From the NCBI RefSeq assembly GCF_041361345.1, contig NZ_JBGKAD010000002.1:1-64000 (forward strand): DNA of 64,000 nucleotides, written 5' to 3'. The notes under the pieces were generated by a model. That model was not told the DNA's origin. It worked only from the letters and a program-made list of their open reading frames with translations, and ran no database searches. The translations under genes and the position numbers were made by a program. The DNA is from Halobaculum sp. MBLA0147. Its GTDB lineage: Archaea > Halobacteriota > Halobacteria > Halobacteriales > Haloferacaceae. Positions 1 to 64,000 of the stretch are shown here, piece by piece. The first letter of the stretch is position 1; every line of letters starts with the position of its first letter.

Positions 1-1791
1 ATGAGAGACGATGACATCCGCCACGATGATGGGGCGGCCGCAGCCTCGCGAATCCGTACAGACGGCGGATCGGTGCGCGCGACGACGGAGGTGTCGTCGC
101 CGGAGGACATCCCAACGGACGACTCACTCACGGACAGGACACTGACCGCGGTCACCGACGCGACGGCAGCCTTCCGACGCGCCGATACACGCGACGGCGT
201 CGCACGTGTCGCCGTGACGGCGGTGGCCGACGCCTTCGAGGCAGAGGTAGCGTGCTGTCACCTCTACGAGCCGGAGACGAACCGGTTGCGCCGCGGTGCG
301 GTCACGCAAGCCGGTGACAGACTGACCACGGACGTGCCGGGGTTCGACTTCGGCCAGACGCTCGCGGGGCGTGCGTTCAGAGCCGGTGAGATCACCCACG
401 ACGCCGCGACGGACACCTGCCTGTCGAGTGAGTCACTCGCCGGCACGGGCGTCCACACGCCCGTCGGTGACGCCGGTGTCCTGACGGTCGTGCTGGAGTC
501 GGGTGGTGCGCCCGGCCGAGAGGTGGAGTCGTGTCTCTGTCGACTGGCACGCGTCGTGGCGACCGAGTTCGAGCGGGTCGAGACGCAGATCGCACGCGAC
601 GACGAACTCGACGCGTCCGTCCGCGAGCGTGATCACCTCGAGATCGCTCGTCACGTCCGCGCGACACTCCACGACGCGACCGAAGCGGCACTCGACGCGG
701 ACACGGCACGTGGCGCGACGGCGGCTGCCGTCCGGACGCTGGCACGGGCCGACCAGTTCGTCTCTGCACGCGTCGTCGAGCCGGCGGCCAGTGGCGTCGA
801 GACGGTCGCTGTCGCCGATCGAGACGGAGAGATCGCCGTCGAACACGTCGGCACCGACGACCTGTCGTTGGACGACGACTTCGTCACCACGGTCGCCACC
901 GAGGCACCACTCCGCTGTGACTCGCCGGACCCGGCGATCTACGCCCTCCGAGAGCGTGCAGACCCAGACGGAAAGACCATCGGCTGTTCACTCGGCGGGT
1001 TGGACACCGCCGACGGTGCGGTCGTGTGTACGCTCGCCGACGGTGCCGAACTCGTCGCCGACGCCGAGGCGGCACTCGACTCGTTCGCCGAGACGCTCGG
1101 ACACGTCGTCGCCGCCAAACGGATCGAGGAGTTGGTTACGTCCGACCGGATCGTCCGTCTCGAGTTCGAAGTCACCGACAGAGCCTGTCTCGCCGTCGGG
1201 ATCTCGGACACCGTCGAGAGTCACTGTTCGGTCGACCGGGTCGTCCCCGAGGACGACGGGACAGTACTCTGTTACGCGACGGTGGAGACCGGTGACGAGG
1301 CGGCCGCCGTTCGGGCCGCCGAGGCGCTCGACACGACGCGATCCGCGTCCGTCGTCGAGAGCGACGAGACGCAGACGTACCTCGAAGTTCGTCGCGAGTC
1401 GTCGGCTGCGAACGAGTTGATCGCGGCCGGCGGGACCGCACGCACCGCGACGGCGACCGACGGTGTCGGGACGCTGGTGATCGACGCACCGCTCAGTGCC
1501 AGCCTGAGTTCGTTGATCGACCGCTACACGGAGCGAACCGACGCGACGCTCGTCTCGAAAGAGACCGTCACACCACAGGCGACGATCACCGGCGAAGTCG
1601 ACACCGACGAGGTCGGACTGACCGACCGACAACGCGAAGTCGTGACCGCCGCCCACGCGGCGGGGTACTACGCCTGGCCACGCGAACGAACCGCCGAACA
1701 GGTCGCCGAGTCACTCGGTATCTCGGTCTCGACACTGAGCGAACACCTCCGGACGGCACACCGGAAGATCGTCGCCTCGTTCGTCGAGTGA
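1..1791 (+). CDS. Bat-type (bacterio-opsin activator-like) HTH regulator with GAF domains
   Basis: A 596-residue acidic soluble protein, probably a cytoplasmic sensor and transcription regulator. The last ~55 residues (about 540-592) form the HTH_10 domain typical of haloarchaeal Bat proteins: LTDRQREVV, then YYAWPRERTAEQVAESLGI and a recognition helix STLSEHLRTAHRKI. Residues ~45-190 look like a GAF domain (alternating strands, SSESLAGTGVHTPVGDAG loop) and ~220-380 like a second one. The region before the HTH resembles the Bat GAF/HTH-associated domain. The ATG is the first base of the window, so a longer upstream start cannot be excluded. The ligand and targets are unknown; no opsin gene is nearby. 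Confidence 0.85.
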   Translation: MRDDDIRHDDGAAAASRIRTDGGSVRATTEVSSPEDIPTDDSLTDRTLTAVTDATAAFRRADTRDGVARVAVTAVADAFEAEVACCHLYEPETNRLRRGAVTQAGDRLTTDVPGFDFGQTLAGRAFRAGEITHDAATDTCLSSESLAGTGVHTPVGDAGVLTVVLESGGAPGREVESCLCRLARVVATEFERVETQIARDDELDASVRERDHLEIARHVRATLHDATEAALDADTARGATAAAVRTLARADQFVSARVVEPAASGVETVAVADRDGEIAVEHVGTDDLSLDDDFVTTVATEAPLRCDSPDPAIYALRERADPDGKTIGCSLGGLDTADGAVVCTLADGAELVADAEAALDSFAETLGHVVAAKRIEELVTSDRIVRLEFEVTDRACLAVGISDTVESHCSVDRVVPEDDGTVLCYATVETGDEAAAVRAAEALDTTRSASVVESDETQTYLEVRRESSAANELIAAGGTARTATATDGVGTLVIDAPLSASLSSLIDRYTERTDATLVSKETVTPQATITGEVDTDEVGLTDRQREVVTAAHAAGYYAWPRERTAEQVAESLGISVSTLSEHLRTAHRKIVASFVE

Positions 1792-2116
1792 CCGCGCCCA
1801 GCGACTTTCGTTCACCTGGTGGTACGACTCGGGTTTCTCTAGGTGCCGGCAGCCGAACAGTTTGGGCTGTGAACCCACACCACGGGAGACGGTAGTATCG
1901 GTCGATCCGTGCCCGGTACCCTACTGTCCGACGAGCCGTCGCAGATCGACGACCTGTCGCGCGTTCCACGCGAGTCGCACCACGAGACGACTTCGGGACG
2001 GTCGCCGTCCGATCGACCGCCGTTCGTCTTCGTCCATCAGCCACTCTCGAGCCGTTTCCGACAGCTGTCTCTCCCACGCTGGGCACGGATCACACACGTT
2101 CCGCGACTCGTCTCCC

Positions 2117-2124
2117 GGAGGTGG
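2117..2124 (+). promoter_or_regulatory. Shine-Dalgarno that decides the transducer start
   Basis: GGAGGTGG lies 6 bases before the GTG at 2131. This is a strong anti-SD match and favours that GTG over the in-frame GTG at 1909, whose upstream sequence lacks such a match and whose extra 74 residues are unusually basic for a halophile. Confidence 0.55.
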
Positions 2125-2130
2125 TCAGAC

Positions 2131-3243
2131 GTGGACGGGGTCGACGACACGGAGCGACGCCTGATCACCGACGGCGGTGTCGAGCGGTCGAGCGACGCAC
2201 CAGGTGTCGTCGACTCGACTGCACGCGAGAACGGGAACGACAGTCGAGACGTGACGGAAGCCACGGCAGTCGACGACGAGATACCCGCAGACGAGACGGG
2301 TGACGACCCGACGACGAGAGTCGATGGCGAGTTGGTGGCGCGCGAGGACCTCGAGGCAGAACTCGACGAGATCGAGCAACGACACCTCCGTCCAATCGGG
2401 GCGACCACGGAGGTCGTCGAGGAGAGTTCCACGCGGGCGTGTGACACCGTCGCCGAGCAGACCGACCGGACGGTGGCGATGTCGGAGGAGCTCTCCTCGG
2501 TGAGCGCGACGATCGAAGAGATCGCCGCCGAAGCCGACCAGGTCGAGTCCGTGACGACGACCGCCCGCGAGCAGACCGAGAGTGGCCAGTCGTCGGCACG
2601 AGAGGCGGCCGACCGGATCCAGACCGTCGAGAGCGCCGCGACGACCGTCTCCGAAGACATCGAAGAGCTGAGTGACCTCGTGGACGACATCGGCGAGGTC
2701 GTCACCGTCATCGACGACATCGCCAACCAGACGAACCTCCTCGCGCTGAACGCCAACATCGAGGCGGCCCGGGCAGATACGGGAGGTGATGGCTTTGCCG
2801 TCGTCGCAGAGGAAGTCAAATCACTCGCCGAGGAGTCACAGCAGCGAGCGGGCGAGATCGAGTCACAGGTACAGGCGGTCCAACGTGTCACCGACCGTGT
2901 CGTCGAGAACCTCGCCGAGACGACCGACCGACTCCGAGAGGGAGTCACCGCCGTCGACCACGTGGTCGAGCAGTTCGACGACATCGCCGCCGCTATCGAA
3001 GAGGTCGACAGTGGAATGTCCGAGATCGCGGCGGCCACCGACGACCAAGCGGAGGCGACGGAGTCGGTCACGGCGACCGTCGACGAGATCGCCGAACGAG
3101 CGGAGTCGGTGAACGAGTTGATCGAACAGATCGCCGCCGCGAACGGGGAACAGGCGACGAAAATCGACGAACTGAACGAGGCAGTCGAGGCCCTCCGCGA
3201 GATCGACTCCGTCTCGGGTGGGGGTGGCGACCCGGACGTGTGA
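2131..3243 (+). CDS. Soluble methyl-accepting chemotaxis transducer (Htr-like)
   Basis: A 370-residue transducer made almost entirely of the MCP signalling domain. The hairpin-tip sequence [17 protein letters not shown] lies near residue 200, followed by [18 protein letters not shown]. Long Glu/Gln-rich heptad coiled coils flank it and could be methylated or deamidated. No transmembrane helix or recognisable ligand domain is visible in the polar N-terminus, so it should be cytoplasmic and signal to CheA/CheW, which are not in this window. An in-frame open extension reaches back to a GTG at 1909. The two STAS-like genes follow 107 bases downstream on the same strand. A decayed partial copy of this gene lies at 4864-5174. 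Confidence 0.88.
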
Positions 3244-3350
3244 GCGGCCGACCAGGGAGGCACAGTCGAGATTGCCGGAGGGCGACGATACGGCGGACAC
3301 TGCACGATTACACAGAGCGAAACCACACACCACGACGGGAGACACAGACG

Positions 3351-3749
3351 ATGTACGACAACACACCGACGGAGTACGGCTACGAGATGACCTTCACCGG
3401 GTTCATCGAGATCGACGAGATGCGGACGTGGGCGACGACCGTCCGCGACGCACTGGACGGACACGAGAGCGACGAGTGGCACTGTCTTGTCGACATGCGC
3501 GACCTCGACGCGATGTCGCCGAAAGCGAAAGACGTGATGACCGAAGTGAAGACCGAGTGCCACCGTGAGGGACTCGACCGCGTCGCGACGGTCGTGTCGG
3601 ACACGACCACACGACTCCAGTTCCAACAGATGTCACGCGGGACTGGGGCCGTCGCGGAACGGTACGTCGCCGCCGACCAGCACGAGACCCCACTCGGCGT
3701 CGCACGAGCCTGGGTGCGAGACGGTGTCCGTCCGGAGGGGTCGGCGTGA
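3351..3749 (+). CDS. SpoIIAA/STAS-like protein, copy 1
   Basis: A 132-residue soluble protein with an alternating alpha/beta pattern resembling SpoIIAA-like (STAS/SEC14-type) proteins: a strand near YGYEMTFTGFIEIDEM, a helix, then WHCLVDMRDLDAM, then DRVATVVSDTTTRLQFQQM. The ATG at 3351 marks the start of similarity to the next gene. Its stop overlaps the next start by four bases (GTGA), so translation is probably coupled. Proximity to a transducer suggests a role as a protein-protein switch in signalling, but this is inference. A fragmented second copy exists at 5136-5174 and 8442-8655. Confidence 0.7.
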   Translation: MYDNTPTEYGYEMTFTGFIEIDEMRTWATTVRDALDGHESDEWHCLVDMRDLDAMSPKAKDVMTEVKTECHREGLDRVATVVSDTTTRLQFQQMSRGTGAVAERYVAADQHETPLGVARAWVRDGVRPEGSA

Positions 3750-4141
3750 CTCACGAGATCACCGAGACGGAGTACGGGCTCCGGTTCACACACGACGGCC
3801 GACCGACCGCCGCTGATCTCGAAACGTTCTGTACCGACGCGCGACGGGCCGTCGACGACCAACCTGGCGCCTTCGGCGTGCTCTCCGACCAACGGGAACT
3901 CGAGGTGTTCCCGCGCGACGCCACCGACGAACTCGGTCAGCTGATGAAACACGCGAAACAGTCGGGACTGACACGGAGTGTCGCGCTCGTCGGGAGTGTG
4001 ACATCGCAACTGCAGATCGACAGACTCGTCGAACAGTCTCGCGGCGGTGATCACTCCGTCGTCGTCCAAGCCGGCGAACACGACGATCCGGTCCACGTCG
4101 CTCGTCGCTGGATCGAAGACGGCGTCGAACCACCGGACTGA
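3746..4141 (+). CDS. SpoIIAA/STAS-like protein, copy 2
   Basis: A 131-residue paralogue of the preceding gene with the same layout: THEITETEYGLRFTHDG, then GAFGVLSDQREL, then LTRSVALVGSVTSQLQIDRL, and a shared C-terminal HVARRWIEDGV. It starts at a GTG overlapping the upstream stop, so the two are likely co-translated. No catalytic motif is visible. The IS6-type element begins 24 bases after its stop. In the decayed second copy of this locus this gene has been deleted completely. Confidence 0.7.
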   Translation: MTHEITETEYGLRFTHDGRPTAADLETFCTDARRAVDDQPGAFGVLSDQRELEVFPRDATDELGQLMKHAKQSGLTRSVALVGSVTSQLQIDRLVEQSRGGDHSVVVQAGEHDDPVHVARRWIEDGVEPPD

Positions 4142-4164
4142 CGCGACGGTGTCACGGCTCGGGG

Positions 4165-4863
4165 GGCACTGTTCAGATTAGGATTGGAGGACGAGGCGTG
4201 GCGTTTTCCGAGTGGTCTATGCTCGAAAACACACGCCTCAGTGGATGTCTCGACCAGATCGCCGTAGCGTTTGTGGAGCGAGAAGCGACACCACGGCTGC
4301 TGATGAAACTCGGTATTCAGCTGTATCTTACTGGTAACTAACTCCCGAATACTGTTCAGTTTCTCGATGTGTTTGGTGTCGACCGTGTTCGATCCACCGT
4401 TCACAACTGGGTTCACAAGGCCGATCTACAGCCCAGATCGGGACAGGCCCCGGATCACGTCGCGGTCGACGAGACCGTGATCCAACTCGACGACGAGCAC
4501 TACTGGCTGTACGCTGCTGTCGACCCCGACTCGAACGGATTGCTCCACACGAAGCTCGAGCCGACGAGAACCAACGCGTTCGCCGTGAAGTTCTTCGCAG
4601 AACACCGTGAGAAACACGATGTCGACGACACGGTGTTTCTCGTCGACGGCGCACCACAACTTCACGAAGCGTGCAATCGCCACGGCCTCGGTCTCCGGTA
4701 TGTCCGCACCGGTAATCACAACAGCGTCGAATCTTTCCTTCGAGAAGTCAAACGCAGAACCTATCAGCTCCCCCTATTGCTTTAGCAACGCCGTTAGAGA
4801 GACAGCCGACGCGTGGTTACGTTGCTTCGCTTTTGCATGGAACCGGCTTATCTGAACACCGCC
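4165..4863 (+). mobile_element. IS6-family insertion sequence, inactive
   Basis: About 700 bp bounded by imperfect inverted repeats. The left end at 4165 reads ggcactgttcagat and the right end at 4850-4863 reads atctgaacaccgcc, which pairs with it over the inner nine bases and the terminal GCC. The GGCACTGTT-type end and the internal transposase are typical of IS6 (IS26-like) elements. It lies precisely between copy 1 of the transducer/STAS block and its degenerate second copy, so it probably took part in that rearrangement. Confidence 0.75.
4219..4855 (+). pseudogene. IS6-family transposase, broken by a stop and a frameshift
   Basis: The reading frame starts at ATG 4219 (LSGCLDQIAVAFVE, then RLLMKLGIQLYLTG) but codon 41 is TAA at 4339-4341. 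It continues in the same frame through VHNWVHKADLQ, HVAVDETVIQLDDEHYWLYA (first DDE Asp), TVFLVDGA (second Asp) and NSVESFLREVKRRT (Glu). Near 4770-4780 the frame shifts by one, and the normal C-terminus AVRETADAWLRCFAFAWN continues in another frame to 4855. DDE residues are still readable, so inactivation is fairly recent. No intact copy is present in the window. Confidence 0.85.
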
Positions 4864-5174
4864 GTGAATCCACCGCACGGGAGACCGAAGTATCGGTCGA
4901 TCCGTGCCCGCTACTCCACTGTCCGACGAGCCGTCGCAGTTCGACGAACTGGACGAGGCAGTCGAGGCCCTCCGCGAGATCGACTCCGTCTCGGGTGGGG
5001 GTGACGACCCAGACGTGTGAGCGGCCGACCAGAGAGGGACAGTCGAGATTGCCGGAGGGCGACGACACGGCAGACCCTACACGATCACACAGAGCGAGAC
5101 CACACACCACGACGGGAGGCACAGACGATGTACGACAACACACAGACAGAGTACGGGTAGGACATGACTTTCAC
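4864..5174 (+). pseudogene. Degenerate second copy of the transducer/STAS locus, left part
   Basis: By eye, 4864-4947 aligns with 1865-1952 (transducer upstream region) and 4941-5174 aligns with 3163-3397 (transducer C-terminus, its stop, the spacer and the first ~15 codons of the STAS-like gene). The ~1.2 kb between has been lost at an 8-base repeat, ATCGACGA, present at 1945-1952 and 3163-3170. The copy of the STAS start is followed by an early TAG (5158-5160). The remnant stops abruptly at 5174, where the inserted XRE/ABC cassette begins, and resumes at 8442. Confidence 0.85.
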
Positions 5175-5389
5175 GAATCCGTTTCGCTCTCGTCGTCACT
5201 GTCGGGGTGGAACAGATCTTCGATTCGACAGTCGAAGAAGGCGGCGAGTTCGAACGCCAGTTCCAGTGACGGGTCGTACCGGCCACGCTCGATACTGTTG
5301 ATCGTCTGTCGTGTGACACCGACCGCCGAGGCGAGGTCACTCTGTGTCAACTCGCGCTGCTCGCGGCGTTCGCGGAGGTCGTTGTTCAT
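5171..5389 (-). CDS. XRE-family HTH regulator (short, single domain)
   Basis: A 72-residue protein that is essentially one Cro/CI-type helix-turn-helix: LRERREQRELTQSDLASAVG, then TRQTINSIERGRYDPS and LELAFELAAFFDCRIEDLF. ATG at 5389 gives the standard start (MNNDLRERRE); a GTG-less extension upstream is less likely. It follows the DUF2178 gene on the same strand with a ~100-base gap. Such HTH and DUF2178 pairs are common in archaea and bacteria, where the small regulator is thought to control its membrane partner. The stop codon is supplied by the flanking decayed STAS sequence, so the natural C-terminus may have been lost. Confidence 0.85.
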   Translation of the reverse strand: MNNDLRERREQRELTQSDLASAVGVTRQTINSIERGRYDPSLELAFELAAFFDCRIEDLFHPDSDDESETDS

Positions 5390-5490
5390 ACTTTCCGGGC
5401 TACCGCACACTGTCGATCGCTGTACACCACACCAGATCCGAGCGGAGTGAACGGTCGAGCGTCAGTCACAGGTGGATCACAGCAGGCTAC

Positions 5491-5898
5491 TCACACGTCA
5501 GTCGTCGACTCGTACATCAGTGACCCGACTTGGAGGAAGGCGAGCGCGGCGACGAACAGCGCCACGGGCGTCAGCCACCGCGGCCACGCGATCACGTCGA
5601 GCGCCCACAGGGCTGTCAGCGTCGGGAAGACGACCGCCGAAGAGATGCCGACGACTCCGAGAGTGCGCTTGCTCGCGGCAGCCTGTCTCGCCTCGTCACG
5701 CTCGTCGAACAGCGGGCCCTCGTACCTGCGGAACAGTGCGAGCGACGCCACGCCGCAGACGACGAACCCCGCGACTCCCGCCAGCGGGTGGCCGAGGGTG
5801 GTGCCGACCGCGAGCGTGACGCCGGAACAGACCCAGAGTCCGACGAACAGCTGCCTGTACAGTGACTCCGTGTCGCGGCCGTGCGTGTCTGTTGCCAT
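5491..5898 (-). CDS. DUF2178-like four-helix membrane protein
   Basis: A 135-residue protein with four hydrophobic segments: LFVGLWVCSGVTLAVGTTLG, LAGVAGFVVCGVASLALF, VVGISSAVVFPTLTALWAL and LTPVALFVAALAFLQVGSLM. A polar loop with YEGPLFDERDEARQAAASKR sits between helices two and three; the DERD/E loop is characteristic of DUF2178-type proteins. ATG at 5898 is preferred because the upstream in-frame extension is Arg-rich and unlike the rest. It is probably in an operon with the XRE regulator downstream. Function is unknown. Confidence 0.75.
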   Translation of the reverse strand: MATDTHGRDTESLYRQLFVGLWVCSGVTLAVGTTLGHPLAGVAGFVVCGVASLALFRRYEGPLFDERDEARQAAASKRTLGVVGISSAVVFPTLTALWALDVIAWPRWLTPVALFVAALAFLQVGSLMYESTTDV

Positions 5899-6234
5899 GT
5901 TGTGTCTCGGTGGGTGTCGGACTCTCCCGTGCCGCGTGGTGCTGTCCCGGTGGAGAGTCCTACGTAGTCGTTTGTACCGTCGGTCACGCACGCTTGAAAC
6001 TGTGACGGCAACGGACCTGCCGACTAGCAACGCGTTCGATACCGTCGAGGAGATAGATCCTGTCGGATCGTTGCACTTCCGATCGTGACTCTGACCGTCG
6101 GCACCGTCTTCGTTCCCGAACCGTGGCAGTACCTGCTCGGTCTCTCTCCTGCTGTTCGGTGGAGCCGGCCAGTTGGCAATCGCGTACTCCCGCCCGGTCG
6201 TGCGTCGACTTCTCAGGGTTTCACACCCGTCCGA
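5899..6234. other. Gene-free stretch with a possible membrane-protein ghost
   Basis: No intact gene. Around 6086-6215 on the plus strand, VTLTVGTVFVPEPWQYLLGL in one frame continues, after a shift of frame near 6150, as LLLFGGAGQLAIAYSRPVV in another. Together they look like two hydrophobic segments of a small membrane protein destroyed by a frameshift. The upstream part (5899-6085) should hold the promoter of the DUF2178 gene. Confidence 0.3.
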
Positions 6235-7269
6235 TCAGTAGTCGCGCTCTGTCTGCAGGTGGACGAAGTAGTTGAACGTGTCCGCGGCAGTCGGGTCGGT
6301 CACTTCGACCACGTCTTCGCGGGCTGCCACAGACGCTCTGTCGGCGTCGGACGCGAGGAACCCACGTCGGCCGCTGTCGGTGTCGAACAGTCGGCCGTCG
6401 GTGACGACCTCCTCGGGGGTCTCGACACGTCGTGTGTCGTCGGCGACGACGACCGGCGGAACGGACGCACGCAGCGTCTCTGGCGACCCGTCGGCCAGCA
6501 GGCCGTTCTCACCGACGAAGACGAGGCGGTCGGCCACACGCAGGTCACGCGGAGCGTGGCTGGTCGCCACCACGGTCCTCCCCGCGGCGGCGAGTTCGTC
6601 GAGTATCGCGTGGAAGCGCTCGACGGCACCGGGATCGAGCGCCGCGGTCGGCTCGTCGAGCACGTACAGCGGCACGTCGACGGACAGTGTCACGGCTAGT
6701 TCGAGTTTTCGCGTCATGCCCCCGGAGTAGTCGCCGACACGCCGGTCGAGAGCCGCCTCGTCGAGAGCCAGCCTGTCGGCGACCTCGGTCCAGCGGTCCG
6801 TCGCGGCCGGGTGGAGGCGCGTGTAGAACGCGGCGTTCTCTCGCCCCGAGAGCTCGTCGACCGCCAGTCCGTCCTGGAGCGTGAAGACGAACTGTGACTG
6901 TGCCTCCCTCGGGGGGCGCCCGAACACCTCGACCGTGCCGGCCGACGGTTCGAGGCCTCCCGCGAGACAGCAGAGTAACACCGTCTTCCCGGCTCCGTTG
7001 GGTCCCACGAGCATCGTCGTCTCTCCCTCGTGAATCGTCAGGTCGACGTTCTCGACCACGGGATCACTACCGTCGAACTGCTTCGTCAGACCCGTGGCTT
7101 CGACGATCACCTCGCCCGGCCCACCGGCGTCACCAGACCTCTCGCCTGGCCCACCGGTGTCACCAGACCCCTCGCCCGGACCACCGGTGTCACCAGCGCC
7201 CCCACTGTTCGCGCCAGTGCCTCCCGAACTGCCGTCGACTGCCGCAGGGTTCTCGGACATATCACTCAC
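6235..7269 (-). CDS. ABC exporter ATP-binding subunit
   Basis: A 344-residue nucleotide-binding domain of an ABC-2 exporter. Walker A GPNGAGKT is at 89-96, the signature YSGGM at 181-185, Walker B LYVLDEPT at 201-208 and a switch His in ATSHAP. It is unusual in having a ~52-residue Gly/Ser-rich N-terminal tail with three in-frame decapeptide repeats (GDTGGPGEGS type). The C-terminal ~90 residues after LVFVGENG form an extra domain common in haloarchaeal exporters. It overlaps the permease gene upstream by 8 bases, so the two are co-translated. The substrate cannot be read; antibiotic, peptide or lipid export are all possible. Confidence 0.88.
   Translation of the reverse strand: MSDMSENPAAVDGSSGGTGANSGGAGDTGGPGEGSGDTGGPGERSGDAGGPGEVIVEATGLTKQFDGSDPVVENVDLTIHEGETTMLVGPNGAGKTVLLCCLAGGLEPSAGTVEVFGRPPREAQSQFVFTLQDGLAVDELSGRENAAFYTRLHPAATDRWTEVADRLALDEAALDRRVGDYSGGMTRKLELAVTLSVDVPLYVLDEPTAALDPGAVERFHAILDELAAAGRTVVATSHAPRDLRVADRLVFVGENGLLADGSPETLRASVPPVVVADDTRRVETPEEVVTDGRLFDTDSGRRGFLASDADRASVAAREDVVEVTDPTAADTFNYFVHLQTERDY
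7111..7200 (-). repeat. Three tandem 30-bp repeats inside the ATPase gene
   Basis: Units at 7111-7140, 7141-7170 and 7171-7200 are nearly identical and in frame. They encode a ten-residue GDTGGPGE(G/R)S repeat in the N-terminal tail of the ABC ATPase. Slippage here would change tail length without breaking the gene. Confidence 0.85.
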
Positions 7270-8227
7270 CCCCTTCCCCGTCGTAGATCGCGCGGCGCAT
7301 CGTGATCACGCCGGCCGTGACACTCACCGCCGCGTAGGCGACCAGAAGTCCTGCCCACGTCCAGCCGAGCGGAAGCGAGGGCGGGACGAGTGGGGTACCG
7401 GCACCCGACCCGACTGGGACGAGGTAGTAGACGGCGAGCCGCGTTGCGAGCGAGTTCGGCAGCCAGTTGACGAGTCCGCCGAGTGGCCCGGGAGCCATCC
7501 CCGGCACGAGTCCGTTGAACCCGGTCAGGAAGAACAGCGCCAGCGTGACCATGTTCGTCACACCCACCACGTACTCGCCGTCGTCGAGCACGGACGCGAC
7601 GAGGACCGCCAGCCCCATCGCCAGCAGACAGAACAACACCAGACTCGCCAACACGACGGGGACGGAGACGACAGACCGGAGCCTGAGCGTGCCGTCGGTC
7701 ACGACACCGACTGCCAGCACGAGACCGAACGAGACGACGGAGAGCGCGAGCCCGCCGACGAACCGACCGAGCACGTCTGCAGAGGGTGCGACCGGCAACG
7801 AGCGGAGTTTGCGGTAGCGTTTGGCTTTCAGGTCTGCACTGAGTGCCGTGGCGAAGATCACCAACGAGACGCTGAAGGAGCCGAAGACACCGAAGACGAC
7901 CGCGTTCGCGCCGCGTGCGACGCCCGGCTCTCCGAGCGCCACGCCGAAGACGAGGAAGAAGAAAACCGGCGCGAGGAGTCCCCAGACCAGCGCCGCGCGG
8001 TTGCGGAACAACTCCCGGAGTGTCCGCACTCCGAACGCCGCTGCCTGCCGTGTCCACGCGGTACGCGCCGTCGAAACTGATCCGTCGGCGCCGACTGTGT
8101 CCTCCGTCCGAGGGCTTGTGGTCGCTCCCCAGGACTCGGTGTCTGCTGCCCAGAGTCCGGTAGTCGCTGACTGTGCTGTCGTGTTCTCGGTCTCGGTCTG
8201 TGTCGTGTCGTCGCCTGTCTGTGTCAC
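7262..8227 (-). CDS. ABC-2 type exporter permease
   Basis: A 321-residue membrane protein. The first ~80 residues are polar (Thr/Glu-rich). Six hydrophobic segments follow from about 85 onward: AALVWGLLAPVFFFLVFGVA, ANAVVFGVFGSFSVSLVIFA, FVGGLALSVVSFGLVLAVGV, VPVVLASLVLFCLLAMGLAV, NMVTLALFFLTGFNGLVPG and WAGLLVAYAAVSVTAGVI. This is the ABC2_membrane layout. The start at 8227 is the first in frame, but a shorter start is possible given the low-complexity N-terminus. It forms a transporter with the ATPase that overlaps its 3' end. A near-perfect palindrome lies ~78 bases upstream and probably controls it. Confidence 0.85.
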   Translation of the reverse strand: MTQTGDDTTQTETENTTAQSATTGLWAADTESWGATTSPRTEDTVGADGSVSTARTAWTRQAAAFGVRTLRELFRNRAALVWGLLAPVFFFLVFGVALGEPGVARGANAVVFGVFGSFSVSLVIFATALSADLKAKRYRKLRSLPVAPSADVLGRFVGGLALSVVSFGLVLAVGVVTDGTLRLRSVVSVPVVLASLVLFCLLAMGLAVLVASVLDDGEYVVGVTNMVTLALFFLTGFNGLVPGMAPGPLGGLVNWLPNSLATRLAVYYLVPVGSGAGTPLVPPSLPLGWTWAGLLVAYAAVSVTAGVITMRRAIYDGEGGE

Positions 8228-8304
8228 CGTCTCCTCCGTCTGGGGTCGCTGGTCGGCTGTCCGATTCGCCCGAACTGGTCCGAGTGGTGTGTTCCGATCG
8301 TCGT

Positions 8305-8338
8305 TGTCAAGGACGCTTTACGTAAAGTGTCCTTGACA
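8305..8338. promoter_or_regulatory. 34-bp palindromic operator upstream of the ABC exporter
   Basis: A dyad centred between 8321 and 8322, matching at 32 of 34 positions; only the pair 8315/8328 fails (G opposite T). The core is TTTACGTAAA, with arms TGTCAAGGAC and GTCCTTGACA. It lies ~67 bases upstream of the permease start on the minus strand. Its size and symmetry fit a dimeric TetR-type or similar repressor site. The XRE protein of the same cassette is an alternative binder. Confidence 0.75.
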
Positions 8339-8441
8339 CCACGTGGGTGCTCGACACTACATAATTCGTTCGGTGGGGCCGGTCACTTGCTCGAGGGCGG
8401 CCTCCCGCAGATCTCGTCTGGCGAACGGATCGGAGCGCTCT

Positions 8442-8690
8442 ACCGGGTTCATCGAGATCGACGGGATGCGGACGTGGGCGACGACCGTCCGTGACGGACG
8501 TGTCGGACGCGACCACGCGGCTCCAGTTCCAACAGATGTCACGAGGGACCGGCGGCGTCGCGGAACGGTACGTCGCCGCCGACCAGCACGAGACCCCACT
8601 CGACGGTGCACGAGCCTGTGCGCCAGACGGCGTCCGTCCGGAGAGATCGGCGTGACGCGACGGTGTCACGGCTCGGGGGACGGCCACACT
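8442..8690 (+). pseudogene. Degenerate second copy of the transducer/STAS locus, right part
   Basis: 8442-8490 aligns with 3396-3447 (STAS-like copy 1, from ACCGGGTTCATCGAG). An internal deletion then joins it to the equivalent of ~3590-3749. It continues directly into the equivalent of 4139-4165 (TGACGCGACGGTGTCACGG), with the whole of STAS-like gene 2 missing. Reading frames are broken. The end at about 8690 matches the base where the IS6 element interrupts copy 1, which suggests the original locus was followed by the kinase gene. Confidence 0.85.
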
Positions 8691-8720
8691 TTTTTGTCCG
8701 AGACCCCCTGTTCCAGACCG

Positions 8721-9881
8721 ATGACCGAGGAGGTTGGCGACACGTACCGTGCGCTGGCGGACGCGTCGCCGGACCCGACGTTCTTCGTGAACCTCGAGAC
8801 CGGGCTGATCACGGACGTGAACGATCGGACGACGGATCTACTGGGGTACGACCGGTCCGACCTCGTCGGCTCCCCCGTCACCGAAGTCCACCCGAGTGAG
8901 GACACGGAGCAGTACCGAGCGCTGTTCGAAGCCTCGACCGGCGAGGAGACGTTCCGCTTCGAGGAGTTGCCCGACGGAACGCGTGCGAAACTCGTGACAG
9001 AGTCGGGAGAGACCGTTCCGGCGTCCGTCCACGCGCGGCGCGTCACACTGGACGGAGTTCCACACATGTTCTCGATCGTACGCGATCAGAGCAGCCACGT
9101 CGCCGCGCACGATCGACTCGAACGCCAGCGCGAGGAGTTGGCGGTGCTCAACCGCCTGATCCGACACGACATCCGCAACGACATGGCCGTGATCCTCGGG
9201 TGGGCCGACCGACTCCCGGAGGCAGACGACCCGAACGAACGTGCGGAGATCGTCGACCGCATCCGGACCCACGGCGACCACGTCGTCTCGCTCACCGACC
9301 TCGCACGCGAGTACGTCGACGTGATCACCGGCGAGACCGACCCAGACCTCGAGCCCGTCCCGCTGGAACCACTCCTGCGGGACGAGGCGGCCTCGGCCCG
9401 GCAGACCTACCCCGAGGCCGACGTAGCGGTGTATCCCGACGCGACGACGGACGTGTCGGTCGCCGCGTCCCCACTGCTGGAGTCGGTCTTTCGGAACCTC
9501 GTCGTCAACGCCGTCCAACACAACGACGCCGGGACACCCTGTGTCCGACTCGCCGTCGCCGTCGCCGACGACACGGTCAAGGTGCGGATCGTCGACGACG
9601 GCCCGGGGATTCCAGACGACCGGAAGACGGAGCTGTTCGGCCAGGGGGAGATGGGGATGGACAGCGACGGCTCCGGGATCGGTCTGTACCTCGTCGACCG
9701 GCTCGTGACGCAGTTCGGCGGCCGAGTCTCCGTCGGAGACAGAGACCCCGAGGCGTTCCCGCTCCCCGGAGACGACGGGAAATCGGCCGAGGGAGCGTCG
9801 AGCGATCACCCCGGGAGCGTGTTCGTCGTCGAACTCGACAGGGCAGACGCCGGGAACGGGGCGGATCTCGGCGACGACTGA
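8721..9881 (+). CDS. PAS-domain sensor histidine kinase (haloarchaeal HAMP-less type)
   Basis: A 386-residue cytosolic kinase. The PAS domain at ~8-125 (DPTFFVNLETGLITDVND, then LLGYDRSDLVG) is followed by a HisKA-like helix with phosphoacceptor His149 in NRLIRHDIRND. The HATPase_c domain has an N-box (FRNLVVNAVQHN, Asn263), G1 IVDDGPGIP (291-298) and G2 GSGIGLYLV. ATG 8721 is chosen because it begins the PAS similarity and the upstream in-frame sequence is the decayed STAS copy. No transmembrane helix is visible, and the partner regulator is not adjacent. A T-rich element (acacttttttg) ~25-30 bases upstream fits a leaderless promoter. Confidence 0.9.
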   Translation: MTEEVGDTYRALADASPDPTFFVNLETGLITDVNDRTTDLLGYDRSDLVGSPVTEVHPSEDTEQYRALFEASTGEETFRFEELPDGTRAKLVTESGETVPASVHARRVTLDGVPHMFSIVRDQSSHVAAHDRLERQREELAVLNRLIRHDIRNDMAVILGWADRLPEADDPNERAEIVDRIRTHGDHVVSLTDLAREYVDVITGETDPDLEPVPLEPLLRDEAASARQTYPEADVAVYPDATTDVSVAASPLLESVFRNLVVNAVQHNDAGTPCVRLAVAVADDTVKVRIVDDGPGIPDDRKTELFGQGEMGMDSDGSGIGLYLVDRLVTQFGGRVSVGDRDPEAFPLPGDDGKSAEGASSDHPGSVFVVELDRADAGNGADLGDD

Positions 9882-9988
9882 CTGCGTCGAGACTCCGTTC
9901 ACACCGCCAGTCGAGAGAACTGTCGAGCGGCGCCACACTCCGGCGCCGATTCGGCGACGGGTCGGGTCGGTCCCGCGAGCGGCCCCGA

Positions 9989-10414
9989 TCAGGCGAGGAC
10001 GCCCGTCCCGAGGAACCCGCCGAGGACGACGCCGTAGACGGCGTGGACCGTTCCGAACATCATCATCATGTCCTTGTCAGGCTCCATCCCGAGGACCACG
10101 CGCATCCAGAAGCCCATCCCGACGATCATCAGGACGAGTCCGTACACGAGTCCGACAGCCGCGGCGATCGCGATCGATCCGAGCCCGAGTCCCACGAGCG
10201 GGGCGGCGACGGCCAACACCGCACCCGCACCGATGCCGTAGACGAAGTGTAACAGCATCCCCGGCATCGCGTACTCCTCGGGGTCACCGCCAGCGAACTT
10301 CGCGACGAACATCGCCGTCGGCGGCGGGCCACCGTCGCCCATCACGTTCATCAGGATCGTCATCACCACGGTGGCGACGAGGCCACCGACCACGCCTGCA
10401 ACGAGAGATGTCAT
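9989..10414 (-). CDS. Four-helix membrane protein, histidine/methionine-rich, unknown function
   Basis: A 141-residue protein with four hydrophobic segments: SLVAGVVGGLVATVVMTILM, MLLHFVYGIGAGAVLAVAA, GSIAIAAAVGLVYGLVLMIV and FGTVHAVYGVVLGGFLGTGV. Small motifs resemble haloarchaeal DUF6789-like membrane proteins (VATVVMTILMNVMG, then MPGMLLHFVYG). A polar DKDMMMM loop precedes the last helix. ATG 10414 is preferred over the upstream extension, which is Arg/Cys-rich and crosses the promoter. It is convergent with the histidine kinase. Confidence 0.7.
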   Translation of the reverse strand: MTSLVAGVVGGLVATVVMTILMNVMGDGGPPPTAMFVAKFAGGDPEEYAMPGMLLHFVYGIGAGAVLAVAAPLVGLGLGSIAIAAAVGLVYGLVLMIVGMGFWMRVVLGMEPDKDMMMMFGTVHAVYGVVLGGFLGTGVLA

Positions 10415-10891
10415 GTGTGACTCGACCGATGCGAGATACCCGAAAAACGACACCGCGGTCGTCCCGCGGCGACGCCTCGGTGGGAAGAGTTTATATACCG
10501 GTAGCGCACGCCGCCGGCAGTCGACCCGAACGGGGGCCACGTAGACCCGGCGACAGTTGCAGGCGACGCTCACACCCGCGCTACGGTTTTTGTACTCCAC
10601 CCCGAGTGTGCAGTGTGACGACAGACTGGATCACACGGACGAACGGCGTACGGGACGCGGGTCTCGTCGTACTCGCCGACGATGGGGGTGCTGTCGGTCG
10701 ACGACAGTCGGTCCACCCACTGCCGATCGACCGGCGACAGGCTCTAGCATCGACACGGCCGACGAGACGCTCGTCGTGTGTAGGTCGACGTAGTCGGCCG
10801 AGGATGACGGCGGCGAACTGGCCGTCAGAGACGGCGGCAACGAACGACGACACTGTGAGACGTAACCGTACGGAGCGACGACGGAGAGATC
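10415..10891. other. Gene-free stretch between divergent genes
   Basis: 477 bases without a convincing gene. The left part carries the TATA element of the minus-strand membrane protein. The plus-strand frame from a GTG at 10614 (TTDWITRTNGVRDAGLVVLA) has halophile-like composition for ~30 codons before degenerating, so it may be a gene relic. No clear TATA was identified for the ABC importer operon starting at 10892. Confidence 0.35.
10490..10498 (-). promoter_or_regulatory. TATA element for the minus-strand membrane protein
   Basis: GTATATAAA on the minus strand, about 76 bases upstream of the ATG at 10414. This would put transcription ~50 bases before the start codon, giving a leader rather than a leaderless mRNA. 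Confidence 0.5.
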
Positions 10892-11950
10892 GTGACTGAC
10901 GACACGACTAGTACGACAGTATCGCGACGAGACCTCCTCCGAACCGGGGCTGCGGGCGTCGCGGGGACGACGGCCGGACTCTCGGGGTGTCTCGGTGGTG
11001 GCGGGAGTTCGACGACACTCACGCTCGGGACGATCAACGTCTTCCCGATGATGCAGTACTTCGTGATCGACCAGCAGGGGTGGTACGAGGACGAACTCGA
11101 CGCCGAGATCGAAGTGAAGACGTTCGGTGGTGGGCCGCCGCTCGTCCAGGCCTACCAGAGTGGGTCACTCGACCTCGCGTACGTCGGGATCAGCCCCGGA
11201 CTCGTCGGGATCGCCAACGGTGTCGCGTCGAAGGTCGTCGCCGCGAACGTGCTCGAACCGAACGTGATGGTCGGGAGCGAGACGTTCCGGTCGTACTGGA
11301 ACGAACACGGGAAGCAGGCCTTCGAGCGGTTCCGCGAGGAGGAGGGTCGGAAGCCGACGTTCGCGACACTCCCGGCCGGCAGCACACCAGACGTGTTCCT
11401 CCGCTTCTGGTTACAGGAGAAACTCGGACTCTCGACGGACGTGGTCAAGATCGTCGGGCAGAGCCCGAGTGCACTCCAGTCGACGCTGCTGTCCGACAAC
11501 GCGGACGCCGGGAGTGTGATCGAACCGATCGCGACGCGACTCGCACGCGACGACGGGACTGTCGAGCCGTTCCGGTACGCGAAGCCGATCATGCCGGGAC
11601 AACCCGGGGCTGTCCTCCAGCCGAGTCAGTCGCTGATCGACGACCAGCCAGACCTCGTCCGCTCGCTCGTCGACCTCCACGTCCGCGCGACCGAGTTCAT
11701 CCAGAACGACCGGGAGACGGCCGCCGACATGGCGAGTGAAGTCGTCGGGACCGACGTTCTACCGACGGAGATCGCACGGGCGGCGATCAATTCGAAGGCG
11801 TCGACGTTCATCAGTGATCCAGCGAAGATCGTCGACAAGAGTCTCGTGTACAACGACTTCCACCAGCAGCTCGGGAACGTCGACACCGACCTCTCCGAGG
11901 ACGACGTGTTCGACCGGAGCTTCTACGAGGAGGTGAGTAGTGGTGGCTAG
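10892..11950 (+). CDS. NitT/TauT-type ABC substrate-binding lipoprotein
   Basis: A 352-residue periplasmic-type binding protein (nitrate/sulfonate/bicarbonate family) anchored outside the membrane. It begins at a GTG with a twin-arginine signal (SRRDLLRTGAAG, residues 11-22) and a lipobox LSGC with Cys33. The mature part begins TLTLGTINVFPMMQYFVIDQ and has the family pattern: the YEDELDAEIEVKTFGGGPPL region, YQSGSLDLAYVGISPGL, then AGSTPDVFLRFWL. It is first in a four-gene operon and overlaps the permease gene by 11 bases. The exact substrate (sulfonate, nitrate, cyanate or another small anion) cannot be read from sequence. Confidence 0.88.
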   Translation: MTDDTTSTTVSRRDLLRTGAAGVAGTTAGLSGCLGGGGSSTTLTLGTINVFPMMQYFVIDQQGWYEDELDAEIEVKTFGGGPPLVQAYQSGSLDLAYVGISPGLVGIANGVASKVVAANVLEPNVMVGSETFRSYWNEHGKQAFERFREEEGRKPTFATLPAGSTPDVFLRFWLQEKLGLSTDVVKIVGQSPSALQSTLLSDNADAGSVIEPIATRLARDDGTVEPFRYAKPIMPGQPGAVLQPSQSLIDDQPDLVRSLVDLHVRATEFIQNDRETAADMASEVVGTDVLPTEIARAAINSKASTFISDPAKIVDKSLVYNDFHQQLGNVDTDLSEDDVFDRSFYEEVSSGG

Positions 11951-12740
11951 CGGTGCCGACACCGCCGATTACCTGACCGACGCCGGTGGCCTCGACCTCC
12001 GAGACGCACGTGACGCGATCCTTCAGGGTGGAGCGTTGGTCGCGTTCGTCGTCGCGTGGTGGGTCGGCGCGCTGTTCACACCACGCAACATCCTCCCGCG
12101 GCCACCGGCCGTCGCCGAGGTGCTGGTGTCGGACGTGACCAGCGGTCTCGTGTTCGAACTCGTGTTCCAGAGTCTCCGTCACTACGTGCCCGGGTTGGTG
12201 GTCGGCAGTCTCCTCGGGATGAGTATCGGGATCCTCGTCGGGTGGAGTGACACGGCCGACCAGACCGTCGGGACCGTCGCACAGTTCCTCCGCCCCGTTC
12301 CACCACTCGCGTGGATCCCGTTCGCGGTGATCTGGTTCGGGTTGACCGACGCCGGTGCCGCGTTCATCATCGCCATCGTCGCGTTCTGGATCAACTACTA
12401 CAACGCCGAGAGCGGTGTCGAGGGCGTCGACCAGTCGTTGATCGAAGTCGCACAGTCGCTGGGGACGACGACCGACCTCCGGCTGGTTCGGAAGATCGTG
12501 ATCCCGTCCGCGGTCCCACAACTGTTCACCGGGTTCCGAACCGCGGCGGGGCAGGCGTGGATGGTCATGGTCGCGGCGGAGTTGCTGGGTGTCGCCGGAA
12601 TCGGGAAACACCTCTGGGACGCGGCGAGTTTCCTCCAGATGGACGTCGTGATGGCGTACATGCTCGTGATCGGTGTGTTGTTCCTGGTGACCGACAGGGT
12701 GATCAAGATCGGGCAGACCCGGGTGTTGGCGTGGCGATGA
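11940..12740 (+). CDS. NitT/TauT-type ABC permease
   Basis: A 266-residue integral membrane subunit of the SsuC/TauC type with about six helices, for example GALVAFVVAWWVGALF, YVPGLVVGSLLGMSIGILV, LAWIPFAVIWFGLTDAGAAF and AYMLVIGVLFLVTDRVI. The cytoplasmic coupling (EAA-type) loop is IEVAQSLGTTTDLRLVRKIV followed by PSAVPQLFTGF. It starts at a GTG inside the end of the binding-protein gene and shares an ATGA overlap with the ATPase gene, so the operon is tightly coupled. Confidence 0.9.
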   Translation: MVASGADTADYLTDAGGLDLRDARDAILQGGALVAFVVAWWVGALFTPRNILPRPPAVAEVLVSDVTSGLVFELVFQSLRHYVPGLVVGSLLGMSIGILVGWSDTADQTVGTVAQFLRPVPPLAWIPFAVIWFGLTDAGAAFIIAIVAFWINYYNAESGVEGVDQSLIEVAQSLGTTTDLRLVRKIVIPSAVPQLFTGFRTAAGQAWMVMVAAELLGVAGIGKHLWDAASFLQMDVVMAYMLVIGVLFLVTDRVIKIGQTRVLAWR

Positions 12741-13489
12741 CCGAGACAGAGATCACTCTGACCGGCGTCGGGAAGACCTACCAGAGCGAGAGTGGCCCGG
12801 TCAGAGCCGTGACCGACGTGTCGTTCGACGTGCGTGCGGGCGAGTTCCTCTCGCTCGTCGGGCCCTCGGGGAGTGGGAAGTCGACCGTCTTCCGGATCAT
12901 CGCCGGCCTCGAGTCCGCGACCGACGGCGTCGTCGAGGTCGACGGCGCACCGGTGGCCGGACCGGGACCGGACAGGGGGATGGTCTTCCAAGACGACGCG
13001 CTGTTCCCCTGGCGGACGGTGGCTGGGAACGTTCGGTACGGACTCGAAGAGGTCGGACCGCCGGACGGGTTCACGATCTCGGAGCGTGTCGACCACTGTC
13101 TCGACCTCGTCGGCCTGTCGGACGCCGCCGACCAGTACCCGAAGGAACTGTCCGGAGGGATGCGACAACGTGTCGGGATCGCCCGCGCGCTGGCCGTCGA
13201 CCCACCGATCCTCCTGATGGACGAGCCGTTCGCGTCGGTCGACGCACGGACGAAGGCGACACTGCACGGGGAACTCCTCGACATCTGGCGACAGACGGAG
13301 AAGACGATCCTGTTCGTCACACACGACATCGAGGAGGCCGTCTACCTCTCCGATCGTATCGTCGTCTTCTCCGACGGCCCGGGGACGGTCTTGGACGTCG
13401 TCGAGGGGCCGCCAGAACGGCCACGCGACCGGGCCGGCGAGTCGTTCGCCGACACCAAAGCTCGAGTCCTGTCGTACTTCGAGGACTGA
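12737..13489 (+). CDS. NitT/TauT-type ABC ATPase
   Basis: A 250-residue nucleotide-binding subunit of the SsuB/TauB type. Walker A VGPSGSGKST is at 41-50, Q-loop MVFQDDALFPWRTV, signature ELSGGMRQRVGIARA and Walker B ILLMDEPFASVDA, followed by the switch His in FVTHDIEEAVYLSD. ATG overlaps the permease stop (ATGA). Together with the two preceding genes it makes a complete importer. Confidence 0.92.
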   Translation: MTETEITLTGVGKTYQSESGPVRAVTDVSFDVRAGEFLSLVGPSGSGKSTVFRIIAGLESATDGVVEVDGAPVAGPGPDRGMVFQDDALFPWRTVAGNVRYGLEEVGPPDGFTISERVDHCLDLVGLSDAADQYPKELSGGMRQRVGIARALAVDPPILLMDEPFASVDARTKATLHGELLDIWRQTEKTILFVTHDIEEAVYLSDRIVVFSDGPGTVLDVVEGPPERPRDRAGESFADTKARVLSYFED

Positions 13490-13573
13490 TCCCGTGATCG
13501 ACACGACCGCGGACCTGTCCTCGAGGAGCCCGACCGCACAAAGGTATACTGTGCCGGCGGCGAGATACGGATC

Positions 13574-14359
13574 GTGACACTGTCGCTATCTGTCGTCTCG
13601 ATGGTCGCACTCGGTGCCGTCGTGTTCCTCGCGGGAACGATCAACGGGGTCGCCGGCTTCGGCTTCGCACTCGTGGGGACGATGGCACTGGCGACGAGCG
13701 TCGAGCCCGCCGTCGCGGTCGTGTTCATGATCGTCCCGATCCTCGCGGTCAACCTCTCGCTCGTGCGCGACCTGTCGGTGCCGCAGTTGCGGAGTTGCGG
13801 CAGTCGGTTCGGCCCGTTACTCGCCGCCGCACTCGTCGGAACGCTGGTCGGGATGGTGACGCTCGACCGGCTCCCCGCGGGGCCACTCCGCGTCGGGCTC
13901 GGACTCCTCTCACTGGGGTTCGTCGCGACGACCCAGAACCTCGTCCGTGTGCCCGGACTCGACCGCGCGAAGGAGGGCTGTTTCGTCGAGAGCACGCCCG
14001 CGATGGTCGGTGTCGGTGCCGTCTCGGGGCTCGTGTTCGGCGGGACGAACGTCGGGGTCCAGCTGATCGCGTACATCAGGAGCTGTGATCTCTCACACGG
14101 ACTGTTCGTCGGCGTCGTTGCGATGGTCTTCCTCGGGTTGAACACCCTCCGGATCGGCGCCGCCGCCACACTCGGGTTGTACCCCGACCTCGCGGTCGCC
14201 GCCCTCTCGCTGGCCGCCGCCGTCCCAGCCGTCGCCGGAGTCGCACTCGGGAAACGACTCCGGACGTCGATCTCGGAGCGTCTCAGGCGCGGCGTCGTTC
14301 TGGGGCTGCTCTCCGTCGTCGGTGTCCGTCTCCTCCTGGGCGGTCTCGGCTTCGCGTGA
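13574..14359 (+). CDS. TauE/SafE-family anion permease
   Basis: A 261-residue membrane protein with eight or so helices and the paired repeats of the TauE/SafE (sulfite exporter) family: LAGTINGVAGFGFALVGTMA in the first half and VSGLVFGGTNVGVQLIAYI in the second. It starts at a GTG 84 bases after the ATPase gene, same strand. Its position after a sulfonate-type importer suggests it exports sulfite or sulfoacetate released from the imported compound. That link is inferred from context; TauE-family substrates vary. Confidence 0.82.
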   Translation: MTLSLSVVSMVALGAVVFLAGTINGVAGFGFALVGTMALATSVEPAVAVVFMIVPILAVNLSLVRDLSVPQLRSCGSRFGPLLAAALVGTLVGMVTLDRLPAGPLRVGLGLLSLGFVATTQNLVRVPGLDRAKEGCFVESTPAMVGVGAVSGLVFGGTNVGVQLIAYIRSCDLSHGLFVGVVAMVFLGLNTLRIGAAATLGLYPDLAVAALSLAAAVPAVAGVALGKRLRTSISERLRRGVVLGLLSVVGVRLLLGGLGFA

Positions 14360-14535
14360 GCCGGGCCGAGGCGAGTCCGTTCGACTCGTGGTGACCTCGC
14401 GACGGCTTCGGTCCGGTCGAGACCCACCGTCGCGGCTCGCTGGCCCACTGGACGCGTCGGAGAGACTGGTTGGCGATGTAGTGCCACCACATATCCGCTG
14501 TAGGATTATTTGCACGTCTCCTCGATTACGAGCGT

Positions 14536-14937
14536 ATGTCAGACTACCCAGCTCGAAAACCGATCACGGAGATCGACGCGACAGTCAGTTCGATCAAGAA
14601 GATGCTCGTCGTCGGCGCGGTATTCGCCGCGACCGGCTACCTGCTCGTCGGCGCAGCACTGTTCTTCGAGTTGACGGAGTTCCACCCGCTGTTGGACGAC
14701 TTCTTCACCTCGTTCCCGGACACGAGTCTCGCCGGTGGGAGCGGCGGGACACGTGGTGCCGCGGTCAACGGGGCACTCGCGGAGATCCACAAGTGGCCCT
14801 CGACACTGTTGTGGCTCAAACTCGGTGGCGTCGCTCACGTCCTCGTCGGGATCTTCGTCGCACTCGCCGCCATCGTCCGGGCGCTGAGCATCATGCCTCA
14901 CCGGTTGGGCTACGAGATGGAGCGCGCACAGGAGTGA
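14536..14937 (+). CDS. Two-helix membrane protein, unknown
   Basis: A 133-residue protein. One helix near the N-terminus (KKMLVVGAVFAATGYLLVGA) and one near the C-terminus (VAHVLVGIFVALAAIVRAL) flank a ~50-residue extracytoplasmic loop (FHPLLDDFF, then GGSGGTRGAAVNGAL). No family recognised. A TAGGATTATTTGC stretch ~25-35 bases upstream of the ATG fits a leaderless promoter. The next gene starts 11 bases downstream and may be co-transcribed. Confidence 0.7.
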   Translation: MSDYPARKPITEIDATVSSIKKMLVVGAVFAATGYLLVGAALFFELTEFHPLLDDFFTSFPDTSLAGGSGGTRGAAVNGALAEIHKWPSTLLWLKLGGVAHVLVGIFVALAAIVRALSIMPHRLGYEMERAQE

Positions 14938-14947
14938 GTCAAGACAC

Positions 14948-15409
14948 GTGACGACACGAGAACGCCGGCCGGGCCCCGAGGACGCGCACACGGCCACAGT
15001 GACACGTAGCGAGCGGACGAGTGGCGGTAGCCTCGTGGTCGGGTACCTGCTCGTCTTCGTGGTTCTCTTCCGTCGGCCGACGGTCGGCCTCGCAGCGGCG
15101 ACCGCGAGCGTCCCGAGTACACTGTACTTCCTGGTGATCCCCACCTTCGGAGTGATCGGGGGTGTGTACTCGTACTACGGCGGTGTGTACGGAGCGGTCG
15201 GAGCGTTCGTCTTCGGCAGCTATCTCGGGTTGTTCGGTCTCGCACTGACGCTCGGCGTCGGTCTGTCTCCCGAGCCCGTGTGGTCGCTCGTAGGTGTCGG
15301 AGTCCTCCTCTCGTGTCTCTCGGTCGTCACGCTCGTCGGAAGTGTAGTACGGGGCGTTGCCCCCGTCGGCGCGGTAGTCGGGTCGGCCGTCGACGAGGAA
15401 CGGCGGTGA
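14948..15409 (+). CDS. Small multi-helix membrane protein, unknown
   Basis: A 153-residue protein from a GTG start with about four hydrophobic segments: SLVVGYLLVFVVLF, STLYFLVIPTFGVIGGVYSY, VGAFVFGSYLGLFGLALTLG and VGVGVLLSCLSVVTLVGSVV. The first ~25 residues are polar. A tyrosine/glycine-rich turn (YSYYGGVYGAVG) is notable. No family recognised. It follows the previous membrane gene closely on the same strand. Confidence 0.6.
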   Translation: MTTRERRPGPEDAHTATVTRSERTSGGSLVVGYLLVFVVLFRRPTVGLAAATASVPSTLYFLVIPTFGVIGGVYSYYGGVYGAVGAFVFGSYLGLFGLALTLGVGLSPEPVWSLVGVGVLLSCLSVVTLVGSVVRGVAPVGAVVGSAVDEERR

Positions 15410-15654
15410 GAGGGCGAACCCCTCGGAAGGTACCGGACGGCGGTGTACAGACGAGCCGACGGTTGCGGAAGGGTGGCGAGAGACGCGCGAGGGGAGAGCG
15501 AGCACGGCGAGTGACGAGGCTGTGGAGGGGCGGCGTCTCGCAGAGCGACCACGAGTGGACCGAAGCTCTCTGACTGCGAGTCTCACGCGCCGATTCACCC
15601 GAAGGTGGCTGTTGCGCAAGACACTTCACATCCCGACATGAAGCTACTGTTCGT

Positions 15655-16218
15655 ATGAGATATAAACTGGGGTCAGGGGAGCAGAAGGGGGTGACTCCAG
15701 TGATCGGGGTCGTCTTGCTCGTCGCTGTCGTCGTGGTCCTGGCTGGGGCAGTTGGCGCTGTGACGCTCGGCCAATTCGGGAGCACGGATCTAGACCCTGC
15801 GCCCCAAGTTGTAATCACACCCGAAACAAAGAACGTTTCTAACGGGTATCCGAGAGACGATACTGTGATCTTGACACACGAAGGGGGAGATTCGCTGAGA
15901 CGAGGCGAACTAACTGTACACATCGGGCCAGACATGGTCTTCAATCGATCAGTCAACAGTGACACGCTCTCTGGCGGGAGCCTGAACAAGAAAACTGACG
16001 GTGTTATCCTTGAGATCGACGACAACGCTTGGAACGATCTGACGAGCCCCGTCAACGAGTGGGGAGAGACAGTCCAGACGGGAGACACACTGATCATCAA
16101 AGACCGAAATTACAGTCACCCGAACGTCTACGATGTGATCAACGAGGGAGATAGGATAACAGTCGTCTGGGTCGACGAGGAGGATCGGAGGTTCGTGATC
16201 TTCTCCGGTACCGTGTGA
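15655..16218 (+). CDS. Archaeal type IV pilin-like protein with atypical base composition
   Basis: A 187-residue exported protein with a class III signal: the short charged leader ends QKG, followed by VTPVIGVVLLVAVVVVLAGA, the hydrophobic helix of haloarchaeal pilins (PF07790-type). Cleavage by prepilin peptidase is expected between Gly12 and Val13. The rest is beta-rich (PQVVITPETKNVSNG, then DTVILTHEGGDSLRRGELTV). Codon use is richer in A/T than neighbouring genes (AGA, ATA, TCT and CCT codons occur), which suggests recent acquisition. No pilus assembly genes are nearby. Confidence 0.82.
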   Translation: MRYKLGSGEQKGVTPVIGVVLLVAVVVVLAGAVGAVTLGQFGSTDLDPAPQVVITPETKNVSNGYPRDDTVILTHEGGDSLRRGELTVHIGPDMVFNRSVNSDTLSGGSLNKKTDGVILEIDDNAWNDLTSPVNEWGETVQTGDTLIIKDRNYSHPNVYDVINEGDRITVVWVDEEDRRFVIFSGTV

Positions 16219-16334
16219 CCTACCCCCTGTTCCAGTGTCGATCACGTCGCGGTAGACGAGGTTCGGTATGTTGAATCGACAGTGAGTCACTGGTGTGAGG
16301 TCGTCACCGACCACTGGTTGCACAGGGCCGTCGA

Positions 16335-16568
16335 TCACCTGTCACGAGTTGACACCACCTCTAGTGCAGTGTCTTGCAATTCGTCGAGAGACGCTTCACG
16401 CAGTTCGCCGCTGGCCACACTGCGGAGTTCTCTCACCGGAACGTCGGGGGCCGGTATCAGTTGGTCCCCGCCGTCGGGGTCGGCGAGGCGGCACCGGTTA
16501 CCGTAGCAGTCGCGCACGTCCTCCCGGACGAGCACACGAACACCGCGCCTCGGTCCCGTGACGTGCAC
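16335..16568 (-). CDS. Small acidic protein, unknown
   Basis: A 77-residue open frame with halophile-like composition (rich in Asp, Glu, Val and Arg), for example VRVLVREDVRDCYGNRCRLA and PAPDVPVRELRSVASGELRE. Two Cys residues frame YGNR. No family recognised. It is isolated from other genes, and the call rests only on composition and length. Confidence 0.45.
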   Translation of the reverse strand: MHVTGPRRGVRVLVREDVRDCYGNRCRLADPDGGDQLIPAPDVPVRELRSVASGELREASLDELQDTALEVVSTRDR

Positions 16569-16934
16569 CAGACTGCGAATCGGCGTGTCGAGCCGGGTGT
16601 CGAATCTCGGGCGGCTGCCGCTGGACCTCGCCGGTACCTCCGTCGACGGGTGAGTGACCGCGGTTCACTCCGACGTTCCAGACGGGCGCCGACCCGGTGA
16701 AATCCGGTTCCCCGCGTCGACGAACACGAGTCGTTCTCGGAACCCACCCCACCGTGTCCGCCGTTCTGGGTCGGCCCGGAACGAGAACGGCGCACACGGT
16801 TGGGTCGTGCAGTTCGAGCAGTCGACGTTCGCTCCCGATGGCGTCCGGAGGTCGCCCGACTCGGCTACCAGTCGTCTCCTCGCGTCCGGTCCTCTCCGCT
16901 CGTGCGGTCGTCTCCTCCCGCCCAGTCGTCCCCG
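16569..16934. other. Gene-free stretch
   Basis: 366 bases with no frame of convincing composition on either strand. 16860-16950 is a low-complexity run of CGTC/CTCC-type repeats. Nothing recognisable. Confidence 0.4.
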
Positions 16935-17369
16935 TCAGGCCGTCTCCCGTTCGATCTCGTCGAAGAGGGCACGTACACGGGCGCGGATCTCGTCGCGGAT
17001 CTCCCGGACGCGGTCCGTGTCACTCCCGTCGGGGTCGTCGAGTGCCCAATCGCGCACGTCGACACCGGAGTCGTCGGTGTCGAGATCGAGCGTCGAACAC
17101 CCCATCGTCGCGACGTAGTCACACGACTCGAGTTCCGCCGTCGAGATCTGTCGTGGCGTGCGACTCGACAGGTCGAACCCCTCCTCGTCCATCACGTCGA
17201 CGACGACGTCGTGAACGTGCTCGGCAGGGTGGGTCCCGCCGGTGAGGATCTCGACGGTAGCCTCCAGCCCGCGCCGTTCCCGTTCCCGTTCGGCGAACGC
17301 AGTCGACATCTGCGACCGCCCGGCGTTCTGGACGCAGACGAACGCCACGCGAGTCGACGGGTCACTCAT
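16935..17369 (-). CDS. Low-molecular-weight phosphatase / arsenate reductase-type protein
   Basis: A 144-residue protein of the LMW protein-tyrosine-phosphatase fold, close to thioredoxin-coupled arsenate reductases. The P-loop CVQNAGRSQM starts at Cys12 (C-x5-R-S). ATMGCSTLD supplies another Cys, and the general-acid loop is VRDWALDDPDG. Length is typical for ArsC of this class (~130-145). No other ars gene is adjacent, so the arsenate role is likely but unproven; a tyrosine phosphatase role is the alternative. Confidence 0.82.
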   Translation of the reverse strand: MSDPSTRVAFVCVQNAGRSQMSTAFAERERERRGLEATVEILTGGTHPAEHVHDVVVDVMDEEGFDLSSRTPRQISTAELESCDYVATMGCSTLDLDTDDSGVDVRDWALDDPDGSDTDRVREIRDEIRARVRALFDEIERETA

Positions 17370-17435
17370 CGGTCGGCTCCACGGCAGTCGGCGGTCTCCT
17401 CGGTGGTGAGACGGCGAGGCTTGCTAGTCGTGGAC

Positions 17436-17624
17436 TCACGAGTGTGTGGTCGGAGGGACGTTCTGATAGAGTTGTCGGGACGGGGTGGCGTCCTCGACCG
17501 TCGCGGTGACCCTCTCGTGGCCCTCTCGGAGTGACTCGGTCGTCTCGCGGACGACCAGGAACCAGTCGTCGCGTGCACAGACGACGGTACCACGGCGAGC
17601 GCCCGCCGCCACGTGTGAGTACAC
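17436..17624 (-). CDS. Possible small protein, 5' end disturbed by a tandem duplication
   Basis: From a GTG at 17624 the frame gives 62 residues of plausible halophile composition (YSHVAAGARRGTVVCARDDW, then FLVVRETTESLREGHERV). The same frame stays open further upstream but there crosses a 31-base tandem duplication that changes the frame. No family recognised. It may be a decayed gene. Confidence 0.35.
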   Translation of the reverse strand: MYSHVAAGARRGTVVCARDDWFLVVRETTESLREGHERVTATVEDATPSRQLYQNVPPTTHS

Positions 17625-17628
17625 AGTC

Positions 17629-17686
17629 TCGTCGTAGTCTCGAACGGCTCGTGTCTGTCTCGTCGTGGTCTCGAACGGCTCGTGTC
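17629..17686. repeat. Tandem duplication, period 31 bp
   Basis: A 27-base sequence (core GTCTCGAACGGCTCGTGTC) at 17629-17655 recurs at 17660-17686 with one mismatch. A 31-base period is not a multiple of three, so it shifts the frame of the small open frame on the minus strand. Confidence 0.8.
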
Positions 17687-17690
17687 GAGA

Positions 17691-17702
17691 TATTGCATAA
17701 GA
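17691..17702 (+). promoter_or_regulatory. TATA element for the lipoprotein gene
   Basis: ATATTGCATAAG lies ~32-43 bases before the GTG at 17734, at the spacing expected for a leaderless or near-leaderless haloarchaeal transcript. The reverse strand of the same AT-rich patch could serve the small divergent frame. Confidence 0.5.
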
Positions 17703-17733
17703 ATCAAGTGGAAACCTACGTGACTCACGACAC

Positions 17734-18564
17734 GTGCCCCGCAGAAAGATACCCTCCATCGCGATCGCGCTGTGCCTGATCCTCGCCGGGTGTGGTGCCG
17801 GCACCACCGGCGACGCGAACACCGTCGACCCGTCGCTCGAAGGGACGCCGTCGGTCAGTCCCACGGCGACGGAGACGGCCGCTCCGACGCCACCCGGCGT
17901 CGGTGAAGAGACGGTCCTCGGTGAACTCCAGACAGCCCACGCCGAGGCGTTCCGCGCGGCGAACCGTTCGTTCACCTACCGGAGCGTCTCCCGAGCGGCG
18001 AACGGGACGGCGATGCGGACGACGACCCTCCGCGTCGCCGTCGAGGGGACGGAGTGGCTCGGTGAGTCCACCGTCGGCGGTGCCGTTCCGCTCCGTCCAC
18101 CGGTCGTCGACCGTCACCGACGGTACGCCAACGAGAGCGTGGTCGTCTCGACGACACGCACCGCCGGTGGTGAGTACGACGGGCGTGTTCAGCGACGGCG
18201 CGGCACTGCGACCGGTGCGCCCGACGGTGCCACGTACGTCTACCGACTCCTGTCGGGCGTCGACCTCCGCGTGACCGACCGGACGGAGACCGACCACGGC
18301 ACGATCCTCACGGTTCGCGGCAGTGCAGACACGGCACCCGGTGTGGCTGGGGCGACGCGGCGGAACGTCTCCGTCGTCGCCGAGATTCGGGCCGACGGAC
18401 TCGTCGTGTCTGCAGAGGCGACGTTCGACGACCGGGTGGCCGGCGTCCCGGTCGAGACGACACAGTCGTTCCGGCTCACCGAGCGGACCGGGACGACCGT
18501 CGAGCGACCGGTGTGGGTCCCGACGGTGATCCGGCGGAACGGCACGCAGACGACACCCGCCTGA
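17734..18564 (+). CDS. Haloarchaeal lipoprotein, unknown
   Basis: A 276-residue exported lipoprotein with a Sec-type signal: KIPSIAIALCLILAGC, lipobox LAGC, Cys20. A Thr/Pro linker (VSPTATETAAPTPP) leads to a beta-rich domain with repeated Thr-rich strands, for example TTTLRVAVEGTEWLGEST and TILTVRGSADTAPG, and several N-glycosylation sequons (ANRS, ANGT, ANES, RNVS). This resembles haloarchaeal DUF7537-type lipoproteins. The function is unknown and no operon partner is obvious. Confidence 0.72.
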   Translation: MPRRKIPSIAIALCLILAGCGAGTTGDANTVDPSLEGTPSVSPTATETAAPTPPGVGEETVLGELQTAHAEAFRAANRSFTYRSVSRAANGTAMRTTTLRVAVEGTEWLGESTVGGAVPLRPPVVDRHRRYANESVVVSTTRTAGGEYDGRVQRRRGTATGAPDGATYVYRLLSGVDLRVTDRTETDHGTILTVRGSADTAPGVAGATRRNVSVVAEIRADGLVVSAEATFDDRVAGVPVETTQSFRLTERTGTTVERPVWVPTVIRRNGTQTTPA

Positions 18565-18649
18565 ACGGGGCTGTCCGAGTCGATTCGACGGACGAGGCGA
18601 CCCCGATCCGAGTTCGGGCGGGCGTCGCCCCGACCACACGTCTGTCTTC

Positions 18650-19627
18650 TCACCCGGCGTCGACCCGTGGGTCGAGGAACGCGTAGTACAACTCCCGGCC
18701 GGTGCTCGCGAGCACGCCGACGAGCACCGGGAGCAACAGCACGGCGAACGTCAGCCCGGGGTCGCGTGCGCCGACGGCGTCGATGGTCAACGCCCCGAAC
18801 CCCGGCACTCCCGTCACCCACTCGAAGACGTACACACCCAACAGGAACGTGCCGAGCGTGTCGGTGAACAGCGCCGTCGCGAGCCGTGCCGCGACGTGTG
18901 GGAACAGGTGGATCGCCAGCCGGACGCGTCCGGCCCCCTTCGCCCGAGCCACGCGGACGAACGGCTCGTCGACGAGTGGCGACAGTTCCGTCCCGGCGTA
19001 CCGCATCTGGATGCCGGTGAGGTAGACGACCGCCGCGGCGAACGGGAACGTCGCGGCACGGAGGTTCTGTCCCGCCACTGGCGACAGTTCGAGTTGGTAG
19101 TCGAACGCAGTCACGTCGGTACCGATCCGTTTCGCCAACTCCACCGGCACGGTCTGGGTAGCCGCGAACGCGAGGAGGAACGCCGGAACACTGACCAGTA
19201 CCACCGCGAGGGCACGCGTCACGAGACTCGCCCGGCCGCCGTTCGCGACCGCGAGCAGCTGGACGCCCGTCCCGACGCCGACGGCGACGACCAGCGCCGG
19301 GAGCAGGTACACCGCCGAGAACGCGAGCGACTCGACGACCAACTCCCCGACCGGCGCACCACCCGGGCCGGCACGGCCGAACTCCAGCGTGAGAACCCGC
19401 TCGATCCAGGTGAGCAACGTCGACGAGAGTGGTTCGGCTCTTTGTGCGAAGGCCGGCTCCGTCGAGGTGGCGACCTCCTCGAACCGGGTGAGGTACCGCT
19501 CGCCGTCGGTCGCACTCGGGTTCGGCGCGAACGCCAGCGTCGCGAACACCCCGGCGAACGCCAACACGAGCGTGAGCGTCGCCCTCGCAGTCACTCGCCG
19601 GAGCGCCTCACCGGACACCGGCCTCAC
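18650..19627 (-). CDS. Dipeptide/oligopeptide-type ABC permease (DppB-like)
   Basis: A 325-residue binding-protein-dependent permease. The N-terminal helix ATLTLVLAFAGVFATLAFA is followed by a long external loop and about five helices. The coupling loop VRVARAKGAGRVRLAIHLFP matches DppB/OppB EAA loops. GTG at 19627 is chosen because the upstream in-frame extension is only a Thr/Val run encoded by a 21-bp minisatellite. The DppC-type partner is encoded divergently at 19999. No binding protein or ATPase lies next to either. Confidence 0.8.
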   Translation of the reverse strand: MRPVSGEALRRVTARATLTLVLAFAGVFATLAFAPNPSATDGERYLTRFEEVATSTEPAFAQRAEPLSSTLLTWIERVLTLEFGRAGPGGAPVGELVVESLAFSAVYLLPALVVAVGVGTGVQLLAVANGGRASLVTRALAVVLVSVPAFLLAFAATQTVPVELAKRIGTDVTAFDYQLELSPVAGQNLRAATFPFAAAVVYLTGIQMRYAGTELSPLVDEPFVRVARAKGAGRVRLAIHLFPHVAARLATALFTDTLGTFLLGVYVFEWVTGVPGFGALTIDAVGARDPGLTFAVLLLPVLVGVLASTGRELYYAFLDPRVDAG

Positions 19628-19666
19628 CCCCGAGGTGGCGGTGGTGGTGACGGTGACGGCGGTGGT

Positions 19667-19729
19667 GGTGTCGATGGCGGTGGGGGTGGTGACGATGGCG
19701 ATGGGGGTGGTGACGATGGCGGTGGGGGT
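19667..19729. repeat. 21-bp minisatellite between divergent permease genes
   Basis: Three near-identical 21-bp units (GGTGACGATGGCGGTGGGGG type) at 19667-19687, 19688-19708 and 19709-19729. Degenerate GGTGG-rich sequence extends on both sides (about 19634-19765). Only G/T/A-rich on the plus strand. It stays open in several frames because the period is a multiple of three. Confidence 0.85.
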
Positions 19730-19965
19730 GGTGACAGTAGCGGTAGTGATGACGGTGGTGGAAGTGCTCCGGACCGGTGGCGGTGCGACGGTCGGGAGTC
19801 GCCGGGGGCGCTCCCCGTGAACACCCACCGGTGTCGGATCGGTGACACGGCGGTCGCGTCCAGACGGTCGGCTGTGGGCTCACACGTCGGTATCTGGTCA
19901 CTGAGGGGCTGTGTTCGGGCACGGAGACCACGTCCGAGACGCTCGAACCGGCGGGCGCGGAGAGT

Positions 19966-19973
19966 GATATAAG
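19966..19973 (+). promoter_or_regulatory. TATA element for the DppC-like gene
   Basis: GATATAAG lies 26-33 bases upstream of the GTG at 19999, the standard position for a leaderless haloarchaeal mRNA. Confidence 0.65.
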
Positions 19974-19998
19974 TTGTCACGACTCTAGGGTCACCGAC

Positions 19999-21273
19999 GT
20001 GTCCGACTCGCCCTCCAGTTCCGAGTCACCCGCTCGCTCGCCAGACACTGCGGTGTCCGACGGCGCACCGCCACTGGCAGAGCGACGATCCGACCCGGCG
20101 CCGTTCACGGCCGTCGACTGGTCCCGCGTCGCGGCGCCGGAGCGTCGGCGGTTGCGTCGGGCCGTCGACCACCTGTCGACGCCCACGCTCCTCCCGTCGC
20201 TGTTCGCGGCCGTCGCGTTCCTCGTCGACTGGCGTGTCGGGGTCCCGGTGTACGATCCGACGGTCCTCGACTGGGTGCTCGTCGGCTCGGTGGGGACGCT
20301 CGCGACGGTCGGGCTCGCGGCGGCACCGGACCGCGACCGTCTGCGCGACCTCGCGCGGACCACTGCGCGTCGTCCGGTCGCGCTGCTCGCGACGGCGTGG
20401 CTCGCGCTCGTCGGCGGCGTCGGCCTGTTCGGTCCACTGGTCGTCGCCGAGCCGGAGTTGCGGCTCCTCTTCCGCTCACAACCACCGATCTGGGGCTCCG
20501 TAGAGGCGTTCGTGGTCCCGGAGTGTGCCGGGCCGGTGGTCGACGGGCGGTGCCAGGGGTCGTTGCGGTTCCCGTTCGGAACGACCGGTCGACGCGGACA
20601 GGACGTGTTCGCGTTGGTCGTGCTCGGCCTCCGGACGAGTCTGAGCGTCGCTCTCGGCGGCGCGGCACTGGCGATCCCGTTCGGGGTCGCCGCGGGGTCC
20701 GTGGCAGTCGCGTCGGACCGCCTGGGGCGTGCGGCCGGCCTGCTCGCGGAGGCGGTCCAGACGTACCCCGCGATCCTCGTCTACTTCGCGCTGTTCTGGG
20801 CGCTGCGCGAACAGCGACTGGTCGTGTTGATCGCCGCTCTGGGTCTCGTGAGTGCGGGTGGTGTGGCGACGCTGGTGCGTGACGAGATCCGAGAACGTCG
20901 CGGGGAGTTGTTCGTCGACGCCGCGCGGGCCGGCGGCCTCGACCGCTGGCAACGGTTGCGGCGCCACCTCCTGCCGAACGTCGCCGGCTTGGTCGTCTCG
21001 ACGGTGGCGCTGCGCGTGCCGTACTTCGTCTTGGTCGAGGCGTCGCTGTCGTTCCTCCAGGTCGCGTTCACGTCGACGGAGGGGGCGACGACACTCGGTG
21101 ACCCGTCGGTGATCTCGTTGGGGCGACTGATCTACCTCGGGCTCGTCGACGGCTACGTCCCGGTCGGCTGGTGGGTCGCCGGCTGTCCCGCCGTCGTGCT
21201 CGTGGTCACCGTCGCCGCCGCGAACGTGTTCGGCGACCACCTCGCGACGGCACTCGACCCGCGAGGGCGGTGA
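19999..21273 (+). CDS. Dipeptide/oligopeptide-type ABC permease (DppC-like)
   Basis: A 424-residue permease. After a polar N-terminus and two or three helices, a long external segment (about 150-195, with two Cys in VPECAGPVVDGRCQGSLRF) precedes FPFGTTGRRGQDVFALVVLG, the conserved DppC/OppC entry (GTDxxGRD-like). The coupling loop is ELFVDAARAGGLDRWQRLRR followed by HLLPNVAGLVV. It is the expected partner of the DppB-like permease but is encoded divergently, and the solute-binding protein and ATPases are not in this neighbourhood. Confidence 0.82.
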   Translation: MSDSPSSSESPARSPDTAVSDGAPPLAERRSDPAPFTAVDWSRVAAPERRRLRRAVDHLSTPTLLPSLFAAVAFLVDWRVGVPVYDPTVLDWVLVGSVGTLATVGLAAAPDRDRLRDLARTTARRPVALLATAWLALVGGVGLFGPLVVAEPELRLLFRSQPPIWGSVEAFVVPECAGPVVDGRCQGSLRFPFGTTGRRGQDVFALVVLGLRTSLSVALGGAALAIPFGVAAGSVAVASDRLGRAAGLLAEAVQTYPAILVYFALFWALREQRLVVLIAALGLVSAGGVATLVRDEIRERRGELFVDAARAGGLDRWQRLRRHLLPNVAGLVVSTVALRVPYFVLVEASLSFLQVAFTSTEGATTLGDPSVISLGRLIYLGLVDGYVPVGWWVAGCPAVVLVVTVAAANVFGDHLATALDPRGR

Positions 21274-21299
21274 CGGGTCGCGGATCACCTCCGGCACCG

Positions 21300-21632
21300 T
21301 CAGTGCGCGGACGCGTCGGAGACGACGTTGAGGAGGTACACGCCACACACGACGAGTGCGATCCCGAGTCCACCGGCGAGGTCCATCGACTCGTCGAACA
21401 CGACGATACCGATCGTCGCCACACCGACCACACCCACGGCGGCCCACGTCGCGTAGACGAGTCCGACCGGGAGGTCCTCGAGCGTGAGCGACACCAGGTA
21501 GAAGGCGGCTCCGTACCCGACGACGACTCCGAGACTCGGGAGCGGTCGCGAGAACCCCTCGGACAGCTTCAGGGCGGTCGTGGCGACGAGCTCCGACAGG
21601 ATGGCCGCGGCGAGGAGGACGTACGGATTCAC
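21300..21632 (-). CDS. SMR-family (EmrE/SugE-type) small multidrug exporter
   Basis: A 110-residue four-helix protein. GTG at 21632 gives NPYVLLAAAILSELVATTAL with the essential membrane Glu at position 14, as in EmrE. The other helices are VVVGYGAAFYLVSLTLEDLP, GLVYATWAAVGVVGVATIGI and GLGIALVVCGVYLLNVVSDA. Family length and motifs (YATWxGxG-like) agree. The likely role is proton-coupled export of cationic compounds or guanidinium. A TrmB-type regulator is transcribed divergently 168 bases away and may control it. Confidence 0.88.
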   Translation of the reverse strand: MNPYVLLAAAILSELVATTALKLSEGFSRPLPSLGVVVGYGAAFYLVSLTLEDLPVGLVYATWAAVGVVGVATIGIVVFDESMDLAGGLGIALVVCGVYLLNVVSDASAH

Positions 21633-21799
21633 ACTCGCGGTGTCGGTGACGGGGGTCCTACCGGTTCCGAAATCTGCTGCCACTTGCACCGCGTTGCAGC
21701 GACCGTCACCGCCGGGGGCCCTGTCGCCAGGTCGTCGCTCGGAGTGCCACTGGACGGGGAACCCGGAGAGCCAAGTCACCGGGGGTCGACGGTCCGCCC

Positions 21800-22600
21800 G
21801 TGACGGCGCTCGAGGAACTCGGTCTCTCGGAGTACGAGGAGACGGTGTACCGGTCGCTCTCCGTGACCGGCGCCGCGACGGCGTCGGCCGTGTCCGACGC
21901 GAGTGGCGTTCCACGCGGACGGATCTACGACGTGCTCGACCGGCTCCGCGAGCGTGGACTCGTCGCCACCCGGGCGACCGACCCCAGAGAGTACACTGCC
22001 GTCGACCCCTCGACGGCCGTCGATCGCCTGCTCGCGGCGCGTGGTCGCGACCTCCGGGAGGAGTGGGACCGGTACGTCGACGCGGCGGCCAGTGTCCGGG
22101 CGGAGTTGCTCCCGACCCCGCCGGCCGACGGGAGCGTCTGGCTCGGCTCGCTCGGTGGCGGGGAGATGCAGACGGCACTCAGACGACACGTCGGGACCGC
22201 GTCCGACACCGTCCTCGCCGCCGTGGGGCCACCCTACGAGGCCGCCTCGTGGGAGCGGCTCCGGGCCGAACTGGACGCGTTCTTCGACGGTGTCGACGAC
22301 GGCGTCGCGGTGTCGATCGTTGTCAGCGACGCGACACTGGAGAGGCTGCCGTCCGATCTCCCGGACAGACTCGCGTCCCGTGCCGGGACAGTCCGACTCC
22401 GAGCACACCCCACGGTCCCCGTCTCGTTCGACGTGATCGACGGCCGCGTGACGACGGTCGACGTGCCGCGACCGACTGCACCCGACGACAGGGTCGCGGT
22501 GCTGGCCGTCCACGCGTCCGACGTAGTCGCGACGTTCGAGCGCCAGTTTCGCCGTCTCTGGGCCGACGCGACACCACTGCTCGAGCGAGTGGGTGAGTGA
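21800..22600 (+). CDS. TrmB-family transcriptional regulator
   Basis: A 266-residue regulator with the TrmB N-terminal winged helix: LGLSEYEETVYRSLSVTG, then ASGVPRGRIYDVLDRLRERG. A middle segment is followed by a C-terminal domain (SDTVLAAVGPPYEAASWERL, then SIVVSDATLERLP) of the kind that senses sugars or other small ligands. It starts at a GTG. It faces the SMR exporter, its most likely target by position, although TrmB proteins can act globally. Confidence 0.85.
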   Translation: MTALEELGLSEYEETVYRSLSVTGAATASAVSDASGVPRGRIYDVLDRLRERGLVATRATDPREYTAVDPSTAVDRLLAARGRDLREEWDRYVDAAASVRAELLPTPPADGSVWLGSLGGGEMQTALRRHVGTASDTVLAAVGPPYEAASWERLRAELDAFFDGVDDGVAVSIVVSDATLERLPSDLPDRLASRAGTVRLRAHPTVPVSFDVIDGRVTTVDVPRPTAPDDRVAVLAVHASDVVATFERQFRRLWADATPLLERVGE

Positions 22601-22624
22601 GTGAGCCGCGGTGTCGACGGGACG

Positions 22625-22721
22625 CACCCCCCGTTGTCGATGTGTAAATCCGGGGGGCGACCATCGCTCGCGACTCGAGTCCACTCGTCGTCCGACTCAC
22701 CCCCCGTTGTCGAAGTGTAAA
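22625..22721. repeat. Pair of 24-bp direct repeats in a convergent intergenic gap (ORB-like)
   Basis: CACCCCCCGTTGTCGA followed by one variable base and GTGTAAA occurs at 22625-22648 and again at 22698-22721, matching at 23 of 24 positions and 73 bases apart in the same orientation. Read on the minus strand each is TTTACAC..TCGACAACGGGGGG, which recalls archaeal origin recognition boxes (short AT-rich start, AAC, terminal G-run). Both flanking genes end here, so a promoter role is unlikely. No orc1/cdc6 gene is in the window. Confidence 0.6.
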
Positions 22722-22787
22722 CGGGCGCGTAGTGTCGACATCGAGCCGGCGCTGCGGCCGTCCGGATGCAGCGAACACCCGCCCAGG

Positions 22788-23912
22788 TCAGTGCTCGTCG
22801 AGGTACGCCCGCATCCGCTCGTCGTCGAGGTGATCCAGCAGACGCTCTTCCTCCAGCCCGTCCAGCAGTGCGTCCCGTCCCCGGTCGCGCCGTGACGCGA
22901 TCTCCTCGGCGTCGACGTAGGTCGCCATCCGGCGGTCGATCTCCCGGTCGCGCACCTCTCTCCATCGCTCGTCGGCCACGTCGTGGTCGTCCGGGCGGTT
23001 CGTCTCCGCCCACTCGCGCCACCGGTCTCGCTCGGCCCACTCCTCGTCGAGTGACGCCGCGCGCCGCAGCCAGTCGTAGTGCGCGGCGACGCCGTCGAAG
23101 AAGCCCAGATCCCGACGGTGGGCCTCTAGCAGTCGCAGTCCGACCCGAGCCCCCCGTCCGGCGGCGACGAGCGCCTGCCGATCCGACTCGGCCGACGGCG
23201 AGGCCACGTACAACCCGTCGACGGGGGTCGTCCCGTCGTGGGCTGCGTACGAGCGGTCAAACTGGGTGTGTGTCTCGCCGTCGTGGGTCTGGGTCTCGAA
23301 CGCGTCGTCGCCGACGACCGGCCGGAGGTACTCGCCCCCGTACCGTGTCGCCGCGATCACCCGCTCGGCGACCACTGCGTCGCCACTCTCCAGTTCGACG
23401 CGGAAGCCGCCGGTCGGTCCGTCCCGATCGGCTGCACTCTCTCCGTCACACACGCTCTCAGTCCCGGTCGCTTCGTCAGCTTCGTTCCCCCGTACCGCGT
23501 CACACACGCTCTCGGTCTCGCTCCGTCCGTCGGTCCCGGCCGCTCCGTCGTCCCCCGTCGGGCCGTCGGCCTCGACCGCCCCGTCGGCGCACCGTTCGAC
23601 CGCCGTCACGCGGTCGGCGACGAGTTCGGCGCCGGCCCGCTCGACGTGGTCGTGGAACAGCTCGTACGCCGTCTCGACGCCGACGCCGCCGGGGAAGCCG
23701 AGGTAGTTCTCGAGGTACGCACACTGCCGCAGCGAGGACCGCCCGCGGTCGAACACCACCGTGTCGAGCCCGTACCGTGCGGTGAACACCGCCGCCGCAC
23801 AGCCGGCCGGCCCACCGCCGACGACGACCACCGCGTGGTCGTGTGGCGACTCCCCCTGTGGGGCCGCGTCGGCGGCACTCGGCTCCGTCGGATCGGTCCT
23901 CGCGTCCGGCAT
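22788..23912 (-). CDS. Thioredoxin-reductase-like FAD/NAD(P) oxidoreductase without CxxC
   Basis: A 374-residue flavoprotein. The FAD-binding Rossmann motif VVVVGGGPAGCAAAVFTARY lies near residue 28, followed by CAYLENYLGFPGGVG, typical of TrxR-like proteins. The redox CxxC of true thioredoxin reductases is missing. Residues ~114-167 are a low-complexity insert with two TESVCD repeats. The second half has IAATRYGGEYLRPVVGDDAF and VDGLYVASPSAESDRQ, and an unusual ~110-residue charged C-terminal extension. It lies 2 bases after the siderophore-type binding protein gene, so they form an operon; reduction of an imported ferric complex is a plausible job. Confidence 0.8.
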   Translation of the reverse strand: MPDARTDPTEPSAADAAPQGESPHDHAVVVVGGGPAGCAAAVFTARYGLDTVVFDRGRSSLRQCAYLENYLGFPGGVGVETAYELFHDHVERAGAELVADRVTAVERCADGAVEADGPTGDDGAAGTDGRSETESVCDAVRGNEADEATGTESVCDGESAADRDGPTGGFRVELESGDAVVAERVIAATRYGGEYLRPVVGDDAFETQTHDGETHTQFDRSYAAHDGTTPVDGLYVASPSAESDRQALVAAGRGARVGLRLLEAHRRDLGFFDGVAAHYDWLRRAASLDEEWAERDRWREWAETNRPDDHDVADERWREVRDREIDRRMATYVDAEEIASRRDRGRDALLDGLEEERLLDHLDDERMRAYLDEH

Positions 23913-23914
23913 CC

Positions 23915-25132
23915 TCAGGCGTCTCCGGTGACGATCGCGGCGAGTTCGTCGCGGTCGAACAGCTCACCCGAGAACTGCTCCGGGAAGTAGCTCGTCGCGT
24001 ACCGCTCGACGAGGAACAGGTGGTGGAGCGGCCCGGTGTAGATCGGCCCACCACGGAACACGCGCCCCTCCTCGACGGCCGTCAACTGCGAGGCCACGTC
24101 GTGGTCCTCCATGTACGCGACGACGGTGTCCTGGAACTCCGCGCGACTCTTCGTCTCGTGGCCGCGCAGGAGGATCGAGTCGGGGTCTACCGCCAGCAGG
24201 TTCTCGTAGTCGATGGTTCCACGGTCGCTCTCGGAGAGCCCGTCGATCCCGGTCTGGGCCAGTGCGTCGGTGATCCCGAGGTCGCGGAACGCCTTCTTGT
24301 TCGTCCCCTTCCCGCTCAGCCGGTACGGGTAGAACGACTCCGGTTGGTCTTTCGCTTGCCAACACAACAGCGCGTTCGGACGACTGTCGGGACCGGGCAG
24401 TGACGCCTGCACCTCGGCCAAGAACTCGTCGTGGAACGACTGGAACGCGGTGAACGTCTCCTCGGCGTCGTACACCTTCGCCACCTTCTCGAAGGCCTCG
24501 TACAGCGAGTAGTAGCGGTAGTCGTGCCAGTCGTCCGTCCGCCGGAAGATGGTGTTCCCGAGGAACGGCGCCACGCCGGAGGAGATCTCGTCGATGTCCG
24601 CCTGTTCCAGCTTGAACGCGCCGTTCTCGACCAGCCACACCGGGTCGATCATGTGGAGGTCGCTCTCCAACTCGTAGAACAGCTCCTTCGAGATGCCGGC
24701 GTCGCCGACCAGGTTCGTGATCGAGGACTCGTCGACACTCACGCCGTCCAGCTCGTCGTAGTGGTCCGTGTGGTACCGCGACGGGAGACCGACGCTGTTC
24801 ACCGTGTCACCCGCCCCGAGCGCGACGGCCATGTCGGCGTACCCCGGGAAGTAGTGCGCGACCGACTCCGGCGGCTCCTCGAACGTCACTGTCCCGACCG
24901 GCGCCATCTCGACGGAGTAGGAGTCGTCCCCGGACTCGGTCGCGGTCTGGTCCGTCGCCGCTGTCTCCGTCTCTGTCGCCGTCTCCGTCGCAGTGTCCGT
25001 CGGCGTCGCCGTCGCGTCGCCGGTGCCGTCGCCGGTGCACCCCGCCACCAACCCGCTCCCGAGCAGTGCGCCACCGTACTTCACGTAGTCTCGTCGTGTC
25101 GACTCCGCCGGACCGCTCGTGTCTCGTGTCAC
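23915..25132 (-). CDS. Iron/siderophore-type ABC substrate-binding lipoprotein
   Basis: A 405-residue binding protein of the FepB/FecB-like class. GTG start, STRRDYVKYGGALLGSGLVA (twin-arginine type), lipobox VAGC with Cys32, then a Thr/Glu linker. The domain begins VEMAPVGTVTFEEPPESVAH with YADMAVALGAGDTVNSVGLP, and contains the signature IDYENLLAVDPDSILLRGH near the hinge helix. It is expected on the outer face of the membrane, delivering ferric siderophore to a permease not found here. A DtxR-type palindrome at 25138-25151 sits right upstream, indicating iron-dependent repression. The flavoprotein gene follows in the same operon. Confidence 0.87.
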   Translation of the reverse strand: MTRDTSGPAESTRRDYVKYGGALLGSGLVAGCTGDGTGDATATPTDTATETATETETAATDQTATESGDDSYSVEMAPVGTVTFEEPPESVAHYFPGYADMAVALGAGDTVNSVGLPSRYHTDHYDELDGVSVDESSITNLVGDAGISKELFYELESDLHMIDPVWLVENGAFKLEQADIDEISSGVAPFLGNTIFRRTDDWHDYRYYSLYEAFEKVAKVYDAEETFTAFQSFHDEFLAEVQASLPGPDSRPNALLCWQAKDQPESFYPYRLSGKGTNKKAFRDLGITDALAQTGIDGLSESDRGTIDYENLLAVDPDSILLRGHETKSRAEFQDTVVAYMEDHDVASQLTAVEEGRVFRGGPIYTGPLHHLFLVERYATSYFPEQFSGELFDRDELAAIVTGDA

Positions 25133-25137
25133 GGGTT

Positions 25138-25151
25138 TTAGGCGAGCCTAA
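25138..25151. promoter_or_regulatory. DtxR/IdeR-type iron box overlapping the transcription start
   Basis: TTAGGCGAGCCTAA is a perfect dyad (6-base arms, 2-base spacer) matching the TTAGGc/gCCTAA arms of DtxR/SirR-family operators. It ends only 6 bases before the GTG at 25132. On a leaderless transcript it would cover the initiation site, so bound repressor should block transcription when iron is sufficient. Confidence 0.78.
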
Positions 25152-25306
25152 TCCATACATGAGGCTGTCGGTCTGCCGGCGACCGAAACTCGTGCACGGC
25201 TGAGAGGAGAGACGACGTGTCACGCCGACTCGTCGGGGTTCTCGCCGTGAGCCGCCGGCCTCGGGTTCGAGTCGACCGGGTGTCGTGTTCCGCCTCCGAA
25301 CCACGC

Positions 25307-26455
25307 TCACCCGCGTGAGGCGACACTGCCGGACTCCACGTCCTCGTCGGGTCCGTCGAGTGTCTCGGGGGCCACCGTCGCTTCCTCGGCCGCCGCGGCG
25401 GGCACCCACAGCCGGATCGTCGTGCCGCCGTCCTCGCCGATACGCACGTCCATCTCGCCGCCGGACTGTTCGGCGAGTGTCTCGATCAACAGGAGACCCA
25501 ACCCCTCGCCGTGTGTGAGCGCCCGCTCGGCGCCGTGTTCGCGGGCGTCGATCTCCGTCTGTGGGAGTCCACGGCCGTCGTCGCGCACCGTGATCTCCCA
25601 CCCGTCGGCGGCGGCTTCGAGTCGGACTGTCACGGTCAGATCCGCGGCCGCGTTGTGTTGGACCGCGTTCTCGACGGCCTCGCGGACGGCGTCACCGAGC
25701 TGTGGCTGACACCGCGCCTCGGCTGCCGCCGGGAGTTCCGTCCGCACCGTCGCCGCGCCAGTGTCGACTTCGCCGACGGCCGTGTGGACCGCCTCCCTGA
25801 GGTCGACCCCCTCGCTGGGTGTGCGCTCGACGGCGCGGTCGATCTCGCGGGCGGTGTCCCCGAGTCGCTCGATTCGATCGAGACTCTCGCGGACGATCTC
25901 GACGGCACGGTCGCGGTCGACGCGCCCGTCGTCCGCCGCCAGCGTGTCCACCCACCCGGTCGCGACCGTCAACTCGTTGCGGACGTTGTGGCGCAGCGTC
26001 CGGTCGAGCACGCTCAGCCGTCGTTGGAGTCGCTTCGCCGTCCGCTCGCTGGCGCGACTCGCCGCGAGCCGGTTCGTGTACCGGACGTAGTACTCCCCGA
26101 TCGGCGCGGCGAGTGTGACGCCGCCGATCCCGGCGACGGCGATCAGGTAGTTCCACTCGGACAACGCGACCCCGTGTGTCGTCTGGAACCAGCCGATGAA
26201 GGCGACGAAGCCGGCACCGTACACTCCCCCACCGAGCACGACGCCGCCGACGAGTGCGGCCTGTCGTCGCGAGTAGTCCGTTCGCCCGAACCGGACGCCG
26301 AAGTACGCGAGCACCGCGGCGAGCGACAGCGGCAGCGCCGTCTCGAAGGCTCGACTCGCGATCGACCCGTCGTTCCCGACGACGTGTGCGAGCGTCACCC
26401 CGAGACTCGCCAGCACGAACGCCGCGTGTGGCACCGCGAGTCGATCCCAGTTCAC
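25307..26455 (-). CDS. Membrane sensor histidine kinase
   Basis: A 382-residue kinase with about four N-terminal helices (AFVLASLGVTLAHVVG, FETALPLSLAAVLAYFGVRF, LVGGVVLGGGVYGAGFVAFI and YLIAVAGIGGVTLAAPIGEY) resembling the 4-TM sensor of haloarchaeal kinases. The phosphoacceptor His is in DRTLRHNVRNELTV. The ATPase domain has AVENAVQHN, VRDDGRGLP and HGEGLGLLLIETL. GTG 26455 is taken; an alternative GTG at 26470 adds five residues. It follows the next kinase gene on the same strand with a gap of 37 bases, so the two are likely co-transcribed. Confidence 0.85.
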   Translation of the reverse strand: MNWDRLAVPHAAFVLASLGVTLAHVVGNDGSIASRAFETALPLSLAAVLAYFGVRFGRTDYSRRQAALVGGVVLGGGVYGAGFVAFIGWFQTTHGVALSEWNYLIAVAGIGGVTLAAPIGEYYVRYTNRLAASRASERTAKRLQRRLSVLDRTLRHNVRNELTVATGWVDTLAADDGRVDRDRAVEIVRESLDRIERLGDTAREIDRAVERTPSEGVDLREAVHTAVGEVDTGAATVRTELPAAAEARCQPQLGDAVREAVENAVQHNAAADLTVTVRLEAAADGWEITVRDDGRGLPQTEIDAREHGAERALTHGEGLGLLLIETLAEQSGGEMDVRIGEDGGTTIRLWVPAAAAEEATVAPETLDGPDEDVESGSVASRG

Positions 26456-26492
26456 GTGTGGACTCCGCACACGACCGACGAGAGCCTGTCGA

Positions 26493-28397
26493 TCATCGGT
26501 CGGTCGTGTGGACGGCGAAGGTCGCACCCGCCGTCTCGTCGTCGATCGTCTCGATACGCCACCCGTGGGCCGTGACGATCTGGTGGACGCGAGCGAGCCC
26601 GAGCCCCGCACCGTCCACCGTCGTCTCGTCGTCCGTGGGTACGTCCTCGAACAGTGCGTGTGCCGCGTCCGGGTCCAGTCCCGGCCCGTCGTCGCGGACG
26701 CGGAATCCCGTCGCCGTCTCCTCGACGGTGACGGTGACCGAGTCACCGGCGTGCTCGACGGCATTGCGGAAGAGATTCTCGAACAGCGTCCGCAGCCGTT
26801 CGGGGTCACCGACGACGACACTCGTGAGGTCCGCCTCCAGCGTCGCCGCCTCGTTCTGGACGGTGTCCCACGCCTCCGTGACGGGCCGCGACAGCGGGAG
26901 CACCTCCGTCTCGTCGATGGTCTCGCCGTCACGAGCGAGCGCGAGGTACGCGTCGACGATCTCGAACGAGCGGTCGACGGCTCGTTCGGCGGCGACGAGA
27001 CCGTCCGGCGGCTCGGTATCGGTCGACGCGGTCGCCTCGTTCGGGGTGGTCGTGTCCGCAGCCGGGTCCGGTCGCTCCTCGCGCAGGCGTTCGAGACTCA
27101 GCCGGACCACGTCCAGTGGGTTCCGCAGGTCGTGGGCGACGGACTCCGCGAACTGTTCGAGCCGGTCGCGCTGTTCGCGTAGCTCCCGCTCGCGGGCCCG
27201 GAGCGTCGCCTCGCGGTCTGCCTGTCTCAGTGCGGTCGCGGTGTTCGCCGCGAGCAGTTTCGCCAACTCCCGGTCCCGACGGTCGACGGCCCCCTCCGTC
27301 GTCCGCCCGACGGAGAAGACCCCGTACTCCCCGAGCGGGAGGTACATCACGGCCCCCGCGCCGGAGCGTGTCACGTCGTCCGGGACGTTCGAGACGTCGT
27401 CGAAGTACAGTGGCTCTCGCTCGTCGAACACGCGCCAGTGGACGCCGGTCCCGCGTTCGTAGCCGGGCCGGTCCCCGGCCGCCTCGACAGTCGCCGCCGC
27501 CATCTCCAGCGGTCGGAGCCGTTCCGTCTCGTCGGTCTCCTCGTGGAGTCTGATCCCGCTGGCGGGGAACCCCAGCACTGTGTCGGCGGCGTCGACGGCC
27601 CGCGACGCCACCTCGGCCGGCGTCGACGCCGCCATCAGCGCCCGTGTCGCCGCGTTGAGCTCGTCCAACGTCGCCAGTAGCTCCGTGACGGACGCCTCGT
27701 CGGTCTCGTCGTCGACCGCCTCGCCGATGGCCCCCGCGTCCACGTCTGCCTCCTCGGTGGTGGACGTGGACGCGTCGCCGGGCTCGTCGGTCGCGACCGT
27801 CGATTCCCCGGTCCCAGCGCGGAACGGGTCTTGCTGGCCTGCGTCCGGTCCCGAGGCCGGCGATCCGGTGCCGTCTCGGCAGATCCCGCCACCCGTCCCG
27901 GACGCCCCCGGGTCGGCCGGTGTCACTGCGGTCCGGTCCGCCCGGGTGGTCTCGCTGGCGGTCTCCGTCGCCGACGTGGTGCCGGTTGCGGTCTCCGCCG
28001 ACCCCGCGTCCGCGGCTCGTTCGACCGTCGTCGCCAGCACGTCGCCGGCCGCGCGGCTCCCGTCCAGTCGGACGTAGCCAGCCGCGCCGGCCTCGTGTGC
28101 CGCTCGGACAGGACTGTCGGCGACCGCCGGACCCGAGGGTGTCGCGTCCGCGTCGGTCGTCGCCGCTCCCCCGTCGACCACCACCACCGGCGGCGCGGCT
28201 GGCTGGGTGGCGATCCGCCGTGTCAGATCGATCTCGCGCCGATCCGCGTCGGCCACGGCGACGAGACAGTCGAACGACTCGATCCGTCCCGTCGGCGGTC
28301 GCTCGACGACCTCGACAGACGCGACGCGGTCGGAGCGGTCGCGGAGTGTCGGCGCGCCAGACTCGGGGGACCCGACCCAACAGACACGGAGACTCAC
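26493..28397 (-). CDS. GAF-domain sensor histidine kinase with receiver-like N-terminus
   Basis: A 634-residue soluble kinase. The N-terminal ~120 residues (SLRVCWVGSP, then FDCLVAVADADRREIDLTRR and AGAAGYVRLDG) resemble a degenerate receiver. A long Ala/Thr/Asp-rich linker (~120-235) follows, then a GAF domain (~255-395: FPASGIRLHEETDETERL, then GAVMYLPLGEYGVFSVGRT). HisKA has His in FAESVAHDLRNPLDVV, and HATPase has FRNAVEHAG, VRDDGPGLDPD and DGAGLGLARV. GTG 28397 is preferred because the ATG at 28445 lies within the AT-rich promoter. It shares an operon with the membrane kinase. Confidence 0.85.
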   Translation of the reverse strand: MSLRVCWVGSPESGAPTLRDRSDRVASVEVVERPPTGRIESFDCLVAVADADRREIDLTRRIATQPAAPPVVVVDGGAATTDADATPSGPAVADSPVRAAHEAGAAGYVRLDGSRAAGDVLATTVERAADAGSAETATGTTSATETASETTRADRTAVTPADPGASGTGGGICRDGTGSPASGPDAGQQDPFRAGTGESTVATDEPGDASTSTTEEADVDAGAIGEAVDDETDEASVTELLATLDELNAATRALMAASTPAEVASRAVDAADTVLGFPASGIRLHEETDETERLRPLEMAAATVEAAGDRPGYERGTGVHWRVFDEREPLYFDDVSNVPDDVTRSGAGAVMYLPLGEYGVFSVGRTTEGAVDRRDRELAKLLAANTATALRQADREATLRARERELREQRDRLEQFAESVAHDLRNPLDVVRLSLERLREERPDPAADTTTPNEATASTDTEPPDGLVAAERAVDRSFEIVDAYLALARDGETIDETEVLPLSRPVTEAWDTVQNEAATLEADLTSVVVGDPERLRTLFENLFRNAVEHAGDSVTVTVEETATGFRVRDDGPGLDPDAAHALFEDVPTDDETTVDGAGLGLARVHQIVTAHGWRIETIDDETAGATFAVHTTDR

Positions 28398-28500
28398 GAC
28401 GGACCTCGGGCGACAGACGACAGGATAGGAGTACTGCGCATACACCTAATTGGGCCCCCAGCCACCTCACTTCACACGCTAACAGTACAGACTCTCTCGA

Positions 28501-28974
28501 TCACCGAGTCTCGCCGTCGAGTGACCCCGCCGGCAGTCGGAAGCCGAAGTCGACGTGGTCCCGGTCGGTCTCGACGGAGACGTTCACCTCGTGATCGGTA
28601 CCGTCCGAGGGCCGCGGGCAGTCGCCGAACCAGAGGACGACCCGCGGGCCGTCGTGGTCGAAGTCGACCCGTACCGAGGCGAGATCCGTCGAGTAGCGCG
28701 TCGGTCCGTTCCGTGTGACGTGCTCGTGTGACTCCGTGACGATGTCCAACGAGACGAGTCTGTCCAGGCGGCGGTAGACAGTCGAGCGCGACATGTCGGT
28801 CGCGGCCGCGATGGGGTCGATGGTCCGTGCGCCGTCCGCGACGGCGGTGACGATCCGTCGTGAGACCTCGTCACCGAGAACGTCCAGTACCTCCGAGACG
28901 GAGTCTGAATCGCGGAACTCTCTACGCTCGACCCGCTCGGTGCGCCGGTCACGAGTCGCCCCTGACTCACTCAT
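28501..28974 (-). CDS. ArsR-like winged-helix regulator
   Basis: A 157-residue regulator with a winged helix at ~28-90: SEVLDVLGDEVSRRIVTAVA, then AAATDMSRSTVYRRLDRLVS. A beta-rich tail follows (RVDFDHDGPRVVLWF, then VNVSVETDRDHVDFGFRLPA). Haloarchaeal ArsR/HTH_20-type proteins have this layout. The TATA element at 29004-29011 fits a leaderless mRNA. It begins a run of small regulators that continues to 35.4 kb. Confidence 0.8.
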   Translation of the reverse strand: MSESGATRDRRTERVERREFRDSDSVSEVLDVLGDEVSRRIVTAVADGARTIDPIAAATDMSRSTVYRRLDRLVSLDIVTESHEHVTRNGPTRYSTDLASVRVDFDHDGPRVVLWFGDCPRPSDGTDHEVNVSVETDRDHVDFGFRLPAGSLDGETR

Positions 28975-29003
28975 ACACCGGCCGCTGTGCTCCCGGACAG
29001 TTT

Positions 29004-29011
29004 GGTTATAC
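29004..29011 (-). promoter_or_regulatory. TATA element for the ArsR-like regulator
   Basis: On the minus strand, GTATAACC lies 30-37 bases upstream of ATG 28974. A GGTTACC motif at 29016-29022 directly precedes it. Confidence 0.55.
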
Positions 29012-29031
29012 GCCGGGTAACCACTCGCTAC

Positions 29032-29670
29032 TCACCGTCTTCCGATGCGGCTCCGTGGTGACGCCCGCCCGACTGCACCTCGAACGAGCGTGCCGATGCG
29101 TCCGAGAGCCGTCCGGAGTGGCGAGTCCACGCTGTCCACCTGCTCGAACGCCGTGACGGCCAACAGTGCCACGCCCGCCACCAGTGCCCAGGTCACGGCC
29201 GACCCTGGGACGAGGAGCGACCCCGCGATCGACACGACTGCCACGGCCCCGCCGACGCGGTGGACCGTCCCGACGCCGGAGTCGGCACTCTCACCCTCCA
29301 GACGATCGAGGTACCGCTGGAGGCGGTCCGCAGTCGGCAGTCGCCGGATGTCGCCGCGGTTCCGGTCGTACTCGATCACGCCCGCGTCTGCGAGCTTCGG
29401 AAGGTGGTTCTGGTAGAGACTGATGTAGACGCGCTTGCGCTGTGACGACGAGAGTCGGTCCGGTGTCGTGTCGTTCTCGTCGGCGGCGATCTCGTCTGCC
29501 AGATCACTCAGCGTCGTCTCCGGCACGTCCGAGAGCAGCGACAGTACTGCCCGACGTCGGCGGTTCTTCAACAGCGTGAACACCTCGTCGTGATCCAGCG
29601 TCTGGTCCGTCTGCACTCCCTCTGGCTGCCCCTGTTCCTCCTCCGGTCGTGGTTCTCTGGTTAGGCTCAT
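29032..29670 (-). CDS. DUF7344 winged-helix protein with two membrane helices
   Basis: A 212-residue protein. The DUF7344 winged helix (~28-125) has HDEVFTLLKNRRRRAVLSLL, then KRVYISLYQNHLPKLADAGV and IEYDRNRGDIRRL. It ends in two hydrophobic segments (VGGAVAVVSIAGSLLVPGSA and VTWALVAGVALLAVTAFEQV), so it is probably a membrane-tethered regulator. ATG 29670 is preceded by GGAGG about 10 bases upstream; the in-frame GTG at 29766 is an alternative. AT-rich elements at ~29790 and ~29836 suggest a leader longer than 90 bases. Confidence 0.82.
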   Translation of the reverse strand: MSLTREPRPEEEQGQPEGVQTDQTLDHDEVFTLLKNRRRRAVLSLLSDVPETTLSDLADEIAADENDTTPDRLSSSQRKRVYISLYQNHLPKLADAGVIEYDRNRGDIRRLPTADRLQRYLDRLEGESADSGVGTVHRVGGAVAVVSIAGSLLVPGSAVTWALVAGVALLAVTAFEQVDSVDSPLRTALGRIGTLVRGAVGRASPRSRIGRR

Positions 29671-29869
29671 GGCTCCCTGGCCTCCCGGTGGCCACTCCCT
29701 CCACCCTCCCAGCCACGGTCGCGACCGGTGTCCGTGGTCCCGTGTGCGTACCGGGTGCGTAACCACCTGCGTGTCAGGTGTTCACACAACTGGTGGATAA
29801 AACCACCCCTCGCCGCACACTGTTGAATCGACTACATAAAGCGAGAGCAAGTGGTGGTTACCGGACGAC

Positions 29870-30466
29870 TCACCCACCCGTCTCCCGACACCGAGCGGCG
29901 AGCCCGGGCGCGAAGCGGCGGAGGCGCCCGTCGTCGACTCGCCAGCGCGGTTCGGCCAGTCGTCGAAGGACCACGATTGCGAAGAGCGCGCCCGCGGCGA
30001 CCAGGACGGCGGACCCCGGACCGACGGCGCCCGCGAGGCCGGTCTGTAGCGTCGCCGCCGAGAGCACGGTCCACACGCCGGCGGCGGTCAGTAGGTAGTA
30101 GAGCCACCAGGGGCGGCGGTCGAGCAGTCCGCTGACGGCCAGCAGCCGTCTGGTTGCCGGCGACTGGCGGAGTCGAACCGTCCGTCCCTCGCGGTCGTAC
30201 GCGACGACACCGTGTTCTGACAGCCGCGGAACGTGTGTCTGGTACAGGGAGACGTACACGCTCCGAACCTGTTGGGCTGTCGGCTCCGAACTCTCGTCGG
30301 TACCAGGCGCACTCTCGCCACCTCGCTCGGCGCGCGCGACCCGTTCGGCGGCGTCGTCGATGGTGACGGTGCCGTCACACGCACACAACAATGCGATCAG
30401 GAGTCGGCGACGGCGGTTGCTCACCAGCGCGAACACGGTGTCGTCGTCGAGTCGATCCTGGCCCAT
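29870..30466 (-). CDS. DUF7344 winged-helix protein with membrane anchor, paralogue
   Basis: A 198-residue paralogue of the preceding gene: DDDTVFALVSNRRRRLLIAL, then VRSVYVSLYQTHVPRLSEHG and VVAYDREGRTVRLRQS, followed by two hydrophobic segments (WWLYYLLTAAGVWTVLSAAT and GSAVLVAAGALFAIVVLRRL). It has the same strand and general layout as its neighbour, which points to local duplication. Target and signal are unknown. Confidence 0.82.
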   Translation of the reverse strand: MGQDRLDDDTVFALVSNRRRRLLIALLCACDGTVTIDDAAERVARAERGGESAPGTDESSEPTAQQVRSVYVSLYQTHVPRLSEHGVVAYDREGRTVRLRQSPATRRLLAVSGLLDRRPWWLYYLLTAAGVWTVLSAATLQTGLAGAVGPGSAVLVAAGALFAIVVLRRLAEPRWRVDDGRLRRFAPGLAARCRETGG

Positions 30467-30623
30467 CGGCCCGGCCTACGTGTCACTACGCGACCACACG
30501 GTTTCGTTAACGGGCCTGTGCGACCGTGTTAGTGTCGGCTACGGCGAGTTCGTGGCCGGTTTCTTCGGCCTAACTCGACGGCGCCGGCTCACACGCCCCG
30601 TACGCCGACGGCCAACTCGCCGA

Positions 30624-30926
30624 TCACGACAGCGTGTGGTGTGGCGGCTCGACGGTGATCGAGTCGCCGGTGACGACCACCGAACACCGCTCGTACTGGA
30701 ATCGAACGCTCACGTCCGTCTCCCCGTCTCCGGCGACGAGACTGTCCAACGCGTCGGCGTCGAGTACCTCGCCGATCGGTCGGAGGTCGTCCGCCGTCGT
30801 CCCCAAGACCTCCGAGACGGCGATCACGACTCCCGTCGACACCGCCTCCTCGCTCGTCGTCTCCCGTTCGTGACTGGACCCTACCGGTGTCCCCCCAGGG
30901 GTCTCGCCGTCGCTCGACTCAGTCAT
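30624..30926 (-). CDS. HalOD1-domain protein
   Basis: A 100-residue protein with the halobacterial output domain 1 pattern: STGVVIAVSEVLGTTADDLR, then PIGEVLDADALDSLVAGDGE and VSVRFQYERCSVVVTGDSIT. HalOD1 proteins accompany haloarchaeal response regulators and are inferred to be output modules. It stands alone here, without a receiver domain. Confidence 0.8.
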   Translation of the reverse strand: MTESSDGETPGGTPVGSSHERETTSEEAVSTGVVIAVSEVLGTTADDLRPIGEVLDADALDSLVAGDGETDVSVRFQYERCSVVVTGDSITVEPPHHTLS

Positions 30927-31083
30927 TCGGTCCCTCCGACATCTATATTGAGCGTAGTTGGGGGCTCTAGACTGCTAAGCCTTGTGTCGGCTGGAGCGTA
31001 CGCCCGGATGCTCCGACGGTTCTCGTCAGACTCTGGGAACAACGACTCGGCTATTAGCCCGTCGCGTGTGTAGTGTTCACACG

Positions 31084-31515
31084 ATGACACACGCGACGGT
31101 CCGAGACCTGCTCCGGACAGAGGTGGTGACGGCGTCACCGACGGAGTCTATCGCGACGGCGGCCCAGCGGATGCGCACGGAGTGCGTCGAGACGGTGGTG
31201 GTTGCGACGGACGACGACCGGCCCGTGGGAGTGTTGACGGACCACGACTTGGCAGTGGGCTCGCTCGCGGACGGGTGGGAACCGGACGATCACGCGGTGA
31301 TCGACGTGGTGACCACGACTCCGACCGTGGATGCAGACGCGGGCGTCGACGAGCTGCGTGCGTCGCTGGAGCGTGCCGGTGTCCGTCGGCTCCCGGTCGT
31401 AGACGACGACGAACGCGTGGTCGGCGTCGTCGGGCTCGACGCGCTCACGCTTCTGCTCGCCCGACGCCACGAGACGCTCGCGGCCGCCGTCGAACGGACG
31501 GACGCGAGGTGGTGA
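31084..31515 (+). CDS. Tandem CBS-domain protein
   Basis: A 143-residue protein consisting of two CBS motifs: VRDLLRTEVVTASPTESIAT with VVVATDDDRPVGVLTDHDLA, then VIDVVTTTPTVDADAGVDEL with RLPVVDDDERVVGVVGLDAL. Such Bateman modules bind adenosine nucleotides. ATG 31084 follows standard alignment. The DUF2267 gene starts 4 bases after its stop, so they form an operon. CBS plus DUF2267 pairs recur in haloarchaea. Confidence 0.88.
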   Translation: MTHATVRDLLRTEVVTASPTESIATAAQRMRTECVETVVVATDDDRPVGVLTDHDLAVGSLADGWEPDDHAVIDVVTTTPTVDADAGVDELRASLERAGVRRLPVVDDDERVVGVVGLDALTLLLARRHETLAAAVERTDARW

Positions 31516-31518
31516 GTC

Positions 31519-32094
31519 GTGGACTCCGACGAGTTCGTCACGACGGTCCAGACTCGCCTCGGACGCTCCGACGAGACGACCGCACGACGCGTCACACGGG
31601 CCGTGGTGGTGACGCTGGCGGAACGCGTCGCGCCGAGGGAGCGGGGACTGCTCCGGCGTGTCTTCCCGACGGATCTCCTCGCGGGAACACGGGGACCCGA
31701 CACCGAGGACCGGCGAGAGGTGCGCCTCGACACCGAGGACCGGACGGAGACGTTCGACTACGAGACGTTCCTCGACAGAGTCGCCGAACGGTCACGGCCT
31801 CCACGGACACCCAGAGACGGGTCCGGTTCGGAGACGACACGAGCCACCGCGGTCGACGGTGGCAGTACGACCGCGTCGACCGGGCCGATCGGGGGCCACA
31901 CTGCACGTACCGACGGGCGAGGGTTCACCTGGACGCGACCCCGCGTGGACACCACCGCCTATCGGGCGATGGTCGTTCTCGAAGTCGCCACAGACACGGG
32001 GTCGACCGACGACCTCGCACGCCTCGCCGACTCACTCCCGGCGGCGTACGAGGATCTCTTCATCTTGATCGCGTCGGTCGACACCCTCTCGTGA
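31519..32094 (+). CDS. DUF2267 protein with C-terminal HalOD1-like domain
   Basis: A 191-residue protein. The N-terminal half matches DUF2267 (DEFVTTVQTRLGRSDETTAR, then TLAERVAPRERGLLRRVFPT and DYETFLDRVAERS). After a linker, residues ~135-190 (TTAYRAMVVLEVATDTGSTD, then LARLADSLPAAYEDLFILI) look like a second small alpha/beta module. It starts at a GTG just after the CBS gene. Confidence 0.72.
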   Translation: MDSDEFVTTVQTRLGRSDETTARRVTRAVVVTLAERVAPRERGLLRRVFPTDLLAGTRGPDTEDRREVRLDTEDRTETFDYETFLDRVAERSRPPRTPRDGSGSETTRATAVDGGSTTASTGPIGGHTARTDGRGFTWTRPRVDTTAYRAMVVLEVATDTGSTDDLARLADSLPAAYEDLFILIASVDTLS

Positions 32095-32119
32095 GGTGAT
32101 CTCCGAACACCCGTTGCGA

Positions 32120-32219
32120 AGCAGTCCCCGCACGCTCGTCGTGCAGCAGTCCCTGCACACTCGTCGTGAAGCAGTCCCTGCACACTCGTCGTGAAGCAGT
32201 CCCCGCACGCTCGTCGTGC
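32120..32219. repeat. Four tandem 25-bp repeats in a convergent gap
   Basis: Units at 32120-32144, 32145-32169, 32170-32194 and 32195-32219. Units 1 and 4 are identical, as are 2 and 3; the two types differ by three substitutions. Each unit opens AGCAGTCCC. Types 1 and 4 contain the hairpin GCACGCTCGTCGTGC (5-base arms). The array lies between convergent genes and could act as a bidirectional terminator or be neutral. Confidence 0.9.
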
Positions 32220-32247
32220 AGTGGCTCGGGGTCCGGCCGCGAGTGGC

Positions 32248-32778
32248 TCAGTTCGATCGGTGTCGCTCGACTGTGAGCCGCCCGTCGTCGGCCACTGTCA
32301 CGGTCACGCGACGAGTGACACGGGTGTAGACGGTCGGGTGCCGACCGACGGTGGACACCCGAGTCCCCTGTTCGAGGAGCCCGGCCTCGACGAGCCGGTC
32401 GAGTTTGCGGTACGCCGTCGACAGCGCGACGCCGCACGCGTCCGCCAGTTCGCTCGCAGATCGCGGGTCGTCCGTCGCGGCGGCCAGGAGCTGCCGACAG
32501 TCGCCGTCGCTCACCGCGTCGACGGCCGCCGCCGCGCAGTCGTCCGACTCGGAGCGGACCACCTCACTCGCCGTCTCCGGGCGGCTACCGGAGGAGGCAC
32601 GCTCGGTCCCGACACCCGTGGCGTCGGACGGCACTCCCTCGACGCCGACACCCGTGGCGTCGCGCCGTGCGCTCTCAACGTCGGCTCTCTCCCCGTCTCG
32701 ACTCGCCGCGGGTCCGTGACTTGCACACACTGTGATCACCCTGGGGGCCGGCTCCCGGCACGGCCCCACGACCTCCAC
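32248..32778 (-). CDS. Winged-helix regulator (ArsR-like) with variable N-terminus
   Basis: A 176-residue protein. Residues ~84-150 form the winged helix: CRQLLAAATDDPRSASELAD, then ACGVALSTAYRKLDRLVEAG and a GRHPTVYTRV wing. The N-terminal ~80 residues are low complexity with a DATGVGVEGVPS-type duplication and may not be folded. The start at ATG 32778 is the longest; a shorter start is possible. An AT-rich TTAGTTAT at 32794-32801 may be the promoter. Confidence 0.75.
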   Translation of the reverse strand: MEVVGPCREPAPRVITVCASHGPAASRDGERADVESARRDATGVGVEGVPSDATGVGTERASSGSRPETASEVVRSESDDCAAAAVDAVSDGDCRQLLAAATDDPRSASELADACGVALSTAYRKLDRLVEAGLLEQGTRVSTVGRHPTVYTRVTRRVTVTVADDGRLTVERHRSN

Positions 32779-32925
32779 ACCACCGACCGAGAGTTAGTTA
32801 TCCTCCTCCTACTCCGAGCCCACCGAGACACGCGACTTCCACTCACCGGCCCACACGTTGTAATTTGCGAAACTAATCGTCGCTCCCAAAATACTCTTGT
32901 GTGCGGTTCGTGAAGCTTTCTGTCA

Positions 32926-33366
32926 ATGGTTCGACGGAGTGGCAGTACGTCGGAGACGGACGGTGGGGGGTCGACGCTCGACGCGCGTCTCGACGAGACG
33001 TTCGCGTCGCTGGCACACCCGCGCAGACGGCACCTGCTGGCGGAACTCCCCGAGTCACCCGCGGAGTCGCTGTCACTCGCGACGGCTGCCCGACGACTGC
33101 GCTGTCGCGAGGTGGGTGATCTCGGGCGGAGCTACGTCGGGCGCGCGGCTGCCACGGGGCCGACCGAGTCGTCGGATCGCCCGGACACGTACGTCTCGCT
33201 GCGACACGTCCACGTCCCGAAGCTGGCGGACGCGAACTTGGTCGATTACGACACCGCCGCGGACGCGGTGGCACGGACCGAACTGACAGACGCGGCGCTG
33301 TCGCTGGTCACGCGTGCCGAACGGGCGTTGGTCGATCGCGCGGGGCCAGTCGCCGGCGGGGAGTGA
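32926..33366 (+). CDS. DUF7344-type winged-helix regulator, soluble
   Basis: A 146-residue protein related to the DUF7344 genes upstream but without membrane helices: DETFASLAHPRRRHLLAELP, then DTYVSLRHVHVPKLADANLV and DYDTAADAV. The AT-rich region just before (CCAAAATACTC, ~32887) gives a promoter ~30-40 bases upstream of the ATG. It is divergent from the preceding regulator across a 147-base promoter region. Confidence 0.75.
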   Translation: MVRRSGSTSETDGGGSTLDARLDETFASLAHPRRRHLLAELPESPAESLSLATAARRLRCREVGDLGRSYVGRAAATGPTESSDRPDTYVSLRHVHVPKLADANLVDYDTAADAVARTELTDAALSLVTRAERALVDRAGPVAGGE

Positions 33367-33426
33367 CTCGTCGTCGGCTCCCCACTGGGGTGTCTCGGCT
33401 GGCCCGACGATACCCCGCTACGCCGT

Positions 33427-34224
33427 CTAGCCACCGGGGTCGCGATCCGGGAGCAGTCCCTGAGCCATCAGCCGGCGTGTGGCGACGACGAGTCCGTTGC
33501 GGAACCCACTCCCGAAGACGGCCTGCTCGTCGCCCGTCTCCAGGTCGACCGTGCTGACGAGGATACTCTCGCGGTCGATCAGTAACAGTCGCCCGACCGT
33601 CACGTCGTCGCCGTCGGCTCCACGCAACCAGTCCAGTCCAGAGACGAACGTCGTCGCACGCGGAACGGCTTCCGTCACACTGTCCGTCAACGTCTCGTCG
33701 ACACTCCCGACGACGACTTCTACGTCCGGCGGGAGTTCGGCCAGCGTCTCGGCCAACTCGTCGGTCCAGGCGCGGGTGTGGCCCAGCACCAGGACGACCT
33801 CCTCGTCGGCGTTCGCGACCGTCTCACGCGTGCGGTTTGCGACGGCGTCCGCGCCGTTCATCGCCCACACCTCCTGGACGGGTTCGGACGCGTCCGTCTC
33901 GGCTTGCTCGACGCTGTCGAGTGCGTCGGCGAGCCGCTCGACCCGCCGTTCGTACTGGCCTCTGAGGGTGTCGATCGCCTCGGACAACGGCACCGCACGG
34001 AACCGCTTCGGGTTGGAGTGTTGTACCTCGACCAACCCCTGTGCCTCGAGGACACGCACCGCATCGTAGACCCGTGTCCGTGGTACGTCGGTGATCTCGC
34101 CCAACCGTTTGGCCGTCCCGGTCGACAGCCGGGTGAGTCCGACGAAACACTTCGCCTCGTACTCTCGTAGTCCGAGCTGTTGGAGTATCTCTGCTGCCTC
34201 TGTCTCCGCGTCGTCTCTACTCAT
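33427..34224 (-). CDS. TrmB-family transcriptional regulator
   Basis: A 265-residue regulator: AEILQQLGLREYEAKCFVGL, then ITDVPRTRVYDAVRVLEAQG and VEVQHSNPKRFRAVPLSEAI, followed by a coiled-coil segment and a C-terminal sensor-like domain (VVLVLGHTRAWTDELAETLA, then DVTVGRLLLIDRESILVSTV). The C-terminal TrmB sugar-binding type is not clearly present; it is closer to haloarchaeal TrmB-like proteins with a DUF7437/PLD-like sensor. The ATG overlaps the end of a small upstream frame by 8 bases. Confidence 0.85.
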   Translation of the reverse strand: MSRDDAETEAAEILQQLGLREYEAKCFVGLTRLSTGTAKRLGEITDVPRTRVYDAVRVLEAQGLVEVQHSNPKRFRAVPLSEAIDTLRGQYERRVERLADALDSVEQAETDASEPVQEVWAMNGADAVANRTRETVANADEEVVLVLGHTRAWTDELAETLAELPPDVEVVVGSVDETLTDSVTEAVPRATTFVSGLDWLRGADGDDVTVGRLLLIDRESILVSTVDLETGDEQAVFGSGFRNGLVVATRRLMAQGLLPDRDPGG

Positions 34225-34420
34225 TGTCCCAACCACGGCCTGGAGGAATCCAGGTCTCTGTACCTTCGACGCGGAGGTGGAAATAGCCGTCGTCACCTGC
34301 TGGGACCGTCCGCGAGCCACCGTCCCGTCCGCCGGGACTCGCGAGGAGGACCCCCGACAGTCGACCTACTGTTGTCACGACTCGGATCAAGACGACGACG
34401 AGTGTGGGCGGAATCGACAC
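34217..34420 (-). CDS. Possible 67-residue membrane-anchored protein upstream of TrmB
   Basis: A GTG at 34420 opens a frame MSIPPTLVVVLIRVVTTVGR, continuing to LSGVLLASPGG, with one hydrophobic segment and then an acidic tail (TVPAGDDGYFHLRVEGTETW). It ends in a TAG 8 bases inside the TrmB gene, an arrangement suited to translational coupling. No family recognised. The AT-rich stretch near 34500 could be a promoter. The call rests on composition and gene arrangement only. Confidence 0.35.
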   Translation of the reverse strand: MSIPPTLVVVLIRVVTTVGRLSGVLLASPGGRDGGSRTVPAGDDGYFHLRVEGTETWIPPGRGWDNE

Positions 34421-34741
34421 GCTTCGAGCCGGAAGACCGTCTCGGAGACCCGCTGTAGTCGTCTCTCGACACGGTAGTGAGTCGAGTTCACTCGATTGAT
34501 CACAAAATCGTTTTACCGCGGCGACTGCTAGCGAACTACTGGCACGTGTTCGGACTCGTGTCCCAACCACGGCCTCGCACGTGCCGACCGGCCCTCCCGT
34601 GGCCGGTTCGCGAGAGGAGGAGAGTCGGAGTGGGTGTCGACACACAGTTCCACAGCGACAGCCCAGTCTGGCGGCCAGGCACAGACACGTCACTCGCCGA
34701 CTCACAACAGACTCTTGTCGCTGGCTACCGTCGTGACCGGT
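34421..34741. other. Gene-free stretch with a repeated 16-mer
   Basis: No convincing gene. The 16-mer GTCCCAACCACGGCCT at 34560-34575 repeats exactly one at 34226-34241 immediately before the TrmB start. An AT-rich run ACAAAATCGTTTTA (34502-34515) looks promoter-like for either direction. Confidence 0.45.
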
Positions 34742-35029
34742 GTGAGACACGACTCGTCGGACGAGGGTGAGTCGGTCCGTGTCGAGTACGACTGGACGGC
34801 CGTCGCGCCGTCGTCGGCCGTCGTCGAGACGGTCGCGGAGGCCGTCGGCCAGGAGCCGGAGACGCTCCCGACGCTCCACGACGCGGTCGATCCGGACGGA
34901 CTGGACGGGTTGATCCGTTCCGGTGACCCCGACCTCGACGGTCCGTCGGTGACGCTCTGGTACGCCGACACGCTCGTGACCGTCCACAGTGACGGCGCCG
35001 TCGTAGTCCGCGACGTCGACCGCCCGTGA
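34742..35029 (+). CDS. HalOD1-domain protein
   Basis: A 95-residue protein from a GTG (an in-frame GTG at 34733 is equally possible) with the HalOD1 pattern: VRVEYDWTAVAPSSAVVETV, then ETLPTLHDAVDPDGLDGLIR and SVTLWYADTLVTVHSDGAVV. Similar in size and layout to the one at 30624. A longer ATG start at 34634 would add a low-complexity Ser/Thr/His stretch and is less likely. Confidence 0.78.
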   Translation: MRHDSSDEGESVRVEYDWTAVAPSSAVVETVAEAVGQEPETLPTLHDAVDPDGLDGLIRSGDPDLDGPSVTLWYADTLVTVHSDGAVVVRDVDRP

Positions 35030-35154
35030 CACCCACTCCGGTCGGGTCGCCGCTGTCGGGTAGACGACCCCTGTCGAGAGAGACGGCACCGTAACGACCT
35101 GCTACCGTCCCGAAACGCCCGTATAACTATTCCCGTCGTATCCGGATCTCGGGT

Positions 35155-35376
35155 ATGGCACACCAGTACGACTACGTCCCGACCGCCGCGGCACAGGAGA
35201 CGGCACTGGAGATCCTCGACGCGAGTCCACCGGACGTGCCGGTGTCGGAACACCGCGTGCTCGAACGGATGGAGCAGCGCGGGTTCGACCACGAGGAGAG
35301 TCGCCGTGCGCTCCAGCGACTCCTGGCCGACGAGGAGATCACGGTGACCGACGACGGTATCTTCTCGACCGGCTGA
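35155..35376 (+). CDS. Small winged-helix-like protein
   Basis: A 73-residue protein: AAAQETALEILDASPPDVPV, then SEHRVLERMEQRGFDHEESR, RALQRLLADEEIT and a DDGIFSTG wing. It looks like a stand-alone winged helix (DUF5805/PadR-like size) that could bind DNA or regulate as a dimer. It is the last regulator before the TasA-like cluster. Confidence 0.7.
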   Translation: MAHQYDYVPTAAAQETALEILDASPPDVPVSEHRVLERMEQRGFDHEESRRALQRLLADEEITVTDDGIFSTG

Positions 35377-35554
35377 GCGACGCTCCCGGCGGTCGCTCGT
35401 CGGTGGTGTCCTCGACGGTGTCGCGAGCGCTGGCGTTCGGACACGCCGACGAGTGCGGCCAGCGCGTGGTGGAGCGCCGTGTGGGGCAGTTCCGGACGGT
35501 CGGCGACGACGCGAGCGGGCGGCTGCCGGAGATGTCGTCTCTCGACACCGTCCG

Positions 35555-36712
35555 TTACTCCGGTGTCGTCTCCGTCGCCGTCGCTTCCGGCTCCAGCCCG
35601 CCGCCGTCGTTGTGGCGACACTGTTCCGTGTAGAACCCGAGATCGAACGTCACGGAGTCCGTCTGGACCTCGTTGGCGTGGTCCACCGGTAGCCACCAGG
35701 CGAACGCGACGTGGCGCGTCGTCGAGTTCGGGTAACAGTCCCGCGGCTCGGAGCGGCTGTCGGCGTCCAGCGGGATCCCGTTCCCGCTCGACAGCTCCGC
35801 CAAGACCTCGCGGAGCGTCCCGCTCGTGATCCGCGCCTCCTCGGCGGTGAGTGTGACGTTCGAGGGCTGGTCGACGGCGTGTGGCGAGGAGACGACCTCC
35901 TCGGCCTCCAAGACGTTGTCTCCGTCGTCGTGCCACACTGCGGCTCGCACCTCGTCCAACAGTTCGACGACGCCGTCCGCCTCGTCGGGGTCGTCGGCCT
36001 CCGGCTCCGTCACGCCGTTCTCGCTGGCGTCGACGAGCCCGCCGGTCAACCAGAGGTAGCCGGGGGTGTCGAACAGGTGGAGACTGAACGTCACCTCCCC
36101 GAAGTCGCCCGGTTTCACGTCGTCGAGTGCGATTACGGGAGCCTCGAGATCGTCGGGCACCTGCGCGAACTGGTCGCGGTAGGCGGCCTCGATCTCCTCG
36201 GGGTCGAACCCGGGGTTCGCCGTCGCGATCTGGTCGCGCGACAGGATCGGATCCTGTCGTCCGTCGCCGTCCGCGTCCGGGTACGCCTCCGTCGCGGTGT
36301 TGGCCTGGAAGTCGTCGAGCGACTCCGCCGGCACGGCGACGAGTGGCTCCGTCGGTGTCGGGATACCGACGTACCCCGACGGGATCGCCGCCGGGTCACC
36401 GTCGGTCGTGACCACGTCGAAGTCGTCGACGCCGTCGCCGTCCGTGTCGGTGTCGTTCTCGTCCGGGTCGCCGTCGAACACGCCCTCGGACACCCGGTCG
36501 TCGTTCTCGTCGACGGACCAGTCCGAGTAGTGTTCGGCCCAGTCCACCATGAGGTCCAGTTCTCCCGCCACCAGTCTGTTGCCGGTGACCTCCTCCGAGT
36601 CGGAGAAGTACGCGCTGGTCCCGACACCCGCACCGGCGGCGGCGGCGCCGACACCTCCGACCGCGGCGAGTACGTGTCGCCGGGACAGCTCCAGTCGTCG
36701 ATCTCGTGTCAT
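35555..36712 (-). CDS. SipW-dependent TasA/camelysin-like secreted protein 1
   Basis: A 385-residue exported protein. Its N-terminus ELSRRHVLAAVGGVGAAAAG, then GVGTSAYFSD, is the SipW-dependent type signal (twin Arg, then AYFSD at the mature start). It shares with the next genes VKPGDFGEVTFSLHLFDTPG, SENGVTEPEADDPDE and the C-terminal signature WWLPVDHANEVQTDSVTFDL, then GFYTEQCRHND. It carries an acidic Asp-rich segment (DTDTDGDGVDDFD) that may bind calcium. TasA-like proteins form extracellular fibres by strand exchange; here fibre or surface-layer association is inferred. It is the last gene of the one-strand cluster. Confidence 0.85.
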   Translation of the reverse strand: MTRDRRLELSRRHVLAAVGGVGAAAAGAGVGTSAYFSDSEEVTGNRLVAGELDLMVDWAEHYSDWSVDENDDRVSEGVFDGDPDENDTDTDGDGVDDFDVVTTDGDPAAIPSGYVGIPTPTEPLVAVPAESLDDFQANTATEAYPDADGDGRQDPILSRDQIATANPGFDPEEIEAAYRDQFAQVPDDLEAPVIALDDVKPGDFGEVTFSLHLFDTPGYLWLTGGLVDASENGVTEPEADDPDEADGVVELLDEVRAAVWHDDGDNVLEAEEVVSSPHAVDQPSNVTLTAEEARITSGTLREVLAELSSGNGIPLDADSRSEPRDCYPNSTTRHVAFAWWLPVDHANEVQTDSVTFDLGFYTEQCRHNDGGGLEPEATATETTPE

Positions 36713-36761
36713 GTGTCTCGTCCTCCTGTGTGCCGCGCCGGCCCCGCCGCCGACACGGTGA

Positions 36762-36829
36762 GACCCACCGACGGAGTCGAACCGCCGCCCGCGTCGCCGG
36801 TCTCCCGGCGGCGAGACGCCCGTGTGGGT
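36762..36829 (-). ncRNA. tRNA-like hairpin in the leader of TasA-like gene 1
   Basis: On the minus strand an outer stem ACCCAC/GTGGGT (36824-36829 with 36763-36768) encloses a 5-bp hairpin (GTCTC/GAGAC, 36813-36817 with 36800-36804). It is stacked on a 6-bp arm with the 7-base loop TTCGACT (36769-36787). That arm and loop match a tRNA T-arm, and the outer stem its acceptor. There is no D-arm or anticodon arm, so it is not a tRNA. It ends 49 bases before the ATG. A shorter version precedes gene 2. Confidence 0.55.
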
Positions 36830-36874
36830 GGCTCCGTCGCGGGCGACCCTCCCGGGTCGCGTCGAACCCACCGC

Positions 36875-38416
36875 CTACAGGTAGATCACGCCGGAGCCGT
36901 CGGTCGTGTTGTCGACGTCCTCTCGCCCGTCCTGGTTGCTCGGGCTCGGGTTCGAGGCGACGCCCTCGCCGCCGTCACCCGCGAACACCTCGTTCACGAT
37001 CAGGGCGCCCGGCGTCCCGACGTTCGACCCGGTCGCGCTCAGGTCGCTCGTCCAGTCGAGTTCGAAGGTGTACGAGAGCTGGTCACCCGACTCCGTCGTC
37101 GAGAACCCCGGCAGGTCCTCCTCTGCGACGACGACGAAGGTCCCGTCCGGCTGGCGGCGCTTGACGTACCCGCCGGCCGTCGACTGGCCCGCCTGGGTGC
37201 GCTCGCTGTTCGTCGCGCCGCCGTAGCCGATCCGGAAGTCGTCGGTGAACCCGTTCGAGTCGGCCGCGGCCAACCCGTCGAAGTCGTGGTTGAGGACCGC
37301 CTCGACGACGTAGCTGTTCGGGTTGTTCGGCCACTCGCCGGCCACGTCGCCGTACACTGCGCCGTCGAACTCCACTTCGATCGTCGTCGTCGGGCCGGCG
37401 CCGACGGAGGCGGTGATCCACTCGTCCGTCTCTCGGACGCCGCCGGTCGCGTCGCTGGTCAGGACGACCCGGTCCGGTGCCTGGCCGCTGCCGTCGTTGT
37501 GTCGACACTGCTCGGTGTAGAACCCCAGCCTGAACGTCGCCGAGTCGGTCTGGATCTGGTTCGCGTGGTCGACCGGCAGCCACCAGAGCACGCTCACCTG
37601 GCCGACCGTCGACCCGGCGAAACACTCCCGTCCGGTCGCCTCGTCGGCGACGCCGGTCGGCGACAGCGGGATCCCCTTGTCGGAGGACGTGTCGGCGAGG
37701 AACTCGCGGAGACTCTGCTGGTTCGTCGGCTGGAACCCGGACTGGGTGTCCTCGAACACCGTCGAGTCCTGGATCCCGCCGACGCCGACGGCCACCTGGA
37801 TCTCGTCGAGGAGTTCGACGACACCCGCCTCCTCGTCGGGGTCGTCGGCCTCCGGCTCCGTCACGCCGTTCTCGCTGGCGTCCTCCAAGATCCCGTTCAG
37901 CCAGAGGTAGCCGGGGTTGTCACACAGCTCGAACGCGAACTGTGCGCCGCCGAAGTCGCCCGGCTTCACGTCGTCGATCTCGAGGATCGCAGCGCCGTCC
38001 GCGTCACTCTCCGTGCCGCAGAGTTCTCCGTCGACCGGGACACCGCCGTTGATGTCGTCGCCCGTCCGGAGCGTCTCGACGAACTGCTCGTAGACGTTCT
38101 CCGTCTCGTCGTCGAGGTCGAGTGCGATGTCTCTCGCGTCGGGGCTCCCCTCGGGTGCCGGTAGACGGACGTCGGTCGACTCCGCAGAGGAGGCCATCCC
38201 GGCGAACTCCGCCTCGTCCTCCGACCAGTCGGAGTAGTACTCCGAGGCCGCCACCTGCATGTCCAGCGAACCGGCCGTGAGTTGGTTGCCCGTGAACTCC
38301 TCCGTGTCGGAGAAGTACGCGCTGGTCCCCAGGCCGGCCCCTGCCGATGCCACGCCGATCGTGCCGAGCCCGGCGAGCACACGCCGCCGGGACAGTTCGA
38401 GTCGTCTCTCTGTCAT
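36875..38416 (-). CDS. SipW-dependent TasA/camelysin-like secreted protein 2 with extra C-terminal domain
   Basis: A 513-residue paralogue. The signal is ELSRRRVLAGLGTIGVASAG, then GLGTSAYFSDTEEF. Common core motifs are DDVKPGDFGGAQFAFELCDN, SENGVTEPEADDPDEE, WWLPVDHANQIQTDSATF and GFYTEQCRHNDGSG (ending near residue 311). It is unique in a further ~200 residues (312-513), rich in beta strands (TTTIEVEFDGAVYGDVAGEW, then LSYTFELDWTSDLSATGSN), ending in an Asn/Asp-rich tail. The extra domain might be adhesive. The leader carries the tRNA-like hairpin at 38439-38479. Confidence 0.85.
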   Translation of the reverse strand: MTERRLELSRRRVLAGLGTIGVASAGAGLGTSAYFSDTEEFTGNQLTAGSLDMQVAASEYYSDWSEDEAEFAGMASSAESTDVRLPAPEGSPDARDIALDLDDETENVYEQFVETLRTGDDINGGVPVDGELCGTESDADGAAILEIDDVKPGDFGGAQFAFELCDNPGYLWLNGILEDASENGVTEPEADDPDEEAGVVELLDEIQVAVGVGGIQDSTVFEDTQSGFQPTNQQSLREFLADTSSDKGIPLSPTGVADEATGRECFAGSTVGQVSVLWWLPVDHANQIQTDSATFRLGFYTEQCRHNDGSGQAPDRVVLTSDATGGVRETDEWITASVGAGPTTTIEVEFDGAVYGDVAGEWPNNPNSYVVEAVLNHDFDGLAAADSNGFTDDFRIGYGGATNSERTQAGQSTAGGYVKRRQPDGTFVVVAEEDLPGFSTTESGDQLSYTFELDWTSDLSATGSNVGTPGALIVNEVFAGDGGEGVASNPSPSNQDGREDVDNTTDGSGVIYL

Positions 38417-38424
38417 GGTAGTCG

Positions 38425-38438
38425 TCCCCTCTCGGGGA
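38425..38438 (-). promoter_or_regulatory. GNRA-capped hairpin before TasA-like gene 2
   Basis: On the minus strand TCCCC-GAGA-GGGGA forms a 5-bp stem closed by a GAGA (GNRA) tetraloop. It ends 8 bases before the ATG at 38416 and directly follows the tRNA-like element. It could limit ribosome access or protect the processed 5' end. Confidence 0.5.
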
Positions 38439-38479
38439 GACCCACCGGCGGAGTCGAACCGCCGTACACCGTGTGGGTC
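38439..38479 (-). ncRNA. tRNA-acceptor/T-arm-like minihelix in the leader of TasA-like gene 2
   Basis: On the minus strand GACCCAC (38473-38479) pairs perfectly with GTGGGTC (38439-38445), seven base pairs as in a tRNA acceptor. The latter is immediately adjacent to a perfect 6-bp stem CGGCGG/CCGCCG with loop TTCGACT (38446-38464), as in a T-arm. Only 8 bases replace the D- and anticodon arms. The same T-arm-like sequence precedes gene 1 with one compensating wobble pair. Confidence 0.6.
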
Positions 38480-38507
38480 GACCGCACCGCTCGCGCCGCC
38501 GCTCGTG

Positions 38508-40493
38508 TCAGGTCGTGAACGTGTCCGTGTCGTCCTCGCTGCTGTCGTCGTCGGGCTCGAAGACGAACCCGACAGTCTGGGTGCCGAGCCCGGTCGGGAC
38601 GCCGCTCAGCTCGACCCTCGCCGGGAAGTCGGTCGACAGCGAGACGTTCCCGCCGATGCTCCGGAGCTCGACGGTCTGCCCGCCGTTCGACGTACTTCGG
38701 CCGAACGACAGCGACTGACCGTCGATGGACAGGTTCTCGACGACGACGCCAGAGGCGTCGAAGTCGGCGTTCAGGTCCAGCGACTCCAGCGAGTTGCCCG
38801 CGTCGTCGCTGCTGGGGAACCCCTCGACGGTGACGGTCGTCGTCTCCTCGCCGCCGTCGGGGGTCGCGGTCTCCTCCGGTGCCATCCCGCTGCCGTCGTT
38901 GTGGCGGCACTGCTCGGTGTAGAACCCGAGATCGAACGTCGCGGAGTCCGTCTGGATCTCGTTGGCGTGGTTCACCGGCAGCCACCACCCGAACCCGACA
39001 CAGTGGCGCTCGTTCGGGTCGAAACACTGCCGTGCCGCCGCCTCGCGGTCGCCGTCCAACGGCAGCCCCACGTCCGACTCGATCGTGGTCAGGACCTCCC
39101 GCAGCGTCCCGTCGAAGACGAGTTCCTCGCTGCCGCCGCCGGCGATCTGGCTCACGACGTTGGCCGCCGCGGCCGACATCTCGGCGCGCACGTCGTCGTC
39201 CCCGCCGGGCGAGCCGACGCCACCGTCCTGGTAGACGAAGAACGTCTCCGAGGCGTCCGTCGCCACGTCCCGCCAGAAGTCGGCGTCCGCGCCGGTCGGG
39301 TCCACGTCCAGCGCGATCACCTTCACCGTCACGCCCTCGACGTCCTTCAGGTTCGCCGCGGAGTCGCGGATGCTCTGTCGCTCGGAGGAGTCCGGCGACG
39401 GATTGTTGGTGATCAGGACGGCGTACCGCTCGTCGTGTGTACAGTCCGCGAGGGAGTTCGCCGCCAGGTCCAGCGCGTCGTCGACGTTCGTCCCGCCGGC
39501 CGGGGTGTTCGTCAACGCCTGGTCCAACCCGTCGAGGACGGCCTGCTCGTCGTCCGTCAGCGGGGTCTGGATCGTGTCGACGTCGGCGAAGGAGTTCACC
39601 GCGAACCGGAAGTTGTCGAGACTGCCCGGCGGCCCGGAGCCGAGCACGCCGTCGTCGTTCCCGTCGAGCGCGTCGACGGTGGTGACGATTTCCCGGCCGA
39701 TCTGGTTGGCGGCCTCCGCCTTCGTGATCGTCGGGTCGCCGTTCGCGTACACCGGGTCCTCCATCGAGCCGGAGGTGTCGACGACCAGGTCCACACAGGC
39801 CGGCTCCGGCGCGAGCTGTGCCACGTTGTCACAGTTCTCGTCGTACCAGACCCGCGTGCGGACCGCGTCGAGGAGTTCGACGACACCCTCCTCCTCGTCG
39901 GGGTCCTCGGCCTCCGGCTCCGTCACCCCGTTCTCGCTGGCGGACTCCAGCGCCCCTTGGAACCAGACGTACCCGGGGTTGTCACACAGCGCGAAGTCGA
40001 ACGTCACCTCGCCGAAGTCGCCGGGCTTCACGTCCCCGAGGTCGATCTTCGCGGCCGGGTCGTCGTTCGCGTCGTCCGCCGACCCGCAGGGATCCTCGGG
40101 GTCGAGCCGGATCGGTTCGCCGTCCTCGGGGTCGTTGTTCAGCGTGTTGTCCTGGAAGGTGGAGACGTTGCCGTCACTCACCCACACCGGTCCGACGTCG
40201 TCGCCGAGGATCCCGGTCGTGTTGCCGAGGTCGTCTGGCTGCTCCATCGAGACATCGCTCTCGTCGATTCCCTCCGTCTCGTCGGGCGACCAGTCGGAGT
40301 AGTGCTCCTCGTAGGACACCTTCATGTCTAGGGAGCCGGCGGCGAGCGAGTTGCCCGTGAACGCCTCCGTGTCGGAGAAGTACGCGCTGGTGCCGAGTCC
40401 CGCGCCGGCAGAGGCGACCCCGATCGAGCCGAGGCCAGCCAGCACCCGGCGGCGGGAGAGTGCGAGTCGTCCGTTCCGTCCGTCGTCTGTCAT
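38508..40493 (-). CDS. TasA-like secreted protein 3 with nested von Willebrand A domain
   Basis: A 661-residue protein. The signal is ALSRRRVLAGLGSIGVASAG with GTSAYFSDTEAF at ~35-46. The TasA-like core (DVKPGDFGEVTFDFALCDNP at 154-173, SENGVTEPEAEDPDEE near 186-201) is interrupted at ~residue 225 by a vWA domain (~233-455). The MIDAS DTSGS is at 239-243 and the conserved Thr at 335 (GGTNV), but the third MIDAS site reads LITNN (360-364), lacking the usual Asp. The core resumes with TLREVL (463) and ends LGFYTEQCRHNDGSG (522-536). A ~125-residue beta-rich tail follows. Likely a metal-dependent adhesion or protein-binding surface component. Confidence 0.85.
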   Translation of the reverse strand: MTDDGRNGRLALSRRRVLAGLGSIGVASAGAGLGTSAYFSDTEAFTGNSLAAGSLDMKVSYEEHYSDWSPDETEGIDESDVSMEQPDDLGNTTGILGDDVGPVWVSDGNVSTFQDNTLNNDPEDGEPIRLDPEDPCGSADDANDDPAAKIDLGDVKPGDFGEVTFDFALCDNPGYVWFQGALESASENGVTEPEAEDPDEEEGVVELLDAVRTRVWYDENCDNVAQLAPEPACVDLVVDTSGSMEDPVYANGDPTITKAEAANQIGREIVTTVDALDGNDDGVLGSGPPGSLDNFRFAVNSFADVDTIQTPLTDDEQAVLDGLDQALTNTPAGGTNVDDALDLAANSLADCTHDERYAVLITNNPSPDSSERQSIRDSAANLKDVEGVTVKVIALDVDPTGADADFWRDVATDASETFFVYQDGGVGSPGGDDDVRAEMSAAAANVVSQIAGGGSEELVFDGTLREVLTTIESDVGLPLDGDREAAARQCFDPNERHCVGFGWWLPVNHANEIQTDSATFDLGFYTEQCRHNDGSGMAPEETATPDGGEETTTVTVEGFPSSDDAGNSLESLDLNADFDASGVVVENLSIDGQSLSFGRSTSNGGQTVELRSIGGNVSLSTDFPARVELSGVPTGLGTQTVGFVFEPDDDSSEDDTDTFTT

Positions 40494-40723
40494 GGTGTGT
40501 CTCCTGTGGTCCGTTGTGGTGTCGCGGGCGCGGTGACGCACAGCCACCGCACCCGACGACGGGTGTCGGTCGGTCGTCCTGTGCTCCGATCGCGGTCGCC
40601 GGTCCCGCCGTCTGCGGTTCGATCGTCCGCGTCTCTGTCGTCCGTGTCCGCCTCGCCGGTGTCCGGTCCGTCCGTGTCGGTGGCGTCCGGAGCCAGTCCG
40701 TCACCGCCGTCGCGTGGCCGTCG

Positions 40724-42403
40724 CTACGACGGTGTCGTGGCCGCAGTCTCCTCCGGCTCCATCCCGCTGCCGTCGTTGTGCCGACACTGCTCGGTGTAGA
40801 ACCCGAGGTCGAACCCGACGGAGTCGGTCTGGACCTCGTTGGCGTGGTCAACCGGCAGGTACCAGGCGAACCCGACGTAGTGGGTGATCTCCGGCAGGTA
40901 ACACTCGCGGCCCTCGGCGTCGGCACCGTCCGCGAACTCGTCGAACGCCGTCGCGCGGTTGCCGTCCAGCGGGATGCCGTTGCCGCTGGAGAGAGCACCC
41001 AGCGCCTCCCGCAGCGACCCGCGGAAGATCACCTTCTCGCCGAGGATCACCTGCGAGAGGTTGGCGATCACCGCCGTCAGGTCGGTGGTGAACTCCGCGT
41101 GCACGTCGTCGGCCGGTCGTGCGAAGTCCAACAGCGCCGCCTCGCTCGACCCGCCGGTACCGATGGCGAAGATCTCGTCCGTGTAGTCGTCCGAGTCGCC
41201 GCCGGTCACGTCGTCGGCCGCGTCGCCGGGATCGGTGCCGGCGTTGTTGCCCCCGTCCGTGACGACGACCTGGATCCCGCGCTCGTCGGCGTCACAGTTC
41301 TGGAGGTCCTCGTCGCCGGTCTCGATCCCCTCGCCGATGGCCGTCGAGCCACCGTTTGCCGGCAGACTCTCGATGGTCGACTCCACCGTCGCCAAGTCCG
41401 ACGATCCGGGGTCGGCCAGCGAGAGCTGGTTCTGTGCGCCGCTGTCGTACCCGGACGCGCTGAAGAACGTCACACCGACGCGGCCGCCGGCGCCGACGAT
41501 CTCCGCCGCCAACTGCTTGGCGCCGTCGATCGCCTCCTGGTTCCGGGAGACGCCGTCACCGTCCGTGTTGCTCATCGACCCGGACGCGTCGAGCACGAAC
41601 TCGACACACGGTGTCTCGCCGGCACCCTGGTCGATGACGTTGTCGCCGTCGTCTTCGTACCACCAGGTCGTCTGGATCTCGTCGAGGAGTTCGACGACAC
41701 CCTCCTCCTCGTCGGGGTCGTCGGCTTCCGGCTCCGTCACGCCGTTCTCCCCGGTGAGTTCCTCGTCGAGTTCGCCCTGCAGCCAGACGTACCCCGGGTT
41801 GTCACAGAGGTGGAACGACAGCGTCGCCTCGCCGAAGTCACCGGGCTTCACGTCGTCGATGGCGACCAGTGGCTTCGCCGTCTCCGTCTCCTGGTCGTAC
41901 GTGTCCGCGTTCAGCGTGCGGAGTGCGCCGTCCGCCGTCGGGTCGAGGTCGTCGGGTGTGTCCGCGCCGTCCTCACACACCACGTACTCCTCGGGAGCAT
42001 TCTGGACGCCGTCGTCGTCCGGGTCCGGGTACGCCTCCACGGACGTGTTGTCCATGAACGTCGCGAGATCCGACTGTGCGACGTAGATCAGCGGGTTCTC
42101 CGGGTCCGGAAGTCCGACGTAGGGAACGTCCGGGTCCCCGTCGCCCGGCGGGTCCATCAGCACGGGGAACTCCAACCCCTCCGCCTCGTCGTCCGACCAG
42201 TCCGAGTAGTGCTCCTCCCAGTCGACTTTGAGGTCGAGCGAACCGGCCGTCAGCGAGTTGCCGGTGAACTCCTCGGTGTCGGAGAAGTACGCGCTGGTGC
42301 CGAGTCCCGCGCCGGCCGACGCGGCCCCGATGGTGCCGAGTCCGGCCAGCACGTTCCGTCGTGAGAGTGCGATCCGTCCGTCCGTCTGTGTGTCGTCTGT
42401 CAT
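40724..42403 (-). CDS. TasA-like secreted protein 4 with nested von Willebrand A domain, intact MIDAS
   Basis: A 559-residue protein. The signal is ALSRRNVLAGLGTIGAASAG and GTSAYFSDTEEF. The core motif DDVKPGDFGEATLSFHLCDN (183-202) is followed by ENGVTEPEADDPDEEE. A vWA domain is nested at ~266-455: MIDAS DASGS 272-276, Thr354 in GGSTAI, Asp383 in VVTDGGNN, all present. The TasA-like core continues at SLREALGALSSGNGIPLDG (463-481) and ends GFYTEQCRHNDGSG. It has a calcium-like DPDDDGVQN segment. It differs from protein 3 in lacking the long C-terminal tail. A 34-base gap separates it from protein 5 upstream. Confidence 0.86.
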   Translation of the reverse strand: MTDDTQTDGRIALSRRNVLAGLGTIGAASAGAGLGTSAYFSDTEEFTGNSLTAGSLDLKVDWEEHYSDWSDDEAEGLEFPVLMDPPGDGDPDVPYVGLPDPENPLIYVAQSDLATFMDNTSVEAYPDPDDDGVQNAPEEYVVCEDGADTPDDLDPTADGALRTLNADTYDQETETAKPLVAIDDVKPGDFGEATLSFHLCDNPGYVWLQGELDEELTGENGVTEPEADDPDEEEGVVELLDEIQTTWWYEDDGDNVIDQGAGETPCVEFVLDASGSMSNTDGDGVSRNQEAIDGAKQLAAEIVGAGGRVGVTFFSASGYDSGAQNQLSLADPGSSDLATVESTIESLPANGGSTAIGEGIETGDEDLQNCDADERGIQVVVTDGGNNAGTDPGDAADDVTGGDSDDYTDEIFAIGTGGSSEAALLDFARPADDVHAEFTTDLTAVIANLSQVILGEKVIFRGSLREALGALSSGNGIPLDGNRATAFDEFADGADAEGRECYLPEITHYVGFAWYLPVDHANEVQTDSVGFDLGFYTEQCRHNDGSGMEPEETAATTPS

Positions 42404-42437
42404 CGTTCTGATATTTCGTGTGTCTCGCGTGCGGTAC

Positions 42438-42893
42438 TCACCGTGGTGTCGGCGTCGTGGTCGCGGTCTCCCCGGACGGGCGTCCGTTCCCGTGGTCGTG
42501 GCGACACTGCTCGGTGTACGGCCCGAGACCGGAGGCGACCGAGTCGGGCTGGGTCCCGTCGGCGCGGTCCACCGGCAGGTACCACCCGACGCCGACGGCG
42601 TGGACGCTCGGTGCGGCCGAGTAGCAGTCGCGGTCGCTCCCATTCGCGTCCGAGGTGGGGCCGTTCCCCGGGACGGGAACGCCGTTCGTCTCGTCGACGG
42701 ACCGGTCCGAGTAGTGTTCCGCGTACGACACCTCCGGGTCCGACTCGCCCGCGACGAGCCGGGTCCCGCGGACCGTCTCCGCGTCGGCGAAGTACGCGCT
42801 GGTCTCGACACCTGCACCGGCCGGCGTGGTGCCGACGGTACCGGTGGCGGCCAGTGCTCGCCGTCTCGACAGCTCGTACCGTTGGTCCGTCAT
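42438..42893 (-). CDS. TasA-like secreted protein 5, shortened paralogue
   Basis: A 151-residue paralogue that keeps only the ends of the family. The signal (YELSRRRALAATGTVGTTPA, then ETSAYFADAETVRGTRLVAG) is fused to the C-terminal signature VGWYLPVDRADGTQPDSVAS, then GPYTEQCRHDHGNG. The whole middle (VKPGDFG and SENGVTEPEADDPDE motifs) is absent, and several invariant residues are changed (AYFAD for AYFSD, EVSYAEHYSDRS). It is open and probably expressed, but may be decaying. It could serve as a minor or capping subunit. Confidence 0.7.
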   Translation of the reverse strand: MTDQRYELSRRRALAATGTVGTTPAGAGVETSAYFADAETVRGTRLVAGESDPEVSYAEHYSDRSVDETNGVPVPGNGPTSDANGSDRDCYSAAPSVHAVGVGWYLPVDRADGTQPDSVASGLGPYTEQCRHDHGNGRPSGETATTTPTPR

Positions 42894-43408
42894 CGTCTGG
42901 GTATCCCCGCCCGGTCCGTCCCGGTGCAGGGTGTCCGTCCCTTCCGCCGACGGGGTATTTGCTACCCGCCGGATTACCGCAGATAACGAGTCCGTCGCCC
43001 GCGAGAACGGCCGATTAGGTCGTTCGCTCGACACCGACGCCGACCTTGGCCACTCCCGAACCGTGTGTTACCACCGGGCAAACCCGCTCTTCGGTGGTGT
43101 CACACGCTCGTGGCGGTGGGGCGATCGCCGCCGGCGCGGTGGCGTCTCTCGTCGGTGCAGGTCGATCGGTCGGCCGGGGGGATCGTCGGTCGGTGTAGGT
43201 CGACCGGTCGGCCGGGGGATCGTCGGTCGGTGCAGGTCGACCGGTCGGTCAGGGGATCGTCGGCCGGCCGGGGCCGTCGATCGGGCGAGAGATCGTCGGG
43301 CACGAGAGACAGTCGTCACCCTCGTCGCTCGTCGTGCGGGTTCGGGAGACGGTGAGCGCGTGAGTCGGAGAACGTAACTGCGTCGAGAGGCTCGACCACT
43401 GACGCTCG
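42894..43408. other. Intergenic stretch with a repeat array
   Basis: 515 bases without a gene between the stalk-protein and TasA-5 genes. The TasA-5 side holds an AT-rich GTATTTGCTACC (42955-42966), likely its promoter. The remainder holds the 37-bp repeat array at 43154-43299. Confidence 0.5.
43154..43299. repeat. Tandem 37/38-bp repeats
   Basis: Three good units at 43154-43191 (38 bp), 43192-43228 and 43229-43265, each starting GGTG(C/T)AGGTCGA(T/C)CGGTCGG and ending GGGGATCGTCGG(T/C)C, followed by a decayed fourth at 43266-43299. The GGTCGACC and GATC parts are palindromic. Non-coding, just upstream of TasA-like gene 5. Confidence 0.88.
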
Positions 43409-44362
43409 TCACTCGTCGACGGCGCGGGCGGCGAGGTCGGACTCCCTCGCGAGCGGTGGTCCGACCCCCGAACCGGTGGACTCACTGGACGGCGTCTTCG
43501 TGGGTCCGTCGGACGGATCGGGTGTGGCCGTCGCCGTCTTGGTGGGTTCGGGTGTCTCGGCAGGTGTTCCCCCCGGCGTCGCCGTCTCGGTCGGGGCCGG
43601 AGTCTCGGTCGAGGTCTCGTCTGGCGTCGTCTCGGTGGAGGCTGGTGTGTCGGTCGGCGTCGCCGTCTCGCTCGGCTCCGGTGTGTCGGTCGGGGTCTCG
43701 GACCGCTCTGGTGTGTCCGTGTCCGTCGGTGTCGCCGGCGGCGTGTCGGTCGGCGTGGGGCTCCCGGCCGGTGCCGGAGTCCGAGTCGCTGTCTCGGTCG
43801 GCGTCGGGCCCGCCGTCTCGGTCGGTGTCGGACTCTCGGTGGGAACCGGCGTCTGGTCCGGCTCTGGAGTCCGAGTCGACGCCGGTTCCGGTGTCTCGGT
43901 CGGTGTCGCCTCCGGTGTGTCGGGTGTGGCGGTCGCCGTCCCGGGTGTCGCCGTCGGCGTGTCGGTCCCGTTCGCCGTCGGCGACGTAGCCGTCTCGACT
44001 GGTTCCGGTGTCGCGGTCTCCGTCACCGTGGCTGCGGGTGTCTCGGTCGGTGCCACCGTCGCGGTCGCACCCCGTGACGACGGCCCCACACCCTGCTCGT
44101 CACCGCGGCCGGGGTTCGACGGTGGACCCCGGCGACCGGTCTCCGTCGTGGTCTTCGTGGGAGTCGCCGTCGGCGCGTTCCCCGCGGTCGGTGTCGGTGT
44201 GTTCCCCGCCGTCGGTGTCGCCGTCGCCGCGGCGAACTCGACGCGAGTCACCTCTCCGTCGGTGAACGCGCCGACCGTGACGAACCCGCCCGTCGCCGAC
44301 GTGCCGAGGACGAGCACCGACAGCACCACCGCCACGAGCGGCCGGTCGTGCGTCTCACGCAT
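43409..44362 (-). CDS. Exported Thr/Pro-rich stalk protein
   Basis: A 317-residue protein. A hydrophobic N-terminal segment (PLVAVVLSVLVLGTSATGGF) is followed by VTVGAFTDGEVTRVEFAAAT, recalling the short strand after a TasA-type signal. About 220 residues of TPT, TPE and TET repeats follow (ETPTDTPEPSETATPTDTPA and similar), ending GPPLARESDLAARAVDE. Such regions are usually O-glycosylated and extended in haloarchaeal surface proteins. Its ATG overlaps the end of the signal peptidase gene by 8 bases, so it is co-translated with it. It could be the cell-wall-spanning anchor of the fibre system. The repetitive DNA makes length variation likely. Confidence 0.78.
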   Translation of the reverse strand: MRETHDRPLVAVVLSVLVLGTSATGGFVTVGAFTDGEVTRVEFAAATATPTAGNTPTPTAGNAPTATPTKTTTETGRRGPPSNPGRGDEQGVGPSSRGATATVAPTETPAATVTETATPEPVETATSPTANGTDTPTATPGTATATPDTPEATPTETPEPASTRTPEPDQTPVPTESPTPTETAGPTPTETATRTPAPAGSPTPTDTPPATPTDTDTPERSETPTDTPEPSETATPTDTPASTETTPDETSTETPAPTETATPGGTPAETPEPTKTATATPDPSDGPTKTPSSESTGSGVGPPLARESDLAARAVDE

Positions 44363-45755
44363 CGTCGTCCTCCCGTCGTCGGTCTGGCTCCGGACGTTCG
44401 GTGCGTTCCTCGTCCGCGAGGGGACCGTTCGGTCGGGCCCGTTCGACCGAGTCCGCTCGGCCGTTCTCTCGCCGGGCACCGGCCGTCGAGTCCGCGAGAT
44501 CGGCGTCCGTCGGCTCGTCGGTACTCGTCGGCGGCGACACGTCGGTCGCTCCCTGCTCGGTTGACCCGGTAGGCTCCGGCGGTCTGGTCGGCGCCTCGTA
44601 GAGGTAGAGCTGTGTGTCGACGACGACACCGTAACGGTCGGCCGAGAAGTCCGCCAACACCGGGTGCCCGACGCGGTCCGCCACGCCGACGAGGGTACTC
44701 AGCCGGTCGACCTGCGTCGTCGTCGCGACGTTCGGTGTCACCGTCGCGAGGTTCGTCGGGAGGAACAGTCGCTCGTCCGTCGACACCTCCTCTGCCGGCC
44801 CCAACGTGAGGTACACCACCCCGACGAACAGCGACCCGAGCACCCCCGCTGCGGCGGCGGCGACCGACCACGCCGTGATCCCGGTCTGTGACAGGACCCA
44901 CAGCGCGTACCCGGTGAACACGAGCGTCACCACTCCGCCGAGTCGCAGGTCCGACCGCGTGAGGACGATCCCCTCGGGCTCCGACTCGTCGTCCTCGACG
45001 AACGCCTCGACGACATCGTCGGCGTCCACGTCGAACGTCGGTCCGGCGGCCGCCCCGGACGCGGCGTCGTCGAGTCCGGCGCTGCCGTTCTCGCCGACCT
45101 CGACGCGTCCGCCGAGTCCACCACCGGCGTCGGGGTCACGCCCCCCGAGCCCGCCGCCCGCGACTGGATCACCGTCCGCCGGTAGCCCGCCACTCCGAGC
45201 ACCGTCTCCGCGTGAGTTGTCGCCGCGTGGACCCGCGCCCGCGGCGCCGCCGCTCTCGTCGTCGCGGCCCCGAACGAGGTCGTACAACTCGGTGACGACG
45301 AGCAGTCCGAACGGCACCGCGACGAGCAGCCCGAACCCGAGTGGCGTGTCCGCGAACTGGATCACGTAGCCGATCAGCGGGATCGTGATCGCCACGCGAC
45401 CCACGACGCTCTCGGCCGGCACCGGTTGGGGGTCGCGTTCCTCGTTGGCGTCCCCCTTCGTGACGAACGCCCGCCCGTCGTCCGAGTCGACCACCTCGAT
45501 CACGCGGTGTGTCGTCGGGACGCGCTCTCCCTGCCGTCGGAAGGTGATCACGTCGCCGGTCTCGACGGCTCCGGGCTCGACACCGTCGACGACGATCACG
45601 TCGCCCGTCGAGATGGCCGGCTCCATGCTCCCCGAGAGGACGACGTACCCCGCGTCCGCGCCGACCGCAGCCGGCCAGGCGTAGATCACGAACGGCACCA
45701 CCAGCGCCACCAGCAGGAGTGCCCCGACGACGTGGGCGGCCCCACGCGGCGTCAC
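44355..45755 (-). CDS. SipW-type signal peptidase I with extra C-terminal membrane domain
   Basis: A 466-residue membrane protein. The N-terminal helix ALLLVALVVPFVIYAWPAAV precedes the catalytic serine in SGSMEP (Ser43). The general base is His83 in THRVIEV, the ER/SipW type with Ser/His rather than Ser/Lys; GDANEERD (101-108) supplies the Asp. A second helix lies at ~140-157. Unusually, a ~110-residue Gly/Asp linker, a second domain with two helices (LGGVVTLVFTGYALWVLSQT and AAAAGVLGSLFVGVVYLTLG) and a globular part (LATVTPNVATTTQVDRLSTL) follow. It presumably processes the TasA-like precursors of this cluster. GTG 45755 is chosen over the longer start, whose extra residues are Arg/Gly-rich. 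Confidence 0.87.
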   Translation of the reverse strand: MTPRGAAHVVGALLLVALVVPFVIYAWPAAVGADAGYVVLSGSMEPAISTGDVIVVDGVEPGAVETGDVITFRRQGERVPTTHRVIEVVDSDDGRAFVTKGDANEERDPQPVPAESVVGRVAITIPLIGYVIQFADTPLGFGLLVAVPFGLLVVTELYDLVRGRDDESGGAAGAGPRGDNSRGDGARSGGLPADGDPVAGGGLGGRDPDAGGGLGGRVEVGENGSAGLDDAASGAAAGPTFDVDADDVVEAFVEDDESEPEGIVLTRSDLRLGGVVTLVFTGYALWVLSQTGITAWSVAAAAAGVLGSLFVGVVYLTLGPAEEVSTDERLFLPTNLATVTPNVATTTQVDRLSTLVGVADRVGHPVLADFSADRYGVVVDTQLYLYEAPTRPPEPTGSTEQGATDVSPPTSTDEPTDADLADSTAGARRENGRADSVERARPNGPLADEERTERPEPDRRREDDDA

Positions 45756-45903
45756 GGCTCCACCTCCCCGACAGCCGGCGGTCGCCGACGATCCGGTACG
45801 CCACGGGTCGTCGACGCCCGGCGCCACCGACTCGCGGTGGCCGACAGACCGCCCTCGCCCGTCACTCGCTGCCCCGGTCCGCCGTGGTGACTACGAAGCT
45901 CCG

Positions 45904-46905
45904 TTACCATGGGTTCCTCGGTGTGGTGTGTCTGCACTGTCTCGCGGAGAACTCGACCACGAGTTCCGCCGTCTCGCCGGTCACCGCGTCCGGTGCGTCC
46001 GTCGGTAACTCCCAGGTGAGTTCCAGACAGCCCGGCGGACACTCCAGACAGACGGCCGAGCCACAGAACTCGAAGACGGCGTTGCTCAACTCGAACCGGG
46101 TGTCGTTGTTCGGGTTCTCCGGCGGCTGGAGATCGGTCAGTCGCCGCCGACAGCCGGACGGATCGTACCTCACGGTCCGATCGACACCGGGGCCGCCGCC
46201 ACCCGTCACCGACACTGCGTCGAGTGTGCCGCCGTCGAGTACGACCGCGTCGACGGAGACGATCTCGTCGCCCTCCTTCGTCTGGACGTTCCGCAGCTCC
46301 ACGACGACCTCGCCGTCCGGCGTGTCGAAGGCGAACTGCGGCGGGTCCCGCGAGCGCACCTCGCCGTCGCTCCCGTCTTCGCTCTCGACGATGAACTGGC
46401 CGCTCTCGTACTCCACCGTCGCCGTCGCGGTCGTGTCGCGTCCGAGCAGGAGTCCGTCGGACAGCGCGTCGCTCAGTCCCGCGAGTGTCCCCTCGTACAG
46501 CACGCTCTCGGACGACCCGTCGCAGGGGACTCGCGAGACGAGTTCGACCCGCGTCGCCGTCGCGAGTGGGGAGTCGACGGCCCCGTGCGTGCGGAGCCAC
46601 ACGCGACCGGGGTTGTCACACGACCGGACGGCGATCGTCGCGCCGCCGGTGTCGCCACGACGTACGTCGTCGAACGGGACGGTGACCACCGTCTCGTCGG
46701 AGAACGTCGTCGGCGGTGCCGGCGGGCCGCCGTCCGCTCCGGTCGCCGCGACTTCCAGGTCGAGCGCCCCACTCTGGAGTGCGTTCCCCTCGACGACCGC
46801 CTCGTCGGAGAGTGCCGCGTACGTCCCCGCGCCCCCGACGAACCCCAGCGTACCGGCGACGGAGAGTGACCGCAACAGTCGTCGCCGGGAGTGATCGGAA
46901 CTCAT
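45904..46905 (-). CDS. Exported TasA-superfamily protein (distant), Cys-rich
   Basis: A 333-residue protein. The signal SRRRLLRSLSVAGTLGFVGG, then GTYAALSDEAVVEGNALQSG, is analogous to AYFSDTE. The core motif is VRRGDTGGATIAVRSCDNPG, then RVWLRTHGAV, homologous to KPGDFG..LCDNPGYVWL of the neighbours. It ends in a Cys cluster (FEFCGSAVCLECPPGCLELT) and VVEFSARQCRHTTP, matching the EQCRH signature. It is probably a minor fibre or surface subunit. A TAGCAAA-type element ~30 bases upstream (46931-46945) fits a leaderless promoter. Confidence 0.8.
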   Translation of the reverse strand: MSSDHSRRRLLRSLSVAGTLGFVGGAGTYAALSDEAVVEGNALQSGALDLEVAATGADGGPPAPPTTFSDETVVTVPFDDVRRGDTGGATIAVRSCDNPGRVWLRTHGAVDSPLATATRVELVSRVPCDGSSESVLYEGTLAGLSDALSDGLLLGRDTTATATVEYESGQFIVESEDGSDGEVRSRDPPQFAFDTPDGEVVVELRNVQTKEGDEIVSVDAVVLDGGTLDAVSVTGGGGPGVDRTVRYDPSGCRRRLTDLQPPENPNNDTRFELSNAVFEFCGSAVCLECPPGCLELTWELPTDAPDAVTGETAELVVEFSARQCRHTTPRNPW

Positions 46906-47045
46906 CGCACGTCTCTCCGGTCCCACGGTGGGGGGTTTGCTATGCGGCAGTTATCCCCGAGTTTCTCGTGTGCTAACGGGCGCTCGGCCCCGTCCCTATC
47001 GCCTCCCGGTCCGGAGTCACCCGCCGACGCGCGGTGCCGCACGCG

Positions 47046-47885
47046 TCAGCCAGCCCCGTCGCCGAACGGGTTCTCGCTCCCACACGGGACACCGGCGAAC
47101 ACCAGGTCGAACGTGACTCGGTCGGTCTGGACGCTGTCGCCGACGGTCTCGGGCAGTTCCCACGCGATCCCGACACAGCGCCGGTCCCCGGGCGCCAGAC
47201 AGTCGACGAGTCGTCGTCCGTCCGCGAGCGCGGCCGCACTCCCCGCGAGTGTGTCGTCGACGAACGGGGACTCGTCGACACCCAGCGTCCCGTCACAGCT
47301 ACCGAGGAGGCCGTCGTCGAGCCAGAACGTCGTCTGCACCGCCTCGCCGAGCTCGCCGCCCGGACCCTCGCCGGGGGCGTTCGCCTCCGGTTCGATCACG
47401 CCGTTCTCCGACTGTGCGATGTCGGCGCGGAGCCATACCGCCACGCCCTCGGTGGTCTCTCCCGCCGTACCGCCACTCTCGGCGCCACTCCCCCCGGCGT
47501 CGTCACCCGTGGCATTCTGCAGTCCGACGAGCAGTCGGCCGGTGTCCCCGGGGACGACGTCGTGAAACGCGATCACCGGGCCGTTCGCCTCCGCCACGTA
47601 CTGTGGGTCGGCGGCGGGGTCGAGCGTCCGGCTCGCGTTCGGAGCGGCGCCGTTCCTACCCGCAGTACCGTTCTGTCGTTCCTGGACGGTGCCCCGGTAG
47701 GACTCGTACCAGGCGACGCGGAGTCGACCGTCGTCGGTGTCGCCGTCCGGGGTGGCCGCGTAACTGTACCGTGTGAACGGCGGTGTGCGGTCGCGTCCGA
47801 GTGCGCCGGCACCCGCCGTCACGACGCCCGCGGCGCCCAACGCCGCGAGCACGCCTCGTCGTGTCGTCGTTCTGTCGGGGTCCAT
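47046..47885 (-). CDS. Exported TasA-superfamily protein (distant)
   Basis: A 279-residue protein with a signal TTRRGVLAALGAAGVVTAGA. It retains FHDVVPGDTGRLLVGLQNAT, SENGVIEPEANAPGEGPGGE and CVGIAWELPETVGDSVQTDR, then VTFDLVFAGVPCG, all corresponding to signatures of the five TasA-like proteins. Two Cys pairs (SCDG; DCLAPGDRRC) could form disulfides. It is the first gene of the minus-strand cluster, divergent from the DUF7344 regulator across a 165-base region that holds three GTTACCG repeats. Confidence 0.8.
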   Translation of the reverse strand: MDPDRTTTRRGVLAALGAAGVVTAGAGALGRDRTPPFTRYSYAATPDGDTDDGRLRVAWYESYRGTVQERQNGTAGRNGAAPNASRTLDPAADPQYVAEANGPVIAFHDVVPGDTGRLLVGLQNATGDDAGGSGAESGGTAGETTEGVAVWLRADIAQSENGVIEPEANAPGEGPGGELGEAVQTTFWLDDGLLGSCDGTLGVDESPFVDDTLAGSAAALADGRRLVDCLAPGDRRCVGIAWELPETVGDSVQTDRVTFDLVFAGVPCGSENPFGDGAG

Positions 47886-47935
47886 CTGTCTCCTCCCACC
47901 ACGGGTTCGCGTCTGTGTTCTCCCACTCGTCACTT

Positions 47936-47966
47936 GGTTACCGGTCGCGTTACCGTCGGTTACCGT
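47936..47966. promoter_or_regulatory. Three direct GTTACCG repeats, candidate operator
   Basis: GTTACCG occurs at 47937-47943, 47949-47955 and 47959-47965, spaced by 12 and 10 bases, close to one helical turn. The group is ~51-80 bases upstream of the exported-protein start on the minus strand and ~85-115 upstream of the DUF7344 regulator on the plus strand. That is a natural place for an operator controlling the whole surface cluster. Confidence 0.5.
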
Positions 47967-48050
47967 CCGGCGAACCGGACGCGACGCGGGGTAAGCCGGA
48001 GGGTAGTTATCGGGGCGACGCCCCGGGTGTTCGACGGAGGCGTCGACAGG

Positions 48051-48611
48051 ATGGGAACGGGACAGGGGCTCTTCGGCCGCGGCACGGGCGACGAGACGCT
48101 CGCGGCGGCGGAGGCGTACGACGTGTTGCAGAACGACCGGCGGCGGCGCGTGTTGGAACGACTCGGCGAGGAGGTCGGCGGCGCCAGACTGGACGACCTA
48201 GCGGACGGTCTCGCCACGACGGAAGCCGACGAGTCGCCGCCACCGGACGGCCTCCGCGAGAGCGTCTACAACTCGCTCCACCAGACGCACCTCCCGAAGC
48301 TGGAGGGACTGGGGCTGGTGACCTACGACAGAGAGAGGAAGACGGTCTCGTTGCGGCCCCAGGCGCGACACCTCGCGCGGTACCGGCGTCCGGAGGGGCC
48401 GTTCGGGCTGTCGTGGGGCGAGTGGTACCGCGGCGTCGCACTCGTCGGGTTCTGGGCGTCGCTCGTCGTCCACCTCGACTGGCCCCCGTTCTCCGGGCTC
48501 AACCCGCTGGTGGTCACCTCGCTGGCGCTGGGGGTGTTGACGCTCTCCTTGCTGTACCAAGTGTGGACACGGCGGCGGCTCTACCTCCACCTGCTCGTCT
48601 ACGGGGAGTGA
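48051..48611 (+). CDS. DUF7344 winged-helix regulator with membrane anchor
   Basis: A 186-residue protein. The winged helix has AEAYDVLQNDRRRRVLERLG, then RESVYNSLHQTHLPKLEGLG and LVTYDRERKTVSLRPQ. It is followed by two helices (GVALVGFWASLVVHLDW and NPLVVTSLALGVLTLSLLYQ) that tether it to the membrane. It is divergent from the TasA-like cluster and a likely regulator of it, by position. It resembles the regulators at 29032 and 29870. It converges with the next gene with no spacer: stop codons occupy adjacent bases. Confidence 0.85.
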   Translation: MGTGQGLFGRGTGDETLAAAEAYDVLQNDRRRRVLERLGEEVGGARLDDLADGLATTEADESPPPDGLRESVYNSLHQTHLPKLEGLGLVTYDRERKTVSLRPQARHLARYRRPEGPFGLSWGEWYRGVALVGFWASLVVHLDWPPFSGLNPLVVTSLALGVLTLSLLYQVWTRRRLYLHLLVYGE

Positions 48612-49718
48612 TCAGGCGGACTCCGTCTCGCGGACGCCCGCCGACCGCTCCCCCTCGGCGGCCGACGCCGACTCGGTGTGGGAGTTCGACGCCGACTCTC
48701 GTCTCGAGTCGGGTTCGACGTCCGCCGAGTCGGGGGCCACCTCCGAGTCCGGGTCGACGTCTTCCGGTACTGGCGCCTCGAACAGCCGGACGCCACAGCC
48801 GTCACACGAGCCGGCGATCACGGGGACCGCGCGACAACACGACTCCACGGTGTCGCGCCCCAGCGAGACGGCGCTCTCACAGTCCGGACAGGCGTCGAGC
48901 CACAGGCGGAGGCCGGCGAGCACCTCCGTGCGGGCGTCGAAGTCCAACCGATCCCAGTGGTCGGACCGCTCCGCGAGCAGTGGGGCGGCGGCGAAGTCGA
49001 CGCGCGCCGCGGCGGCCGACTCCCAGTCGGCGACGAGTCTGCCGTCGACGCTGGCGAGGAACGCGTCCGAGCGCCGCTCGAAGGTCACGTCGTCGGGTGA
49101 CACGTCCGAGAACGACCCGAGCGACAGCAGTGCCTCCGGGTCGGCCGCGGCGTCCCGCGTGGCGATCCGGTCGCGCCAGACGGTCCGGAACGACTCCGCG
49201 AGACGGTAGTCGGCACCCGCCGGGACGAGGACCGCCGCGTCGACGAGCAGTCGCTCGACGGTCGGTGTCTCCGGCTCCGACGTGGGTGACGCGCCCGCCG
49301 AACCCACGTCTCTCCCGTCGCTCGCGTCGCTCTCGCCTCCTACGGCTGCCGTCACTCCTGTACTGCCCTCGCCCGTGAGTCGTGAGTTCTCGGCGGGCTC
49401 GATCCGCTCGGGGAGTTTGTCGAACCGGGCGAGCACGGCGTCCGGGAGGTACCGCTTCGTCAGCGTCGGCGTGTACGGGACGAGGTACCCCCTGAGGGCG
49501 ATCGCCCCCACACCCACCAGCGCGACCGGGAGGGCCGCGACCGGCGAGACGAGCAGTGCCACCGCACCGCTCGCGAGTGCCAGTAGCACCGTGTTGACCA
49601 CCGTACAGGGCGTACACCTGTTCTCGCCGGTGTAGGCCGGTTGCCGTACGGTCTCGGCGACGCCCGCGGCCGCCGCTCGAACGCGATCCGACAGTCCACT
49701 GGGTCCTGCGCGTGACAT
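48612..49718 (-). CDS. Haloarchaeal membrane protein with zinc-ribbon-like Cys pairs
   Basis: A 368-residue protein. Two adjacent helices (VNTVLLALASGAVALLVSPV and ALPVALVGVGAIALRGYLVP) follow an N-terminal ENRCTPCT motif. The cytoplasmic part ends in two CxxC pairs, ACPDC and SCDGC, with ESCCRAV between, suggesting one or two zinc sites. An acidic Ser/Glu-rich tail follows. Function is unknown; related proteins are widespread in haloarchaea. Confidence 0.7.
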   Translation of the reverse strand: MSRAGPSGLSDRVRAAAAGVAETVRQPAYTGENRCTPCTVVNTVLLALASGAVALLVSPVAALPVALVGVGAIALRGYLVPYTPTLTKRYLPDAVLARFDKLPERIEPAENSRLTGEGSTGVTAAVGGESDASDGRDVGSAGASPTSEPETPTVERLLVDAAVLVPAGADYRLAESFRTVWRDRIATRDAAADPEALLSLGSFSDVSPDDVTFERRSDAFLASVDGRLVADWESAAAARVDFAAAPLLAERSDHWDRLDFDARTEVLAGLRLWLDACPDCESAVSLGRDTVESCCRAVPVIAGSCDGCGVRLFEAPVPEDVDPDSEVAPDSADVEPDSRRESASNSHTESASAAEGERSAGVRETESA

Positions 49719-49865
49719 CGCCGTCGTCTGGGAGCGCCACCGGCTTCGTTAGCCTCCGCCTTTTCGATCGTCGCGCGACTGTTCCGACGGAGTGGCCCGG
49801 CAGAGAGGACACCCGTCGGCGACCGCAAGTCCGAACCACCCCCACCGTCTACGCTCCACATCACC

Positions 49866-51131
49866 GTGTCACAGACAGACGGCAACTACGACGTGCTCGT
49901 GTGGGGTGCGACCGGGACGGCGGGGTCGCTCGTCGCCGCTCACCTGACGGACTACCACTCGCCCGAGGAGCTCTCGCTGGCGCTCGGCGGCCGCAGCGAG
50001 GAGCGACTCGCGGCGGTGGCGGCCGACTGCGAGGCGAACACCGAGTGGGACGACATCCCGCTCGTGATCGGGGACGCGACGGAGCCCGACCGGCTCCGCG
50101 AGATCGCGGCGACGACCGATGTCGTCTGCACGACCGTCGGGCCGTACACGACCTACGGGACGCCCCTCGTCGCGGCGTGTGTCGAGACCGGCACCGACTA
50201 CTGTGACCTCACCGGCGAGGTGACGTGGGTGCGCGAGATCGTCGACGAGTACCACGACGCGGCGGTCGCGGCCGACGCGCGGATCGTCACCGGCTGTGGG
50301 TTCGACTCCGTCCCGGCGGACCTCGGGACGGCGCTCGCACAGGAGTACGCGCTGGAGACGGACGACGCACCCTGCGACACCGTCCGGATCTACCTGGAAG
50401 ACGTGATCGGCGGCGTCAGCGGCGGCACGCTCGCCAGCGGCGCCGAGTTGTTCGCGGCCGCCTCGAACGACCGGGAGGCACGCCGCACCCTCGCGAACCC
50501 CTACTCCATCGCCCCGCCGGGCGAACGGGAGGGGCCCGACGAGGGTGAACAGGCAGCACCCCGGCGGGACCCACTCCGTCCGGGCTGGACTGGCCCCTCC
50601 CCGATGGCGCCGATCAACGAACGCGTCGTCCGGCGATCCAACGCGCTGTTGGACTACCCGTGGGGACGTGCGTTCGACTGTACCGAGGTGATCCCGACCG
50701 GCACGGGCGTCGGGGGCGCGGCCGCCGCGGGTGCGGTCGCCGCGGGTGCGGGACTGGCGACGGTCGCCATGTCCGTCGACCCGGTTCGGGAGCTGCTCCG
50801 GGATCACGTCTTCCCAGATCCGGGTGAGGGGCCGAGCGAGGAGACGATCGAGAACGGGCGGTTCACGGTCCGCGTGCTGGGCCGCGGCACCGGCGAGGAC
50901 GGCCCGTTCACCGTCGCGGCCGAGATCGGTGCGGACCGCGACCCGGGGTACGGCGCGACGGCGAAGATGCTCGGCGAGTCCGCGGTAGCGCTGTGTCGAG
51001 ACGCCGCCGACGCCCCGCTGTCCGGGGGTGTCCTGACGCCGGCGACCGGGATCGGCACCGGACTCGCGGACCGCCTCCGCGACGTTGGGATGACAGTCTC
51101 CGTGGGCGACTACGAGGCCGACGCGGAGTGA
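49866..51131 (+). CDS. Saccharopine dehydrogenase-like / trans-acting enoyl reductase family
   Basis: A 421-residue NAD(P)-dependent oxidoreductase. The Rossmann entry VLVWGATGTAGSLVAAHLTD is followed by VVCTTVGPYTTYGTPLVAAC and GTDYCDLTGEVTWVREIVDE. Later conserved segments are GCGFDSVPADLGTALAQEY and GGVSGGTLASGAELF. This is the layout of the short saccharopine-dehydrogenase-like family that includes trans-acting enoyl reductases and geranylgeranyl-type reductases. Starts at a GTG. The substrate cannot be told; a lipid intermediate is likely. Confidence 0.85.
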   Translation: MSQTDGNYDVLVWGATGTAGSLVAAHLTDYHSPEELSLALGGRSEERLAAVAADCEANTEWDDIPLVIGDATEPDRLREIAATTDVVCTTVGPYTTYGTPLVAACVETGTDYCDLTGEVTWVREIVDEYHDAAVAADARIVTGCGFDSVPADLGTALAQEYALETDDAPCDTVRIYLEDVIGGVSGGTLASGAELFAAASNDREARRTLANPYSIAPPGEREGPDEGEQAAPRRDPLRPGWTGPSPMAPINERVVRRSNALLDYPWGRAFDCTEVIPTGTGVGGAAAAGAVAAGAGLATVAMSVDPVRELLRDHVFPDPGEGPSEETIENGRFTVRVLGRGTGEDGPFTVAAEIGADRDPGYGATAKMLGESAVALCRDAADAPLSGGVLTPATGIGTGLADRLRDVGMTVSVGDYEADAE

Positions 51132-51136
51132 GCGAC

Positions 51137-51898
51137 TCAGAAGTGCGTCAGCTTGTCTCGGCGGTAGAGGTCCAGCGAGGTGACGCTGTTGCGCGACCGC
51201 TGGCGGACGGCGAAACTGATCGCGTCCGCCACCTCGATCGGTTCGGTGACGCTCTCCGGGTCGTGGGCGTCGGCGGCCGGGGTGCCGCTCTCGGAGCCGA
51301 ACTCCGTCCGCACCTCCGTCGGGTTGACACAGGTCACCGCGACACCGTCGTCGCCGAGACTCGCTTGCAGCGAGGCGGCGAACCCGCGCGTCCACCACTT
51401 CGTCGCGGCGTACACCGGGTTGGCTGGGCGGGGGTGTTGGCCCGCCATACTCCCGACGAAGACGAGGTTGCCGCGCGACTCGACGAGCGCGGGGATCGTC
51501 TCGCGGGCGGTGTAAAACATCCCGTCGACGTTGACGCCTCGCATCCTCTCGTACGTCTCGTCGGACATCTCCGCGACGGGGCTGGCGATACCGACGCCGG
51601 CGTTCGCCACCACCACGTCGATCCCGCCGAACGTGTCCTCGGTCTCCGCCGCCAGCGCCGCGACGGCCTCCGGGTCGGTCACGTCCGTGGGAACGACGTG
51701 AGCCGTCGCGTCGCTCTCGGCCTCGATCTCCGTAGCGAGGTTCTCTAGCCGGTCTGTGCGTCGCGCCGCCACCACCACGTCGGCTCCGTCGGCCGCGAGG
51801 ACACGCGCCGTCGCCGCGCCGATGCCCGACGACGCCCCGGTCACGACGGCGGTCGCGTCTGCGAGTGGTGTCTCGCGCTGTGTGGGTCTGTCGACCAT
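51137..51898 (-). CDS. Short-chain dehydrogenase/reductase (classical, YdfG-like)
   Basis: A 253-residue SDR: TAVVTGASSGIGAATARVLA, then VVVANAGVGIASPVAEMSDE, GNLVFVGSMAGQHPRPANPV and the catalytic YAATK (Tyr-x3-Lys). RRTD after the second strand suggests NADP preference. ATG 51898 matches family starts. It is convergent with the saccharopine-dehydrogenase-like gene, 5 bases apart. Substrate unknown. Confidence 0.88.
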   Translation of the reverse strand: MVDRPTQRETPLADATAVVTGASSGIGAATARVLAADGADVVVAARRTDRLENLATEIEAESDATAHVVPTDVTDPEAVAALAAETEDTFGGIDVVVANAGVGIASPVAEMSDETYERMRGVNVDGMFYTARETIPALVESRGNLVFVGSMAGQHPRPANPVYAATKWWTRGFAASLQASLGDDGVAVTCVNPTEVRTEFGSESGTPAADAHDPESVTEPIEVADAISFAVRQRSRNSVTSLDLYRRDKLTHF

Positions 51899-52082
51899 AG
51901 GTTCCGTCGGGTCCGGCGTGACACGGGTCTTCCGGTCCCGACACCCACGGTCCGACCGCGACCCGGACCGTCCAGCGGTCGTCGGCCGGACCGATACAGT
52001 AACGAAGAGAAGCGTAAACACATCTCGAATACGAATACCGTGCTCGTCAGAGTTAAATTCGGTTGGAGAGTCGAACGAACTT

Positions 52083-52610
52083 GTGACTGCGAAGATATCG
52101 GGGAAGTACGTCGCCGCGTTCGTCCAGAGTGCCGGCGAGGTGTCGGCGGTGTTCGAGAAGAAGGCTCAGGAGACGCTCGCGAGTCACGGGATCGAAGAAC
52201 CCGACCCGGAGGGGTACTACGACGACGCCGAGTTCGGCGCCGCGCTGGCCGAGATCGAAGAGAAAGCCGGTGAGCGGACGGTCAGACGGGCCGGACAGAA
52301 GATGATCGCGGTGAACGAGCCGATCGTCTCGCAGTCGTCGGCCGTGGCGGGGTTGGAGACGATGGCCGAACAACACGCCGGCATCCACCGCGACTACTCC
52401 GTCGCCGAGGCGGGCGGGTACGATGTGCTCTCGACGAGCGACGACAGCTGTCGCGTCGACGTACTCGGCGACTACCCGTTCCCGCTGTCGCTGCCGCACG
52501 GGGCTATCGAGGGAACGGTCCAGCAGACGGAGTCCGAGGCGACCCGAGTGACGGTCGACCGGGTCGACGCACCCGACGACGTGTTCGCCCGGTTCGAGGT
52601 CGGGTGGTGA
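52083..52610 (+). CDS. Conserved haloarchaeal protein, unknown (heme-NO-binding-like size)
   Basis: A 175-residue soluble acidic protein from a GTG: AKISGKYVAAFVQSAGEVSA, then EEPDPEGYYDDAEFGAALAE, ERTVRRAGQKMIAVNEPIVS and AEQHAGIHRDYSVAEAGGYD. The layout (helical N-terminus, FPLSLPHGAIEG strand near the end) is shared by uncharacterised haloarchaeal proteins. No catalytic motif is visible. The AT-rich AGAGTTAAATTC (52051-52062) provides a leaderless-type promoter. Confidence 0.7.
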   Translation: MTAKISGKYVAAFVQSAGEVSAVFEKKAQETLASHGIEEPDPEGYYDDAEFGAALAEIEEKAGERTVRRAGQKMIAVNEPIVSQSSAVAGLETMAEQHAGIHRDYSVAEAGGYDVLSTSDDSCRVDVLGDYPFPLSLPHGAIEGTVQQTESEATRVTVDRVDAPDDVFARFEVGW

Positions 52611-52666
52611 ACTGGACACGATCACGGACCGAGCAGTGACTCGAGTGATCGGTTCCCTCGCGGGAG

Positions 52667-53497
52667 TCACTCGGGAGCGCCCTCGACGCGGACGCGCGGT
52701 GTGACCAGTGTTCCCGTCGCGAGTCGTCGGTAGAGTCCGGTGACACCGAAGTAGACGACACCGACGGCGACGAAGAACGCGACCTGCGCGTGTCCGTCCC
52801 ACGCGAACCCGTCGACGAGCAGCGGCCAACTGTTGCCGAACGCGTGGAGGAACCCGACGAAGTAGAGGTTCTCCGTGAGTTCGTACACCACGCCGAACCC
52901 GACGCCAGAGAGCGTGAGTACCAGCAGCGTCCCGACGACGGAGGTGCCGCCGACGTAGCCACCCTCGGCGAGGATCCGCGGGACGTGAGCGAGCGCGAAG
53001 AGGACACCCGCGACACCGATCGTCACCGTCCGCGAGACCGCACTGTCGGCACCCAAGACGCTCCGCACCTTCACCTGCAGGTAGCCACGGAAGACGAACT
53101 CCTCGACGAACGCGAGGTACAGAACCACGAGGAGATTCCCGGCAGTCGTCTGCTGGAGAGGCCCCAGTCCCCACGGGTTACCGCTCGCAGTCGCGATCCC
53201 CACACCCACCGCGTTCAGCGCGACCCAGACGAGCAGAAACGCACCGACGCCGGGCACCAGGAACCGACGCGAGAGCCCGATGTCCGTCGCACCCGCACCG
53301 TCTACCCGGAGGAACACCGCACCCAGACCGGCGAGACCGAGGAACCAGAGTCCCTCGACCACGTCTCGAACCAACTCGGACTCGCTCGCTGCGGCCGTGT
53401 CGGCCCAGTGACCCACCGCGAAGTACACACCGACGGCGACGAGGAACGCGATCAGGCGACTCGGGCGCTCGTCGACCGAGACGACTCTCGTGTCCAT
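52667..53497 (-). CDS. CPBP-family intramembrane metalloprotease (CAAX-protease type)
   Basis: A 276-residue membrane protein of about eight helices with the ABI/CPBP motifs: EEFVFRG at 132-138 (Glu-Glu-x3-Arg), FALAHVPR with His171, and HAFGNS with His218 and Asn222. The proteins are glutamic-type or metal proteases that cleave within membranes, or act in prenyl-protein processing. ATG 53497 avoids a short polar extension. No partner gene is obvious. Confidence 0.87.
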   Translation of the reverse strand: MDTRVVSVDERPSRLIAFLVAVGVYFAVGHWADTAAASESELVRDVVEGLWFLGLAGLGAVFLRVDGAGATDIGLSRRFLVPGVGAFLLVWVALNAVGVGIATASGNPWGLGPLQQTTAGNLLVVLYLAFVEEFVFRGYLQVKVRSVLGADSAVSRTVTIGVAGVLFALAHVPRILAEGGYVGGTSVVGTLLVLTLSGVGFGVVYELTENLYFVGFLHAFGNSWPLLVDGFAWDGHAQVAFFVAVGVVYFGVTGLYRRLATGTLVTPRVRVEGAPE

Positions 53498-53683
53498 ACC
53501 ACTCCTCTCGGACGACGGCACTTGAGCCACGACGGCGAGTGACTCCGCCAGAGACCGGATCTCACCGATCGTAACAGACGGTCACGGGTACGGAGGAGGG
53601 AGCACTCGTCTCGGGAAGTCAGCGGCCGGTCTCTCCTGCCGGTCTCGAGTAACATACTTGTGCCCGTGCGACAGTCGTGTGGT

Positions 53684-54067
53684 ATGCTAGAGCGTGGCGA
53701 GAACTGGTCGTTGGAGTACGACGACGGAGTCGTGATCGGGCGGTTCGAGCGTGGAATGCCGCTGTCGGCCTTCGAGGAGGAGGCGTACCCGGCGTTCGAG
53801 CGGATCTTGGGCGAACACGAGACCGACATCGTCGCGACGGCCGACATCGTCAGGTTGGAGGACGCACTGGGACAGGACGTGCTCGACATCTGGGAGCAGG
53901 CGGCACGCGAGTCGTCACAGCTCCCCAACTACGAGCGGGCCGCGCTCGTCGCCGACGGGATCCTGAAGTACGGCCTCAAGGGACAGCTCAGAGTGCCGGA
54001 CGCCGAGATCGAGACGTTCGAGGACCCCGAGCGAGCGATCCACTGGGCGCGGACCGGCGAGCAGTAG
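53684..54067 (+). CDS. SpoIIAA/STAS-like protein, third copy
   Basis: A 127-residue protein: NWSLEYDDGVVIGRFERGMP, then TDIVATADIVRLEDALGQDV, NYERAALVADGILKYGLKGQ and FEDPERAIHWARTG. The overall pattern matches the two STAS-like proteins at 3.4-4.1 kb, but sequence similarity is low. TAACATACTTG (53650-53660) ~24-34 bases before the ATG is a leaderless promoter. No signalling partner is adjacent. Confidence 0.7.
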   Translation: MLERGENWSLEYDDGVVIGRFERGMPLSAFEEEAYPAFERILGEHETDIVATADIVRLEDALGQDVLDIWEQAARESSQLPNYERAALVADGILKYGLKGQLRVPDAEIETFEDPERAIHWARTGEQ

Positions 54068-54115
54068 TCCCGGCGCGCCACGCGAAGTGTCGCGGCCGAG
54101 AACTGAGCGCCTCTC

Positions 54116-55396
54116 TCACCGGAGGTCACGCGCCAACAACCCGGCGGCGACGAGCAGACAGGCCGCCAGTCCGAGGAAGCCGACGCGGTAGCCGGCGGTG
54201 TCTGCCATCCACCCGAGATACACCGGACCGAACGCGCCGACACCGAGGAACACCGCCCGTGCGGCACCCAGGTCGCCCCCGACGTTCGCGTCCGGCGCGG
54301 CGTCCAACAGGAGCGCGTCGACGACCGGAAAGACGGACTTGTACCCCACCGCGTAGACCGCGACCGCCGCGACGACGGCACCCAAACCCTCCAGAACGAT
54401 CACCGCGCCGAGCGCACCGACGGAGAGGACCAGGCCACCGACCGCCACCGCCCGCCGCGGGAACTGGTCGGCCAGCCGTCCGGAGACGGGCTTGACCGCG
54501 AACCCGACGACGAACACGACCGCGAACACGCCAGCGGCGGTCGCCTCCGAGAACCCCTTCGCCGTCGCGAGGTACGTCGGGAGGAACCCGACCCACGCGC
54601 CGACGACGAAGAAGAACAGCGCGAACGCCGTCAACGCCTCCCGCTGGGCGCGTGTCGTGAGGAGTCTGCGTACCGTCGCCCGGAACCCGAATTCCGGCCA
54701 CCCGACGCGGTACGGCGCCTCGTTCCAGACGACGTAGCCGACGGCGGTGAGCCCGACCAGCCCGGCCAGCGGGAGGAACGGCGCACGCCAGGACGGTGGC
54801 TCGGTGAAGGCGGTGACGCCCGCCACCGCGCCGCTCGTGACGACGACGCCGACGACGGACGCCGTCAGTCCGCCCGCGTCTGTCCCGGCCGCGTACACAC
54901 CCAGTGCCTGCCCACGCTTCTCGACGAACACGTCGGAGAGTTGGGCGCGCGACGGGACGGCGAACAGCCCCTTCCCGAGTCCCAAGACGAGAGCGGCGGC
55001 GACGAACCCGACCACGCTCGTCGCGACCGAGAACAGCAGGAACGAACAGCAGATGGCGACCAGACCGGCGACGATCGGTGGCGGCCGCGAGAAGGCGTCG
55101 GAGAGCCGTCCGCTCGGGAACTGTGTCACGGCGTACAGCAGTTGGAGTGCGCCCAACGCCAGCCCCGCAGTCGCCGTGCTCACACGGAGGTCCGCTATGA
55201 TCGCCGGGAGCAGCGGCGACAGCAGGAACCGGCCGACCTGGAGCGTCGCCCACGCGAGGCTCAGACTCGCGAGGAGGCGGCCCGTGTAGCCGGCTCCGAG
55301 CCGTTCGGGCTCCCGGTCGGTCGACTGGCCGCCGTTGCCACCGGACTCGTTCCGGGTCTCCGCCCGCTGTTCGGTCTTCCCCGTCTCGGTCGTCAC
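54116..55396 (-). CDS. Major facilitator superfamily transporter
   Basis: A 426-residue, 12-helix transporter. After a ~35-residue polar N-terminus come LLASLSLAWATLQVGRFLLS, LGALQLLYAVTQFPSGRLSD (the loop 2-3 motif), AALVLGLGKGLFAVPSRAQL and, in the second half, KPVSGRLADQFPRRAVAVGG repeating the MFS motif. Starts at a GTG. The substrate is unknown; the layout resembles drug or sugar exporters. Confidence 0.88.
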   Translation of the reverse strand: MTTETGKTEQRAETRNESGGNGGQSTDREPERLGAGYTGRLLASLSLAWATLQVGRFLLSPLLPAIIADLRVSTATAGLALGALQLLYAVTQFPSGRLSDAFSRPPPIVAGLVAICCSFLLFSVATSVVGFVAAALVLGLGKGLFAVPSRAQLSDVFVEKRGQALGVYAAGTDAGGLTASVVGVVVTSGAVAGVTAFTEPPSWRAPFLPLAGLVGLTAVGYVVWNEAPYRVGWPEFGFRATVRRLLTTRAQREALTAFALFFFVVGAWVGFLPTYLATAKGFSEATAAGVFAVVFVVGFAVKPVSGRLADQFPRRAVAVGGLVLSVGALGAVIVLEGLGAVVAAVAVYAVGYKSVFPVVDALLLDAAPDANVGGDLGAARAVFLGVGAFGPVYLGWMADTAGYRVGFLGLAACLLVAAGLLARDLR

Positions 55397-55468
55397 TGTC
55401 TCCCGACAACGCCGAGACGCCTATCAGCCCGACGATTCCACGGCGCGAGGGTCGCCGCTCGCCACGAC

Positions 55469-57031
55469 TCACTCCGTCGCGGCCGACGTGGTCGCGAACG
55501 AACTCTGGCCGTCGCCGGACCGCAGGCGGGCGTACTCCCAGACGAGCACGGAGAGCACGACCCCCGAGAGCATCGCAGCCCCAGCCAGTGTCCGAGCGCC
55601 GATCGTCGGGAGCGCCGGGAGCCTGCCGAACAGCGCGGCGACGAGGGCGACGAGCCAGACGCCCGCGATCAGTCCCAGCGACTCGCGGGGTCCCACCGGG
55701 AGGCCGCGGCGAGCGCGAACGCGGCGGACGACGAGACCGAGGAGCCCGCCGGCCCAGAGCAGTCCCGCGAGGAGCGTCTGGGACGGCGTCACGACGAGTG
55801 TGGTCAGGAACGTGGCGGCCCCGGCGACGAGCAGTCCCTCGGCGACGGAGACGGCGACCGCACTCCACCCGCGTCCGGGTACCCACGGGGTGTCCCGATC
55901 CGACCGGTCGTCCGACTCGGTCTCGTCGTAGTCGGCCGACTCGTCGGCATCGGACAATTCGTCCGCCGTTCGGTCGGCCGCGTCGCCCCCGTCGTCGGGG
56001 TCGTGTCGCACACGCTGGCCGACGTGGACGTACTGTCCCCGGGCGGCAGCGGCGTCCCAGTCGCCGACCTCGGCGAGGTTCGGTCCGGGCGACTCCACGA
56101 CACAGTCCGCGAAGGCGACCGGCAACCCGGCTGCCAACCCGAACGACGGGTGGTCCTGCAGTTGGAAGTGGAGGTGGGGCTCCGAGGAGTTACCGGTGTG
56201 TCCACACCGGCCGACCACCTCGCCACGCCGCACGCGGTCGCCGGGTTCGACGGTCGGACTCCCCGGCACGAGGTGGGCGAGGTAGCTGTACTCGTCGTCC
56301 GCGTGCCGGATCGTCACGTAGTTGCCGGCCACGCGCCGCTTGCACGGGTGCGAGAGCCCACTCGTCCCGTCCCACTCCGGGTCGCCGTCGCCGACCGCGA
56401 CCACGACGCCGTCGGCCGGCGCGAGGACCGGCTCGTCGTAACAGTAGTAGCTCTCCAACCCCTCGCCGTCGGGATCGTGGGTTCGCCCCTCCTCGTCGGT
56501 CACAACGAGGTCGTAGGCGTACCGCTGGGTCGCCGGGAACCAGGAGTGGGAGTGCTGTTTCCGGGGGCTCCCGTTCGCGACCGTCCACGTCCCCTCGACG
56601 GGGAGCCGGTACGAGACGGACTGTCGGTACGAGTTGGGACGCGGCAGCGAGCCGCGGTGCCGGATCGCGGCGACCAGACTCCCGAAGAACTGTGTCGCGT
56701 CCTGCCGCAGCGCCAGCGGGTTCAGGAACGTCGTCACCATCCCCACGAGTGCCAACGGCCCGCCACCCATCTGAATCCAGCTACGGGGTCTGACCGGGTC
56801 CACGACACCCACTCTGGCTCCGACACTCCGGACGACCGGTCCGACCAGCGGCCAGAGGAAGAACAGGAAGAACCGCTCCAGCGGTTCGAACGCGGCGACC
56901 CCGAACACGTCGCTGCCGACCAGTCCGACGACCCCGACCAGCCCCAGCGACATCGGATTCACCGCAGTGAGCCTGTCGACCGCTCGCGAGACGACCGCCG
57001 TCGTTCGCGCTCGTGCCGTGCCGTCCGTCAT
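55469..57031 (-). CDS. Membrane-anchored M23-type metallopeptidase
   Basis: A 520-residue protein. An N-terminal membrane part has two or three helices (MSLGLVGVVGLVGSDVFGVA and RFFLFFLWPLVGPVV). A lysostaphin-like M23 domain at ~155-310 has HSHSWFPATQRYAYDLVV (the His and Asp ligands), PVLAPADGVVVAVGDG, NYVTIRHADDEYSYLAHLVP and HLHFQLQDHP (the last His ligands). An Asp-rich linker and four C-terminal helices follow. M23 enzymes usually cut peptide bridges of murein, absent in haloarchaea, so the real substrate must be another surface or secreted protein. Confidence 0.85.
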   Translation of the reverse strand: MTDGTARARTTAVVSRAVDRLTAVNPMSLGLVGVVGLVGSDVFGVAAFEPLERFFLFFLWPLVGPVVRSVGARVGVVDPVRPRSWIQMGGGPLALVGMVTTFLNPLALRQDATQFFGSLVAAIRHRGSLPRPNSYRQSVSYRLPVEGTWTVANGSPRKQHSHSWFPATQRYAYDLVVTDEEGRTHDPDGEGLESYYCYDEPVLAPADGVVVAVGDGDPEWDGTSGLSHPCKRRVAGNYVTIRHADDEYSYLAHLVPGSPTVEPGDRVRRGEVVGRCGHTGNSSEPHLHFQLQDHPSFGLAAGLPVAFADCVVESPGPNLAEVGDWDAAAARGQYVHVGQRVRHDPDDGGDAADRTADELSDADESADYDETESDDRSDRDTPWVPGRGWSAVAVSVAEGLLVAGAATFLTTLVVTPSQTLLAGLLWAGGLLGLVVRRVRARRGLPVGPRESLGLIAGVWLVALVAALFGRLPALPTIGARTLAGAAMLSGVVLSVLVWEYARLRSGDGQSSFATTSAATE

Positions 57032-57159
57032 CGACAGTTCCCAGGGCTGCGGACGGCTTGTAGCTTCTGCGAACTGTGTTTCACGTGAGACGTTACCACA
57101 CTCGGACGGTGGCGGTCGTCGGCTGGTCGTGGAAACGGGGCGGCCGGTACGCCCCTCCG

Positions 57160-57798
57160 CTACGGCTCCGAGAGGAAGGCGAGAGTCTCCTCGACGACAC
57201 GCTCGCGATCTCCCAGGAAGGAGTGGTCCTCGCCGGCGAGTGTGACGAGTTCACCGTTCGGGAGCGCGTCGGCCAAGCCGGCGGCGTTGTCGACCGTCAC
57301 GGTCTCGTCGGCGTCACCTTGGAGGATTCGTGTCGGCGTCCGGATCGCGGTGAGAGTCTCGTCGTCGACGGACGGGGCGTCGTCGTGGTCGCCGTGGAGG
57401 ATCGCCGGTGCCCACAGGACGAGTCTGTCTGGCACCTCCGGGATCGTGTCGAGCACCAGTCGCCCGCCGAAACTCTTCGCGACGACCGCGACGGACTCGC
57501 AGCCGCGGTCGCGGAGCCACGCGACGGCCGCGCGGAGGTCGGTGGCGTGGTCGGACGCGGTCTTCGTCTGGAGGACATCTGTGTCGGCCCACGTCTGGAA
57601 CCGCGCGACGAGGTGTCCGTCCGCGGCGGCCGCCGTCGCGAGGTCGTCGAACACGTCCTCGAACGGGCCGTGAGTCGCCCCCGGGACGATCAGGAGTCCG
57701 CCGTCCGTCGGCTCGTCCGGCCGTGTCACCCGCCCGGGGTACCGTTCGTCGTCGACGTGGAGGGTCGTCTCTCTGGACACGCCAGTGCGTCTCTCCAC
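57160..57798 (-). CDS. Alpha/beta hydrolase (dienelactone-hydrolase/TEX30-like)
   Basis: A 212-residue hydrolase. GGLLIVPGATHGPFEDVFDD opens the fold; the nucleophile elbow reads KSFGGR (Ser in SFG). The acid is in LQGDADETVTV (Asp), and the His is in LAGEDHSFLG. The small size and VVAKSFGGRL pattern match the TEX30/KANSL3 group. Isolated gene; natural ester substrate unknown. Confidence 0.82.
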   Translation of the reverse strand: MERRTGVSRETTLHVDDERYPGRVTRPDEPTDGGLLIVPGATHGPFEDVFDDLATAAAADGHLVARFQTWADTDVLQTKTASDHATDLRAAVAWLRDRGCESVAVVAKSFGGRLVLDTIPEVPDRLVLWAPAILHGDHDDAPSVDDETLTAIRTPTRILQGDADETVTVDNAAGLADALPNGELVTLAGEDHSFLGDRERVVEETLAFLSEP

Positions 57799-57932
57799 CG
57801 AGACAAATCACTGTCGCCCACGATAGCCTGGCTCTGCCCAGGAGAGGCTCCGGGCTCCTCCCGGAGACACGAGAGGTGGCACGCCTCCGGAGAGTAAGAC
57901 ATAGACTGGTGTGGTCCTCACACACGTAGTAG

Positions 57933-60290
57933 ATGGACGACGACAGTCGGGGCGTGGACAGACGCCTCCTGCTCCGCTCGCTCGCCGCGACTGGCCTCGT
58001 CGGCAGCCTCGCCGGGTGTGGCGGGAACGGAGCCGACGGGGGAAGCGAGGATACCGCCCCAGACTCGACGGAAGCGGAGACGACCGTCCAGTCTCCGACA
58101 GCCTCGGACGCCGACACTGCGACACCGGACCCGCGCAACGCGCTGGAGGCGGTCCGCGTCGACGACGAGGGGTTCCGTGTCCGACGCGTCGGCGAGTGGG
58201 AGCCGACACTCCTGCGTGGCGTCAACCTCGGGATGGGGAAGCCGGGGCGGTTCCCGGGCGAGACGGCGATCACTCGCGAGGAGTACGACCGCTGGCTCGC
58301 ACAGATGGCCGCGATGGACGCGAACGTGATCCGCGTGTACACGGTCCACCCACCGGCGTTCTACGAGGCGCTGGCCGCTCACAACGCCGATACCGACCGC
58401 CCACTCTACCTGTTACACGGCAACTGGCTCCCCGCCAGACTGATCGAGGGGGAGACCACCGCCTACGACGATACCGTGACGACGACGTTCGACGACCGGC
58501 TTCAGACGGTCGTCGACGTGGTCAACGGCGACGCAGAACTCCCCGAGCGGCGCGGCTACGCGGCTGGCAGCTACGACACGGACGTGTCGGCGTACACACT
58601 CGGCTACGTCGTCGGGATCGAGTGGGAACCACGGTTCGTCGCCCGCACGGACGAGCGCCACGAGGGCGGCGCGACCGACGGACGGTTCGTCCGGGCGACG
58701 AGCGACGCGAGCGGGTTCGAGCGGTGGCTCGCGGAGCGACTCGACGCGCTGACGACGTACGCCGCCGACACGTACGACCACCGCCGGCCCGTGAGTTTCG
58801 CGAACTGGCCCACCACCGACCACCTCACACACCCCGCGGAGCCGTTCGTGTGGGAAGACGAGGCGTCGGTGAACCCGAACCACGTCGTCACGACGGACGC
58901 CTTCGCGCCGGGAGCCTTCGCCACCTACCACGTCTACCCGTACTACCCGGACTTCATGAACTTCTCCGAGCGGTACACGTCGCACACGACCGCCGACGGG
59001 GAGCAGAGCAGCTACGCCGGTTACCTGACAGATCTCGTCGACGCCGTCGACCACCCGGTGTTCGTCGGCGAGTTCGGTGTCCCGGCCTCGCGTGGTACGG
59101 CGCACGAACACGTCTTCGGGCTGGACCAGGGGCACCACACGGAACGGGAGCAGGGGGAGATGGACGCCGAGCTGTTCGAACGACTGGTCGCGACGGGGAC
59201 CGCCGGCGGTGCCGTGTTCGCGTGGCACGACGAGTGGTTCAAGCGCACCTGGAACACGATGGAGACCACCGACCCGAACCGGCGGCCCTTCTGGTTGAAC
59301 GTCCAGTCGCCCGAACAGCGGTTCGGCCTGCTGTCGTTCGACCCCGAGGACGCGATCACGCTCTCCGGGACCGACGACGAGTGGACGGACGCGACCCGCG
59401 TCGCGAGCGGGGCCAGCGGTGTGCAGCACCCATTCGGGGACGGCGACGACGCGTCCCGCGACCTTCGCGAACTCCGTGCCAGCGTCGACGAGGCGTACCT
59501 GAACCTCCGGGCCACCTACGAAGACCTCGGCGAAGCCGTCGACTGGGACGCGACACAGACGCTCCTGTTACTCGACACGACGCCGGACCGCGGGAACACG
59601 ACACTCCCGCGTGGGCTCGATGGCGAGACGACGCGTGGTGTGGACTTCGCGGTCGAACTCGGAGGCCCGTCGGCTTCGCGACTGTGGGTCGCCAGCCACC
59701 AGGACGTGTTCTACTACGAGTACGGGGAGCGCGATGAGGCGATCGAGGCGGGCCCGTACGCCGCGGATCCCGACAACGGGGTCTACCACCCGGTCAGACT
59801 CGCGACGAGCTACGCGCTGCGGATTCCGAACCAGGATCGGACGATTCCGTTCCGGTCGGTCGAGACGGGGGCGCTCCGCTACGGTACCGCCGATCCAGAC
59901 CACCCAGACTACGACTCGCTGGCGGACGTGTTCGTCGACACGGACGGGAACACGGTCGAGGTGCGCCTCCCGTGGCAGGCCCTGAACGTCCGCGATCCGA
60001 GTAGTCGGACCGTCGTCGGAGACGTGTGGGAGGAGGGACTGTCCGCGGACCGGCAGATCGACGACGTGGGACTCGCGGCCGTGACCTACGCGCCGGACGC
60101 CGACGGGGCGGCCGTCGAGACCTCCGGCTCGTGGAATGCGGTCGACGTACTCCCGGCGTCGTCGGAGGGGTTCGGCGGCTTCGCCCGGTTCGGGTGGGAC
60201 ACGTGGAACACGCCTCGCTACCGCGAACGGACGAAGGAGTCGTACGACGTGTTGGCCGAGACGTACCGCCGGTACGCCGACGGGCGGTGA
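57933..60290 (+). CDS. Large clan GH-A glycoside-hydrolase-like lipoprotein
   Basis: A 785-residue exported protein with a twin-arginine lipoprotein signal (RRLLLRSLAATGLVGSLAGC, Cys29). The catalytic-like barrel starts at ~95 (LLRGVNLGMGKPGRFPGETA). Acid/base candidate Glu230 is in GYVVGIEWEP, and the nucleophile candidate Glu380 is in HPVFVGEFGVPAS, both at the ends of strands as in clan GH-A (GH5/GH2-like) enzymes. The second half (~440-785) is beta-rich (TLLLLDTTPDRGNTTLPRGL, ADVFVDTDGNTVEVRLPWQA) and may bind carbohydrate. The ATG at 57933 follows a TAGTAG after an AT-poor region. Surface polysaccharide turnover is likely; the exact substrate is unknown. Confidence 0.75.
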   Translation: MDDDSRGVDRRLLLRSLAATGLVGSLAGCGGNGADGGSEDTAPDSTEAETTVQSPTASDADTATPDPRNALEAVRVDDEGFRVRRVGEWEPTLLRGVNLGMGKPGRFPGETAITREEYDRWLAQMAAMDANVIRVYTVHPPAFYEALAAHNADTDRPLYLLHGNWLPARLIEGETTAYDDTVTTTFDDRLQTVVDVVNGDAELPERRGYAAGSYDTDVSAYTLGYVVGIEWEPRFVARTDERHEGGATDGRFVRATSDASGFERWLAERLDALTTYAADTYDHRRPVSFANWPTTDHLTHPAEPFVWEDEASVNPNHVVTTDAFAPGAFATYHVYPYYPDFMNFSERYTSHTTADGEQSSYAGYLTDLVDAVDHPVFVGEFGVPASRGTAHEHVFGLDQGHHTEREQGEMDAELFERLVATGTAGGAVFAWHDEWFKRTWNTMETTDPNRRPFWLNVQSPEQRFGLLSFDPEDAITLSGTDDEWTDATRVASGASGVQHPFGDGDDASRDLRELRASVDEAYLNLRATYEDLGEAVDWDATQTLLLLDTTPDRGNTTLPRGLDGETTRGVDFAVELGGPSASRLWVASHQDVFYYEYGERDEAIEAGPYAADPDNGVYHPVRLATSYALRIPNQDRTIPFRSVETGALRYGTADPDHPDYDSLADVFVDTDGNTVEVRLPWQALNVRDPSSRTVVGDVWEEGLSADRQIDDVGLAAVTYAPDADGAAVETSGSWNAVDVLPASSEGFGGFARFGWDTWNTPRYRERTKESYDVLAETYRRYADGR

Positions 60291-60305
60291 GTTTTCGCCG
60301 ATGGA

Positions 60306-61142
60306 CTAGAGGTCAGCGACCGCGAACTGCCGTCTTGCGACGACGAGTCCGATCAGTGTCCACGCACAGAGCACGGCCGCGTTCGCACCGGTCCCCAACA
60401 GCGGCGTCGTGGGTGCTGCACCCAGGATCGCGTTCCGGTCGCTGATCGCCTGTGCGTAGGCTCCGAAGGGGCTGAGTGTCCCGACGACGTGGTGTGTCGA
60501 AGCCGACAGGGAGAGAGTCTCCCCGACGGAGGCAGCGATTTGAGGCCACACGACAGAAACACCGAATACCGCGAGTGCCAACCCGAATGCGCGGGTCCGA
60601 CCGCGGACGCTCGTCGTCACTGCTGTGCCGAGAGCGACGTAGCTCACAACGAGCAGGGCTGTGAATACTCCGAATCCGACGAATCGTCCCCAGCCGACGG
60701 CTGGCGGCGCAGCAACGAGGAGCAGGCCGGTCGCGAGCGTTCCGAGTGTCGTTCCGCAGAGGACGACGAGCGCTCGCGAGAGAAACGCTCCGAGAACGAT
60801 CCGTTCTCGCCGGACCGGCAACCCGACGAGGAGTCGGAGCGTCCCAGTCTCTGCGGCACCTGCCACGACGCCCGCCGTCGCGACGATGGCCGCCAGTGGA
60901 ACGACGGCGGACGTGCTCAACCACGCGAACAACAGGACGGAACGGAAGGCGACGGGGTCTCGTGGACTCCCGTTCGAAACGCCGAGGAGGGCACCGAACA
61001 CGGGTGCGAGCACGCAGACGGCGACAGTCGTCCGACCGAGCGCAGAGCGCCGGATGACGAGGAGTTCGTGTCGGATCAACTGGGCTACGCCGACGCCCGA
61101 TTTCTGAAGATCTCGCTCGCTCGGCCGGTTTCGGTCGGTCAC
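60306..61142 (-). CDS. ABC-2 type exporter permease
   Basis: A 278-residue membrane protein of six helices: TTVAVCVLAPVFGALLGVS, VVPLAAIVATAGVVAGAAET with the ETGTLRLLVGLPVRRERI motif of ABC-2 permeases, ATGLLLVAAPPAVGWG, FGVFTALLVVSYVALGTAVT, FGLALAVFGVSVVWP and NAAVLCAWTLIGLVVARRQF. It starts at a GTG and overlaps the ATPase gene by 4 bases. It converges with the glycoside-hydrolase gene, 15 bases apart. Confidence 0.87.
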   Translation of the reverse strand: MTDRNRPSERDLQKSGVGVAQLIRHELLVIRRSALGRTTVAVCVLAPVFGALLGVSNGSPRDPVAFRSVLLFAWLSTSAVVPLAAIVATAGVVAGAAETGTLRLLVGLPVRRERIVLGAFLSRALVVLCGTTLGTLATGLLLVAAPPAVGWGRFVGFGVFTALLVVSYVALGTAVTTSVRGRTRAFGLALAVFGVSVVWPQIAASVGETLSLSASTHHVVGTLSPFGAYAQAISDRNAILGAAPTTPLLGTGANAAVLCAWTLIGLVVARRQFAVADL

Positions 61143-62224
61143 GACGACTTCCCCTCCGGCGACCGGTCGTCGGACTCGCCACCGGTGTACGCTTCGAAGA
61201 CGGTCTCCAGCGACGGGCGTGTCACGTCCATGTCGGACACGCCGATGCGGTCGTCGACACGGCGGACGATAGTCGCCTTGACTGTGGGATCGGTGCAGAC
61301 CGCCGTCAGTCCCGACCGCGAAGTCGTGTCGGCCGTGTCCGAAGCGACACCCGGCGGCAGGGGGGACGTGGGCGAACTGTCTGACGGCGAGATAGCGCCG
61401 TCAGTTGAGACAGGTGACCCACTCGACGTGTCTGGAGGGCCGGTCGACACGTCCGCGACGCCGTCGGCGGCTTCGACGGACGCAGCAGTGTCGGGGTCGA
61501 CCGGCGTCTCCGTCGCGAGGTGGAGTCGGTCGCCGGCTCCCACCCGCTCGCTCAGCGTCTCGACGTCCGCGACCGCCTCCAACCGACCGTCGACGAAGAC
61601 GCCGACACGGTCACAGACGGCTTCGACCTCCGACAGGCGGTGACTCGAGAGGAACACGGTCGTACCGTTCGCGGCGAGATCGCAAACGAGGGTACGCAGT
61701 TCGGCGACGCCCGTTGGGTCGAGTCCGAGTGAGGGCTCGTCCAGAACGAGGAGGTCGGGGTCGCCGACGAGTGCCGTGGCGAGCAGGAGTCGCCCGCGCA
61801 TCCCCGTCGAGTACTCGCCCGCGGGCCGCTCTCTCGCGGACTCCGAGAGACCAACGGTGTCTAGGAGTGCATCGGGGTCGTCGGCGGCGCCGGTCAAGCG
61901 GACGAGCGACGCGAGGTGTTCGCGTGCCGTCAGGTTCGGGTAGACGCCGCGGTCGTCTGGGAGGACGCCGAGCCGCTTGCGGACGCGGATCGGCTCTGTC
62001 CGTGGATCGTGACCGAACACCCGAACGGAGCCGTGTGTCGGGTTGACGAACCCGGCGAACAGCGCCACGGTCGTCGACTTCCCGGCGCCGTTCGGGCCCA
62101 AGAATCCGAACACCTCGCCGCGGTCGACGCGGAGATCAAGATCGTCGACCGCCACCGTGTCCCCGAACTGTTTGGTCACACCGTCCGTCTCGATCGCCGG
62201 TGGAGGTGCCGGCTGTTCGTGCAC
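61139..62224 (-). CDS. ABC exporter ATP-binding subunit
   Basis: A 361-residue ATPase: Walker A FLGPNGAGKSTTV, LGVLPDDRGVYPNLTAREHL (Q-loop region), signature EYSTGMRGRLLLATALVGDP and Walker B LLVLDEPSLGLDP. After the core there is a Ser/Thr/Pro-rich variable insert (~265-320) and a C-terminal strand domain ending in the ETVFEAYTGG motif common to such exporters. GTG 62224 is chosen. A T-rich element (ACGTTTTTTGAC, 62243-62254 on the minus strand) 19-30 bases upstream supports a leaderless start. The longer in-frame ATG would place the promoter inside the gene. Confidence 0.88.
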   Translation of the reverse strand: MHEQPAPPPAIETDGVTKQFGDTVAVDDLDLRVDRGEVFGFLGPNGAGKSTTVALFAGFVNPTHGSVRVFGHDPRTEPIRVRKRLGVLPDDRGVYPNLTAREHLASLVRLTGAADDPDALLDTVGLSESARERPAGEYSTGMRGRLLLATALVGDPDLLVLDEPSLGLDPTGVAELRTLVCDLAANGTTVFLSSHRLSEVEAVCDRVGVFVDGRLEAVADVETLSERVGAGDRLHLATETPVDPDTAASVEAADGVADVSTGPPDTSSGSPVSTDGAISPSDSSPTSPLPPGVASDTADTTSRSGLTAVCTDPTVKATIVRRVDDRIGVSDMDVTRPSLETVFEAYTGGESDDRSPEGKSS

Positions 62225-62291
62225 GCCACCCGAATCCAGGCGGGCGTCAAAAAACGTACTGGCATGGGTTCGACGGCCGCTGATCACGGCG

Positions 62292-63074
62292 TCACGTCGA
62301 GAACAGGTCCGCGCCGCCGGTGACACCGATCACCTGTCCGGTGACGTAACGGGCCTGCTCGCTGGCGAGGTAACAGATCAGCGGCGCCACGTCCTCCTCG
62401 CGACCGAGTTCCTTCATCGGCGTCGCCTGCCGGACGCGCTCGTACTGGGGTTCGAACTGTTCTAACTGTTCCGGCGAGAGGTCCGCCAGGTCGCCGACCA
62501 CGATACTCGGCGTGAGCACGTTCGAGGTGATCCCGTGCTTCGCACCCTCCAGCGCCAGCGTCTTGCCGAAGCCGATCAGGCCGGACTTCGTCGTCGCGTA
62601 GGAGATCTGCGCGAAACTCCCGCGCCAGCCGGCGATAGACGCCATCGTGACGATCCGGCCCCACCCGCGTTCTTTCATGTGCGGGAACACCGCCTTCGTG
62701 ACGTTGTACGCGCCGGTGAGGTTCAGCTCCACGTCGCGGTCCCACAACTCGTCGTCGAACGACTCGATCCGCGAGACAGCGTCGACGAACCCGGCGTTGT
62801 TGACCAAGATGTCGATCCCGTCCGTCTCGCTCTCCAACGCCGCCACGGTGTCGGTCACCGCCTCGCGGTCTGTGAGGTCACACTCGACGGCTCGCGCCGT
62901 CCCTGGGCGGTCGCTGTCGGTGATCTCCTCGGCGACCGTCTCCGCGCCGTCCGCGTCCACGTCCAAGACGACCACGTCCGCGCCCTCCGCCGCGAGGTGG
63001 CGGCAGTCTTCGCTCCCGAGTCGGCCCGCGCCACCCGTGACCAGTGCGGTCTTGTCGTCCAAGCCGAAGTCCAT
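62292..63074 (-). CDS. Short-chain dehydrogenase (3-oxoacyl-ACP/hydroxybutyryl-CoA reductase-like)
   Basis: A 260-residue SDR: LDDKTALVTGGAGRLGSEDC (cofactor loop), VVLDVDADGAETV (Asp after the second strand, NAD preference), ILVNNAGFVDAVSR, VTMASIAGWRGSFAQISYAT with the catalytic YATTK, and YVTGQVIGVTGGADLF at the C-terminus, typical of FabG/BdhA-like enzymes. ATG 63074 matches family starts. A specific substrate cannot be assigned. Confidence 0.88.
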   Translation of the reverse strand: MDFGLDDKTALVTGGAGRLGSEDCRHLAAEGADVVVLDVDADGAETVAEEITDSDRPGTARAVECDLTDREAVTDTVAALESETDGIDILVNNAGFVDAVSRIESFDDELWDRDVELNLTGAYNVTKAVFPHMKERGWGRIVTMASIAGWRGSFAQISYATTKSGLIGFGKTLALEGAKHGITSNVLTPSIVVGDLADLSPEQLEQFEPQYERVRQATPMKELGREEDVAPLICYLASEQARYVTGQVIGVTGGADLFST

Positions 63075-63259
63075 ACAGCCGGTGACGGGAGGGTGTGGTA
63101 TCAGTGTTCGTGCACCACGGGCAACGGGTGCGGTGTTCACTCACACTACGGGACGTGGTACGTTCCCGTCCCTAGGGTGAGCGACCTCGGTGAGACGTGA
63201 CTCGACGACCCCCATCCGGATGCGACACGATTTAACCGAGGGAGTCGCAGGGAAGCACG

Positions 63260-64000
63260 ATGCGACTCCCGGAGGACGTGGTAGTGTCGTTGCGACGGGT
63301 GGCCGATGGTCTCGACCACCGAGGTCTCCCGCCGGAACTCGCCGTGTTGGTGCCGCTCGGTGCCGCACTCCGACTCTACGATCTCGGGGCCGAGAGCCTC
63401 TGGATCGACGAGGTGTTCACGACGACGATGGCGACCGAGCGGACGCTCCGGGAACTGCTCTTCGTGGTCCCGACGTTCGAGCCACACCCGCCGCTGTACA
63501 ACGTCTTCGTGTGGGTGTGGGTCCGTGTCGCGGGCGAGTCGGCGGTCGCACTCCGCGCTCCGTCGGTGATCTTCGGAGTCGCGGCGATTCCGCTCGTGTA
63601 CGCCCTCGGTCGCGACCTGTTCGACCGGTGGACGGCGACGGCCGCGACACTGCTGTTCACCGTCTCACCGCTCCAGATCTGGTACGCACAGGAGGCGCGG
63701 ATGTACGCGCTGCTCGTGGCGGCGACGCTCGTCTCCTTCCTCGCGTACCGGCGCCTGCCCGACGCGACCGACCGCCGGTCGACAGCGGTGTACGTCGTCG
63801 CCGCACTCGTTCTCGGCTACACCCACGTGTACGGGCTGTTCGTGCTACTGGCGCAGGGGACGGACGCCGTCCGGCGCCGGTGGCGCGGCGGTCGCAGCCT
63901 CTCGTGGCGGCGGATCGTCGCGTTGTACGGCGGACTCCTGCTTGGACTGTCGCCGTGGACCGGGCTGCTCGTCGCGCGAACACTCGTTCCGGAGTGGTTC
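63260..64000 (+). CDS. GT-C membrane glycosyltransferase (PMT/ArnT-like), 3' end outside the window
   Basis: The first 247 codons of a multi-helix glycosyltransferase; the gene runs past base 64000. It has the first-loop acidic motif ESLWIDEVFTTT (Asp-Glu), EPHPPLYNVFVWVWVRVAGE, FGVAAIPLVYALGRDLFDRW and SPLQIWYAQEARMYALLVAA, features of GT39/GT83-type enzymes that transfer sugars from polyprenyl phosphates. About five helices lie in the visible part. Likely in the envelope, adding sugars to proteins or lipids; donor and acceptor unknown. No stop in frame up to the end of the window. Confidence 0.85.
   Translation, partial: MRLPEDVVVSLRRVADGLDHRGLPPELAVLVPLGAALRLYDLGAESLWIDEVFTTTMATERTLRELLFVVPTFEPHPPLYNVFVWVWVRVAGESAVALRAPSVIFGVAAIPLVYALGRDLFDRWTATAATLLFTVSPLQIWYAQEARMYALLVAATLVSFLAYRRLPDATDRRSTAVYVVAALVLGYTHVYGLFVLLAQGTDAVRRRWRGGRSLSWRRIVALYGGLLLGLSPWTGLLVARTLVPEWF

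Follow-up and report, generated by a model that had tools for sequence, protein, structure and literature searches.

A TasA/camelysin-type gene cluster of haloarchaea, probably encoding a composite fiber, with tRNA-like elements between its later subunit genes

What do nine genes that combine paralogous TasA-like secreted proteins with a SipW-type signal peptidase encode, and what lies in the gaps between them? The genes occupy the minus strand from 47885 down to 35555 of the window (the whole stretch of DNA analyzed, 64,000 nucleotides), and all are present where the earlier note, which proposed a TasA-like surface fiber, had placed them. The window is part of a contig of 451 kb in a 4.3-Mb haloarchaeal genome; the contig is probably a secondary replicon. 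It also carries two more such clusters, unmentioned in that note, and each of the three clusters contains one of the four signal peptidase I matches in the genome. We consider it moderately probable that the locus encodes a haloarchaeal TasA/camelysin-type composite fiber in which tRNA-like elements separate the later subunit mRNAs.

The distal half of the run, in minus-strand order, holds the globular subunits. Gene g6 (40724..42403) encodes a subunit with a VWA domain (residues 269-443; Pfam VWA, E 4e-9) nested in a TasA-like domain, and g7 (38508..40493) combines a nested VWA domain (residues 236-421) with a C-terminal tail. A long C-terminal tail without VWA characterizes g8 (36875..38416), and g9 (35555..36712), a plain subunit with neither VWA nor long tail, is the proposed shaft subunit. 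All four carry AYFSD after the signal and LGFYTEQCRH near the C-terminus, a signature that had been ascribed to five paralogs. The fifth, g5 (42438..42893), reads AYFAD and LGPYTEQCRH instead; it lacks the central domain and, of 46 near-invariant positions, retains 25, compared to 44-45 in g6-g8, so that a decayed copy fits better than the "minimal" subunit previously suggested. Because g5 is decayed, a count of seven functional subunits is too high, and the working inventory is four intact subunits (two with VWA), the decayed g5, the relatives g1 and g2, and one SipW. Another short copy resembling g5 occurs in Salinigranum salinum (L014, 14577-15119), and decay of subunit copies may be recurrent.

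The subunits g6-g9 share a twin-arginine signal, a feature absent from the earlier note. Across the loci compared, Tat-like signal motifs are found in 167 of 172 subunits, in 45/45 g2-type and 37/44 g1-type proteins, but in only 5/49 of the starter proteins typified by g4 and 0/8 bacterial relatives. Close subunit relatives that have a SipW and lack Tat-type signals occur in Patescibacteria and related bacterial MAGs (L059, L061, L067 and L071). The position of the VWA domain within the sandwich could be mapped in 48 proteins, and a single site is preferred; at least one VWA subunit is present in 43 of 59 loci, and the VWA domains show the DxSxS motif in 56 of 59 cases. Donor and acceptor elements are both found in the VWA subunits, which therefore need not be fiber tips.

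Support for a relationship to TasA and for a free N-terminal segment comes from Pfam matches, AlphaFold models and fold searches. At E<=1e-3, 33 of 50 relatives match the Pfam camelysin family (PF12389); in the window, g8 scores above the gathering threshold and g6, g7 and g9 fall just under it. In Foldseek searches against the PDB, the cryo-EM structure of the TasA fiber (8aur) ranks first for both g9 and g1 (probability 1.00, E about 1.5e-4), which identifies a TasA-like β-sandwich in each. Large insertions keep the TM-scores to TasA low (0.25-0.39), and sequence profiles searched against the PDB never reached TasA. TasA fibers assemble when the N-terminal donor strand of one subunit inserts into the following subunit (PMC9674648). 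The corresponding AYFSD..N..AG segment has a conservation of 0.73, level with the best core motif (0.74) and higher than the first strand, yet it is unfolded in the monomer model of g9 (AlphaFold2, 46 sequences, mean pLDDT 78), the state expected of a free donor strand. Residues 1-43 and 45-47, with pLDDT below 50, contain the signal and most of this stretch; part of the stretch up to residue 47 is signal, for which an unfolded state is expected in any case. The model thus does not show the fold lacking a free donor strand that had been named as grounds for rejecting the fiber.

The remaining genes encode a signal peptidase and three further proteins. The product of g3 (44355..45827) is a signal peptidase I of SipW type that has a long extension at its C-terminus, with a weak DUF5305 end. 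It matches TIGR02228 above cut-off (E 2.8e-34); with the Bacillus-specific SipW model NF046067 the E value is 2.4e-30, but the score is below cut-off (105/190 bits). By the TIGR02228 match and the occurrence of one such gene per cluster, g3 belongs to SipW as an archaeal/ER-type signal peptidase linked to its substrates. Both this SipW and the Thr/Pro protein recognized earlier are indeed in the cluster. The latter, g4 (43409..44362), whose start overlaps the g3 stop, consists of a Sec-type signal, a donor-like GAFTDGE segment and a Thr/Pro-rich disordered tail, with no domain. It represents a conserved class: the gene next after SipW, read at 49 loci and lying within 60 nt at 45 of them, encodes a protein in which a Sec-type signal is followed by a donor-like segment and then by a tail of low complexity, without a fold. 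These SipW-neighbor proteins score higher for the donor-like motif than other proteins with a hydrophobic N-terminus (p=1.8e-19), and 27/49 pass the 99% point of shuffles; the score of g4 itself is weak, and the TapA-like donor-strand N-terminus is a property of the class as a whole. The folded Ig-like domain of TapA is missing from the g4 class, which is of low complexity beyond the donor segment; the class thus resembles TapA at most in its role and does not belong to TapA itself. By this analogy, g4 is probably a donor-only starter, which fits its donor-like segment and lack of fold better than the stalk it had been taken for. Such a starter is credible since a B. subtilis strain secreting only TapA residues 44-57 forms proper biofilms (PMC10151520).

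The opposite composition is seen in g1 (47046..47885), which has a Tat-like signal and a TasA-like domain without the donor motif. In an alignment with 22 relatives the domain motifs are kept and the donor motif is replaced, and the AlphaFold model of g1 also matches the archaeal bundling pilin 7ueg (Foldseek probability 0.84). We propose that g1 probably caps or anchors the opposite end of the fiber. A more distant subunit, g2 (45904..46905), has a relaxed donor motif, AALSDE, and belongs to a class usually found beside SipW. Of the two distant relatives said to retain parts of the motifs, then, g2 does so (AALSDE..N..AG), whereas g1 retains the domain and not the donor motif.

This arrangement is widespread. 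The subunit family was found again in 61 loci, 57 of them haloarchaeal, and the SipW-type signal TIGR04088 scores above cut-off in 169/391 Halobacteria genomes (43%), a recurrence far beyond chance. The layout is repeated at 52 haloarchaeal SipW loci, with subunits at 52/52, a g1-type gene at 39/52, a g2-type gene at 43/52 and a mean of 2.9 paralogous subunits per SipW. Around the cluster in the window, a divergent neighbor (48051-48611, plus strand) encodes a DUF7344 protein with two hydrophobic stretches, and a DUF7344 protein again lies beside the second cluster (L009, 9447-10025, plus strand); this flanking protein is a candidate regulator. The other flank (32926-35029) contains a DUF7344 gene, a TrmB-type regulator (33427-34320, minus strand) and a HalOD1 gene. 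The second cluster also encodes a protein (L009, 3378-4376, minus strand) that has a membrane segment at its N-terminus, then a Thr/Pro and acidic stalk, and at its C-terminus a TasA-like end lacking the donor motif. It has no Pfam match and is possibly that cluster's membrane anchor.

From the family, fold, gene classes and synteny computed here, we infer polymerization, its polarity and the roles of g4 and g1. The globular subunits g6-g9 would be exported through the Tat pathway, probably folded, and the dedicated SipW would cut directly before A-[YF]-F-S-D, freeing an N-terminal donor strand to complete the sandwich of the next subunit. The first donor strand would probably come from g4, as it does from TapA, with g1, which has the fold and no donor motif, at the other end. 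VWA subunits would add binding domains along the fiber or at its end. A composite fiber with tip, shaft and anchor, as first envisaged, is plausible in these terms. The fold, camelysin signature, SipW-type signal and dedicated SipW are shared with the Bacillus TasA/TapA/SipW and CalY (camelysin) fibers, as are a putative N-terminal donor segment and a starter with a donor-like N-terminus in the TasA system. The haloarchaeal system differs in its Tat-type signals on the globular subunits (Sec in Bacillus), in the VWA domains nested in the sandwich, in a starter that, unlike TapA, has no folded domain, and in its separate fold-only class and several paralogous clusters. The archaeal bundling pili (AbpA) of Pyrobaculum calidifontis, the source of the 7ueg match, are likewise archaeal TasA-like donor-strand fibers, but no mention of VWA subunits, a donor-only starter or RNA elements in them was found in the open-access papers searched. 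Camelysins are already known from archaea (PMC10151520), and annotations routinely label proteins of this kind SipW-dependent or vWA; the papers searched agree with the earlier statement that no haloarchaeal system of this composition has been described.

Could these proteins instead be secreted or cell-bound adhesins that keep the TasA fold and SipW processing and do not polymerize, with VWA domains binding ligands as monomers? In favor are the DxSxS motif of nearly all VWA domains and the name of the Pfam family, which refers to a supposed protease, camelysin. Against it stand a donor segment that is better conserved than the first strand though unfolded in the g9 model, several paralogs per SipW, and the conservation of both donor-only and fold-only partners. 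The leader element described below, which subunit genes have in common with DUF1102-like pilin-type genes, also argues against it. We therefore judge non-polymerizing adhesins unlikely and retain the composite fiber as the preferred reading.

The gaps between subunit genes contain a second feature. About 45 nt before the ATG we noticed GGTTCGANTCC, the tRNA B-box, surrounded by a 6-bp T-stem and often by a 7-bp acceptor-like stem; a CCC/GGG hairpin then follows in 86/98 elements. The order is acceptor stem, T-arm and CCCC/GGGG hairpin, and the loop, TTCGANT, is the tRNA T-loop consensus. Twenty-seven short-linker copies (A6) share a single 13-pair structure, found independently by RNAalifold, in which six pairs have changed on both sides (0/500 shuffles); these copies were chosen for acceptor pairing, which inflates the acceptor-stem covariation. 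For this reason an unselected test was made on 98 elements: a perfect 7-bp partner occurs at short distance in 23, compared to 3.4 in shuffles, a weaker result than the selected one. The T-stem pairs covary without selection, and the elements fold only slightly better than shuffles. The acceptor stem and T-arm typical of t-elements are both present. Rfam found nothing at the elements. We regard ARAGORN tRNA calls on a few of them, with varied anticodons, as spurious, and we rejected a GNRA loop in the hairpin, which only 7/59 four-base loops fit.

Two elements, neither in the earlier note, lie in the window. The one before g8 (38417..38481, minus strand) has an acceptor-like stem (38479-38473/38445-38439), a T-arm and a CCCC-GAGA-GGGG hairpin; folded as a single sequence it takes up this structure too (z -1.6), it matches the covariance model R1 with E 2e-12 as a member of the training set, and the predicted tRNase Z cut falls at 38438/38437. 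A divergent element before g9 (36740..36829, minus strand, with the element at about 36829-36763) has a longer linker, an R1 E value of 0.0065 and a minimum-energy fold without the expected structure. In the window g6 and g7 have no such element.

Placement distinguishes the elements further. They precede 82/113 later subunit genes but only 8/56 first ones (p=3e-13). First genes have more AT-rich DNA in front of them than the elements do, which led us to reject a promoter. R1 matches 32/79 Halobacteria genomes at E<=1e-3, and among 81 matches with the downstream gene read, 45 precede cluster-type genes, 10 precede DUF1102-like genes and 4 are 5S rRNA leaders, the known Haloferax t-element kind. 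In Haloferax, tRNase Z processes this 5S t-element, and both RNase P and tRNase Z act on t-elements in general (PMC4326828). The 5S of L172 starts one base past the acceptor stem, at the expected tRNase Z cut, and the hairpin begins at the predicted cut site or one base before it in 47/91 elements. The cluster elements share the acceptor stem and T-arm of the Haloferax 5S t-element; they differ in sitting between protein genes and in being followed by a hairpin near the start codon. From structure and placement we infer that RNase P and tRNase Z probably cleave the elements within the subunit run. Later subunit mRNAs would then start at or beside the hairpin near the start codon, and subunit amounts could thereby differ.

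Other genes also carry the element. The N-termini of the DUF1102-like genes resemble that of the PDB entry 9p0a, "Pilin", and the signals of 9p0a and of haloarchaeal DUF1102 proteins are of RR type ending in GTGAF[TS]S, as here, although by sequence both represent a different family. The link between 9p0a and DUF1102 consists of this N-terminal resemblance and of Pfam hits in the other genes; 80 residues of 9p0a gave no DUF1102 match in Pfam. On the genome's 226-kb contig (L092, L093, L094) and in L095, the element precedes small unrelated genes at the same start-codon spacing, in some cases with a GGTGCAA(C/T)TCC loop variant. Its presence before unrelated genes on that contig indicates a general haloarchaeal device, heavily but not solely used here. 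Exact matches to the element pattern also occur in sixteen viral contigs (L096-L111). HF2-type intergenic repeats were rejected as the same thing, as those carry promoters (PMC8707807).

An alternative function for the element is that of an uncut structured leader controlling translation or mRNA stability. The GC-rich hairpin at a nearly constant distance from the ATG would suit such control, but a tRNA T-loop consensus, a hairpin that so often begins at the cut site and a model that also recovers 5S t-elements, with 5S starting exactly at the cut point, favor processing; we find an uncut leader rather unlikely. Recombination of DNA at the element, or its use as a tRNA-type attachment site for shuffling subunit genes, would suit the repeated paralogs, the copies on the 226-kb replicon and in viral contigs, and the role of tRNA ends as attP in haloviruses (PMC8707807). 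This is very improbable given the fixed sense orientation and ATG spacing, the compensatory changes in both stems and the elements before 5S rRNA and DUF1102-like genes. Returning to cleavage by tRNA-maturation enzymes, we regard as evenly balanced the broader proposal that haloarchaeal operons for surface filaments, both TasA-like and DUF1102-type, are punctuated by mRNA-borne tRNA-like elements, cut by these enzymes, with the hairpin left at or near the 5' end of later subunit mRNAs tuning subunit ratios.

If correct, these proposals would extend TasA-type fibers to a composite system across many haloarchaea, in which naturally occurring donor-only and fold-only parts make the start and stop of assembly testable, and protein-coding operons would gain a tRNA-like punctuation. 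Because Haloferax volcanii has SipW-type signals, as seen in the TIGR04088 survey, and t-element processing has been worked out in Haloferax, both claims could be tested in a genetic model.
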